DNA from: Lentisphaerota bacterium
GTDB lineage: Bacteria; Verrucomicrobiota; Lentisphaeria; Victivallales; Victivallaceae
Reading direction: 5' to 3'
DNA: 41,881 nt
Assembly (NCBI GenBank): GCA_015061775.1
Contig: SUVY01000017.1
Location: 1-41,881 of the forward strand
Below, one piece after another: positions 1 through 41,881 of the stretch. Each line of letters begins with the position of its first letter. Position 1 is the first letter of the stretch. The notes beneath the pieces are model-generated. The model did no database searches and was not told where the DNA came from. It worked only from the letters and a program-made list of their open reading frames with translations. A program made the position numbers and the translations under genes.

Positions 1-72
1 CACGGTAGTTAAGGGCTCCAGCGGCGATGGTACTGTAAATTTGACTATGGGAGAGTAGCACGGCGCCGGGAA
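1..72 (+). rRNA. rrf: 5S ribosomal RNA, 3' part (5' end outside window)
   Basis: The first ~72 bases read as the 3' two thirds of a bacterial 5S rRNA: the GTTAAG...GCGGCGATGGTACTG segment and the GGGAGAGTAG segment near the 3' end are the conserved loop and helix sequences of 5S. The gene enters from the left edge, so its 5' end, and presumably the 23S and 16S genes, lie upstream. It is followed directly by an intrinsic terminator, as expected for the last gene of an rRNA operon. The exact mature 3' end (about 70-73) is an estimate. Confidence 0.88.
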
Positions 73-81
73 TTTTTCTTA

Positions 82-119
82 CGGCTCAAACATTCGCACT
101 GTTTGAGCCGGTTTTTTTT
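82..119 (+). terminator. Intrinsic terminator of the rRNA operon
   Basis: A perfect 10-bp stem (82-91 pairing with 101-110) with a 9-nt loop is followed by a run of T's at 111-119. It sits about 10 nt after the 5S 3' end and is a textbook rho-independent terminator. Confidence 0.93.
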
Positions 120-151
120 GTGCCTGATAGGCACTTTTTTGTCGCGCCCTC

Positions 152-189
152 CCGTCTTCGGCTGCTTTGCAGCTCTACGCCGCGGCAAG
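152..189. repeat. 38-bp dispersed repeat, copy 1
   Basis: This stretch matches 2707-2744 at 33 of 38 positions in the same orientation. It lies in the spacer between the 5S terminator and the displaced 5S fragment. The rest of the 120-335 spacer shows no gene that I can support. Confidence 0.6.
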
Positions 190-335
190 CCAGTTTGTCG
201 GGCTTGATCGGGGGACGGCGGTCTCCCTTCTGCCTTTGCATTTTTTACGCTTGGGGCGTGCAGAGTAGTTCTGTTTTGTGCCTTCTTATGTTTTTTGCCC
301 AAATTGGGGTGTTCGATGGTTCGTCGCGGTCTCTG

Positions 336-384
336 GTTAAGGGCTCCAGCGGCGATGGTACTGTAAATTTGACTATGGGCGAGT
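336..384 (+). repeat. Displaced partial copy of the 5S rRNA (5S pseudogene fragment)
   Basis: Bases 336-379 are identical to bases 8-51 of the 5S gene (44 of 44), and the match continues to 384 with one mismatch. Neither the 5' part nor the 3' helix of a 5S gene accompanies it, so it cannot be a functional 5S. The match stops where the reading frame of the following small protein begins. Confidence 0.85.
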
Positions 385-418
385 TCAACGACGGTACAGA
401 CAAAAATCCAGACTTGTC

Positions 419-847
419 TTGACGCGTCTTGCAAAAAGAGAATATATTTCATTTATAAAAGAAACACTCAAGGGCGGTCTTGATTTTATTGCTTGTGATT
501 TTAGTAAAGGTTACACAGACAATGTAACAATTCGTGTTGTTCCGCTTCCCGGCAAAGATTTTCTTAGCAGTTCAGACGAAGAGATTCGTGTCAATGTAAA
601 ACAGGTATATCAAGGGATGTTTGGTTTTAATACAGAAATATATGAGATAAAACGCCTGATCGTTGCTGGGCATCCATGCATTTTTGTTGATTTATCTCAT
701 GCTCCAACGAAGCAGCGAGTTAACAATTATGTTTTTCCATATGGCGATAAATCGTTTTCAATTACTTTGGACAGCAAGCTCTCAACCTTTGAACAAAATA
801 AGAAATTGTTTGACGCAGCATTGAAAACGCTGAAAATTGGAAAATAA
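419..847 (+). CDS. Hypothetical protein, probably the 3' part of a truncated gene
   Basis: The 142-codon frame has no ATG or GTG start. TTG at 419 is the first possible start, there is no clear ribosome binding site, and the frame stays open leftward into the 5S fragment until a TAA at 338-340. The protein is soluble with no signal peptide or membrane segment. A short C-terminal pattern (aromatic beta strand, 'FSITLDS', then a 'LFDAALKTLKI' helix) recalls the end of PsbP/DUF1795-like domains, but this is weak. I infer that recombination with a 5S copy removed the 5' end of a larger gene. It could instead be an intact small gene with a TTG start. Confidence 0.5.
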   Translation: MTRLAKREYISFIKETLKGGLDFIACDFSKGYTDNVTIRVVPLPGKDFLSSSDEEIRVNVKQVYQGMFGFNTEIYEIKRLIVAGHPCIFVDLSHAPTKQRVNNYVFPYGDKSFSITLDSKLSTFEQNKKLFDAALKTLKIGK

Positions 848-921
848 GTTTGTTTGTGGTGTAAGAATAGATACTTGCCGCGCAGTAGTTATACAGATGA
901 CAGTTTTACGAGGAATGAAAA

Positions 922-1536
922 ATGGCATTTACAACAAGAAAATCGTTATTGGCAAAAGTTCACAGCGGAGATGCGTGCTCGTGGGATGACTTCTACAAGG
1001 CTTACAAACCTTTGATCCTGTTAAAAGGAGATGATCTCGGGCTGAAACAGGATGAAAAGCAGGAACTCATCCAGAATGTAATGTTCGAAGTGTTCGCGAA
1101 AGATATCACAGGAAAATTTGTGCAGGATAAAATTCCGGATGATGTCGTCTTCACTTACGACCCCTCCAAAGGACGGTTCAGGCATTATTTGCGTAAGGTC
1201 GTCAAGTTTCAGGCGATCAAAATACTCAAGAAACGCAGGAATAATGTCTCTCTTAATGCGGATGACGATATGGAAAATTTCTTTCCCGCCGACGACGTGT
1301 GGAATGCCTCCTGGGACGAAGAGTGGCACCGGCATGTTCTCAATCAGGCGATGGTCGAGCTCAAAAACAGAGTGCAGCCTGAGACCTTTGCCGCTTTTGA
1401 AATGTATGCCGTGCAGAACCGCAATGTCCAGGAGGTCGCCGAATTCCTCAATCTGTCCGTCTCTTCTGTTTACACGGCGAAGAGCCGCTGTGTGTCTGCC
1501 TTGCGTGAAATAATCAAAGATTTGGAGGATAAATAA
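922..1536 (+). CDS. ECF-type RNA polymerase sigma factor
   Basis: The 204-aa protein has the ECF sigma layout. The N-terminal region 2 (about 10-100) shows a conserved 'SGDACSWDDFYKAYKPLI' start and a 'DPSKGRFRHYLRKVV' motif. Region 4 (about 140-200) ends in a helix-turn-helix in which 'EVAEFLNLSVSSVY' is the recognition element. The 'SGD...W..FY..Y' and 'KGRFR' signatures are typical of the large Planctomycetes/Lentisphaerae ECF groups. GAGG ends a few bases before ATG 922. The gene is followed after 3 nt by a mini anti-sigma gene, and then by a secreted protein, suggesting that the sigma factor directs its own operon. The target stress or substrate cannot be read from the sequence. Confidence 0.9.
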   Translation: MAFTTRKSLLAKVHSGDACSWDDFYKAYKPLILLKGDDLGLKQDEKQELIQNVMFEVFAKDITGKFVQDKIPDDVVFTYDPSKGRFRHYLRKVVKFQAIKILKKRRNNVSLNADDDMENFFPADDVWNASWDEEWHRHVLNQAMVELKNRVQPETFAAFEMYAVQNRNVQEVAEFLNLSVSSVYTAKSRCVSALREIIKDLEDK

Positions 1537-1539
1537 ATT

Positions 1540-1740
1540 ATGAAACACTACACTAAAGAGGAACTGGAACTCTTCCGCAACGGACAGATGAGCATTCTCG
1601 GGCGATTGCGGTGCTCTGCGCACCTGAAGGAGTGCCAAGAGTGTTCAAAAGTCATGGAAGAGTTGAAAGAAGATGACAATTTGATCTCCGAAGTGCGCGG
1701 AAGCGTACAGCTGTATAAAGAATTATCCATGGAGAAGTAA
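1540..1740 (+). CDS. Small putative zinc-finger anti-sigma factor
   Basis: A 66-aa protein with the H-x3-C-x2-C motif (H28, C32, C35, with C25 just before) that defines zinc-binding anti-sigma domains (zf-HC2/ZAS type). It has no membrane helix, so if it is an anti-sigma it is a soluble, minimal one, roughly the size of the zinc-binding domain alone. It starts 3 nt after the sigma gene stop and ends 7 nt before the next gene, which fits co-transcription. Cognate pairing with the upstream sigma factor is inferred from this arrangement. The product could alternatively be a redox- or metal-sensing regulator. Confidence 0.72.
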   Translation: MKHYTKEELELFRNGQMSILGRLRCSAHLKECQECSKVMEELKEDDNLISEVRGSVQLYKELSMEK

Positions 1741-1747
1741 ACTCATT

Positions 1748-2635
1748 ATGAAAAACATTTGCGCATCAGTGTTGTTTTCCGGCCTCATGATGGTTTCCGG
1801 AGCGGTGTATGGAACTGAACAGTCACGCGCCCAGCTGGAAAAAGAGTATGAACGCTATCAGCAAGAGGTCGAAAAACTGAAGTCCCAAAACCCGGCGGTT
1901 TATTTCAAACTTGTGGAAAGCCGCAATAAAAAACGGATGGAAAACTATAAGAATATCCGGGCGACGGCAAGTTGGAAACCGATAGAGGCAATGAACCCTC
2001 CGGAGTGCAAATACTATTCCACAGAGGGTGTATGTGTTTTCCCTTTCACATTTATTTCTCCGTACCCCAAAATAGCTCACGTAAATACGGTTACCGAACT
2101 GATGTTTCCGCCGAAAATCGGCAGCTGGACGGCGCAGGGAATTCAGGTTTATGATACCGGAAAAGCCGGATACAGCATCAGGTATTATGACCCTGAGAGA
2201 TCATGTCATGCCGACATTTTTATTTACGATTGCCCCCCTGCCATGAAGAAGGATATTGAGGTCTTGATGCTCGAGATAATCAGCGTGGCAAAACAGTTAT
2301 ATCAACATTATACAAATACAAAACTTGACAACGGCATCACACTCGGAAAAATAGGCAACAACTCCGAATACTGCGCATCGTTTTTTGGACAGTATCAGTT
2401 TCCGGATGACGGAAGAAAATGCGATACATTTGCGCTGGTGTTTTTGCGTAACCAGAAGTTTGTAAAAATCCGTATCTCTCAGGAGGGAATGAACCGTCCG
2501 GCGTTTGAAAAAACAGTCAGGGATTTTATGGAGGGTTTTGATAAAAGCGTGCTGCTCGACTCCAAAAGGAACAACCGGAAATTCACCAACGATATCCCGA
2601 CTTATCCAATCGTTTACACCTTTCAACGCCAGTAA
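1748..2635 (+). CDS. Secreted hypothetical protein in the sigma/anti-sigma operon
   Basis: A 295-aa protein with a clear Sec signal peptide: a K near the N-terminus, a hydrophobic core at about 5-20, and a likely cleavage near residue 22. A short charged coiled-coil-like helix (about 27-50) follows, then a mostly beta-rich domain with several cysteines (about 87-95, 171-178, 209-230) that could form disulfides. I do not recognise a family. It begins 7 nt after the anti-sigma gene, so it is probably a target of that ECF system acting in the periplasm or envelope. Confidence 0.75.
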   Translation: MKNICASVLFSGLMMVSGAVYGTEQSRAQLEKEYERYQQEVEKLKSQNPAVYFKLVESRNKKRMENYKNIRATASWKPIEAMNPPECKYYSTEGVCVFPFTFISPYPKIAHVNTVTELMFPPKIGSWTAQGIQVYDTGKAGYSIRYYDPERSCHADIFIYDCPPAMKKDIEVLMLEIISVAKQLYQHYTNTKLDNGITLGKIGNNSEYCASFFGQYQFPDDGRKCDTFALVFLRNQKFVKIRISQEGMNRPAFEKTVRDFMEGFDKSVLLDSKRNNRKFTNDIPTYPIVYTFQRQ

Positions 2636-2706
2636 CAAAGGCGTGCAGCATACCACAGGGGGCGAGCAACGCGAGTCCCCAAAGTACCCCGCTTTTTTTG
2701 AAAGTT

Positions 2707-2744
2707 CCGTCTCCGGTTGCTTTGCAACTCTACGCCGTGACAAG
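2707..2744. repeat. 38-bp dispersed repeat, copy 2
   Basis: Same orientation and 33 of 38 identical to 152-189. It is preceded at about 2685-2703 by a short segment resembling the outer edge of the long-hairpin repeat, so two repeat types are joined here in the 2636-2906 gap. Confidence 0.6.
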
Positions 2745-2784
2745 GGGGCGGGGAAATAGCGAACCTAAAAAATAATTAAGTCAG

Positions 2785-2894
2785 GTACTCCGCTTTTCTT
2801 GAAGTGGGTTGGGGGCGCGGGGGAAGGGCGAAACCTCTTTTCTCGTGAAAAGAAGTTTCGCCCTTCCCCCGCATCATCTACCCATATCAGGAAC
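2785..2894. repeat. Long-hairpin dispersed repeat, copy 1
   Basis: The core hairpin spans 2817-2872: 18 perfect base pairs, one mismatch, then 6 more pairs around the hexaloop CTCGTG. The flanks (GTACTCCGCTT... on one side, CCCATATCAGGAAC on the other) recur at 22767-22870 and, inverted, at 37531-37682. It lies just beyond the hisD stop. No T-run follows the stem on either strand, so it is not a standard intrinsic terminator, though it could stop or stabilise transcripts between the converging genes. Confidence 0.85.
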
Positions 2895-2906
2895 AGCGTA
2901 AAAACC

Positions 2907-4190
2907 TTACTTCTTTACCCTGATGGTGGCGGCTCTGCCGTGGGCGGCGAGCATTTCCATGTTTCCGAAGCGTTCGATGATTTCGGCTTCGCGGCGGAGG
3001 GCTGCTTCTGAGTATTTTACTATGCTGGTACGGCGGATGAAGCTTGAGGTTTCAAGTCCGTTGAAGCAGTGGGCGCTGGAGGCGGTGGGCAGGACGTGGG
3101 AGGGACCTGCGCAGAAGTCTCCGGCGGATTCGGGAGTCCATGAGCCGAGGAAGATCGCGCCTGCGGAACGGATCTTCTTCGCCCATTTCGCGGGGGTTGC
3201 GGCTTGTATTTCAAGGTGTTCCGGAGCGTAGTTTCCGGCGAGTTCGCAGGCATCATCCATATTTTTGACGCAGATGAGGAAGACTCCTTTATCGAGCACC
3301 TTATCGACGATCTGTTCGCGGGGAAGGGTGGCTTTCTGGCGCAGAACTTCTGCTTCGACTTTGCCGATCATATCGGGGCAGTCGGTGACCATGACCGCCT
3401 GTTCAAGACCGCTTCCGTGTTCAGCCTGACTGAGCAAATCGGCGGCGACGAAGGCGGGATTGGCGGTTTTGTCGGCGACAACGAGGATCTCTGAGGGGCC
3501 GGCAACGAGGTCGATGGCAACTTCTCCGTAGAGCAGCTTCTTGGCGGCGGTGACGTAAGCGTTGCCGGGGCCGACGACTTTTTCAACCTTCTTGACGGTC
3601 TCGGTTCCGAGCGCCATAGCGGCGACGGCGTAAGCTCCTCCGAGACGGTAGATGGTCTTGACGCCGACGAGCTTCATGGCGTAGAGGGTAGCGGGGTGCA
3701 TTCCTCCGGGAGGAGTGCAGCCGACGATCTCTTTGACTCCGGCAGCGGCGGCGATGCCAGCGGTGTGCAGGACGCTCGAGACGAGCGGAGCGGTTCCGCC
3801 CGGAATATAAACTCCGACTCTGTCCATGGGGGTGAACTTTTCACCGACCGTGACTCCGGGGCGGGGGGAGGCTGTCCAGGAGAGCGGAAGCGTCGCCTTG
3901 GCGAACACTTTGACCTGCTCGAATGCCTGCTTTATCGCCCGCTTGTCGGCAGCGGAAAGTTTGCGGCAGGCTTCGGAGATCTCCTCTTTTGAGACGATCA
4001 TGTTCTCTTTGGTGAGTTTGATGCGGTCAAATTTTTCGGCAAATCTGATAAGGGCAGCGTCTCCTTCGGTTCTCACCGCGGAGATGATATCGGCTGCCGC
4101 CTTTTCCGCCTCGGGAGGAAAGGGGGCGCGGTTATAAAGAGCATCGAGTGCGCTCTGGAAATCAGGGTCATTGAAATATAATTTTTTCAT
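2907..4190 (-). CDS. hisD: Histidinol dehydrogenase
   Basis: At 427 aa this is the usual HisD length. The enzyme oxidises L-histidinol to L-histidine in two NAD-dependent steps, the last reactions of histidine synthesis, in the cytoplasm. Visible landmarks: the 'AGPSEILVVAD' segment (230-240); the zinc ligands Q255 and H258 in 'SQAEHGSG', D358 in 'AGDFCAGPSH' and H417 in 'LAAHGRA'; and the catalytic pair E324-H325 in 'YAPEHLEI'. AAGGAG precedes the ATG by 8 nt. No other his genes lie nearby, so it is a solitary his gene with its own promoter. The long-hairpin repeat follows its 3' end. Confidence 0.97.
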   Translation of the reverse strand: MKKLYFNDPDFQSALDALYNRAPFPPEAEKAAADIISAVRTEGDAALIRFAEKFDRIKLTKENMIVSKEEISEACRKLSAADKRAIKQAFEQVKVFAKATLPLSWTASPRPGVTVGEKFTPMDRVGVYIPGGTAPLVSSVLHTAGIAAAAGVKEIVGCTPPGGMHPATLYAMKLVGVKTIYRLGGAYAVAAMALGTETVKKVEKVVGPGNAYVTAAKKLLYGEVAIDLVAGPSEILVVADKTANPAFVAADLLSQAEHGSGLEQAVMVTDCPDMIGKVEAEVLRQKATLPREQIVDKVLDKGVFLICVKNMDDACELAGNYAPEHLEIQAATPAKWAKKIRSAGAIFLGSWTPESAGDFCAGPSHVLPTASSAHCFNGLETSSFIRRTSIVKYSEAALRREAEIIERFGNMEMLAAHGRAATIRVKK

Positions 4191-4220
4191 AGATAAATCT
4201 CCTTATAAATACACAACTAA

Positions 4221-4249
4221 AATATACACGCAGAACACCGAAAGTTCAA
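4221..4249 (-). promoter_or_regulatory. Probable sigma-70-type promoter of hisD
   Basis: Reading the minus strand, TTGAAC (4249-4244) is separated by exactly 17 bp from TATATT (4226-4221), about 30 bp upstream of the hisD start codon. It shares the TATATT -10 hexamer with three other candidate promoters in this window. Confidence 0.72.
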
Positions 4250-4322
4250 GGCGCATTGCCGTGCTGCGGGAGGCTTTGTGTCAAATTGTTTTACTCCGGG
4301 TGCCGTTGGGGGCGGGATGAGC

Positions 4323-4350
4323 TTGTATTTCAATAAAATAATGCTATATT
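4323..4350 (+). promoter_or_regulatory. Probable promoter of the aryl-polyene-like operon
   Basis: TTGTAT (4323-4328), a 16-bp spacer and TATATT (4345-4350) with an upstream TG (extended -10). This leaves a leader of about 130 nt before the first gene, with a possible small hairpin at about 4449-4468 just upstream of the AGGAGA ribosome binding site. No second convincing promoter was seen inside the 17-kb operon, where most genes overlap. Confidence 0.6.
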
Positions 4351-4488
4351 AGACAACAAATAATATACAGACGCGGTCGGGGGTATCCCTCTTTCGGGAA
4401 TTGAGGCTTCGTGTACTGAAAAACGGGCTTGAAAAACTCCTGACGCAAGATGTGAAAAGCATAACATCTACAACAGGAGATATTCCGA

Positions 4489-5220
4489 ATGTCAGACGTG
4501 AAAACCGCATTGATAATCGGTGCCACCCGCGGCATCGGCAGGGAGTGCGCCCTGCGGCTCGCTCAGGACGGGTTTGATATAGTCGGCACCTGCCGCAGCA
4601 ACCCGGAACGTTTCAGTGAACTTGAGACCGTAATAAAGTCATGCGGCAGAAAATTTGATGCGCTCGCTTTCGATATAGCTGACCGCAAGGCGGCGGAGGA
4701 TGCCCTCTGCGGATTTTTCGGCGACGGAGCTCCGGATGTGGTCGTTTACAATGCCGGAATACGCGACGATGAGATATTCGCCTTCATGACTCCGGAGCAA
4801 TGGGATAAAGTCCTCAATACCAACACGGGAGGCTTCTTCAACTGTATCCATCCGCTGATCGGCAATATGATAAGCCGCAAAAACGGCAGGATCATTGTGA
4901 TATCCAGTATTTCCGGACAGACCGGACAGCCGGGACAGGTAAACTACTCTGCCTCCAAGGCTGCGCTGCTCGGAGCAGTCAAGGCTCTCGCCAAAGAGGT
5001 GGCGCGCAAAAAGATACTGGTCAACGCGGTCACTCCGGGATTTATTGCTACTGATATGACTGAGAGCATGGATCTCGACCAGATAAAGAACCTTATTCCG
5101 ATGCGCCGCACAGGTACTCCGCGCGAAGTCGCAGGAGCGGTCTCGTTCCTCGCCGGTGAGGACAGCTCTTATATCACCGGGCAGGTCATCCCGGTCAACG
5201 GAGGTCTGTTTATCGGATGA
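4489..5220 (+). CDS. 3-oxoacyl-ACP reductase (FabG-like SDR, ApeQ-type)
   Basis: A 243-aa short-chain dehydrogenase/reductase of standard FabG length. It has the NAD(P) glycine motif GATRGIG (11-17), NAG (88-90), the catalytic S140-Y153-K157 triad (YSASK) and the C-terminal 'GQVIPVNGG' (231-239). It would reduce the beta-keto group of ACP-bound intermediates in the cytoplasm. It is the first gene of the APE-like operon, with AGGAGA 9 nt upstream of ATG, and it overlaps the next gene by 4 nt. Aryl-polyene clusters carry one such ketoreductase (ApeQ). Operon membership points to this role rather than housekeeping FabG, but sequence alone does not separate them. Confidence 0.9.
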   Translation: MSDVKTALIIGATRGIGRECALRLAQDGFDIVGTCRSNPERFSELETVIKSCGRKFDALAFDIADRKAAEDALCGFFGDGAPDVVVYNAGIRDDEIFAFMTPEQWDKVLNTNTGGFFNCIHPLIGNMISRKNGRIIVISSISGQTGQPGQVNYSASKAALLGAVKALAKEVARKKILVNAVTPGFIATDMTESMDLDQIKNLIPMRRTGTPREVAGAVSFLAGEDSSYITGQVIPVNGGLFIG

Positions 5221-6719
5221 TGGGCTGTTTTGACTATGTGATACTCGGCAGCGGCATAAGCGGTATGACCCTGGCGATCCTGCTCGGCTCCGCCGGAGCA
5301 AAAGTAGCGGTGATCGAAAAGGCAAACGCTTTTGGCGGAGCTATGCAGCGTTTCCGCCGCGAAGGGGTTCCGCTGGATACCGGGTTCCACTTTACGGGAG
5401 GCATATCCGACTGCTTCGGAGATATGCTCGATGTGCTGGGCATCAGAAGTGATATCAGCGCAGTTCCCGTGAAACAGTCGGTTTTTTTCTGTGACAGCAA
5501 AGAGAAACTGGATATTCCCGCGGGAATAAATGAGCTTGAGGCGTTTCTCATCGGGCGTTTCCCGGAGCAGAAAGCAGGAATCACCGCCTACTTTGAGGCG
5601 GAACGCCGGGTTTTTGAAGCTACTCCGCTCTTTCACCTCAGGGGGGCAGGGGCGTTTTACTCCGGGCTTCCGGATATCGAAGAGGATCATATAACGCTCG
5701 CCGAGTTCCTCGACCGGCACGGAATTTGCGGAAAACTGCGCGGAATACTCTGCGCCGCTGCTTCATGTTACGGAACGGCTCCGTCAGAAGTGTCGTTCGC
5801 CAACCATGCGCGGATACACTATGGATTATGCAATGACCCGTTCCGCCTGAAAGATGGCGGAAATGCGGTAGTCAAAGCCTTTCTGCGCCGCGCAGATGAG
5901 CTCGGTATAGCCGCCATCAAAGGAACGACCGTCGCCAGCTGGGGAGAGTGCGACGAAAAGAACAGAATATACTCTGCCGTCCTCGGAAACGGCGAAACAA
6001 TAGAGTTCAAAAATCTTATTTTTACCCAGCACCCCGCCGAAGTTTTGCGTCTGCTTCCGCAGGAAAAGGTGCGCCCCTCGCTCAGAGAACGGGTCGCGGA
6101 GCTCGAAGATACCTGCGGCTTTTTCACCTGGTACGCGCTCTATGAGGGAGACAGTGACGAGTTTTCCGAGGAGCTTTGTTCGACGCTTACTACTCCTGAT
6201 CTCGACCGCATACTTTCAGGCAGATATCCGGAGGAACGCACCACGGGATTTGTTCTGTCGCGCGAAGTGAAAAGCGATGGCAGTGCGTGCTGCTGCGTGA
6301 CAGGTTTCCAGAGTGCTTTCGCAGAGGAGACTGCAAGTTGGAACAACTCTCTCTGCGGCAGGCGCGGAGCTGATTATGCCGATTACAAGAGGAAAAAATC
6401 TCAGGAGCTCGAGGATATCATCTGCCGCGTGCACCCGTATCTCAAAGGAAAACTCCGGACGATCTGCACTTCGTCTCTTCTGACGTTCAGAGATTACCTC
6501 AGCTCAACGGGCTCAGCCTACGGAGTCCGTCAGAAGGTCGGTCAGATAAACCTCTTCGGCAGACTTCCTGTACGCAACTTTTATACGGCAAGCCAGAGCT
6601 CGATACTTCCCGGAGCGGTGGGGTCGATGCTTACTGCGCTTGTGCTTTTCCGCGAACTCGCCGGAGAAGAGGCTTACGGCAGACTGCTGTTTGAAACTTT
6701 GGGGAACAAGCCGGTATGA
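5217..6719 (+). CDS. FAD-dependent oxidoreductase, phytoene desaturase/retinol saturase-like
   Basis: A 500-aa flavoprotein with an N-terminal Rossmann motif 'ILGSGISGMTLAILLGSAGA' (about 9-28), a downstream 'VIEKANAFGGAMQ' stretch, and a C-terminal 'ASQSSILPGAVGSM' segment typical of the second FAD-binding motif of the CrtI/CrtISO superfamily. Such enzymes desaturate, isomerise or saturate conjugated polyenes. It overlaps the ketoreductase gene by 4 nt (ATGA) and the first ketosynthase by 4 nt, so it belongs firmly to the operon. I do not recall it as a core gene of described E. coli- or Vibrio-type APE clusters. It may tailor the polyene (isomerisation or extra desaturation). Substrate unknown. 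Confidence 0.82.
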   Translation: MMGCFDYVILGSGISGMTLAILLGSAGAKVAVIEKANAFGGAMQRFRREGVPLDTGFHFTGGISDCFGDMLDVLGIRSDISAVPVKQSVFFCDSKEKLDIPAGINELEAFLIGRFPEQKAGITAYFEAERRVFEATPLFHLRGAGAFYSGLPDIEEDHITLAEFLDRHGICGKLRGILCAAASCYGTAPSEVSFANHARIHYGLCNDPFRLKDGGNAVVKAFLRRADELGIAAIKGTTVASWGECDEKNRIYSAVLGNGETIEFKNLIFTQHPAEVLRLLPQEKVRPSLRERVAELEDTCGFFTWYALYEGDSDEFSEELCSTLTTPDLDRILSGRYPEERTTGFVLSREVKSDGSACCCVTGFQSAFAEETASWNNSLCGRRGADYADYKRKKSQELEDIICRVHPYLKGKLRTICTSSLLTFRDYLSSTGSAYGVRQKVGQINLFGRLPVRNFYTASQSSILPGAVGSMLTALVLFRELAGEEAYGRLLFETLGNKPV

Positions 6720-7933
6720 ACAGAAATCAGCGTCGTGTGGTCATAACCGGTATCGGAGTCGTTTCCGCTCTCGGAAACACTCCTGACACTCTCTTTGCCA
6801 ACCTGCTCGCCGGAAAAAGCGCGGTGAGGATGATGGCGGATTGGCCCCATCCGGCTTTGGCGGCTCCGCTTGCGGAACTGCCTGAGGCGGCAGATATTCC
6901 GCGCTCCATGCGGCGCACGATGGGCAATGTCGCACTCTACTGTGCGGCGGCGGGCAAAGCGGCGGCTCAGCATGCCGGGATCACGGAGTTTCCCGATGGA
7001 CGCACACTCTGTGCGGCGGGCTCCACGATGGGGTCGTCTCTGGTCTTTGAGGAGACTTTCAATACCCTTCTGCTCGGGAAAGGAATGGCGGATGTCTCGC
7101 CCATGAACTTCTTTAAATGCGCCTCGCATACCGCAGCTTACAATATGGCAAACGTGCTCGGAATTGATGCTATGACTTACTCTCCGGCGGCGGCGTGCGC
7201 CTCGGGACTGCAGGCTGTCGGACTTGCCGCAACGCTTATTGCCGCAGGAGAAGCCGATGTCGCAGTTTCCGGAGGAAGTGAAGAGTTGAGTCACATGGTG
7301 TCCGAGAGCTTCGTCCTCATGGATGCCCATGCCTCAGTCCTTGCGGGAGAAGCGGTTCAGGAGCAGCCGCGTCCGTTCGACTCGGCGAGGCGCGGACTCG
7401 TCTGCGGAGAGGGCGCAGCTGTCTTTGTGCTCGAAGAGTATGAACATGCCAAAGGGCGCGGAGCCGATATCCTCGCCGAAATATCAGGTTACGCCACCAA
7501 CCGCGGCAGAGAAAATGTCACCCAGTCCGACAGCGGCTCAGTCATAAAGTGTTTTGAACTTTTGCGCGGGAAATGCGATATTCCTCCGCTTGAACAGGGG
7601 TTCATAAACGCCCATGCCACAGGAACTCTTCAGGGAGACCGCTCCGAAGCTGAGGCGGTGAGACGATTTTTCGGAGGCAATATCCCCGTGAGCTCCCTCA
7701 AGGGCAACATCGGACACACACTCGGAGCCGCAGGTTCGATAGAACTTGCCGTCTCTGTTGAAATGTTGCGGCGCAATATCATCCTGCCCACCGCAAATTT
7801 GTGCTCTCCTGCCGCGGAGTGCTCAGGAATAGACCACGTTTCTGCTGCGCGTGAAAAAAAATGCAGCTTCTTTATAAAAAACTCCTTTGCATTCGGCGGA
7901 ATAAATGCCGTTATGATGTGCAGGAAGATTTGA
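6716..7933 (+). CDS. Beta-ketoacyl-ACP synthase (FabF-like), KS1
   Basis: A 405-aa thiolase-fold condensing enzyme of full KASII length, with an intact Cys-His-His site: C161 in 'AAACASG', H300 in 'NAHATGT' and H334 in 'KGNIGHTLGAAG' with K329. The N-terminal 'VVITGIGVVSALG' and C-terminal 'NSFAFGGINAV' are also canonical. It would condense malonyl-ACP with the growing ACP-bound chain. It is one of three catalytically complete ketosynthases in the operon and sits directly upstream of the ACP gene. Its ATG overlaps the preceding stop. Confidence 0.92.
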   Translation: MNRNQRRVVITGIGVVSALGNTPDTLFANLLAGKSAVRMMADWPHPALAAPLAELPEAADIPRSMRRTMGNVALYCAAAGKAAAQHAGITEFPDGRTLCAAGSTMGSSLVFEETFNTLLLGKGMADVSPMNFFKCASHTAAYNMANVLGIDAMTYSPAAACASGLQAVGLAATLIAAGEADVAVSGGSEELSHMVSESFVLMDAHASVLAGEAVQEQPRPFDSARRGLVCGEGAAVFVLEEYEHAKGRGADILAEISGYATNRGRENVTQSDSGSVIKCFELLRGKCDIPPLEQGFINAHATGTLQGDRSEAEAVRRFFGGNIPVSSLKGNIGHTLGAAGSIELAVSVEMLRRNIILPTANLCSPAAECSGIDHVSAAREKKCSFFIKNSFAFGGINAVMMCRKI

Positions 7934-7971
7934 TATCAGTAAAAACAATTACCAACAGAAAGGATAATACC

Positions 7972-8226
7972 ATGACCAGAGAAGAGATCATCGAAATCGT
8001 AAATGCCGCTTTTGCCGAACTGGAAATTCCCGAAGAGGAGCTGACTCCTGAAGCCCAGTTCTTCACCGACCTCGGACTCGACAGCCTCGATATGGTGGAT
8101 GTCGTCATCAGTCTCCAGCGCAAGTTCGGAGTCCAGCTCCGCGGCAATGAGGAGATCAAAAAGGTGCGCTGTCTCAACGACCTCTACGATTTCTTCGTCA
8201 AAATCGACGCCGAAAAGAATAAGTAA
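7972..8226 (+). CDS. Acyl carrier protein
   Basis: An 84-aa acidic protein with the phosphopantetheine attachment motif 'LGLDSLDMVD', modified serine S38. I start at ATG 7972, preceded by AAAGGA at 7-8 nt. The open frame extends further left, but only into the 3' end of the ketosynthase gene. As the only ACP in the operon it should carry every chain intermediate. Described APE clusters usually carry two ACPs (ApeE and ApeF), so either this one does both jobs or a second is encoded elsewhere. Confidence 0.93.
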   Translation: MTREEIIEIVNAAFAELEIPEEELTPEAQFFTDLGLDSLDMVDVVISLQRKFGVQLRGNEEIKKVRCLNDLYDFFVKIDAEKNK

Positions 8227-8250
8227 GGGGTCACTCCGGAGTCCGCTTTT

Positions 8251-9009
8251 ATGGTGTCTTTTATCGTCTATACCCGTATGCTGGTGCTCGGGGTGCTCTA
8301 TACCGTTCCGGCAGTGCTGTTCGTATTGATATATGCCTTTTTTGTGCTGTTCAATACCGTGAAAGTGCGCCGGATGATGCGGTTGATAATCCTCGGGTTC
8401 GGCAAGCTGATGGTGCGCGTCGCCATCGCTCCGTATGTCAAAGTCATCACGGAGTATGAGGACCATAAAGAGACTCCGCAAGTAGCCATTTACATCTGCA
8501 ACCACCGCTCGGCGTCGGATGCGTTTCTGGTATCCACGGTGAAGACGGTGGTTCCGGCGTTTCAGGTGATGAAGGGGTGGCCGATGAAACTGCCGGTTCT
8601 CGGATTGTGCGCGAAGGTGGCGGGATATTTCCCCGTCACAGAGCAGTCCTTCGAGGAGACCTGCCGGAAGAGCAGAGAGCTCCTGCTCGGAGAACAGGCC
8701 CCCGTATTCATCTATCCGGAGGGCACGCGCTCTGGCAACCGCTCGATCAATCAATTTCACGGAACGTTTTTCCGCATCGCAAAAGAGCTCGCTCTGCCGA
8801 TAGTTCCAGTGGCGATCGCGGGCAATGAGAATATTCCTGACTTGAAATTCCGCATCCGGCGCGGTACAGTGATGGTGAAGGTGCTCAAAGCAATTCCCGC
8901 TGAGACCGTCTGCGGAATGTCGCTGTATGCCCTCAAAAACATGGTGAGGAACCGCCTCGCCGAAGAGACCAGGCTCATGGATGAAAGGTTGGATGGCAAT
9001 GATGCTTGA
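8251..9009 (+). CDS. 1-acylglycerol-3-phosphate O-acyltransferase-like (PlsC family)
   Basis: A 252-aa LPLAT-family protein with the catalytic H-x4-D motif 'NHRSASD' (H85, D90), the acceptor motif 'YPEGTRSG' (155-162) and 'LPIVPVAI' downstream. An N-terminal hydrophobic helix (about 9-36) should anchor it in the inner membrane. In APE clusters an acyltransferase of this type (ApeD-like) is thought to place the polyene or a fatty acid onto a lipid anchor. It follows the ACP gene by 24 nt and overlaps the next start. Confidence 0.88.
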   Translation: MVSFIVYTRMLVLGVLYTVPAVLFVLIYAFFVLFNTVKVRRMMRLIILGFGKLMVRVAIAPYVKVITEYEDHKETPQVAIYICNHRSASDAFLVSTVKTVVPAFQVMKGWPMKLPVLGLCAKVAGYFPVTEQSFEETCRKSRELLLGEQAPVFIYPEGTRSGNRSINQFHGTFFRIAKELALPIVPVAIAGNENIPDLKFRIRRGTVMVKVLKAIPAETVCGMSLYALKNMVRNRLAEETRLMDERLDGNDA

Positions 9010-10294
9010 GGAACAATTTATTTACCGTCCCGAGTGCGAAAAGCTTACTGCTGATGAGATCAATTGTTTGCAGGAAAAACTTTTGCGGTGCCAGCTTGAG
9101 TGGTGCAAAAAGAATTCTCCATACTACTCAAAGGTGCTCGCTCGTGTGGATACCGGGCGCTTCCGGCTTTCAGAGCTCGGAAGTTTGCCCTTTACCAGCA
9201 AAAGCAGCGTGTCCGAAGACCCCGACGCCTTTATCTGCGTTCCCGGCAGGGATATCGGAGAAGTCGTCTTCACTTCGGGAACGACCGGAACTCCGTGCAA
9301 GATCGTTTACTCCAACAACGATATGCAGCGTCTGCGCTACAATGAACAGCGTTCTTTCACCGCTGCCGGAGTGAACGCCGATGATATCGTTCTGCTCACC
9401 TGCACCGGAGACCGCTGCTTTATTGCAGGTATGGCGTATTATCTCGGTGCAAGAAGCGTCGGCGCAGCCGCGGTACGCAACGGACTCAACTCCATAGACA
9501 GTCACCTCGATATATTGAGGACGCTCCACCCCACTGTGATCGTCGGAGTTCCCTCGTTTCTCAAACATCTGGGCGAAGCCGCTTCGCGCGCCGGTCTTTG
9601 CGGCTCAGTAAGAAAACTTATGTGTATCGGTGAACCTGTCCGCGACAGAGAGTTCAAGCTCGCAGGTCTCGGCAGGCAGATCGCCGACCTCTGGGGAGCT
9701 GAAGTGCACTCCACTTACGCGTCTTCTGAAATCGTCAGCAGTTTCTGTGAGTGCGAAGCGTTCAACGGAGGACATCTGCTTCCGGATCTTGTCATTCCTG
9801 AAATCGTCGATGAAGAGGGCAATGTCCTGCCTTACGGAGAGGTCGGAGAGCTCGTTCTTACCCAGCTCAACGCTCAGGCTATGCCGCTTATCAGATTCAG
9901 GACAGGTGACATATCTTTCCTCGTAAACGAACCCTGCCGGTGCGGAAGAGCTTCTCTGCGTCTCGGCCCCATCCTCGGCAGAAAGAGCCAGCTGCTCAAG
10001 TGCAAGGGCACGTCGATATATCCGCAGGGAATTTACAATATTCTCTCCACCTTTGCCGGAGTGGAAGACTTTTATATGGAAGTATCCGGAGAAGACCTCT
10101 CAGACCGCATAGATATATTTGCCGCCCTTTCCGATGAACAGGTTGAGCTCTCTGAGCTCGAGCGTCTGCTGCGCGCCCATTGCAGGATGAGCGTTCCTGT
10201 CCATATCGTTCCGGCGCAGCAGGTCAGGGCGCGGGTCTTCGGAACCAGCCGCAAGCCGGTGAGATTTTTTGATTTGAGAAAGAAAAGTATATAG
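8999..10294 (+). CDS. AMP-dependent ligase, PaaK (phenylacetate-CoA ligase)-like
   Basis: A 431-aa adenylate-forming enzyme of the PaaK/CoF390-synthetase family. It has the phosphate-binding loop 'TSGTTGTP' (92-99), 'YASSE' (240-244), 'RTGD' (301-304), and the PaaK-type 'CRCGR' (313-317) followed by 'GRKSQLLKCKGTSIYP'. I start at ATG 8999 inside the 3' end of the acyltransferase gene; ATG 8981 or 9002 are alternatives. In this context it should activate an aromatic carboxylic acid as AMP ester and load it on CoA or ACP, the role of the ApeH ligase. The starter acid cannot be deduced. Described APE ligases are not all of the PaaK branch. Confidence 0.87.
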   Translation: MMLEEQFIYRPECEKLTADEINCLQEKLLRCQLEWCKKNSPYYSKVLARVDTGRFRLSELGSLPFTSKSSVSEDPDAFICVPGRDIGEVVFTSGTTGTPCKIVYSNNDMQRLRYNEQRSFTAAGVNADDIVLLTCTGDRCFIAGMAYYLGARSVGAAAVRNGLNSIDSHLDILRTLHPTVIVGVPSFLKHLGEAASRAGLCGSVRKLMCIGEPVRDREFKLAGLGRQIADLWGAEVHSTYASSEIVSSFCECEAFNGGHLLPDLVIPEIVDEEGNVLPYGEVGELVLTQLNAQAMPLIRFRTGDISFLVNEPCRCGRASLRLGPILGRKSQLLKCKGTSIYPQGIYNILSTFAGVEDFYMEVSGEDLSDRIDIFAALSDEQVELSELERLLRAHCRMSVPVHIVPAQQVRARVFGTSRKPVRFFDLRKKSI

Positions 10295-10297
10295 ATC

Positions 10298-11590
10298 ATG
10301 GAAGAGTTTGCTGTTAAAAATTTTACTTTTCAGGATATCAAAGAAGCGGCTCCGGCAGACAGGATACTCTTTGCCTATATCGAGCCCGCTGAGGAAAAAA
10401 CAGCGTTTGAGCTTGAGGATATCATAGCCGACTCCGTAAAACTCGGAGCGGAAAAGATCGTCTTTCTCTGCCGCGGATATGTTGATATTGAACTTGTGAC
10501 CGGAGCTTGCCGTAAATGCCGCGAGCTTGAGGCTGCTCCAGAATTGCGCTGTGCCGGAGATCTGGTCACTCCGGAACTTGCCGCATGGTGTTCCGAAAAC
10601 AAAGTCGCGGTCACCGTGGAGTGCGGCACTCTGAGTGAGGCGGCTCGCGCGGCGGAGCTCCTGAAAAATCTGCCGGCCCGCGCGGTCTCTTTTGCCGTTT
10701 TTCCTGTTGGAAAAAAGTTGGATGACTTCGCGGAGACCTGGAGCTTTGTCAAAAGCTCTGCCTACCGCGCCGAGACCGCCTGCTTCGACCGCAACGGAGA
10801 GCTTGCTGAGCTTGATTTTGACCAATGGGAATATATCAATGAGCTCAACGGCAACGGTACTCCTGAGTGTCTCCGGCAGCTTGTTTCTGTGATGATATCC
10901 CGCTCCGGAGAGGTTTACCCCTGTCCAGGTATGGCGATGCCGCTCGGAAGGCTTGGGGATAAATCGCTCGAAGAGATCGTGCTCGGAGCAAAATATCTTG
11001 AACTGCTCAGAGCTCACCCCAAACGTCTTAAAACTCCCTGCGCGGAGTGCAGTTCTGCGGATGTCTGCTGCGGGTGCCGCGCCAGAGCCTACAAGGCGAC
11101 CGGAGATTATCTTGCCGCCGATCCGGGATGTTTCCGCAACCGGGGAAAACTTGATCTTATCCCCTCGCTGCCCATTTCGTCGGCAGGTATGCTTCCGCAC
11201 GCTTCGCGGATGCTGCTCATCGACCGCATAGTGTATCTCAGTGAGACAAGTTCGGTGCATGAGGCTGTGGTGCGGGATGACAACCCGTTCCTCAACGCCG
11301 ATGGAGTGCTCGAACGCAGCGCGCTTCCGGAATACGCAGCTCAGGCTGCCGCTCTCAGGGACAGCGTGGAAAAAGGCGGAAAACCCTCTCCGGGACTGTT
11401 GAGCGAGGTGCAGAAGGGCAGTTTTTACGGACAGGTGAGAGCGGGGGACATCCTTAAAATCACGGTAAGTACAGATTTCCACATGGATATCTGGTATTGT
11501 ATAGCTTTTAAAATAGAGTGCAACGGTTCTGTTGTTGCCGATGGAGTGCTGAAATTATGTGTTTACGACGAAACTCCGCTGCCATATTGA
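10298..11590 (+). CDS. SPASM domain fused to an ApeP-like hot-dog dehydratase
   Basis: One uninterrupted 430-aa frame with two parts. Residues about 1-285 resemble a degenerate radical-SAM barrel ending in a complete SPASM domain: C191-x12-G-x4-C209, then C248-x2-C251-x5-C257-x2-C260 and C278, enough for two auxiliary 4Fe-4S clusters. The radical-SAM C-x3-C-x2-C motif is absent; only an unrelated C71-x2-C74 occurs. Residues about 295-430 are an ApeP-type dehydratase ('MLPHASRMLLIDRIV', 'LPEYAAQAAAL') with E345 at the hot-dog catalytic acid position. The usual catalytic-loop His position (about 329-331) reads NPF. The gene lies 3 nt after the ligase gene and overlaps the LolA-like gene. The role of the SPASM part is unknown. 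Confidence 0.85.
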   Translation: MEEFAVKNFTFQDIKEAAPADRILFAYIEPAEEKTAFELEDIIADSVKLGAEKIVFLCRGYVDIELVTGACRKCRELEAAPELRCAGDLVTPELAAWCSENKVAVTVECGTLSEAARAAELLKNLPARAVSFAVFPVGKKLDDFAETWSFVKSSAYRAETACFDRNGELAELDFDQWEYINELNGNGTPECLRQLVSVMISRSGEVYPCPGMAMPLGRLGDKSLEEIVLGAKYLELLRAHPKRLKTPCAECSSADVCCGCRARAYKATGDYLAADPGCFRNRGKLDLIPSLPISSAGMLPHASRMLLIDRIVYLSETSSVHEAVVRDDNPFLNADGVLERSALPEYAAQAAALRDSVEKGGKPSPGLLSEVQKGSFYGQVRAGDILKITVSTDFHMDIWYCIAFKIECNGSVVADGVLKLCVYDETPLPY

Positions 11591-12183
11591 TTTTGTCTCT
11601 GATTTCCGTACTTCCGCTTTCTGCGGGGGAGCTGCTGGATAAAATATCTGCCAATATGGGGAGTATCCGCAGTATAAAGAGCGATTTCAGGCAGGAAAAA
11701 ACTCTCAAGTCATTCGGATTTCCGCTGGTCATCACCGGAGTCATGTGTGCCGATCACGCGAAAAACCTCTTTGCGTGGCACGTTAAGAGCCCGATGGTGT
11801 ATAGTTGTATAATATCCGCGGACAAACTCACCCAATGGGATTCCGATACCGGAAAAACCGTCGAGGTGTCAGTCTCGCGCAACCCCGCACTCAAACTGCT
11901 CTCGGAGACACTCAGCACCCTCTTTGCCGGAAATTTCCCCAAACTGCTCACCAGTTTCGAGGTGACAAAGGAGGCAAATCCGCTTGAACTTGTTCCGCGT
12001 TCAGGCAGCGCAGCGGCGGGGTTTATCAGCGGTATAGCTTTCAAATTTACCGATGATCTCTCGCAGATAAAGGAGATCACCATGAACGAAAAGAGCGGAG
12101 ATGTGACCAGAATAAGCTTTTCCAACAGTCAGCTCAACGCTCCGATAGAGAACTTCTGGTGGAAGGCGGAACAGGGCAAATGA
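11557..12183 (+). CDS. LolA-like periplasmic lipoprotein/lipid carrier
   Basis: A 208-aa protein with a Sec signal peptide (hydrophobic core about 8-21, cleavage near residue 24) followed by a LolA-like beta sheet fold: 'KISANMGSIRSIKSDFRQEK', 'WHVKSP', 'ITQW'-type 'LTQWDSDTG' and the C-terminal 'NAPIENFWW'. I choose ATG 11557, since the longer frame from 11518 would put a hydrophilic stretch before the signal. It overlaps the fusion gene by 34 nt. APE clusters encode a LolA homologue (ApeL-like) thought to ferry the polyene lipid across the periplasm. The housekeeping LolA role is less likely because no lolCDE genes are near. Confidence 0.82.
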   Translation: MCLRRNSAAILILSLISVLPLSAGELLDKISANMGSIRSIKSDFRQEKTLKSFGFPLVITGVMCADHAKNLFAWHVKSPMVYSCIISADKLTQWDSDTGKTVEVSVSRNPALKLLSETLSTLFAGNFPKLLTSFEVTKEANPLELVPRSGSAAAGFISGIAFKFTDDLSQIKEITMNEKSGDVTRISFSNSQLNAPIENFWWKAEQGK

Positions 12184-14480
12184 CCAGACTCCTGCGCCGT
12201 ATGCTCTTTTTCATCCTGCGCCGCCCGGTGATCTGCGCGGCGGCGGTACTGCTCGCCTGCTGTTCGGCGGTCATCATGGCGAAGGCGGATTTCAGGAACG
12301 ATATCGCTACGATGCTTCCGGATGGTTCTCAGTCGCAGAGGACGCTCCGCAAGGTCAACGCAAGCTCGATGTTCAATAAGGCGATGCTGCTCTTTACCGC
12401 AAAAGAGCCCGGAGCGTTTTCCTCGGAAAAATTTGCTTCAAGTCTCGATACTCTTGCTTCAGAGCTGTCCTCAAAAAGTGAGATAGTAAGGGTCGATCAC
12501 CGGCTTTTCAGCAGCAGAGAGGGGCTCGGAACGCGCTCGCTTGTCCGCTATGCGGTGCAGTTGTCAACTCCGGAAGTGCTGGGCGACCCTGAAGAGCTGC
12601 CGCGCAAAGTCATGCGCGAACTCTGTATGATCCAGTCCATCGGAAGAACTGCCCAGCTGAGAGAGGACCCCGCAGGGATATCCCGCGTCGTATTCAATAA
12701 GCTCAACCGTTTCCGAAAAGTATCCGGAATGACGACCGCTCTTGACAGCAGCTTTATCGAGACCGCCGACCACAAAAATCTGCTCGTTCTCACGGAGACC
12801 ATGCTTCCTGTATCCGACCCGGCGTCAGGGAAAAAACTTGTTCCGCTCTTTGAAGAGGCGGTGAAAAAGGCGGCATTTCCGGCAAACGTGGAGTGCGAGG
12901 TCATCCTTCCGCACAAGCGCGCCATGGCGAATGAGAGTGTGGTCAAGCGCGACGTGAACCTCGCTATGGTGATGACCGCGGTGCTCTTCTGCCTTATAAT
13001 GGTGTTTTTCTACCGCAGAGACTTGCGAAGTTTTCTTATTCCGGCGATACCGGTCGCGGGCTCTCTCGTAAGCGGAGCTCTGCTGGTGCTGATATTTGAC
13101 GCTCCGCAGCTCTTTGTCGTCGGTCTCGGAGGAGTGGTCATCAGCATCGCCATCGACTACGGTATCCACATATACAGCGCGATGAACAGCCGCTATCCGT
13201 ACCGTACTGTCGCGGAGGTGCTTCCGTCGCTCTTCGCCGGTATGATAACCAGTTTTGCCGCCTTCTTCATGTTCGTCTTTTCGGATATGCAGGGAGTCCG
13301 CCAGTTGGGATTTTATGCCGCAAGTTCGCTGCTGTTTACCCTGTTTTTTATGCTGGCAATACTTCCGGCGGCTCTGGCGAAACGCAATCTTGCTCCGGTC
13401 GTGCAGCTCGACAGACTGAGATCGCTCCTTCCGTCAGGAAGATATGCCGTCGGAATTTTTCTCGTTGCGGCGGCAGCGGCGGCGGCTTCGCTCGGATTTC
13501 TGCGCTTCAAGACGGATGTGCGGCAGTATGATATGTCTCCGGAAAGCTATGATCTTGCTGAGGCGAAGGTGGCGAAACTCTTCGGAGGAAACTCTGCCAT
13601 AGCCGTTTTTGACGGCAGGACTCCCGATGAAGCGTTGCAGAACTCTGCTCAGGCGGCGGGGAAAGAGGGGATATTTTCAGCTGCTGAGCTCTTCCCTCCG
13701 GCAGAAGAGTGCAGGAAAAATCTCGGGGCATGGAGAGACTTCGATCTGGACGGATACGCCCGGAAACTGCGTGCCGCTGCGAAAAAGATGAATTTTCCTG
13801 ATGGTTTTTTCGATGGGTTCATCGCGGATATCCAGACCGCGCGTCAGGGAGATGTCTCCGTTCCGGATCTGCTGAAACACGTGCGGCAGAGAATGCTCGT
13901 CAAGGGCTCGGACGGTTTGTGGTATGCTTCTGCGATATATCGGGAGTCTCCGGAAAACAGTGCGCTCCTGAGCCGTCTTGACCATTGTACTGTGGTGTCA
14001 GGAAAACATCTGCCCAAAGTCATGGCTCAGGATATCATGCGCTCAATCGTTCCCTGCGGAGCTGCCGCCGTCGCCGCCGTGCTGCTGATAACCTGGTGCT
14101 TTTTCGGAAAATTTCTCTCTGCCCTCAAAGCCGTAACTCCGGTTGCCGCAGCTCTGCTTCTTACTTGCGGAGTATATTCCGTTTGCGGCAAAGGGGTGAA
14201 TATTCCTGTGATGGCGGCTCTGGTCATCCTCTGCGGACTTGCGGTCGATTACGGAGTGTTTGTGCTCCATGCGATCGAAACCGGCAGGGAAAAGCTGATA
14301 TTCCACTCCGTGACGCTCTCCGCCGTGACCACGCTCGCCGGAGGCCTCACCGTGGCTTTCGCACGTCACCCGATGCTGAGCGATGCCGGAATTACCCTGA
14401 TAATCGGAATAATCTTCGCCTGGGCGTCCTCTGTGTGGCTGCTTCCTGAACTGGTCAAATCAGGGAGGACAAAACGATGA
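12180..14480 (+). CDS. MMPL/RND-family exporter
   Basis: A 766-aa inner-membrane protein with the MMPL layout: TM1 (about 10-33), a large periplasmic loop, a six-helix bundle, a second periplasmic loop, and a further bundle. Both bundles carry the proton-relay motif: 'SIAIDYGIH' with D326 and 'GLAVDYGVF' with D690. I start at ATG 12180, which overlaps the upstream stop as ATGA, rather than at the longer frame from 12159. APE clusters carry such an exporter (ApeM-like) to move the lipid-linked polyene from the inner membrane. Its neighbours, a LolA-like carrier and a lipoprotein, would hand the product onward. Confidence 0.9.
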   Translation: MTRLLRRMLFFILRRPVICAAAVLLACCSAVIMAKADFRNDIATMLPDGSQSQRTLRKVNASSMFNKAMLLFTAKEPGAFSSEKFASSLDTLASELSSKSEIVRVDHRLFSSREGLGTRSLVRYAVQLSTPEVLGDPEELPRKVMRELCMIQSIGRTAQLREDPAGISRVVFNKLNRFRKVSGMTTALDSSFIETADHKNLLVLTETMLPVSDPASGKKLVPLFEEAVKKAAFPANVECEVILPHKRAMANESVVKRDVNLAMVMTAVLFCLIMVFFYRRDLRSFLIPAIPVAGSLVSGALLVLIFDAPQLFVVGLGGVVISIAIDYGIHIYSAMNSRYPYRTVAEVLPSLFAGMITSFAAFFMFVFSDMQGVRQLGFYAASSLLFTLFFMLAILPAALAKRNLAPVVQLDRLRSLLPSGRYAVGIFLVAAAAAAASLGFLRFKTDVRQYDMSPESYDLAEAKVAKLFGGNSAIAVFDGRTPDEALQNSAQAAGKEGIFSAAELFPPAEECRKNLGAWRDFDLDGYARKLRAAAKKMNFPDGFFDGFIADIQTARQGDVSVPDLLKHVRQRMLVKGSDGLWYASAIYRESPENSALLSRLDHCTVVSGKHLPKVMAQDIMRSIVPCGAAAVAAVLLITWCFFGKFLSALKAVTPVAAALLLTCGVYSVCGKGVNIPVMAALVILCGLAVDYGVFVLHAIETGREKLIFHSVTLSAVTTLAGGLTVAFARHPMLSDAGITLIIGIIFAWASSVWLLPELVKSGRTKR

Positions 14481-15169
14481 ATACCGCGATAAGGCTCTTA
14501 TTTGCTGTTTCCGCCGCAGGAGTCCTGCTCATCTCTTCTTCGTGCCGGAGTTATCCCTTTGAGTTTGCCGATATGTGTGAATTTCCGGAAGGAACTGAGC
14601 CGGTCATCTGCCGCAAAGCTGCTCCGTCAGGCTATCTGGTGCAGGCGAATATGGTGATGGAAAATATCTTCTTCTCCTTTTCCGGAATAATGATGCTCAG
14701 AAAACAGGGCGAAAATCTCTCGCTTGCGGTGATGCTTCCGGCGGGAGCCAAGGTGCTCGAAGCAAGCGGCAAAGCCGGAGTTCCGGAAAAGTGGTACTTC
14801 ATGCCCGGTATGCTTCCGGAGAATATAGAGCAGGAAAAGGTCGCCGCTATGCTGCTCAGGGATATGGCAAATATTTTCGGAGACGGCTCGTTTGTCTATC
14901 GCGGAAAAACTCCGGGCACCGAAGAGAGATACTCTTCAGGCGGGCTTGAAACAAATCACCCCGCGACCGGTGAAAAACGGCTCTACGGCTCGGAAAAGTG
15001 GAGACTGATGAGAAAATCTGCAAAAAACCGCAGTTGCGATTGGCAATCTTGCTATTTCAGATGTATTGTAAATGACGGTTGGCTGTATCCTGACCAAATT
15101 GTTTATGACAATAACGTTGAGAGATACCGGATAGTTTTGAGAGTTCAGGGTTTTCAGGTGGATGAATAA
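14477..15169 (+). CDS. Predicted lipoprotein of the APE-like operon
   Basis: A 230-aa protein with an N-terminal signal ending in 'LISSSC' (C23), an SSSC-type lipobox as often seen in Bacteroidetes and relatives. The rest is a mostly beta domain without a recognised motif. It overlaps the exporter gene by 4 nt (ATGA) and the next gene by 1 nt. Position after LolA and MMPL matches the DUF3261-like lipoprotein of known APE clusters (ApeN-like), so it probably helps insert product at the outer membrane. Family membership is inferred from context, not from motifs. Confidence 0.75.
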   Translation: MNTAIRLLFAVSAAGVLLISSSCRSYPFEFADMCEFPEGTEPVICRKAAPSGYLVQANMVMENIFFSFSGIMMLRKQGENLSLAVMLPAGAKVLEASGKAGVPEKWYFMPGMLPENIEQEKVAAMLLRDMANIFGDGSFVYRGKTPGTEERYSSGGLETNHPATGEKRLYGSEKWRLMRKSAKNRSCDWQSCYFRCIVNDGWLYPDQIVYDNNVERYRIVLRVQGFQVDE

Positions 15170-15546
15170 TGGATTTTTTAAGTGAAGCAAGAGACGCCAT
15201 GCGCGTTGAAAAACGCGGTGAAGGCGAGTTTACGGTCTATCTGACGCTGCATGAAAATATGACTCCTTTTGAGGGACATTTTCCGGACTTCAAGATACTT
15301 CCCGGAGTGGGGCAGATATCGCTGGTCTCATGCGCGGTACGCAAGATATTCGGAGATACCCTGCTGCTCCACTCATCCGGCAGAGTGAAATTCACCAATC
15401 CCGCCCTTCCGGGGGCTCAGCTTGAAATAAATATCAAAGTTGCCTCATGTCAGGAAGGCAAGCTGAATATCCAGGCGGTCATCACTTCGCAGGATAAACA
15501 GATATCTTCGATGAGGCTCGGTTTTGAAGGAGCGCATGATCTGTGA
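15169..15546 (+). CDS. ApeI/FabZ-like 3-hydroxyacyl-ACP dehydratase subunit
   Basis: A 125-aa single hot-dog domain with the FabZ-like loop 'FEGHFPDFKILPGVGQISLV' (34-53). The catalytic histidine H37 is present, but the glutamate expected 14 residues later is S51. A lone FabZ needs both. The ApeP-like domain of the 10298-11590 fusion has the acid (E345) and lacks the histidine. I infer that the two proteins pair into one composite dehydratase, in line with the ApeI/ApeP pair of known APE systems. It would remove water from 3-hydroxyacyl-ACP to build the conjugated chain. Stop and start overlap the GTG of the next gene. Confidence 0.85.
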   Translation: MDFLSEARDAMRVEKRGEGEFTVYLTLHENMTPFEGHFPDFKILPGVGQISLVSCAVRKIFGDTLLLHSSGRVKFTNPALPGAQLEINIKVASCQEGKLNIQAVITSQDKQISSMRLGFEGAHDL

Positions 15547-16025
15547 AACGCCGCAGCCGTTATCAGTTTTTTGAGCGTATCGAAGGAGCTCCTGAGCCGC
15601 TGAGCGCGACCGTCAGGCGCAAATTGCAGTTCCATGAGATGGACCCCGCAAACATCGCCTGGCACGGGCAGTACCCCGCGTTCTTTGAACAGGCTCAGGC
15701 GGAGCTGGGGAAAATTTGCGGTCTCACTTATCCCAAATTGCGCGAAGCAGGAATAATCGCTCCGGTGCGCCAGTTCCATGCTGAATATTTCCAGGTGCTC
15801 TCTTTCGATGAAGAGTTCACCGTCACCGCGAGTCTCATCTGGAGCGAGGGCGCGCGCGTCAACATCGAGTATCTGATAAAGAAAACCGACGGTTCCATCG
15901 CCGGAGCAGGCTACACCGTTCAGCTTTTTATGGACCCGGCGTCCGGAGAGGCTCTGCTCGCAGACCCCGAGTTCTGGGCTGACTTCAAGACGCGCTGGCA
16001 GAACGGGGAGTTTTCCAGCCGATGA
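15543..16025 (+). CDS. Acyl-CoA/ACP thioesterase, 4HBT hot-dog (ApeK-like)
   Basis: A 160-aa hot-dog protein of the 4-hydroxybenzoyl-CoA thioesterase type: 'RKLQFHEMDPANIAWHGQYPAFF' (26-48) with the family Asp at D34 and H41. The start is GTG 15543, overlapping the upstream TGA (GTGA), since no ATG lies nearby in frame. In APE clusters a small thioesterase (ApeK-like) is thought to release or proofread chains stalled on the ACP. It overlaps the next ketosynthase gene by 4 nt. Confidence 0.86.
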   Translation: MKRRSRYQFFERIEGAPEPLSATVRRKLQFHEMDPANIAWHGQYPAFFEQAQAELGKICGLTYPKLREAGIIAPVRQFHAEYFQVLSFDEEFTVTASLIWSEGARVNIEYLIKKTDGSIAGAGYTVQLFMDPASGEALLADPEFWADFKTRWQNGEFSSR

Positions 16026-17143
16026 ATTATTCAGCTGATGACATCGTGATCGTCCATTGCGATATATTCACCTGTTTCGGAGCAGGGATCGAGCCGGCAT
16101 GGGAGGCTTTGAAGCAGAACCGTCACGGATTTGTTCCGCTTGCCCGGCGCATAGATACTGAGAGTTTGAGCTCCTGTTACGGGGCACTCGCTCCGGAGCT
16201 CGATAAGGTGAATTCTCCATCTGATTATCTGCTCGACTATGCGGCGCGCTCTGCGGCAAAGTTTTCCTCTGACCGCACCGCTCTCTGGGTGGGAACGACG
16301 GTGGGCGAGATAGAGTATCTCCACAACCCTGAAAGACGCTGCACCTCGGACTCCCTGCTCGAAAAGGCGGCGGAAAAGTTCAATATAGCCGACGCCCGCT
16401 GCCTCTCTGCCGCCTGTGCGTCATCCAATATGTCGCTCTGCCGCGCAGGAGCAGCTCTGCGCGCTCACAAATGCGACTGCGCCGTGGTGTATGCGGTGGA
16501 TTTCGTAAGCGAATTTACCGCTTCGGGATTTCTTACCTTGAAAGCCATGACCACCGGAAACTGTGCGCGGCCCTACGATAAACAGCGTTCCGGAATCCTG
16601 CTCGGCGACGGTGCCGGCGTCGTGGTGATGACCCGCGCAGAGACCGCCCGCAAAATGGGGTATGAGGTGCTCGCAAAAGTTTCTGCATGGGGAATGTCCT
16701 GCGATGCCGGACACATAACTTCTCCGCAGGAGGACGGCAATTTCCTCGCCGAAGCCGGACGCAAAATGCTCGAACGAGCCCGCGTGTTTCCGGAAGACGT
16801 CGGTGCCGTCATCGGTCACGGAACGGGTACTTATCACAATGATATAATGGAGATCAAGGCGTTGAAAAAACTCTTTTTTCGCCCGGTTCCGCTCTTTTCC
16901 ACCAAAGGCTCCACGGGGCACACTCTCGCCGCCGCGGGAGTGATGCAGACCGCCGCCGCCGTGATGATGCTCAAAGAGCGCGTCATACCTCCGCAAACTT
17001 CGATCAGCGACCCGGAAGAGGGGGCGCAGGAGATGGTTTCTGACCGCATCCGCACTCTGGATAAACCGCGCATCATCGCTATGAATGCCGGGTTCGGAGG
17101 CTTGAACGCCGCTTTGCTTTATGAAGGAGCGGCTCTCTCATGA
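16022..17143 (+). CDS. Beta-ketoacyl synthase, KS2
   Basis: A 373-aa ketosynthase, about 30 residues shorter than KASII. It has C132 in 'SAACASS', H266 in 'IGHGTGT' and H300 in 'KGSTGHTLAAAG' with K295, so the condensing site is complete. It diverges in the N-terminal third ('VHCDIFTCFGAG' in place of the usual TG-rich start), suggesting a specialised partner or substrate. It follows the thioesterase gene and overlaps the CLF-GT2 gene by 4 nt. Which KS does initiation and which elongation cannot be told from sequence alone. Confidence 0.9.
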   Translation: MNYSADDIVIVHCDIFTCFGAGIEPAWEALKQNRHGFVPLARRIDTESLSSCYGALAPELDKVNSPSDYLLDYAARSAAKFSSDRTALWVGTTVGEIEYLHNPERRCTSDSLLEKAAEKFNIADARCLSAACASSNMSLCRAGAALRAHKCDCAVVYAVDFVSEFTASGFLTLKAMTTGNCARPYDKQRSGILLGDGAGVVVMTRAETARKMGYEVLAKVSAWGMSCDAGHITSPQEDGNFLAEAGRKMLERARVFPEDVGAVIGHGTGTYHNDIMEIKALKKLFFRPVPLFSTKGSTGHTLAAAGVMQTAAAVMMLKERVIPPQTSISDPEEGAQEMVSDRIRTLDKPRIIAMNAGFGGLNAALLYEGAALS

Positions 17144-18909
17144 AACGGAATTTGACCATCTCAGGAGCTGTTATGCTCAAAAATTTCCGCCTCGATTCGG
17201 CGCGGCGCGGGCTTATGTTGGAAAAAGAGTCTCCGGCAGAGCTGCTCAAGGAGCTCAAAGCCGTTGAGGGCGTTCCCGATACCGACTGCTCAAATTTCCG
17301 GCGCGGAAGCGTGAAGGTCAAAGAGCATCTCATCGCCGCGACTGCTCTTTTATACGATGCGCGCATCTCAGGAAACGACAAGAGCTCCGTCCTCTGCTGC
17401 AGCCGCTGCGGAAGCCATCAGCAGAACCTCGACTACTTTCAGGACTATGTCGATTTCGGCAGAGTTTCGGGCAGGGGACACCTCTTTGTTGCAACGATAC
17501 CGACGACTCCGATGTGCGAGGCGGCGATCTCGATAGGTGCTCACGGCCCCGCGTACTACCTCGATACGGCAGATGATTTTGATATGTTTTACGATGACGC
17601 TGAGCTGCTTCTTGAGGAGGATGGAGAGATTCCGGGAGTCGCCGCTTTCTTCGATTTTCCCGACTGTCTCTACGGAATATATTTTACCCGCGGAACGTCG
17701 GAGTGGGAGAAAAATATCCATCCGGGAAAGTTGTTTGAGATGACTGCTCCTGAGCTGTCAAGCTGTGTCGTTATCCCGGTTTACAACAACTCTTCCACAG
17801 TGCGCGATGTGGTGGAACGCTCTTTGCGCGTCACTCAAAACGTTCTGGTCATCGACGACGGCTCGACCGATGCCGATTTGCGACTTCTGCTCGCCGATAC
17901 CGGAGCCGAAGTCGTGCGCCATGAACACAATCAGGGCAAGGGCGCGGCTCTGATTACGGCGTTGAAACTGCTTTCTCAACGCAATATAGATTACATGATC
18001 TCTCTCGACGGAGATGGTCAGCATTACCCTGAGGATATTCCCGTCATGCTCCGCGAGCTCGGAAAACAGGAGGGTGCGCTTCTGGTCGGATGCCGCGATT
18101 TCAATGATCCCAACGTTCCGGGGTCGAGCAGGTTCGGACGGAAGTTTTCCAACTTCTGGATGGGCGTTGAGACCGGATGCGATGTCGATGACTGCCAGAG
18201 CGGTTTCCGTGCTTACCCCGTGAAGTATGTCTCTCATCTCAAGTGTCTTTCGCGCTTCTACAATTTCGAGACCGAGATACTCACCCGCAGCGCATGGGCA
18301 AATCTGCCGGTGGTGAACGTGCCGATAAGATCGTATTACCCTCCGCAGGGGGAGCGGATATCCCACTTCAGACCGTTCGTGGATAACTTCCGGATATCCT
18401 GCGTCCACACTCTGCTGGTACTGCGCCGTTTGATGCCGATACCGCACCGCAAACTGATTGCTCCGCCGCCCTTTGACTGGAAGAAGCTTTCTCCGCGCAA
18501 TGTCTGGAAATATCTCGTGAGCGAAAACTCCACCCCGGGAGCTCTCGCCGCCGCCGCCGGCGTCGGAACCCTGCTCGCGGTGCTTCCGCTGCTGGGGCTC
18601 CACGGAGTTGTGATCCTCTATGCCGCGGCAAGGCTGCACCTGAACAAACTTATGGCATTCAATATCCAGCATATCTTTATGCCTCCTTTGACTCCGTTTC
18701 TCTGCATCGAGCTCGGACATTATCTGCGGCATGGCAGATTTCTCACCGAGTTCACCATGCAGACGCTTTTCGAGCAGGGAGTTTCAAGGATAGCTGAGTG
18801 GCTGCTCGGAAGTCTGGTGCTTGCTCCGGTCTTTGCCGTCATCACCTCGTGCATCGTATATTTTACCGCCCTTGCGGTACAATGTTTACGGCGGAGGGCG
18901 CGGGCATGA
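17140..18909 (+). CDS. Fusion of CLF-like KS domain, GT2 glycosyltransferase and DUF2062
   Basis: A single 589-aa frame. Residues about 60-165 resemble the N-terminal ketosynthase-like domain of chain-length-factor proteins ('SSVLCCSRCGS', 'LFVATIPTTPMCEAAI', 'GAHGPAYYLDTADD') without the catalytic Cys-His-His set. Residues 208-430 are a GT2 (GT-A) glycosyltransferase with 'VIPVYNNSS', 'IDDGSTD' (238-244) and the metal-binding 'DGD' (290-292). Residues about 460-585 are a DUF2062 membrane domain ('TPGALAAAAGVGTLLAVLPLL' region, helices about 468-500, 510-528, 555-580). It overlaps both neighbours by 4 nt. It probably glycosylates or transfers a sugar to the polyene anchor at the inner membrane. 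Known APE clusters instead fuse GT2 to an acyltransferase. Confidence 0.85.
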   Translation: MKRNLTISGAVMLKNFRLDSARRGLMLEKESPAELLKELKAVEGVPDTDCSNFRRGSVKVKEHLIAATALLYDARISGNDKSSVLCCSRCGSHQQNLDYFQDYVDFGRVSGRGHLFVATIPTTPMCEAAISIGAHGPAYYLDTADDFDMFYDDAELLLEEDGEIPGVAAFFDFPDCLYGIYFTRGTSEWEKNIHPGKLFEMTAPELSSCVVIPVYNNSSTVRDVVERSLRVTQNVLVIDDGSTDADLRLLLADTGAEVVRHEHNQGKGAALITALKLLSQRNIDYMISLDGDGQHYPEDIPVMLRELGKQEGALLVGCRDFNDPNVPGSSRFGRKFSNFWMGVETGCDVDDCQSGFRAYPVKYVSHLKCLSRFYNFETEILTRSAWANLPVVNVPIRSYYPPQGERISHFRPFVDNFRISCVHTLLVLRRLMPIPHRKLIAPPPFDWKKLSPRNVWKYLVSENSTPGALAAAAGVGTLLAVLPLLGLHGVVILYAAARLHLNKLMAFNIQHIFMPPLTPFLCIELGHYLRHGRFLTEFTMQTLFEQGVSRIAEWLLGSLVLAPVFAVITSCIVYFTALAVQCLRRRARA

Positions 18910-19805
18910 GCAAAACAAGGGAAAATCTCAGCGACAGACGCGGAAACGCTCTCGGAGTGGCTCTGCTCAAAATCATGCTCAAAACCCTCGGAATAAACTT
19001 CACCTGCCGCTTCGTCTGGGTGATAACACTCTTCTATGTCCTCTTCGACCGCAGGGCTCGGAAACAGTCGTCCTATTATCTCAAACACCGTTTTCCGCAA
19101 GACAGGTTCTGGAAACGCCTGTTCCACACCTGGGCGTTGTTCACCCATCTCGGACAGAGCCTGCTTCAGGCGGTCGGAATGAAGTACGGCTGCGTCAGGT
19201 TTGAAAACCTGCACCTCGAGCGGTACAAAGAGAAAGTCACAGGTCAGGGAGGAGCCGTTTTCCTCTGTTCGCACTTCGGCTCATGGCAGGGAATGATGGG
19301 CATGATAGGAGTCTTCGACCGCAAGATCTGCATCCTCGCCAAGCCCGACCGCAACCGCAACGTCAACAAGGATATGGCGGTCGATGGATTCGGGGATAAG
19401 ATCGTCTGGATATCCACTGAAGGAGCGATGGGAGGTCTGCTCGATGTTTACGACCACCTCGCTTCCGGAGATCTTGTCTGCATAATGGGCGACAGAAGTC
19501 TCGAAAACGACAGCGTCAGAGTGCAGTTTATGAGGGAAGAGGCGGCGTTTCCGCTGGCGGCGTTCCAGATAGCGCATCAGGCGCAGGTTCCGGTGTTTCC
19601 GGTCTTTTCCTACTGCCGGGACGGCAGACACGACACGATAACGCTCGACATCATGGAGCCGGTCACTCCATCGGAGGGAGCGCGCCGCAGAAATCGCATC
19701 TCTGAGCTCGAACAATATACATCCATACTTGAAGATATGGCTGATAAATACCCCTTTGAGTGTTACATTTTTGAAAATATCTGGAGCAAACATGAAACAA
19801 CTTGA
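18906..19805 (+). CDS. Lysophospholipid/lauroyl acyltransferase-like (HtrB/LpxL family)
   Basis: A 299-aa LpxL/HtrB-type protein starting at ATG 18906, which overlaps the upstream TGA. A hydrophobic N-terminal segment (about 33-48) suggests membrane association. The conserved block 'FLCSHFGSWQGM' (119-130) corresponds to the H-x4-D/E catalytic motif, with H123 present and Q128 at the acidic position. 'CIMGDRS' further on is also family-like. With the preceding GT2 it matches, as two genes, the glycosyltransferase-acyltransferase of described APE clusters. The glutamine may lower or alter activity, or another acid may serve. Confidence 0.82.
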   Translation: MSKTRENLSDRRGNALGVALLKIMLKTLGINFTCRFVWVITLFYVLFDRRARKQSSYYLKHRFPQDRFWKRLFHTWALFTHLGQSLLQAVGMKYGCVRFENLHLERYKEKVTGQGGAVFLCSHFGSWQGMMGMIGVFDRKICILAKPDRNRNVNKDMAVDGFGDKIVWISTEGAMGGLLDVYDHLASGDLVCIMGDRSLENDSVRVQFMREEAAFPLAAFQIAHQAQVPVFPVFSYCRDGRHDTITLDIMEPVTPSEGARRRNRISELEQYTSILEDMADKYPFECYIFENIWSKHETT

Positions 19806-20982
19806 TTTGATTTCACCGGTGATATCCGGAGTAGGAGCTGTCTCCTGTGCCGGCATCAACTGCCGTGAGACGCGTTCAATGTTCTTTGAACGGTCGGAAC
19901 GCCGCCTGCCCACGGCTCCGTCTCCCCGCTGCGGAACGACGCTGAGCGACCCCGTGTTCGAACTCGTTGAGCTCGAAACGACAGGCGCAAACCGCAACAA
20001 TATGTTAGTGACTATGGCTATCGACGAGGCGCTCGAAAACGCCAAACTCACCCGGGAAATGCTCGCAAAATACCGCGTGGGCGTCTGTCTCGGAACCACC
20101 ACCGCAGGACAGCTCAACAACCTCAAACTCTACTCCGAACTGCGCGACGGAAACTACTCAAGGATATCCGAAGTCGATACCTTTGTCCACTCAAGTCCGG
20201 CTGAACTGCTCAGAAGACAGTACAACTTGAACGGCCCCGCGCTCACGGTCTCAAACGCCTGCGCCTCCGGAACCGATGCCGCCGGAATCGCCCAGTACTG
20301 GCTGTCTCAGGGCAAGTGCGATATCGTGCTGGTGACCGGAGTCGATGAGTTGAACCATATTCCGGTAGCGGGATTTCACGCGCTCGGAGTCGCCTCTTCC
20401 GCCCCCTGCCGTCCGTTCGACCGCGACCGCAGCGGACTCAATCTCGGAGAGGGCGCGGCGTGCTGCGTAATGGAGACTTTTGACAATGCTGTGAAACGCG
20501 GAGTTGCTCCGGCATTTGAACTCCTGAGCTACGGAAACGCCTGCGACGCCTACCACGCGACAAGTCCGCATCCGGAGGGCAGGGGACTCGCCGACGCGAT
20601 CACTCAGGCCCTGGTGCGCGCAAAGGTTTCCGCGCAGGATATCGCCTTCATCAATGCCCACGGAACCAGCACGCGCGCCAATGATCTCTGCGAAGGAAAA
20701 GTTTTCGACCGGCTCTTCGGCAGCAGCGTTCCCTACCTCTCGACCAAAGGCTGGACGGGGCATACCCTCGGAGCCGCTGGAACGCTCGAAATGGTGTTTA
20801 CCATCCTGATGCTCGAGCAGGGAGAGATTCCGGCGAGCTGCGGATTTGAGAACCGCGATCCGGAGATCCCGGGAGCTCCGGCATCCAGCCGCACAATATT
20901 GAAAAACCCCGAGTTCGCACTGTCCAACTCGCTCGCCTTCGGCGGTTCAAACGCCGCGGCGGTCATCAGAAGGAGACGCTGA
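19792..20982 (+). CDS. Beta-ketoacyl synthase, KS3
   Basis: A 396-aa ketosynthase with a complete active site: C157 in 'SNACASG', H290 in 'NAHGTST' and H324 in 'KGWTGHTLGAAG' with K319. I start at ATG 19792 with GGAG 6 nt upstream, rather than at the longer frame inside the acyltransferase gene. It is directly followed, 2 nt later, by the CLF-like gene, the arrangement expected for a KS-CLF heterodimer of a type II system. This makes it the best candidate for the chain-elongating enzyme (ApeO-like). Confidence 0.92.
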   Translation: MKQLDLISPVISGVGAVSCAGINCRETRSMFFERSERRLPTAPSPRCGTTLSDPVFELVELETTGANRNNMLVTMAIDEALENAKLTREMLAKYRVGVCLGTTTAGQLNNLKLYSELRDGNYSRISEVDTFVHSSPAELLRRQYNLNGPALTVSNACASGTDAAGIAQYWLSQGKCDIVLVTGVDELNHIPVAGFHALGVASSAPCRPFDRDRSGLNLGEGAACCVMETFDNAVKRGVAPAFELLSYGNACDAYHATSPHPEGRGLADAITQALVRAKVSAQDIAFINAHGTSTRANDLCEGKVFDRLFGSSVPYLSTKGWTGHTLGAAGTLEMVFTILMLEQGEIPASCGFENRDPEIPGAPASSRTILKNPEFALSNSLAFGGSNAAAVIRRRR

Positions 20983-20984
20983 AT

Positions 20985-21572
20985 ATGTATTTGAAAGCAT
21001 GGGGAAAGGTCTCCGGAAACGGAGCAAAAATCGACAGTGCACTCCTGAAGAGCATCCGCGGAGAGTTCGGGCTCGGAGTGCGTACTCCGAGATTTTACCA
21101 GATATGCGCCGCCGCAGTCTCAGATATGTTCAAACGCGCAGGCTTGACCGCGCAGGAGCTTTCGCGCGAGTGCGGAATCATCGTGGCGAGCCGTCTCGGA
21201 CCGGTTGCGATGGTGTCAAAATTCCAGGATGAGTTGCTCGACTATCCGGAAGATCAGGTGATGGCGGGAAACTTTGCCAACTCAGTCCACAATGCTCCGG
21301 CTGGAGCGGTCACCGTAATGCTCGACGTCCGGGGACCGGCGTTCAGTGTCATGGGGTTTGAGGATATGATTCCGCAGGCGATCGAGCTCGCAGAGATGAC
21401 GCTCAGCTCGGGAAATGCTCCGGAGATGCTGCTTATCACAGCAGAAGAAGAGACCGTTATCGGAGAGTCTGTCCGCATGGTGCACAGCTCTTTTGAGCAT
21501 GAAGCTGCGGCGGTGTATCTTCTTACTGCGGATGACAAATATCCGGAGTTCGATATCAACGCCATAAAATAA
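20985..21572 (+). CDS. Chain-length-factor-like ketosynthase homologue (ApeC-like)
   Basis: A 195-aa protein corresponding to the N-terminal half of a ketosynthase, the size and pattern of the 'beta-ketoacyl synthase chain length factor' family of APE clusters: 'GIIVASRLGPVAMV', 'NSVHNAPAGAVTVMLDVRGPAF' region (about 91-112), 'EMLLITAEEE'. The catalytic cysteine is replaced (around 'FSVMGFED'), and no His motifs exist, so it cannot condense on its own. AAGGAGA lies 8 nt before the ATG. It is the last gene of the operon and probably pairs with KS3 to set the polyene length. Confidence 0.85.
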   Translation: MYLKAWGKVSGNGAKIDSALLKSIRGEFGLGVRTPRFYQICAAAVSDMFKRAGLTAQELSRECGIIVASRLGPVAMVSKFQDELLDYPEDQVMAGNFANSVHNAPAGAVTVMLDVRGPAFSVMGFEDMIPQAIELAEMTLSSGNAPEMLLITAEEETVIGESVRMVHSSFEHEAAAVYLLTADDKYPEFDINAIK

Positions 21573-21611
21573 GCCGCCCCCCAAGTACATAAAGTTCTTT
21601 GAAAAGGGAGT

Positions 21612-21651
21612 TTGAGGGAAAAACTTTGTTACAACAAAGTTTTCCCCTCAA
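21612..21651. terminator. Strong hairpin at the 3' end of the APE-like operon
   Basis: Arms 21612-21630 and 21633-21651 pair over 19 bp with one mismatch and a 2-nt loop, 40 nt after the last stop codon. A second small hairpin (about 21658-21675) follows. No T-run follows the stem, so it may protect the mRNA 3' end or act as a rho-associated or bidirectional terminator rather than a classical one. Confidence 0.6.
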
Positions 21652-21700
21652 TCCCGAGCTTTGTAAAACAAAGCGAGGCTGCCCCAATAAAACAGCCGCA

Positions 21701-21775
21701 AATTACCGTTTGGTTACCAGTACACAGCCCGCCAAGCACGTTCAGTACCGGCGCGAGAAAGACTACCCGCCTTTA
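21701..21775. repeat. 75-bp direct repeat, copy 1 (left module)
   Basis: Matches 22131-22205 with five mismatches in 75 bp, same orientation. Both copies are followed immediately by a tandem array, but the array unit is different in the two places. Confidence 0.85.
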
Positions 21776-21994
21776 CTAGGAATACTAAGAATACTAAGAA
21801 TACTAGGAATACTATGATTTTCCGGGGCGGGTATGTCGCACGCAGTTGTTTGCGCCGGAGCATGGGGTGGTGAAGTATGTCGCAAGCAGTTGCTTATACC
21901 TGAACCGGTACGGCAAAGAATACCGCGAACACTAAGAGTTCTTGCAAACGACTGTTTTAGAGAATAGTATTCCTAGTATTCCTAGTATTCCTAG
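21775..21994. repeat. Array-core-inverted-array element A1 (9-bp unit ACTAGGAAT)
   Basis: Four full 9-bp units plus a part (21775-21816), a core beginning with CCGGGGCGG and containing GTATGTCGCACGC, and then the same 9-bp unit in inverted orientation three times (21963-21994). The arms can pair to a long stem. The core is shared with elements A2 and B, whose arrays use a different unit. Confidence 0.75.
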
Positions 21995-22027
21995 AACACA
22001 CCGCGTTTATTCAGTTCCGCAAACACA

Positions 22028-22132
22028 CCGCGTGCCGCATCGAGAGGTTTGTCCCGACCCGCGCGCCAAGGTGGGGTATCTGCTGACCATCCGCGTGCCG
22101 CATCGAGAGGTTTGTCCCGACCCGCGCGCCAA
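22028..22132. repeat. 42-bp perfect direct repeat, two copies 63 bp apart
   Basis: Bases 22028-22069 and 22091-22132 are identical over 42 bp, with a 21-bp spacer between them. The second copy runs straight into the 75-bp left module at 22131. No credible gene lies here: a short minus-strand frame across it merely translates the repeat twice. Confidence 0.85.
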
Positions 22133-22205
22133 TTACCGTTTGGTTACCAGTACACAGCCCGCCAAGCCCGTTCTGTACCGGTGCGAGAAAGACCACTCGC
22201 CTTTA
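22131..22205. repeat. 75-bp direct repeat, copy 2 (left module)
   Basis: Second copy of 21701-21775 (70 of 75 identical), abutting the GAACGG-type array of element A2. Confidence 0.85.
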
Positions 22206-22270
22206 GAACGGATAAGAACGGAGTTGAACGGAGTGAACGGATAGCCGGGGCGGAGAAGTATGCCGCACGC
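22206..22270. repeat. Half element A2 (9-10 bp unit GAACGGAGT)
   Basis: Four GAACGG-type units (22206-22243) followed by the shared core (CCGGGGCGG, then TATGCCGCACGC to 22270). No inverted arm follows: the sequence passes into the tRNA 3'-end duplication at 22293 instead. Confidence 0.7.
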
Positions 22271-22292
22271 GTTTGTATGCGGCGTATCTGGT

Positions 22293-22330
22293 AATCCGGG
22301 CAAAAAAATGGAGCCAATGATCGGAATCGA
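22293..22330. repeat. att-like duplication of the tRNA-Thr 3' end
   Basis: Bases 22293-22330 match 22512-22549 at 37 of 38 positions. The shared part covers the last 22 nt of tRNA-Thr (T-loop to CCA) and 16 bp beyond it. This is the segment that tyrosine integrases commonly use as attB. Only about 180 bp separate the copies, with an 11-bp perfect inverted repeat inside (22385-22395 and 22489-22499) and no gene. It could be the scar of a lost element or a simple local duplication. Confidence 0.65.
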
Positions 22331-22527
22331 CAAGGAGGGCTTGCCCGACGCAGAGCCTGAACGAAGTGAAGGCAACCGCCCTTAGTGAGAATTGCGATTG
22401 GCTGTCAAGACAATCAGCAAAGCGGGATATAAACGCAAAAGCAATGGCAAAATTTTATTTTGTAAATTGATTTTGTGGTTATATCCAAGCAATTCTCACG
22501 GTGGTTTTACCAATCCGGACAAAAAAA

Positions 22528-22603
22528 TGGAGCCAATGATCGGAATCGAACCGATGACCTATTCATTACGAGTGAATTGCTCTACCGACTGAGCTACATT
22601 GGC
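22528..22603 (-). tRNA. tRNA-Thr (anticodon CGT)
   Basis: The minus strand folds into a complete 76-nt cloverleaf with encoded CCA: acceptor GCCAATG/CATTGGC with discriminator T; D stem GCTC/GAGC; anticodon stem ATTCA/TGAAT around the loop CTCGTAA, giving anticodon CGT (reads ACG, threonine); T stem ATCGG/CCGAT with loop TTCGATT. A T7 run follows one base after the CCA on the same strand and may help termination. Confidence 0.95.
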
Positions 22604-22618
22604 ATTTGTAATGTAACT

Positions 22619-22647
22619 AATATACAGCACAAATCCCATATTTGCAA
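22619..22647 (-). promoter_or_regulatory. Probable promoter of tRNA-Thr
   Basis: On the minus strand TTGCAA (22647-22642), a 17-bp spacer, and TATATT (22624-22619). The -10 ends 15 nt before the tRNA 5' end, a normal distance for a short leader. Between this and 22766 I see no gene. Confidence 0.75.
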
Positions 22648-22766
22648 GGAAACTATCCAAAAAGTTGCAAAAAAGGCGCAATAGAATAAAGTTCAGCAAA
22701 AAATATTCCAGCTTCTCCGGCAACGTGAAAATGGAGAGGGACGGAGCAAAAAGCTCCTCATATAAA

Positions 22767-22870
22767 GTACTCCGCTTTTTTTGAAGTGGGATGGGGGCGC
22801 GGGGGAAGGGCGAAACTTTTTTTCTCGTGAAAAAAAGTTTCGCCCTTCCCCCGCTCTTCTCCCCATATCA
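22767..22870. repeat. Long-hairpin dispersed repeat, copy 2
   Basis: The hairpin 22799-22854 is a perfect 25-bp stem closed by the same hexaloop CTCGTG as copy 1. The flanks match copy 1 closely. The right edge (CCCCATATCA) supplies the stop codon of the neighbouring minus-strand lipoprotein gene. Confidence 0.88.
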
Positions 22871-23230
22871 ATCAAAAGGATTTTTTCCGAACACCCATTC
22901 CTGGCGGGCTTTGCGCGCTCTCTCTCCTTCGCGGCGGAAGTGTTCCACGTCGCGGCGGCTCATATCACGGTGCGCGTCCAGCACCTGGCGTTCGTATGGA
23001 CTCAGACTCGACTCCGGAAGTATCGGTGCATCGTTATTCACCTTGAACATGTCGTGTACCGGATCGTTGAACCGGTGACGTTTGCTCTCTTCCGCCTGAC
23101 GCGTCTTGCGCCGCGCTATTCGCGCCTCGCGCTTCTGCGGACTCTCGTCAAATGCCTCGCGGAACGCTGCACAACCCGTCAGCAACAGAACTGCTCCGCA
23201 CAGTACAAACAGAACGTTTTGCTTCTTCAT
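22868..23230 (-). CDS. Small hypothetical lipoprotein
   Basis: A 120-aa protein with an N-terminal signal and lipobox 'LLTGC' (cysteine about residue 20), followed by a highly charged, Arg/Glu-rich region without membrane helices. I start at ATG 23230, preceded by AGGAG at 5 nt; a GTG just upstream is possible. The start overlaps the stop of the RlmN gene by one base (TGATG). It is the last gene of the minus-strand operon. Function unknown. Confidence 0.75.
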   Translation of the reverse strand: MKKQNVLFVLCGAVLLLTGCAAFREAFDESPQKREARIARRKTRQAEESKRHRFNDPVHDMFKVNNDAPILPESSLSPYERQVLDAHRDMSRRDVEHFRREGERARKARQEWVFGKNPFD

Positions 23231-24264
23231 CACTGCTCCTTATGTCTCTTTTCTGCTCTCAGCTGTCCGCACGCCGCAGCCGCTCCCTTGCCCTTTTCCA
23301 CCCGGCGGGTCACCCGCGCTCCAGTCGCGGCAACGGTCTCTTCAAATCTCTCGATATCACGCAGCGCAGGACGCCGGAACTGGCTCGATGTATCATTATA
23401 GGGTATCAGATTGATTTTCGCATGGTGGCGGTAGGCGAGCTTTCCCAACCTCTCTGCGTGGTCAACTGAGTCATTGATTCCGGATATCAGCGTGTACTCA
23501 AGCGTGTACTGCCGCCCCGATGAACGGCTCCAGTTGTCCGCTGCCTCGAGGATATCCCCGACCGGGTAACGCAGCGCGTCAGGAATCAGTTTCGCGCGGG
23601 TCACATCATCCGGAGCATGCAGACTCACAGCAAGATTATACTCGCGTTTGAGAGAAGCAAATTTTTCCATTCCCGGAATATAGCCGCTGGTCGATACAGT
23701 TATGCGGCGCGGAGACATGCCGAAGTCTCCCGTAAGTTTTTCCAGAGCGGCAAACAGCTCTTTGGTATTGAGCAAGCCCTCTCCGATGCCCATGAATACG
23801 ATGTTGTCGCACTTGGCTCCGATGCGGCTGCAGCCGTAGAGGAACTCTTCGATGATCTCTCCGCAGCTCAGGTTGCGGACAAGACCGTTGGCTCCGCTCG
23901 CGCAGAAGCGGCATCCCACCGGACAACCAATTTGCGTACTCAGGCACAGCGTGCGTTTCTCGTTCATCGGGATCACCGCGACTTCTATCATCTCTCCGTC
24001 GCAGAGCGCGAGGCGGAGCTTTTCCACCTCATCAGGAGAACCTGCCACCGCGTCGATGGTGCTCGATGGAGCATAAAAATCCTCCGCCAACGCCTCTTTC
24101 ACCGCTTTGGGAAGGCTGCTCAGGCTCTCCACGTTGAGCGCAAGTTTGTCGTGGATATGACGGAATATCTGGTCGCTTCTGAATCGCGGAAAACCGCGTT
24201 TCGCGCACCACTCTTCAAGCTGTTTACTGCTGGCGGAAACCAGAAACTCTTTTTCAAATGCCAT
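23230..24264 (-). CDS. rlmN: 23S rRNA (adenine-C2)-methyltransferase, RlmN family
   Basis: A 344-aa radical-SAM methyltransferase. It has the 4Fe-4S motif C114-x3-C118-x2-C121 in 'GCPVGCRFCASG', 'HAPDD' and 'SGINDS' in the barrel, and the C-terminal methyl-carrying cysteine C332 in 'AACGQL'. RlmN methylates A2503 of 23S rRNA and A37 of some tRNAs. Two deviations from the usual pattern: the SAM-binding 'GMGEP' is 'GIGEG' (159-163), and the segment before C332 lacks the normal 'RG.DI'. It may therefore be a divergent paralogue. It sits between the TPR gene and the lipoprotein gene in an operon. Confidence 0.85.
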   Translation of the reverse strand: MAFEKEFLVSASSKQLEEWCAKRGFPRFRSDQIFRHIHDKLALNVESLSSLPKAVKEALAEDFYAPSSTIDAVAGSPDEVEKLRLALCDGEMIEVAVIPMNEKRTLCLSTQIGCPVGCRFCASGANGLVRNLSCGEIIEEFLYGCSRIGAKCDNIVFMGIGEGLLNTKELFAALEKLTGDFGMSPRRITVSTSGYIPGMEKFASLKREYNLAVSLHAPDDVTRAKLIPDALRYPVGDILEAADNWSRSSGRQYTLEYTLISGINDSVDHAERLGKLAYRHHAKINLIPYNDTSSQFRRPALRDIERFEETVAATGARVTRRVEKGKGAAAACGQLRAEKRHKEQ

Positions 24265-24265
24265 T

Positions 24266-25747
24266 TTATTTGAGCTCCTTGAGTTTCTTTTCGGCGGAAC
24301 GGGGATCGAAACTCGCGTCTCCTTTGCCCATATCCAGAGCGCGCCGGTAGTATTTCTGCGCCTGATACAAATTTCCCTGCGCCCGCGCGATGTCTCCGGC
24401 GTGCTCGAGGATCACCGATGCCGGAGTCTCAAGGTCGATTTTTCTCAGGGCATCTTCGATATAGTTCTGCGCCTCGGCGTAGAGTCCTCTGCGGTAACAC
24501 GCGTAGGCGAGACTGTCCAGATAGGCGGCGTTGTCAGGCTCGGCGGATACGACTTTGCGCAGAGTTTTTTCCGATTTTGCAAGGTCGATGCCGAGCTCGC
24601 AGGCGGTGTAGGCAAAGGAGTTCATTTCAGATACAGTAAGTCTGCGGTTCTTACAGAGCTCCTCAGCTTCGCGGAAGAGTTTGACATCTTTGAGCAATCC
24701 CGCAGCGTAGAGTTTGTAGAAGGCTCTGCGCTCGGCGGGAAACTCCTTGTCGTCTCCGGCAAGCTTCAGCAGTTTTCCGTCATACTTTCTGGCGGCGAGG
24801 CTGATCAGCATATCTTTCTGGGCACTCCGGGGGCTGCGGGAAATATGCGTCAGCGCAGCGTTCCAGTTTCCAGCCCGCAACGCGCTCTGGAAGAGCACTG
24901 TTGTCTTAACGCTCCCGTCAAAGTCCAGACCTGCCATTATTTTTTCCGCCTTTTCATAATTCTTCAGCTTCGAGCAGTAGATCGCCTTGAAGTTCTTGAC
25001 TATCACCTCGTTTTCGCAGTTCCGGAGCACGTACTGATAGATGGCTTCGACGTAGTCCGGACAGTTTTTGTCCGCAGCCTCTGCCATGAGTTGGGTGAGC
25101 ACAGAGTATTTCGTTTCCGGAAATGCTTTTTCGCTCTCCTTTCTGATTGCTTTCAGGCAGAGCTCTTTGAGCTGCGCGCTCTTTTTCATGTCTCCGGCGA
25201 CGGCTGCGCGGTAGCTCAATGTGCAGTAGAAATAGACCTGACGATAGTATATTTTGCTCTGGTCGAGCGTGGAGGCAAACTTTTCGGCACCCTCATTGTC
25301 TCCGCACTTCAGGTGCATGGCAAGCCGGATGGTGTTGACCGTATGCGCGATTTCGTTGTCCGGATCGGGATTATAATAGCGCTCCGCCAGTTTAAGCATC
25401 GAAAGTGTCTTTTTTGCGGGCATTCGGGCTTTGTCAAAGATGACGCTTCCATGCAGGGCGATGGCGGCGTTTGCCGGATGCTTTTTCCAGATCTCTTCGT
25501 AACGCACGGCAAACTGCTTCAACTCATTGGCTGAGAGGTTGACCGTCTTCAGCAGATACAGCGCAGATGTCGGATTTTCCGGCTTTGCCTCGATCGCGTC
25601 CGCAAGCAGCATGGCGCGTGCCATCCCCTCGCGCTGGAGCGCGGCGTACAGCGTTTCATCGTATTCAGGCGAGACTGCCGCAAGCGGAAACACTATTGCC
25701 GCCGACAGTATCGCCGAAAAGAGTTTTATTGTGGAAGGCGTCCTCAT
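24266..25747 (-). CDS. Secreted TPR-repeat protein
   Basis: A 493-aa protein with a Sec signal peptide (hydrophobic core about 7-24, cleavage near 'PLAAVS'). Helical repeats follow, most clearly TPR-like near the C-terminus: 'YLDSLAYACYRRGLYAEAQ' and 'HAGDIARAQGNLYQAQKYY' (about 412-475). GAGG precedes the ATG by 5 nt. Such proteins act as periplasmic or outer-membrane scaffolds. It starts 7 nt after the aminotransferase stop. No enzymatic motif is visible. Confidence 0.85.
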   Translation of the reverse strand: MRTPSTIKLFSAILSAAIVFPLAAVSPEYDETLYAALQREGMARAMLLADAIEAKPENPTSALYLLKTVNLSANELKQFAVRYEEIWKKHPANAAIALHGSVIFDKARMPAKKTLSMLKLAERYYNPDPDNEIAHTVNTIRLAMHLKCGDNEGAEKFASTLDQSKIYYRQVYFYCTLSYRAAVAGDMKKSAQLKELCLKAIRKESEKAFPETKYSVLTQLMAEAADKNCPDYVEAIYQYVLRNCENEVIVKNFKAIYCSKLKNYEKAEKIMAGLDFDGSVKTTVLFQSALRAGNWNAALTHISRSPRSAQKDMLISLAARKYDGKLLKLAGDDKEFPAERRAFYKLYAAGLLKDVKLFREAEELCKNRRLTVSEMNSFAYTACELGIDLAKSEKTLRKVVSAEPDNAAYLDSLAYACYRRGLYAEAQNYIEDALRKIDLETPASVILEHAGDIARAQGNLYQAQKYYRRALDMGKGDASFDPRSAEKKLKELK

Positions 25748-25754
25748 TTTTACC

Positions 25755-26936
25755 TCAGTTTTTCAAACTGCTGACAAAGGCTTTTATCCGTTTGGCGGCC
25801 TCGGCAAGCTCGCTCATTCCGGTGGCGTAACTGCAGCGGCAGAAGCCTGCGCCTCCCGGTCCGAAAGCGGTTCCGGGAACGATCGCCACGTGCTGCTCTT
25901 TGAGCAGTCTCTGGGCGAATTCCTCTTCGGATAATCCGGTGTGCGATACTTCACAGAATGCGTAAAACGCTCCGTTGGGCAGGTGGCACGGAAGGTCCGC
26001 CTCATTGAGTTTGCGCACGAAAAAGTCGCGTCTCGCCCGGTAGCTCTCGCGCATTTTTGCCATCTCGTTTCCTCCGCGCTTCAGCGCTTCGAGCGCAGCC
26101 GCCTGAGCCATGGTCGGAGCACACATGATGGCGTACTGGTGTATCTTCATCATCGCGTCGATGACGTTCTGCGGTCCGCAGGCATAGCCGACGCGCCAGC
26201 CGGTCATGGCGAACGCCTTGGAAAATCCGTGGAGAAATATTGTCCGCTCCTTCATTCCCGGAAGGCTTGCGATGCTCACGTGCTCCCCGTCGTAGGTGAG
26301 CTCGGAGTATATCTCATCGCTCAGTACCAATAGATCGTGCTTTATGGCGATTTGCGCGAGCTGTTCGAGCCTTGATCTATCCATGACTGCTCCCGTGGGG
26401 TTGCAGGGAAAGTTTATCAGTATCGCTTTGGTGCGCGGCGTGATCTTTGCTTCAACGTCTTTGGGGTCGAGAGCAAACCGGTTCTCTTTTATCGTGGTGA
26501 CGGGAACCGGTACTCCGTGCGCCATTTTTATCTCTGCCGGATAGGAGACATAGCAGGGCTCGGAGTAGATTATCTCATCTCCGGGCTCGGTTATCGCGCG
26601 GATCACCAGATCGACCGCTTCGCTCACTCCGACGGTGACGATGCACTGTGAGCGGCTGTCGTAATCGACGCCGTAGTTGCGCGAAACGTACTCGCAGATG
26701 GCTTTGCGCAGCGCAGGAGTTCCCAGATTGCTGGTGTAGCTCGTTCTTCCGCGCTCGATGGAGTAGATTCCGCTTTCGCGTATCGTCCACGGAGTAGTGA
26801 AATCAGGCTCTCCGACGCCGAGACTTATGACGTCGTCCATCTGGGTGACCAGGTCGAAAAATGCCCTTATTCCGCTTTTTGGAAGCTCAGCTATATGTTT
26901 TGAAACGAAATCACGGGGTGACTTTGAGGCGTTCAT
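25755..26936 (-). CDS. Class I/II aminotransferase (aspartate aminotransferase family)
   Basis: A 393-aa PLP-dependent fold-type I aminotransferase. The PLP lysine is K240 in 'HGFSKAFAMTGWR'. Other landmarks are N179 in 'FPCNPTG', D207 and Y210 in 'SDEIYSE', and R248. I choose ATG 26936 with GGAGG 12 nt upstream; a TTG at 26945 is possible. It overlaps the Lrp-type regulator gene by 26 nt. Regulators of this family often control amino-acid genes, so the two may form a unit. Substrate (aspartate, alanine, aromatic) cannot be fixed from motifs. Confidence 0.9.
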   Translation of the reverse strand: MNASKSPRDFVSKHIAELPKSGIRAFFDLVTQMDDVISLGVGEPDFTTPWTIRESGIYSIERGRTSYTSNLGTPALRKAICEYVSRNYGVDYDSRSQCIVTVGVSEAVDLVIRAITEPGDEIIYSEPCYVSYPAEIKMAHGVPVPVTTIKENRFALDPKDVEAKITPRTKAILINFPCNPTGAVMDRSRLEQLAQIAIKHDLLVLSDEIYSELTYDGEHVSIASLPGMKERTIFLHGFSKAFAMTGWRVGYACGPQNVIDAMMKIHQYAIMCAPTMAQAAALEALKRGGNEMAKMRESYRARRDFFVRKLNEADLPCHLPNGAFYAFCEVSHTGLSEEEFAQRLLKEQHVAIVPGTAFGPGGAGFCRCSYATGMSELAEAAKRIKAFVSSLKN

Positions 26937-27390
26937 AATCTTCAAAATCCTCCATGATTCTGCCGGATTCTTTGTACTTTTTGAGCATGAAGCCCGTCGA
27001 GGTGGACTGTACTCCGTCGATGGTGGCGAGCTTCGATGCGACGAAATTGGCGACTTCGTTGAGGGATTTGCCGTTGATGGTGATGAGCAGGTCGAAGCTT
27101 CCGGATATCAGACAGAGGTCGGACACCTCGGGGTAGCGGGCGATGCGCTGCGCGACCTGGTCGAAGCCTCCGTCGCGGTTCGGAGTCACTTTGACTTCGA
27201 TGACTGCTTTGACTTTTCCGTCATCGACAGAGCCGTCGCAGATGGCGGTGTAGCCGCGGATGATATGGGAGTCTTCGAGCTCTTTTATCATCTTTTCGAC
27301 GGCTGATGTCTCAAAATTTCCGAGTTCGGCGATCTCCGCTGCCGAGATGCGGGCGTTTTCACGCAGGGCGTTGAGGACAAAGTTTTTCAT
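26911..27390 (-). CDS. Lrp/AsnC-family transcriptional regulator
   Basis: A 159-aa protein with an N-terminal winged HTH (about 5-48, 'ISAAEIAELGNFETSAVEKMI') and a C-terminal ligand-binding RAM domain (about 60-140, 'VKAVIEVKVTP', 'DLCLISGSFDLLITI'). Length and layout are those of Lrp/AsnC, which sense amino acids. It overlaps cdsA upstream by 4 nt (ATGA) and the aminotransferase downstream. The HTH is somewhat short at its N-terminus compared with Lrp. Confidence 0.9.
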   Translation of the reverse strand: MKNFVLNALRENARISAAEIAELGNFETSAVEKMIKELEDSHIIRGYTAICDGSVDDGKVKAVIEVKVTPNRDGGFDQVAQRIARYPEVSDLCLISGSFDLLITINGKSLNEVANFVASKLATIDGVQSTSTGFMLKKYKESGRIMEDFEDYERLKVTP

Positions 27391-28238
27391 GCTGTAAAGA
27401 GTCCGAAAAAGATGTTGATGAGTGTCACGACGATTCCGACGTAGATGAAGCTGTCGAGGACGTCAAAAGCTCCGCCCATACCGGGTATCCAGTTGCCTGA
27501 GTCCTTGACGCCGCAGACGCGTTTGAGACCGGATTCGGTGATGTCTCCGAAGAAACTGCAGATGCCGAGGATGACCGCGAGGATGATGTATTTTGCGAGC
27601 TCGGCGTCAGCTCCGGCAAAGCGGAAGAATATCAGACTTACGCCGACCGAAAGCGCGATGCCTCCGATAAGCCCCTCCCAGGATTTCTTGGGGCTGAGCG
27701 CGGGAGCGATCTTGTGGTTGCCTCCCGGAAGAAGTTTGCCGGAGAGCATTCCGAAGATGTAGCCTCCGGTATCGGTCGCCTTGGTGACCAGTATCACGTA
27801 GATGAGCAGATTCACGTTGCTGAAGTTGTAGTAGTAGAGGTTCAGCACCAGCACCAGCGGAAGTCCCAGCGCGAGCAGCACTCCGAAGCTGCCGACCATG
27901 CGGCGGAACATCTTTTCGTTTTTGAACAGTATGACGATCCACGGAACTGCCAGCAGAGCGACTCCGGAGGCGGCAAACGTCAGGGATACGTCGAAGAAAA
28001 ACATCCTCATCAGACAGAAGAAAAGCGCGTATGCTCCTCCGAGGATGCCGCAGAAGACCGGATAGCACGGAAGCTTGATGTTGAGCAGCAGTTTTCCCGC
28101 CTCATGGAGCGCAAGACCCACCGCAAGCGGAGCGCAGACGGCAAAAAGAGCGTTGCGCAGCGTCTCATTGGGAGCGAAAAATATCGCCCAGAGCAGCGCA
28201 AGCAGGAGCGGAAAACTTATGATACGGTGTTTGAGCAT
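27387..28238 (-). CDS. cdsA: Phosphatidate cytidylyltransferase
   Basis: A 283-aa multi-pass membrane protein (about 8 helices) with the CDP-diglyceride synthase pattern near the C-terminus: 'SPKKSWEGLIGG', then 'SGLKRVCGVKDSGNWIPGMGG' followed by 'FDVLDS'. It makes CDP-diacylglycerol from CTP and phosphatidate for phospholipid synthesis. AAGGAG lies about 10 nt upstream of the ATG. 'PGMGGAFDVLDS' differs slightly from the classic PGHGG-x2-DR-x-DS, but the spacing is kept. It follows the gmhA-like gene by 18 nt. Confidence 0.93.
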   Translation of the reverse strand: MLKHRIISFPLLLALLWAIFFAPNETLRNALFAVCAPLAVGLALHEAGKLLLNIKLPCYPVFCGILGGAYALFFCLMRMFFFDVSLTFAASGVALLAVPWIVILFKNEKMFRRMVGSFGVLLALGLPLVLVLNLYYYNFSNVNLLIYVILVTKATDTGGYIFGMLSGKLLPGGNHKIAPALSPKKSWEGLIGGIALSVGVSLIFFRFAGADAELAKYIILAVILGICSFFGDITESGLKRVCGVKDSGNWIPGMGGAFDVLDSFIYVGIVVTLINIFFGLFTA

Positions 28239-28256
28239 GGTTGAAAAGTCTCCTTT

Positions 28257-28898
28257 TTATTTGTGATTTCCGAAAATTGCGTCTTCGACTTCAAGACAGA
28301 AGGCGTGGTAGATCGGAAGGTGGAGCTCCTGTATCTTGAAGGTCTCGCTCTCAGGAGCCGCGATCACCAGATCGGCGTATTTTTCGCAGACTCCGTGTTT
28401 GTTTCCGGTGAGCAGTATGGAGTAGATACCGGCAGTTTTTGCAGCCATGAGGGCGTATTTGATGTTTTCGGCATTGCCTCCGGTGCTGATTCCGAGGAAG
28501 ATGTCTCCTTTTCTGCCGAGGGCGAGCAGCTGCTGGGCAAAGGAGATGCTCGCGTCAACGTCGTTGGCAAACGCGCTGTTGAATCCCGGGTGCGAGAGCA
28601 GGGAGACGGCTCGGAGACCCTTCTGGAGACGGGAGGCTTTCTCTCTTGCCTCAGCTCCGAAAAGCTCTTCCCACTTGTCGAGCGACTCTTTGTCGAAGGG
28701 ACGCAGACTTTTGAAGCCCTTGAGCAGCTCTCCGCAGATATGGTCGGCGTCGGAAGCACTTCCTCCGTTTCCGGCGACGAAGAAGGTTCCGCCATTGCGG
28801 AAGAGCTCCACCGTGCGCCTGACCGCCTCTTCAAGCTGAGGAACGACTGATTCAAGAGCAGGGTGCCGCACGACAGCTTCATTTATCCAGTATGACAT
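28257..28898 (-). CDS. gmhA: Phosphoheptose isomerase-like SIS-domain protein
   Basis: A 213-aa SIS-fold isomerase with the GmhA signature: 'AGNGGSASDADH' (42-53), H53 and E57 in 'DHICGE', and Q190 and H198 in 'QELHLPIYH', matching the metal/catalytic residues of E. coli GmhA (H61, E65, Q172, H180). It would convert sedoheptulose-7-phosphate to D-glycero-manno-heptose-7-phosphate for LPS core or S-layer glycans. About 20 residues longer than E. coli GmhA owing to an insert at about 62-85. First gene of the seven-gene minus-strand operon. Confidence 0.88.
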   Translation of the reverse strand: MSYWINEAVVRHPALESVVPQLEEAVRRTVELFRNGGTFFVAGNGGSASDADHICGELLKGFKSLRPFDKESLDKWEELFGAEAREKASRLQKGLRAVSLLSHPGFNSAFANDVDASISFAQQLLALGRKGDIFLGISTGGNAENIKYALMAAKTAGIYSILLTGNKHGVCEKYADLVIAAPESETFKIQELHLPIYHAFCLEVEDAIFGNHK

Positions 28899-29052
28899 GT
28901 GTATAATTCCTTATATTTAAAGAGCAGTGTATCACATATTATAAGATAACACAGCAATATTCCATTTTCAATCACGAACAAAAAGAATACACCGCTTTTT
29001 CTTGCCTCGATGCTAGTCACGCTTGTCCGGCGCAAGAAGAAGGAAGGCTCCT

Positions 29053-29232
29053 GAACGGGGATGAACGGAGAGAACGGAGAGAACGGAGCATCAATGTATA
29101 GGGTGAAGTATTCCGCACGCCGTCGTGTGCAGAGCACCTTTGCCGTGCAAATATTGCCGCAAACTGAGGCGTGCCGCAAAATCCACCCCGGCTTATCTGT
29201 TCACTCCGTTCAATTCCGTTCAATTCCGTTCT
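29053..29232. repeat. Array-core-inverted-array element B (9-10 bp unit GAACGGAGA)
   Basis: Four GAACGG-type units (29053-29089), a core with GTGAAGTATTCCGCACGC and, on the other side, GCGTGCCGC and CCACCCCGG, and then the inverted unit (29199-29231). It fills most of the 28899-29279 gap between uppS and the gmhA-like gene. The remainder (28899-29052) is AT-rich and probably holds the gmhA promoter, but I could not fix one. Confidence 0.75.
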
Positions 29233-29279
29233 GAGGGCTGGCAGCCTTTCTGACGCTGGTTCAGAACGTCTCTGACGGG

Positions 29280-29972
29280 TCACTTGGTTTCAGAAACAAC
29301 GCCTCCGAAGCGGCGTTTGCGCTTGCCGAAGGAGTCGAGCGCTTTCTGGAACTCAGCCTTGTCGAAGTCCGGCCAATGGGTCTCGGTGACGTAGATCTCG
29401 GAGTAGCTGAGCTCCCAGAGCATGAAGTTGCTCAGACGCAGCTCTCCGCTGGTGCGGATCAGCAGGTCGGGGTCGGGGATATCCGGCGCGTAGAGGTATT
29501 TTGCGAACTCTTTTTCGTCGATTTTGGCTCCGGGACCCTTTTCGGAGATGATTTTATTGACCGCATCGACGATCTCGGCTCTGCCTCCGTAGCTCAGGGC
29601 GATGTTGATGGTGAGACCTGTGTTGTTTTCAGTCTCTTTGATGCATTTGAGCAGGCTCTTGCGAGCCGGAAGCGGAAGATCTTCCGTTCTGCCGATGGTG
29701 CGCAGGCGGACGTTGTTTTTCATCATGTCAGGAAGCCTTCCCTCGGTGATCTCGCTCACCAGCTTCATCAGGAACGCCACCTCAGCCGGAGGCCGTTTCC
29801 AGTTTTCGGTGCTGAAAGCGTAGAGGGTGAGGTACTTTATTCCGAATTCTCTTGCGGCGTCGGCGATGCGCGAGATGTTGTCTGCTCCGGCTTTGTGACC
29901 GTCGCTGCGGGTGAGTCCGCGCGATTCAGCCCAGCGGCCGTTTCCGTCCATGATGATGGCGATGTGTTCCAT
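29280..29972 (-). CDS. uppS: Undecaprenyl diphosphate synthase
   Basis: A 230-aa cis-prenyltransferase with 'MDGNGRWA' (8-15, catalytic D9), 'YAFSTENWKRP' and the C-terminal 'LIRTSGELRLSNFMLWE' and 'WPDF' motifs. It builds C55 undecaprenyl diphosphate, the carrier for peptidoglycan and O-antigen subunits. Length is normal (E. coli 253). It starts 15 nt after nadK. The nadK-uppS-cdsA order, here interrupted by a repeat element and other genes, recalls the common uppS-cdsA pairing. Confidence 0.95.
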   Translation of the reverse strand: MEHIAIIMDGNGRWAESRGLTRSDGHKAGADNISRIADAAREFGIKYLTLYAFSTENWKRPPAEVAFLMKLVSEITEGRLPDMMKNNVRLRTIGRTEDLPLPARKSLLKCIKETENNTGLTINIALSYGGRAEIVDAVNKIISEKGPGAKIDEKEFAKYLYAPDIPDPDLLIRTSGELRLSNFMLWELSYSEIYVTETHWPDFDKAEFQKALDSFGKRKRRFGGVVSETK

Positions 29973-29987
29973 AGTATGAGTGTTCCC

Positions 29988-30737
29988 TTATTGATTTTTC
30001 AAGCCCGCGAAGGGCAGTTTATTGGGGTGTCTGAGCAGGCGGCACTTGGGGCACATGAAGCCTGCAAGATCCCAGATGAGAGCCTGTTCGCCCGCGATGG
30101 AAAAGAGGACGGTGTCCCCTTCGTTCACGGTGATGCGCTCAGGAGAGTTGTCCGCAAGAAGTATTCCGGGACCGCGGGTGATGGTGACTTCGACGGTCGA
30201 ACTCTCTTTGAGTACGAGGTGATCGACCTCCTCGGTGGAGTTGCTGAAGGCGAGTCCGAGCCCCGTTCTGAAGAGACTGTGGGTGATGCTCCTGTAATAC
30301 GCGCTGCTGCCGTGCGGAGAGGCGAGACAAACACCGTCTCCGGCGACTTCGTTGGCGTAGAGTTCTCCGTCGATCTTGACGCGGTATCTGAGTGCGCTGC
30401 CGAAGTCGGCATTGTGCAGAAAGACGTCGTTGAGGGCGGTGAGGGTCTTTCCGTTCACGGAGGCTTTGACTTTGACAAGACGGGTCAACTCATACTCTCC
30501 GGAAGAAAACTTTTCCAGCCTCGCTTCGAGCGCGTGTTCAGGGCAGGTCGGAGCGGTCGCCGCGTCGCGGATCGGAAATTTGGGGACTCCGGGATAATCG
30601 CGCTCAGCTCCGAGCAGGGAGCCGTCTCCGCCGTGGGTGATGACGACGGAAAAATCATCATTGCTCTCCCTGAGAGAGTATTTTCCCAGAAGGGGAGCGA
30701 TATCCCCGAGGTTTTTGCCCAGCAGTTTTATATTCAC
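29988..30737 (-). CDS. nadK: NAD kinase
   Basis: A 249-aa NAD kinase with 'THGGDGSLL' (34-42), the 'LNDVFLHN' segment in place of the usual NE/D motif, and 'GDGVCLASPHGSSAYYRS' corresponding to the usual GDGV..ATPTGSTAY. It makes NADP from NAD and ATP. The start is GTG 30737, overlapping the stop of the upstream methyltransferase (GTGA) with AAAGGAG 6 nt before it. The 249-aa length is short compared with about 290 in E. coli. The ASPHGSS variant is a mild departure. Confidence 0.9.
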   Translation of the reverse strand: MNIKLLGKNLGDIAPLLGKYSLRESNDDFSVVITHGGDGSLLGAERDYPGVPKFPIRDAATAPTCPEHALEARLEKFSSGEYELTRLVKVKASVNGKTLTALNDVFLHNADFGSALRYRVKIDGELYANEVAGDGVCLASPHGSSAYYRSITHSLFRTGLGLAFSNSTEEVDHLVLKESSTVEVTITRGPGILLADNSPERITVNEGDTVLFSIAGEQALIWDLAGFMCPKCRLLRHPNKLPFAGLKNQ

Positions 30738-31231
30738 GGTCGGTCTCCTTTGTCAAAAGTGCTTCCTGTTACAGCTATTATAGCGTATGCAATTGCGGCG
30801 GCGGCATTGCCGACGTTGATGCTTGCCTTGCTGCCCGCCATGGGCAGACTTACTTTTCCGTCGCAGAGTTCGAGGGCGTCATCGGATACTCCGAGAGCTT
30901 CGTTGCCCATGATGACGGCGAGGGGGAAACGGTAGGATTTTTTCCAGGCGAAATCCTCATCGCTCCCGGGCTCGGCTGCGAGGATCATCTGATAACCCTC
31001 TTTCCTGAGCTGCACGACAGCCTCCGCGGCGGAGCTGAACACCCGGCAGGGAACCAGTTTATCGGTTCCCATCGCCGTCTTTTCAAGTTTGGGGTGCGGA
31101 GGAGCCGGAGTGTACCCGCAGGCGATTATCTCGCTTGCACCCACGGCTTCGGCGATCCTGAAGATGTTTCCTGTATTGTGCGCGCTGCGAAGTCTGTCAA
31201 GAATGAGACAGAAACGGCGTTGTTCCGACAT
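30734..31231 (-). CDS. SpoU/TrmH-family RNA 2'-O-methyltransferase
   Basis: A 165-aa SPOUT methyltransferase with motif 1 'SAHNTGNIFRIAEAVGA' (17-32), motif 2 'VIMGNEALGVS' (107-117) and motif 3 'LPMAGSKASINVGNAAAAI' (129-147). Such enzymes 2'-O-methylate tRNA (TrmH/TrmL) or rRNA. I start at ATG 31231 with GAGG 5 nt upstream. The same frame is open far beyond, through lpxA and gpmI on the opposite strand, but only this part has protein-family content. First gene of the trmH-nadK-uppS unit. Confidence 0.9.
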   Translation of the reverse strand: MSEQRRFCLILDRLRSAHNTGNIFRIAEAVGASEIIACGYTPAPPHPKLEKTAMGTDKLVPCRVFSSAAEAVVQLRKEGYQMILAAEPGSDEDFAWKKSYRFPLAVIMGNEALGVSDDALELCDGKVSLPMAGSKASINVGNAAAAIAYAIIAVTGSTFDKGDRP

Positions 31232-31262
31232 AAAAACCTCGTGAAAGAGTTGAAAAATCCAG

Positions 31263-31291
31263 CATATAAAGCGTCTTTTTCTTAAAGTAAA
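31263..31291 (-). promoter_or_regulatory. Candidate promoter of the trmH-nadK-uppS unit
   Basis: On the minus strand TTTACT (31291-31286), 17 bp, TATATG (31268-31263), 32 nt upstream of the start codon. Weaker than the other candidates in its -10. Confidence 0.5.
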
Positions 31292-31324
31292 CGCAAAAAT
31301 TGGTTTTTGCAAGCGTTTTGCCGC

Positions 31325-31352
31325 TTGCTTAACGGATTTTTGAATGTATATT
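31325..31352 (+). promoter_or_regulatory. Candidate promoter of lpxA
   Basis: TTGCTT (31325-31330), a 16-bp spacer and TATATT (31347-31352), 45 nt upstream of the lpxA ATG, divergent from the trmH promoter. Confidence 0.6.
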
Positions 31353-31396
31353 ATTACTGTAACATATTGTTTATCCAAATATAAGGGGAATAGAAA

Positions 31397-32197
31397 ATGG
31401 CTAAAATCCATCCGACAAGTGTAGTTGAAGACGGCGCGATCCTGGGAGAAGGAGTGGAAATCGGTCCGCTCTGTTATGTCGGCCCCAACGTCAAGATAGG
31501 CGACGGAACCCGTCTGCTCAGCCATTGCAACGTTGACGGATATACCACCATCGGATGCCGCAATGTCCTGCATCCGTTCGCCGCGCTCGGTCAGCCGGCG
31601 CAGGATCACTCGGTGATCCCGGGAACCGTGACCAGACTCGAAGTCGGCGACGACAATATCTTCCGCGAAGGAACCGCCATCCACACCGGCACCATGCCCG
31701 ATACCGCCACCGTCATCGGAAACCACTGCATGTTCATGAACGGCAGCCACGTCGGACACAACTGCATCGTCGGCAACAACGTCATCTACGTCAGTCAGGC
31801 AGTCACCGGAGGCTATGCCGAGATCCAGGATAACGTCATCCTTTCCGGACTCGTCGCCATCCACCAGTTCTGCCGCGTCGGACGCTTCACCATCATCTCC
31901 GGATGCTCGGCGTTCAGCAAGGATGTTCCTCCCTTCATGATGGCTGAGGGACGCAACGGCGGAGTCAAGATGATCAACAAAGTCGGACTCACCCGCGCCG
32001 GATTTTCCACCGAGGCGATCAAAAACATCAAAGATATGTTCAAGATCTTCTACATGGACAATCTCGGTCCCGCCGGAGCGGTCGCCAAAATCGAAGCTGA
32101 ACTGCCTCCGACCCCCGAGGTGCTGGAGTTCATCAACTTCTGCAAGACCAGCAAGCGCGGAGTTATTTCCGCCAACGTAAGCGGTCACCGCGATTGA
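31397..32197 (+). CDS. lpxA: UDP-N-acetylglucosamine 3-O-acyltransferase
   Basis: A 266-aa left-handed beta-helix protein made of hexapeptide repeats (about 5-190) with a helical C-terminus. The catalytic histidine is H121 in 'NGSHVGHNC' (E. coli H125), and 'GLVAIHQFCRVG' (151-162) carries the conserved H156-Q. It transfers 3-hydroxyacyl groups from ACP to UDP-GlcNAc, the first step of lipid A synthesis. AGGGG precedes the ATG. The gene shows that the organism makes lipid A. Unusually, no lpxD, fabZ, lpxC or lpxB adjoins it. Confidence 0.95.
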   Translation: MAKIHPTSVVEDGAILGEGVEIGPLCYVGPNVKIGDGTRLLSHCNVDGYTTIGCRNVLHPFAALGQPAQDHSVIPGTVTRLEVGDDNIFREGTAIHTGTMPDTATVIGNHCMFMNGSHVGHNCIVGNNVIYVSQAVTGGYAEIQDNVILSGLVAIHQFCRVGRFTIISGCSAFSKDVPPFMMAEGRNGGVKMINKVGLTRAGFSTEAIKNIKDMFKIFYMDNLGPAGAVAKIEAELPPTPEVLEFINFCKTSKRGVISANVSGHRD

Positions 32198-32251
32198 AAA
32201 GATTGTTTTATCAGAGTTTAATATATCCATACAGAAATAAGGTTTGCTATC

Positions 32252-33910
32252 ATGTTGAATGCTCTCGAAAAGAATGAAAAGTTTTCCCGCCGCCGCGGTC
32301 CGGTCGTTCTCGCTATCCTCGACGGAGTCGGTTTCGGCAAGTATGAAGACGGAGACGCCGTCAAAATGGCGCGTACTCCTGTTCTCGACGCCCTGATGCA
32401 GAACAGCCCCTCCACCAGCCTCAAGGCTCACGGAACTGCGGTCGGTATGCCCACCGACGCCGACATGGGCAACAGCGAAGTCGGACACAACGCCATCGGC
32501 TGCGGCCGCGTCTTCTCTCAGGGCGCAAAGCTGGTCGATGAGGCAGTCACCAGCGGCAAGCTCTTCGAGGGCGAGACCTGGAACAAACTCGTCGCCAACT
32601 CCGTGGACAACGCGAGCGCGCTGCACTTTATCGGACTCTTCTCTGACGGCAACGTCCACAGCCACATCAACCACCTCAAAGCGATGGTCGAGCGTGCTGC
32701 CGCTTCCGGAGTCAAAAATATCTGCATCCACGCTCTGCTCGACGGACGCGACGTTCCCGAGACCAGCGCACTTGACTACATTGTTCCGTTCGAGGAGTTC
32801 CTCGCCGGAATCAATGAGAAATACTCCTGCTGCGCCCGCATCGCTTCCGGCGGCGGCCGCATGGTCATCACCATGGACCGTTACGGAGCCAACTGGGATA
32901 TGGTCAGAAAGGGTTGGGAGACCCACGTTCTCGGCAAAGGCCGCTTCTTCAAGTCAGCTCAGGAAGCAGTCGAGACTCTCCGCAGCGAGACCGGCGCCAT
33001 CGACCAGGATCTTGACGCATTCGTCATCAGCACCGACGGAAGCACTCCGACCGGAGCCATCAACGACAAAGATTCTGTCATCTTCTTCAACTTCCGCGGA
33101 GACCGCAGCCTCGAGATCACTGCCGCTTTTGAATCCGACAGCTCATTCGACAAGTTCGACCGCGTCCGCGTTCCTCAGGTGATGTACGCCGGAATGATGG
33201 AGTATGACGGAGACCTTCACGCTCCGGCCCTCTATCTGGTCAATCCTCCGGAAATCGACCGCACCATGGACGAGTACCTCTGCGCCTCCAAAGTCCGCCA
33301 GTTCGCGGTCAGCGAGACCCAGAAGTACGGTCACGTCACCTACTTCTTCAACGGAAACCGCTCCGGCAAATTCGACGAAGAGCTCGATACCTACATGGAG
33401 ATCCGCTCCGATGTCGTTCCCTTCGAGCAGAGACCTTGGATGAAGTGCGCCGAGATCACCGATGCGGTGGTCGATGCCATCGAGTCCGGAAAATATGATA
33501 TGATCCGTCTCAACTACCCCAACGGCGATATGGTCGGTCACACCGGAAGCATGGATGCCGTCCTCGTTTCCATGGAGGCTCTCGACCTCTGTCTCGGACG
33601 CATCAAAGCCGCCGTCGATGCCGCAGGCGGAGTCCTGGTCATCTCTGCCGACCACGGCAACGCCGACGATATGTATGAGCACAAGAAAGACGGTTCCCTC
33701 AAGAAGGACGCCGAGGGCAATATCGCCCGCAAGACCAGCCACTCACTCAACCCGGTTCCCTGCATCGTCTATGACCCGGAGTTCAAGGGCGAGTATGAGT
33801 GCACCCTGCGCGAAGGTCTCGGAATCAGCAGTCTCGGAGCCACCTGCATCGAACTGCTCGGCTTCAAAGCTCCGGCTGAGTACGATCCCAGCGTCCTTGT
33901 GATGAAATAA
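32252..33910 (+). CDS. gpmI: 2,3-bisphosphoglycerate-independent phosphoglycerate mutase
   Basis: A 552-aa alkaline-phosphatase-superfamily enzyme. D24 in 'AILDGVGFG' and the phosphoserine S75 in 'DADMGNSEVGHN' (69-80) are clear, as are 'LDGRDVPE' and the metal-binding 'ISADHGNAD' near the C-terminus. It interconverts 3- and 2-phosphoglycerate in glycolysis with manganese. About 40 residues longer than E. coli GpmI (514), a length seen in some PVC and Bacteroidetes homologues. It follows lpxA by 54 nt. Confidence 0.96.
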   Translation: MLNALEKNEKFSRRRGPVVLAILDGVGFGKYEDGDAVKMARTPVLDALMQNSPSTSLKAHGTAVGMPTDADMGNSEVGHNAIGCGRVFSQGAKLVDEAVTSGKLFEGETWNKLVANSVDNASALHFIGLFSDGNVHSHINHLKAMVERAAASGVKNICIHALLDGRDVPETSALDYIVPFEEFLAGINEKYSCCARIASGGGRMVITMDRYGANWDMVRKGWETHVLGKGRFFKSAQEAVETLRSETGAIDQDLDAFVISTDGSTPTGAINDKDSVIFFNFRGDRSLEITAAFESDSSFDKFDRVRVPQVMYAGMMEYDGDLHAPALYLVNPPEIDRTMDEYLCASKVRQFAVSETQKYGHVTYFFNGNRSGKFDEELDTYMEIRSDVVPFEQRPWMKCAEITDAVVDAIESGKYDMIRLNYPNGDMVGHTGSMDAVLVSMEALDLCLGRIKAAVDAAGGVLVISADHGNADDMYEHKKDGSLKKDAEGNIARKTSHSLNPVPCIVYDPEFKGEYECTLREGLGISSLGATCIELLGFKAPAEYDPSVLVMK

Positions 33911-33932
33911 TTTTTCAGGAAACTTCTTTACT

Positions 33933-35204
33933 ATGGAACAGAATCAGTCCATAAACTACGCCGCAGAGCTCGAAGCTATCGGCAAAAAGGCGAAGATCGC
34001 CGCCGAGGCATTGGCGGTGACCGGAGATGATGTGAAAAAGCTCACACTTGAGCGCATGGCATTCCGTCTTGAGGCGGCTATTCCTGAAATCATCAACGCC
34101 AATATCCGCGATACCGAGTCAGCCCGCCGGAAGGGCATCTCAAGCGCGATGCTCGACCGTCTCACCCTCGACGAAAAACGCGTGAGACAGATGGCTGAGG
34201 GGTTGCGTATCGTCGCAGCCCAGAGCGATCCCGTAGGCAAAGTCATTTCGCGTTCGACCCGTCCCAACGGTCTTGAAATAACCAAGATCAGCGTTCCCTT
34301 CGGAGTCATCGGCATCATCTATGAGGCGCGTCCCAACGTCACCTCAGACGCCGCCGGAATCTGTCTCAAGGCGGGCAACGCGGTGATCCTGCGCGGAGGC
34401 AGCGAAGCGTTCTACTCCAATCAGGCGATAGCAAAGCTGCTCAACCGCGGAGCGATGGACGCGGGACTTCCGGACGGAGTCGTTCAGCTTCTTCCGTGGA
34501 GCGACCGCGAGGCGGTGAAGGCGATGCTCAAACTCGACCGCTACATCGATCTGGTGATCCCGCGCGGAGGCGAGAGCCTGATCCGCATGGTGACAGCCGA
34601 GGCGACCATGCCCGTGCTCAAGCACTACAAGGGAGTCTGTCATCTGTACGTCGATGAGAAGTGCGATATCGCTCAGGCGGTCAAAATAATCGTCAACGCC
34701 AAGTGTCAGCGTCCGGGAGTCTGCAACGCCCTCGAAACGCTGCTGGTCAACCGCAATATCGCCTCTGAGTTCGCAGGAGTGTTCGCTTCCGCGATGCGCG
34801 AGAACGGCGTTGAGCTGCGCTGCGATGAGACTTTCCTGGAGCTTATTCCCGAAAGCAAGGCGGCAGCCGAAGAGGATTGGAGCGCAGAGTATCTCGCTCT
34901 CGTGCTCGCGGTCAAAGCTGTGGACTCCGTCGAAGAGGCGGTGAACCACATCAACAACTACGGCAGCCACCACAGCGACGGAATCATCTCTTCCATCGAA
35001 GAGAACATCAACTATTTCTATGGACACACTGACTCCTCGACCGTCTATGCCAATGCCTCCACCCGTTTCACCGACGGCGGAGAGTTCGGCATGGGGGCGG
35101 AAATCGGAATATCCACCGATAAACTCCACGCCAGAGGTCCGATGGGAGCCGATGAGTTGACAACTTACAAATATCTGGTACGCGGCACAGGTCAGATCCG
35201 CTGA
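33933..35204 (+). CDS. proA: Glutamate-5-semialdehyde dehydrogenase (gamma-glutamyl phosphate reductase)
   Basis: A 423-aa aldehyde-dehydrogenase-fold enzyme with the ProA landmarks 'GIIYEARPNVTSDA' (127-140), 'LRGGSEA' (153-159), 'VIPRGGE' (208-214) and the catalytic cysteine C264 in 'QRPGVCNALET'. It reduces gamma-glutamyl phosphate to glutamate-5-semialdehyde in proline synthesis. Length matches the family (417 in E. coli). No proB or proC lies beside it. The V-ATPase gene starts 21 nt after its stop, so the two may share a transcript. Confidence 0.96.
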   Translation: MEQNQSINYAAELEAIGKKAKIAAEALAVTGDDVKKLTLERMAFRLEAAIPEIINANIRDTESARRKGISSAMLDRLTLDEKRVRQMAEGLRIVAAQSDPVGKVISRSTRPNGLEITKISVPFGVIGIIYEARPNVTSDAAGICLKAGNAVILRGGSEAFYSNQAIAKLLNRGAMDAGLPDGVVQLLPWSDREAVKAMLKLDRYIDLVIPRGGESLIRMVTAEATMPVLKHYKGVCHLYVDEKCDIAQAVKIIVNAKCQRPGVCNALETLLVNRNIASEFAGVFASAMRENGVELRCDETFLELIPESKAAAEEDWSAEYLALVLAVKAVDSVEEAVNHINNYGSHHSDGIISSIEENINYFYGHTDSSTVYANASTRFTDGGEFGMGAEIGISTDKLHARGPMGADELTTYKYLVRGTGQIR

Positions 35205-35225
35205 GCCGCAGTTTGAGGTGTAATT

Positions 35226-37016
35226 ATGATCGTAGCAATGAAAAAAGTCACTCTGCTGATCCTCGATGAGGATAAAGAGAGCGTATTGACTTGTCTGCGC
35301 GATCTCGGAGTAATGCAGATCGATCAGACTTCCCAGGTATCGGTCACCAGCGCGACGGCACGCGAGCAGTATGAACAGGCGAAACGGACAGTTTCCGCTC
35401 TGCAGAGCTTTGCCAAAAGCGAAGGCGTGGAGATCCCTGCGGCTGAGCAGAAGTCGCGCCACGACGGAGCTGCCGCGCTCGAGGAGGCACAGAAGCACCT
35501 CGACGACGCCCAGATGCTCTCCTCTGAGATAGCCGCGCTCAAACAGCGCATCGACGACATCTCCGTCTGGGGAGACTTCGACCGCAAACAGTTCGACGAT
35601 CTCAAAAACAAGGGAGTCAATATCCTGCTCTGCCGCGGAACGGTCTCCGATTTTGAAGCGGCGAAGGCAAAAGAGAATGTCGATTGCGTCATCGTTTCAC
35701 AGGTGAAAAAGAGTGTTGCGTTCGCTGTGCTGTCGCTCGATAAACTTGATGCCAAAGAGTATCCGGCGGTGAAACTTGCGGCGGACGACGATCCGCGCGA
35801 ACTCAAAAAACGCCTTGCGGAACTCGAAGAAAAGTTTGAGAGCAACCGCAAAGAAGCAGTCGCACTGCTCTCCAAAATCGGAGACATGACAAGCGAGATG
35901 GAGTTCCGGGCAGAAGAGCTCGAATTCAGCCGCGCGTATGATGAATTGGCAGACCACGGCAGACTGATAACCCTTTCCGGCTATGTACCGGCTCCTGAGA
36001 TGGACAAGCTCAAGGCGGCGGCGGTAGAGCAGGGCTGGGGAGTGGTATTCGATGATCCTGCTCCCGGAGAGAGTGTTCCGGTGCTGGTCAAGCCGTCGAA
36101 GTTTTCGCGGGTGATACGCCCCTTGTTCGACTTCCTCGGAATCGAGCCCGGATATGAGGAGACTGATGCGTCTCCTGTGATTCTGATATTCTTTACAATA
36201 TTCTATGCGATGATCGTGGGCGATGCCGGATACGGATTGCTGTTCCTGCTTCCGACGCTGGCGGGAATGTACCTGCTGCGCAATAAGCCTGCGGCAAAAC
36301 TTCCGCTGCGTCTCATGCTTATTCTGAGCTGCGCCACCGTCATCTGGGGAGTGCTCTGCGGAAGCTACTTCGGAGTCACCTGGGGAGGCCTGAAGTGCCT
36401 GACCGACTCCGCAGTAAAAGATAAGAGTATGCAGATATTCTGCTTCATGCTGGCGATAGCGCAGCTCTCGGTCGGCAGGATATGGAAGGCGTTTGCCGAC
36501 AAAAATATCCGCAGCATCATATCCAACTTCGGCTGGGTGCTTGTGATCTGCGGAAACTTTTTCCTGACCTACCAGCTGCTGATCGATGCCAACAGATTTC
36601 CTCCGTCCATCATGGCTGTGCTGTACTCCGTGGGTCTTGTGATGGTCGCGCTGACCGGAGTTGACTGGAAAAATCCCGCAGATATCTTCCAGTTTCCCTT
36701 CTCTATCATCGGCAGCTTCACCGACGTGCTGAGCTACATCCGTCTCTTCGCCGTGGGAATGGCGGGAGCGTGCATCGCCCAGAGCTTCAACGGAATGGGC
36801 ATGGATGTCGCCAAAGCAAGTCCCTGGTTCATCGTATTCGGAGTCCTCGTCATGGTCTTCGGACACCTGCTCAATCTTGCGCTTGCCATGATGAGTGTGC
36901 TGGTCCACGCCGTGCGTCTCAATACTCTGGAGTTTTCCAACCACGTCGGATTGACCTGGAGCGGACAGAAATATACACCATTTAAAAATAACAACCAAAA
37001 CAAGGAAGGAAAATAA
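35226..37016 (+). CDS. V-type ATP synthase subunit I (a-subunit homologue)
   Basis: A 596-aa protein of the V/A-type ATPase subunit I family. The soluble N-terminal half contains coiled coils (about 70-120, 190-220). The membrane half (about 305-580) has about seven helices, including 'IFFTIFYAMIVGDAGYGLLF' (about 319-338) and the C-terminal 'FGHLLNLALAMMSVLVHAVRLNTLEF' region carrying the family's conserved Arg/His/Glu residues for ion passage. The N-terminus 'MIVAMKKVTLLIL' is family-like, supporting ATG 35226. It forms the ion channel with subunit K, encoded 3 nt downstream. Confidence 0.95.
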   Translation: MIVAMKKVTLLILDEDKESVLTCLRDLGVMQIDQTSQVSVTSATAREQYEQAKRTVSALQSFAKSEGVEIPAAEQKSRHDGAAALEEAQKHLDDAQMLSSEIAALKQRIDDISVWGDFDRKQFDDLKNKGVNILLCRGTVSDFEAAKAKENVDCVIVSQVKKSVAFAVLSLDKLDAKEYPAVKLAADDDPRELKKRLAELEEKFESNRKEAVALLSKIGDMTSEMEFRAEELEFSRAYDELADHGRLITLSGYVPAPEMDKLKAAAVEQGWGVVFDDPAPGESVPVLVKPSKFSRVIRPLFDFLGIEPGYEETDASPVILIFFTIFYAMIVGDAGYGLLFLLPTLAGMYLLRNKPAAKLPLRLMLILSCATVIWGVLCGSYFGVTWGGLKCLTDSAVKDKSMQIFCFMLAIAQLSVGRIWKAFADKNIRSIISNFGWVLVICGNFFLTYQLLIDANRFPPSIMAVLYSVGLVMVALTGVDWKNPADIFQFPFSIIGSFTDVLSYIRLFAVGMAGACIAQSFNGMGMDVAKASPWFIVFGVLVMVFGHLLNLALAMMSVLVHAVRLNTLEFSNHVGLTWSGQKYTPFKNNNQNKEGK

Positions 37017-37019
37017 AAA

Positions 37020-37475
37020 ATGTCAGAAACCATCATCAAAGCCATCTGTTACGGAGCCGGCTACATTTGCGTCGGACTCGCCGCCATCGGTTCCGTTCTC
37101 GGAACCGGCAAAGCCGGAGAGGCCGCCATCGGAGCCTGGAGAAAATGCTATCAGCAGGGCAAAACCGCGCCGTTCCTGCTGCTCGCCATGGTCGGAGCTC
37201 CGCTGTCCCAGACCATCTACGCCATGATCCTCATGGTCACGATGAACGGCAAGATCAACACTGCTCCGCAGAATTGGCCTGCGTACCTGATCATCGGAAT
37301 TCTCTGCGGACTTGCTCAGATGTTCTCAGCGATCTTCCAGGGCAAATGTGCCGCCTGCGGAAGCGTCGCCTTCGCCGAGAGCGACAAAGGATTTGCCAAC
37401 TACCTCATGGTGCTCGGAATCATCGAGACCTGCGCCATCTTCGCACTGGTCTTCAGCTTCATGGCGATGCCGTAA
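37020..37475 (+). CDS. V-type ATP synthase subunit K (proteolipid c ring)
   Basis: A 151-aa double-hairpin proteolipid with four helices (about 8-30, 50-75, 88-108, 125-149). The ion-binding carboxylate is E136 in 'GIIETCAIF'. S63-Q64 and Q107 fall where Enterococcus hirae NtpK has T64-Q65 and Q110, residues that bind Na+. From this I infer a Na+-coupled enzyme. It lies 3 nt after subunit I and is followed by a strong terminator. The catalytic subunits A, B, D and E are not in this window. Confidence 0.94.
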   Translation: MSETIIKAICYGAGYICVGLAAIGSVLGTGKAGEAAIGAWRKCYQQGKTAPFLLLAMVGAPLSQTIYAMILMVTMNGKINTAPQNWPAYLIIGILCGLAQMFSAIFQGKCAACGSVAFAESDKGFANYLMVLGIIETCAIFALVFSFMAMP

Positions 37476-37491
37476 TTCAAAACGCGAATCC

Positions 37492-37520
37492 AGCCGGAGC
37501 AAAAAGCTCCGGCTTTTTTT
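37492..37520 (+). terminator. Intrinsic terminator after V-ATPase subunit K
   Basis: A perfect 9-bp stem (37492-37500 with 37506-37514), a loop of five A's, and a T-run to 37520, 16 nt after the stop codon. Confidence 0.93.
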
Positions 37521-37530
37521 CAACGGCTTT

Positions 37531-37682
37531 GTTCCTGATATGGGGAGATGATGCGAAAGAAAGCAGGAAAACTTCTTTGCGCGAGAAAAGAAGCCGAACG
37601 TCGGCTTCGTTATTCTTTTCCCCCTGTCCCGCCATAGCCTTGGCGACGGCGGATCTCACCCTTTCAAGAAAAGCGGAAAACT
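37531..37682. repeat. Long-hairpin dispersed repeat, copy 3 (diverged, inverted)
   Basis: Read on the minus strand, both edges match copies 1 and 2: the CCGCTTTTCTTGAA edge at about 37661-37677 and GCATCATCTCCCCATATCAGGAAC at 37531-37554 (at most one difference from copy 1). The central stem has been replaced by shorter hairpins and an insertion. It fills most of the 37476-37778 gap. Confidence 0.7.
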
Positions 37683-37778
37683 TTTTTATTTACTTTTACC
37701 TGCCTTTGTCGGGAACAGAGCCTATTTCAACCGCGATCCGGAGGAACCGCAGATCTCCGGACATAACTTCAGCAGAGC

Positions 37779-39152
37779 ATGATTTCAACGGTCACAAAAT
37801 ACTTTAAAAACAGATATTTCACCGCAGTATGTTGTACGGCGGCACTCTTTTTTGCGCTGTATCTGATATTCAACATCCTCTATCCGTGGCGCGGAGACGA
37901 TTTTCTTATCCGCTATACGTTGAGGACATCAACTCCGTGGGATATGATCGTTGACAGTTATTTCAACTGGACACTTCGTCTGGGCAACGTCATCGGGAGT
38001 TTTGTGGAGTGTTGTCCTAAAACGGTGTTCAATATATTCAACAGTATTGTCCAGACGGCTCTGATATTTTTTATTGCGGCTGTCGCGCTCGGAAGAACTC
38101 CCGACATAAGAGAGCGGCGCGATGCGCTGACTGTGCTCTTTTCTGCCGGACTTGCGGTCTTTGTCTGCCGTCCGGCAGATACGGTTTATTGGGTTCCTGG
38201 AGCGGTGCTGTACTCATGGGCGGCTCCGGTCTATCTGGGATGCTGTTTGTATCTGCTGCGCTGTGAAGAGCGCAAAGCGAGTCTGCATCTCAAGGAGTAT
38301 TGGCTGCTTGCTCTGCTGGGATTTTGTTCGGGGTACGCAAATGAAAACGTCGCACTCGCGGGAATACTGTTTCTGGCGGTGCGGATGTGTTTCAAAAAAT
38401 CAGCTCCGCTCGCCGTCACCCTCGGAGCGTGGACTCTCGGAGCGGTGTTTCTCTTCACCACTCCCGGAGCGGTAAAACGCATCGCCGATGTTTCCGGCGG
38501 AACGGCAGACGCCGGGCTGAGTATATGGGGAATGTTCTCCAAACTTCCAGAAATAGCGGCATTTTATATTGGTTCGAGCGTAGTTCCGCTTGCCGCGCTT
38601 GCTGTGACATTGCTGTTCACCTGGAGGAACATCGGTCATAAAACCCTGCTGCGCGCCGGAAGCGTGTTTGGATTGTCGGTGTTTGCCGCGCTGGTGTTTG
38701 CCGGGTGTCCGCTGCCTCCGATGAGAAGTTATTACGTCTGCAGTCTGCTGGTGATTTTAAGTTGTGTCATACTTTTTTGCGGAGCAGATATCAGCCGCAG
38801 AAAGCAGCTTTTGCTGAGTGTTTTTGCCCTGACTTCCGGAGCAGCAATGCTTTTGAGTTCGCTTCCTGACTTTATAAAGATCCACCGGGATGAGACAGAG
38901 CGCACGCATTTGATAACCGGGCAGAAGCGGAACCGTGTTCAATTAGTCACGGTTCCCGAGCACCGGGTATTGCGCCGCAGCTTTCTCCAATACGTATTTA
39001 TCGAGGACATCGCTGCCGATCCTGAGTTCTGGCTGAACCGCAATGCGGCACTCTATTACGGAGTTCCGCAAATCAGAACTGTGCCGGGCAAAGAGGCGGT
39101 TCCGCTTTACCGTAAGAAATTCCTGCAGATAACTGGAAAGGGAGATAAATGA
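37779..39152 (+). CDS. Polytopic membrane protein (DUF6056/glycosyltransferase-like)
   Basis: A 457-aa protein with about 10 hydrophobic helices (first at about 13-33, others between 85 and 360) and a soluble C-terminal tail (about 365-457). 'PWRGDDFLIRYTL' after TM1 and 'FNWTLRLGNVIG' resemble the first periplasmic loop of DUF6056/GtrII-type membrane glycosyltransferases, where an acidic pair follows TM1 (here D40, D41). It may use polyprenyl-linked sugars, but this is tentative. No strong ribosome binding site is seen before ATG 37779. It overlaps the ZIP gene by 4 nt. Confidence 0.72.
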   Translation: MISTVTKYFKNRYFTAVCCTAALFFALYLIFNILYPWRGDDFLIRYTLRTSTPWDMIVDSYFNWTLRLGNVIGSFVECCPKTVFNIFNSIVQTALIFFIAAVALGRTPDIRERRDALTVLFSAGLAVFVCRPADTVYWVPGAVLYSWAAPVYLGCCLYLLRCEERKASLHLKEYWLLALLGFCSGYANENVALAGILFLAVRMCFKKSAPLAVTLGAWTLGAVFLFTTPGAVKRIADVSGGTADAGLSIWGMFSKLPEIAAFYIGSSVVPLAALAVTLLFTWRNIGHKTLLRAGSVFGLSVFAALVFAGCPLPPMRSYYVCSLLVILSCVILFCGADISRRKQLLLSVFALTSGAAMLLSSLPDFIKIHRDETERTHLITGQKRNRVQLVTVPEHRVLRRSFLQYVFIEDIAADPEFWLNRNAALYYGVPQIRTVPGKEAVPLYRKKFLQITGKGDK

Positions 39153-39916
39153 AAGATTATGCTTCTTTACTTGCTGTAATCACGCTTTCGGTAGGTTTTT
39201 CTACCGTTGTCGGAGCGTGCGGAGGTCTGCTTGTCCGCAACCTTCCGCATAAGTTCCACGATATCATGCTGGGGGGCGCAAGCGGTATCATGCTCGCCGC
39301 CGCGGTGCTGGGATTGATCTCCCCCGCCGCAGATATGGAGATTCCAGGCGCGCTTTTTATGACCGTTGCCGGAGTCTTTTGCGGTGCCGCCATCGTGAGC
39401 GTTCTCGACAGGATAACTCCGCATCTGCACCGCATCGCCGGTGTCGATCAGGAGCCGCACTCCAACAACAGCAGCATCGCCAAAACTCTGCTCTTCATCA
39501 CCGCGATCGCCATTCACAAAATTCCGGAGGGGCTCGCCGCAGGCGTGAGTTTCGGAACTGGTGAACTCAACGATATCATTACCGTTTCCGGAAGTATCAC
39601 TCTGCAGAATATTCCTGAAGCCATGGTGATAATCTCCCCCTTGCTTGCCATCGGAGTCACCATGCGCCGCACCATCCTGATCGCAACCGGTATCGGCGTC
39701 GTCAGTATGATCTCAACTCTGATCGGTTACGCTCTCGTGTCCATCGTATCTCACGGTATGCCGTTCATACTTTCGCTCGCAGGAGGCACGATGCTATATG
39801 TGGTGAGCGATGAGATGATTCCGGAAACTCACTCCCACGGCTACGAAAAGGAGTCAACGTTTTCCCTGCTGGCAGGCTTCATGCTCATATTGGTGCTCCA
39901 GCGGGTCATAGGGTGA
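39149..39916 (+). CDS. ZIP-family divalent metal transporter
   Basis: A 255-aa inner-membrane protein with about 8 helices and a His-rich cytoplasmic loop (H92, H94, H104). TM4 has 'HKIPEGLAAGVSFG' (H123, E127) and TM5 has 'LQNIPEAM' (N154, E157), the binuclear metal site of ZIPs, with Q153 where TM5 usually has His. It probably imports zinc or iron. ATG 39149 overlaps the upstream stop. The glutamine substitution may shift metal preference. Confidence 0.92.
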   Translation: MKDYASLLAVITLSVGFSTVVGACGGLLVRNLPHKFHDIMLGGASGIMLAAAVLGLISPAADMEIPGALFMTVAGVFCGAAIVSVLDRITPHLHRIAGVDQEPHSNNSSIAKTLLFITAIAIHKIPEGLAAGVSFGTGELNDIITVSGSITLQNIPEAMVIISPLLAIGVTMRRTILIATGIGVVSMISTLIGYALVSIVSHGMPFILSLAGGTMLYVVSDEMIPETHSHGYEKESTFSLLAGFMLILVLQRVIG

Positions 39917-39922
39917 TACAAA

Positions 39923-40402
39923 ATGGCTAAAGTCGCAAAAAATAACGTGCTGCGTCTGCTCGAGAGCCGCGGAGCAGAGTATATCCACTACTGTTACGAT
40001 ACCGCGGATGGAAAAATCGACGCCGTGAGTGTCGCCCTGAAGATCGGACGCGCTCCGGAAGAGGTGTTCAAGACTCTGGTGACCCGCAGCGAGGGGCCGC
40101 GCTACTATGTGTTTGTTGTTCCGGGATGCTGTGAACTCGACCTCAAGAAGGCGGCGAAAGCGGCGGGCGAAAAGAGTATAGAGATGATAAGCTCCAAGGA
40201 GCTGCTTCCGCTCACAGGCTATATCCACGGCGGATGCAGTCCGTTCGGAATGAAAAAAGTGTTTCCGACCTTCGTCGATGAGACGGCGCAGCTCTACGAT
40301 ACCATCTGCGTAAGTGCAGGCAAAGTCGGAGAAAATCTCGCGATAGCTCCGGAAAATCTGCTTAAACACGTTCCGGCGCAGTTTGCCGACCTCACCAGAT
40401 AG
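39923..40402 (+). CDS. ybaK: Cys-tRNA(Pro)/Cys-tRNA(Cys) deacylase, YbaK/EbsC family
   Basis: A 159-aa single-domain editing protein of the YbaK family with 'VFKTLVTRSEG' (48-58, catalytic-site lysine K50) and 'GYIHGGCSPFGMKKVFPTFVDE' region (99-120). YbaK hydrolyses Cys-tRNA(Pro) made in error by prolyl-tRNA synthetase. Length equals E. coli YbaK. It follows the ZIP gene by 6 nt. Confidence 0.93.
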   Translation: MAKVAKNNVLRLLESRGAEYIHYCYDTADGKIDAVSVALKIGRAPEEVFKTLVTRSEGPRYYVFVVPGCCELDLKKAAKAAGEKSIEMISSKELLPLTGYIHGGCSPFGMKKVFPTFVDETAQLYDTICVSAGKVGENLAIAPENLLKHVPAQFADLTR

Positions 40403-40538
40403 GGAAATGTCATGCAGTTGATTTTAAATACAGTAAAATTTTTCGGTATTGTCTCAATTTTTGTGAAAACTTTTCAAAACAGAGGAGAAACAATATTTTG
40501 TTATACGATATGTTTTTTGTCAACATACGCAAAACGCT

Positions 40539-40559
40539 TGTCTCACAACATTTGAGACA
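40539..40559. promoter_or_regulatory. Palindromic candidate operator upstream of the EamA-type gene
   Basis: TGTCTCA, 7 nt, TGAGACA: a perfect inverted repeat ending 23 nt before the start codon at 40583, in an AT-rich 180-bp gap. The size and symmetry suit a dimeric repressor site; no T-run follows, so it is not a terminator. Confidence 0.5.
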
Positions 40560-40582
40560 CTAACAATTTTTCCGGGGATAAA

Positions 40583-41485
40583 ATGTCACTAATCGCTTTT
40601 TTTCTTATCGTAAGCTCAGCAACGCTCCATGCGACATGGAATCTGCTGGCGAAAAAATCCAAAGCAACGCTTCCCTTTTACGCGACGGCAAGTTCGGTTG
40701 CGACTATGATGTGGGTGCACGCGTTCATCTGGACTCCGATCAAATTCACGGAGCTTCCTGCGATGTTCTGGCTGATGACGCTTGGCTCGGTCACAAGCGA
40801 TGTGATCTACGCCGTCGGACTGGTCAGGTGCTACAAGACGATGGAAATGTCCACGGCTTACCCCATGATGAGAAGCCTTCCTCTGCTCCTGACCGCAATC
40901 ATAACCTCAGTTCTCGGACTGGGAAACTCCCTCACCGTGCAGGCGGTACTGGGAATGGTCATCGTGTTTTCCGGCTGTATGATGATCCCGTTTGAAAAGT
41001 TTTCCGATATCAAGTTCTCACGGTATTTAGACTTCAAAATGCTCTTTATCCTGGTCGTCGCCTGCGGAACGACCGGATACACCATCTTTGACAGTCAGGC
41101 GCAGAGCGTCCTCCGGGAGTGCGTCGCCGGAGTGCCAAAAGCCGTAGTTTCAATAACCTACTATATCACCCGCGGAGTGGGGCTGCAAATCGCCCTCTGG
41201 AGCATTATCTTTGCCACCAGAGAGGGAAGAGAAAATGTCGCATCCATGATCTCCAACCGCGAATACAATGCAGTTTTCGCAGGCCTCGCTGCAAGCGGAA
41301 CCTATGTCCTCGTACTGCTCGCAATGAACTACGTGAGCAACGTCTCCTACGTCCAGGTGTTCCGCCAAATCGGACTCATCATAGGTGTCGCCGCCGGAAT
41401 AATCATCCTCAAAGAAAAGTGCACACTCCCCAAACTCATCGGAGTCTTTCTTATTATTATTGGATTGATTCTTACGGTATTGTAA
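40583..41485 (+). CDS. EamA/DMT-superfamily transporter
   Basis: A 300-aa membrane protein with about 10 helices in two five-helix halves, starting 'MSLIAFFLIVSSATLHATWN' and ending 'LPKLIGVFLIIIGLILTVL'. 'SATLHATWNLLAKKS' at the first helix and the second-half 'FRQIGLIIGVAAGIIILKEK' are typical EamA elements. Such proteins export amino acids or metabolites, or import nucleotide sugars; the substrate is not readable. A weak GGGGA precedes the ATG. It is transcribed alone, perhaps under the palindrome upstream. Confidence 0.88.
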   Translation: MSLIAFFLIVSSATLHATWNLLAKKSKATLPFYATASSVATMMWVHAFIWTPIKFTELPAMFWLMTLGSVTSDVIYAVGLVRCYKTMEMSTAYPMMRSLPLLLTAIITSVLGLGNSLTVQAVLGMVIVFSGCMMIPFEKFSDIKFSRYLDFKMLFILVVACGTTGYTIFDSQAQSVLRECVAGVPKAVVSITYYITRGVGLQIALWSIIFATREGRENVASMISNREYNAVFAGLAASGTYVLVLLAMNYVSNVSYVQVFRQIGLIIGVAAGIIILKEKCTLPKLIGVFLIIIGLILTVL

Positions 41486-41618
41486 CGTATAGAAGAAAGA
41501 TGACCGGCGGCGGCGCCTTGTGGTCAATCTCGCGCCTTGCTTGACTCCGTCCCTTCGGTCACGTACTAAAGTACGCTCCCTCGTGTACTCGTCGCAAAAC
41601 GCGACCTTGACTCACAAT

Positions 41619-41881
41619 GCATCCGCCGAGGGAAACAGGCGTTCTTTGTCTGCATCGTAAGGTAGTGGGTACGTCCACCGAGGGGAATTAACGTTTTTTG
41701 TCTGCATCTTAGAGTAGGTGGTATGTTCAGCGATGGAAACAGACGTTTTTTGTCTGCATCTTAGGGTAGGTGGTATGTTCAGCGATGGAAACAGACGTTT
41801 TTTGTCTGCATCTTAGGGTAGGTGGTATGTTCAGCGATGGAAACAGACGTTTTTTGTCTGCATCTTAGGGGGGTGTGGACA
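41619..41881. repeat. 52-bp tandem repeat array (runs off the window end)
   Basis: Units begin at 41649, 41701, 41753 and 41805, with partial units before (from about 41619) and after (41857-41881). The last complete units are identical or differ by one base; the first ones are degraded. Each good unit contains the small inverted repeat CAGAC-N7-GTCTG. The period is not a multiple of three and no frame spans it. The 41486-41618 stretch before it has only a 5-bp hairpin (41562-41575) and no gene that I can see. Confidence 0.9.

Follow-up and report, generated by a model that had tools for sequence, protein, structure and literature searches.

Within a 41,881-nucleotide stretch of a Lentisphaerota genome (contig SUVY01000017.1; hereafter the window), we found a 430-residue fusion protein (P0001; positions 10298–11590, + strand, ATG start) that joins a pseudo-radical-SAM half-barrel, a SPASM domain and an ApeP-type hotdog domain. 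We judge it rather probable that P0001 serves as the ApeP half of a two-subunit (composite) ApeI+ApeP dehydratase, built on an Fe-S-bearing pseudo-radical-SAM scaffold and encoded in an aryl-polyene/flexirubin-like operon. Its relatives with an intact radical-SAM part make up an apparently undescribed rSAM-SPASM-ApeP fusion family, found in a conserved FlxY-type polyene operon of many phyla. On the phylogeny of this family, the SAM-less state is a derived exception that was reached repeatedly.

Architecture of the fusion protein

The open reading frame of P0001 is intact over its 430 codons and shows an in-frame coding signal across all three segments. It comprises a degenerate (β/α)6 half-barrel (residues 1–190; 10298–10867, +), the SPASM domain (residues 191–285; 10868–11152, +) and the ApeP-type hotdog domain (residues 286–430; 11153–11587, +). 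Profile searches matched Pfam SPASM to residues 191–251 (E = 4.4e-7), the NCBIfam AhbD C-terminus to residues 189–279 (E = 1.8e-17) and NCBIfam FabZ to residues 298–419 (E = 4.6e-5). The AlphaFold2 model, computed from a 61-row alignment (pLDDT 89.9, pTM 0.86), has the same order: a six-unit half-barrel of alternating strands and helices (strands at residues 25–28, 53–58, 80–86, 104–109, 130–134 and 157–160), then SPASM, then the hotdog. When residues 1–290 were modelled alone, the best solved-structure matches found by Foldseek were PqqE and SuiB, so the model supports a radical-SAM/SPASM fold in the region where a preliminary description of this DNA had suspected one. The full-length model matches FabZ enzymes and 6qsr_B, the ApeP of the ApeI:ApeP complex.

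No Pfam Radical_SAM match was obtained for P0001, and the CX3CX2C motif is absent from the whole ORF, as previously noted from the sequence. The alignment places an in-frame junction at E29/P30 (10382–10387, +); the CNxxCPYCY (CX3CX2C) segment found at this point in intact homologues is deleted here. Furthermore, the GGEP of the intact family reads CRGY in P0001, and 11 of the family's 38 near-invariant barrel residues are kept. With the CX3CX2C segment deleted and GGEP lost, P0001 should not cleave SAM and, judged by the missing SAM [4Fe-4S] motif, is not a member of the radical SAM superfamily as an active enzyme. By descent it does belong to this superfamily, given an intact sister protein (L021), the half-barrel model and the structural matches to PqqE and SuiB. 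L021 carries CNYHCSYC and is 45% identical to P0001 over the SPASM-ApeP portion; it is the nearest relative, and no close orthologue was found. Together with 78 intact fusions (see below), this sister supports the proposal that a radical-SAM ancestor lost its SAM cluster while tethered to polyene synthesis.

The SPASM domain and its predicted clusters

All seven SPASM cysteines of P0001 are present at the positions first reported (Cys191, 209, 248, 251, 257, 260 and 278), and the scores for PF13186 (30.5 bits; cut-off 21.5) and TIGR04085 (33.6; cut-off 27) both exceed their cut-offs. By cysteine count and spacing and by its Pfam score, P0001 is a SPASM protein. Its last five cysteines form CX2CX5CX2CX17C, a motif unchanged in 86/86 sampled family members and identical to that of AhbD (PMC10452713). 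For Methanosarcina barkeri AhbD, the proposed ligands are C223, C256, C274 and C324 for AuxI and C312, C315, C321 and C342 for AuxII (PMC10452713). The two upstream SPASM cysteines lie 18 residues apart in P0001 and AhbD alike. Based on this shared spacing, homology to AhbD would assign C248, C251, C257 and C278 to a four-Cys AuxII and C191, C209 and C260 to a three-Cys AuxI in P0001. A fourth AuxI cysteine is not conserved (79 of 86 members have none 21–40 residues upstream), so that AuxI probably has an open site throughout the fusion family.

A Glu-only dehydratase half and its predicted ApeI partner

The hotdog domain of P0001 keeps Glu345 (11330–11332), and the equivalent Glu is invariant among the sampled members (86/86). 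At E-14, where FabZ has its catalytic His, P0001 has Phe331 (11288–11290); this residue is never His in the 86 members and is mostly Phe. For the FabZ catalytic pair we assume the positions of Escherichia coli FabZ H54/E68. Having no His 14 residues before the Glu, the P0001 hotdog is not, as far as its residues tell, a self-sufficient dehydratase of the FabZ kind. The initial reading as a dehydratase domain with a catalytic Glu thus holds for the Glu itself, but the half is probably not self-sufficient. Rather, it is probably a Glu-only ApeP half needing ApeI. In line with this, 6qsr_B is the best dehydratase and family-level PDB sequence match for the hotdog (E = 1e-12) and ranks second in Foldseek, behind a FabZ; among solved structures, the hotdog is most like ApeP.

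The predicted partner is an ApeI-like dehydratase encoded downstream (15169–15546, +), in which His37 (GHFP, 15277–15279) is kept and Ser51 (15319–15321) replaces the Glu. Among 51 ApeI-like proteins of these operons, the GHF His occurs in all (43 by pattern, 8 by reading the sequences), and the Glu position is mostly taken by Gln, Ser or another residue. A minority keeps the Glu, so His/Glu complementarity is not absolute. ApeI and ApeP are reported to form a heterodimer that acts as a dehydratase through one active site (PMC8041823). By analogy, Glu345 of P0001 and His37 of ApeI may be complementary halves of one active site in a predicted heterodimer. At another locus in the window's order (L227), ApeP-like and ApeI-like hotdog domains occur within one protein (9748–10551, +), located between an ammonia-lyase-like gene (8152–9735; FlxY beside it) and KS2. 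The same order also contains stand-alone ApeP-type proteins devoid of SPASM, which implies that SPASM is not required by every ApeP.

A conserved polyene operon

P0001 is embedded in a tightly packed operon on the + strand. Upstream lie genes for a 3-oxoacyl-ACP reductase (FabG/ApeQ-like; 4489–5220), a FAD-dependent CrtI/CrtD-like oxidoreductase (FADox; 5217–6719), a β-ketoacyl-ACP synthase (KS1; 6716–7933), an acyl carrier protein (ACP; 7972–8226, its start inferred inside ORF 7861–8226) and a PlsC-type acyltransferase (8251–9009). These are followed by a FlxY-type aryl/acyl ligase (AMP-binding; 8981–10294), which directly precedes P0001 with a gap of 3 bp. Downstream are a LolA-like lipid/lipoprotein carrier (11518–12183, whose true start may be downstream of the ORF start), an RND/MMPL-type exporter (12159–14480), a putative lipoprotein with no Pfam family (14477–15169), the ApeI-like dehydratase, a 4HBT thioesterase (15543–16025), a second β-ketoacyl synthase (KS2; 16022–17143) and a glycosyltransferase plus DUF2062 (17140–18909). 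The order FabG-FADox-KS-ACP-PlsC-FlxY-FUSION-LolA-RND-(lipoprotein)-ApeI-TE-KS-GT is conserved across phyla, with the ACP read from the window, as it did not show in the multi-locus scan. Among the 60 loci spanning 12 kb or more, FlxY was present in 56, LolA in 56, RND in 55, ApeI in 43 and FADox in 40. Wherever flanks were readable, nearly all intact fusions occupied the same operon position. A search for DNA-level relatives of the window locus on plasmids found none.

ApeP in this operon type is usually fused to a radical-SAM/SPASM module, whose radical-SAM site has decayed in the window genome. If our preferred reading is correct, a starter would be loaded by FlxY, β-hydroxyacyl-ACP would be made by KS and FabG, and the aryl-polyene β-hydroxyacyl-ACP intermediates would be dehydrated by His37 of ApeI together with Glu345 of P0001. 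In P0001, the half-barrel would persist as a scaffold and SPASM would still bind Fe-S.

Distribution of the fusion family

We sampled the family through genus and order searches, a GTDB contig scan (best 80 of 346 candidate stretches) and a phylum sample; for L093 and L076, coverage of their phyla came from the GTDB contig scan alone. This yielded at least 90 distinct family proteins, from which four contig-edge ones (L046, L080, L129 and L066) were dropped, leaving 86. The great majority (78/86) are intact, with CX3CX2C (typically CNYRCPYC), a full-length barrel, 7/7 SPASM cysteines and the hotdog, at about 480 residues. According to record labels, members occur in Lentisphaerota (including Victivallis vadensis and Oligosphaera ethanolica), Nitrospirota, Geobacteraceae (Geobacter), other Thermodesulfobacteriota, Omnitrophota, Kiritimatiellota, Myxococcota, Verrucomicrobiota, Planctomycetota and Deferribacterota. 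Looking for the same fusion in other genomes, as the preliminary description had suggested, thus revealed intact members across many phyla. Its impression of an undescribed layout agrees with the open-access literature, in which we found no published description, but the layout is not peculiar to the window genome. As a side observation, locus L104 of genome G134, which belongs to the same taxonomic family as the window genome, matches L029, the intact fusion of V. vadensis DSM 14823, in score and length.

Repeated loss of the SAM site

Including the window copy, eight of the 86 sampled members are degenerate, having a lost or truncated SAM domain. The others are L062 and L120 (Lentisphaeria), L117 of genome G074 (window's order), L092 (rumen Kiritimatiellae), L093 (Desulfococcaceae), L076 (Planctomycetota) and L090 (Desulfobacula), the last of which retains CRFNCSFC and has a truncated barrel. 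On a tree of the SPASM-plus-hotdog portion, the degenerate label requires six changes, five of them forced by well-supported branches; for several degenerate rows, branches are long and the position is uncertain. A sequencing or assembly error as the cause of the SAM-less ORF was ruled out by several separate in-frame deletions, by the strong codon signal and by the independent SAM-less copies in other genomes.

The residues that are near-invariant in the 78 intact members were kept very unevenly in the eight degenerate ones: 56/56 for SPASM cysteines, 150/192 for other SPASM positions, 80/304 for the barrel and 62/64 for the hotdog. Even L092 (321-residue ORF), in which most of the barrel is gone, has all seven SPASM cysteines, and its relative L140 (312-residue ORF) keeps them as well, as read by eye. 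This retention argues for selection on the cluster site and is silent on the cluster's job, with the caveat that conservation may simply run higher at cysteines than elsewhere in a protein. Since the iron-sulfur domain was always kept through at least five losses of the SAM engine, the SPASM domain of the fusion probably has a job of its own.

The sister of the window copy on the tree is the intact L021 (support 99/94). As the window copy groups with L021 and not with the intact fusions of congeneric genomes (L002, L008, L009 and L010), it is doubtful that it was simply inherited vertically within the genus, which suggests horizontal transfer or differential paralogue loss.

Three genomes with SAM-less fusions (G074, G534 and G536) additionally encode, on another contig, a stand-alone intact rSAM-SPASM protein without a hotdog: L201 (2239–3528, +; G074), L199 (2846–3922, +) and L200 (3475–4758, −). 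L201 falls within the fusion tree; support for the positions of L199 and L200 is weak.

Possible roles of the SAM-free SPASM domain

For the SPASM domain of P0001, we prefer a role in structure or in ACP/partner docking and consider an electron relay less likely. Accordingly unlikely in our estimate is the reading of SPASM as a SAM-independent redox module of the polyene dehydratase, released from radical-SAM chemistry repeatedly and, for example, passing on electrons from the CrtI-like FADox or gating the dehydratase through its redox state. Such a module would fit the total retention of SPASM cysteines in every degenerate lineage and the proposed function of the AhbD auxiliary clusters as electron carriers (PMC10452713), but cysteine retention is equally expected if the clusters merely hold the fold. 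Similarly, FADox adjoins the degenerate copies L062, L076, L090 and that of the window, yet it is equally present beside intact copies.

The long window branch (1.42) is compatible with partial relaxation of constraint and counts against the scaffold reading that we favor. Together with the loss of most near-invariant barrel residues, it would be expected if the N-terminal part were a decaying remnant, the gene being kept for ApeP only and SPASM to be lost next. We nonetheless rate this as quite improbable, because the seven SPASM cysteines are found in 8/8 degenerate members after at least five independent losses, the half-barrel is modelled confidently and the coding signal over the barrel segment is strong. 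An in-trans source of radical SAM activity, in the form of a separate rSAM-SPASM protein, with the fusion split into two specialized genes, would account for the same-family paralogues of G074, G534 and G536 and for the nesting of L201. It is very improbable for P0001, as no hidden intact paralogue was found in the window genome (98.4% complete; its next best rSAM protein is 23–24% identical) and no such partner was seen in the genomes of L062, L120, L090, L093 and L076, some of which are incomplete. That P0001 still uses SAM via an altered cluster site or non-Cys ligands, as its retained half-barrel fold might invite, is scarcely credible with the CX3CX2C loop deleted and GGEP changed to CRGY.

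Relation to known systems

SPASM proteins apart from radical SAM enzymes, and ApeP itself, are already known kinds. P0001 shares its hotdog and an operon with an ApeI-like partner with the ApeP of Xenorhabdus doucetiae (6qsr_B), but the latter is a stand-alone 180-residue hotdog chain, whereas the hotdog of P0001 is the C-terminal part of a (pseudo-)rSAM-SPASM fusion. AhbD heme synthase (TIGR04545), the best NCBIfam match, has an identical CX2CX5CX2CX17C motif; it differs from P0001 in that it catalyses radical SAM chemistry and has CX3CX2C; the M. barkeri enzyme also has an eighth SPASM cysteine, for which the fusion family has no conserved counterpart. Weak matches over the SPASM segment were obtained for a pseudo-SAM/SPASM protein (TIGR04347), the GeoRSP SPASM protein (TIGR04304) and grasp-with-spasm (TIGR04193), which are, going by their NCBIfam names, SPASM proteins distinct from radical SAM enzymes. 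The scores of P0001 are far below every one of these equivalog cut-offs, and no name among them mentions a hotdog fusion or a polyene operon. The FlxY-like ligase of the window likewise scores below the cut-off of the FlxY flexirubin ligase model (NF053551; 394 versus 520).

We found no published account of an rSAM-SPASM-ApeP fusion or of repeated SAM-site loss in the open-access literature, most subscription papers being outside this scope. In the degenerate fusions, nature has run the same experiment at least five times: the radical-SAM part disappeared, and all SPASM cysteines and the dehydratase remained. What the auxiliary clusters do is thereby set apart from SAM chemistry, a standing question in SPASM enzymology, and SAM-free SPASM proteins become available for study. 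The intact members point to a radical-SAM enzyme, apparently undescribed, that is widespread among bacterial lineages, most of them uncultured, and is physically linked to polyene synthesis.

The FASII clusters of anammox bacteria contain radical SAM and phytoene-desaturase-like genes (PMC2649909) and, like the window operon, combine KS, ACP, a CrtI-like FADox and radical SAM; in the literature passages and searches covered, no description of a radical-SAM-dehydratase fusion in flexirubin or anammox clusters was found. This operon, including an intact fusion (L038), also occurs in a metagenome-assembled genome with the label Candidatus Brocadiaceae, which is of possible relevance to anammox-type FASII clusters.
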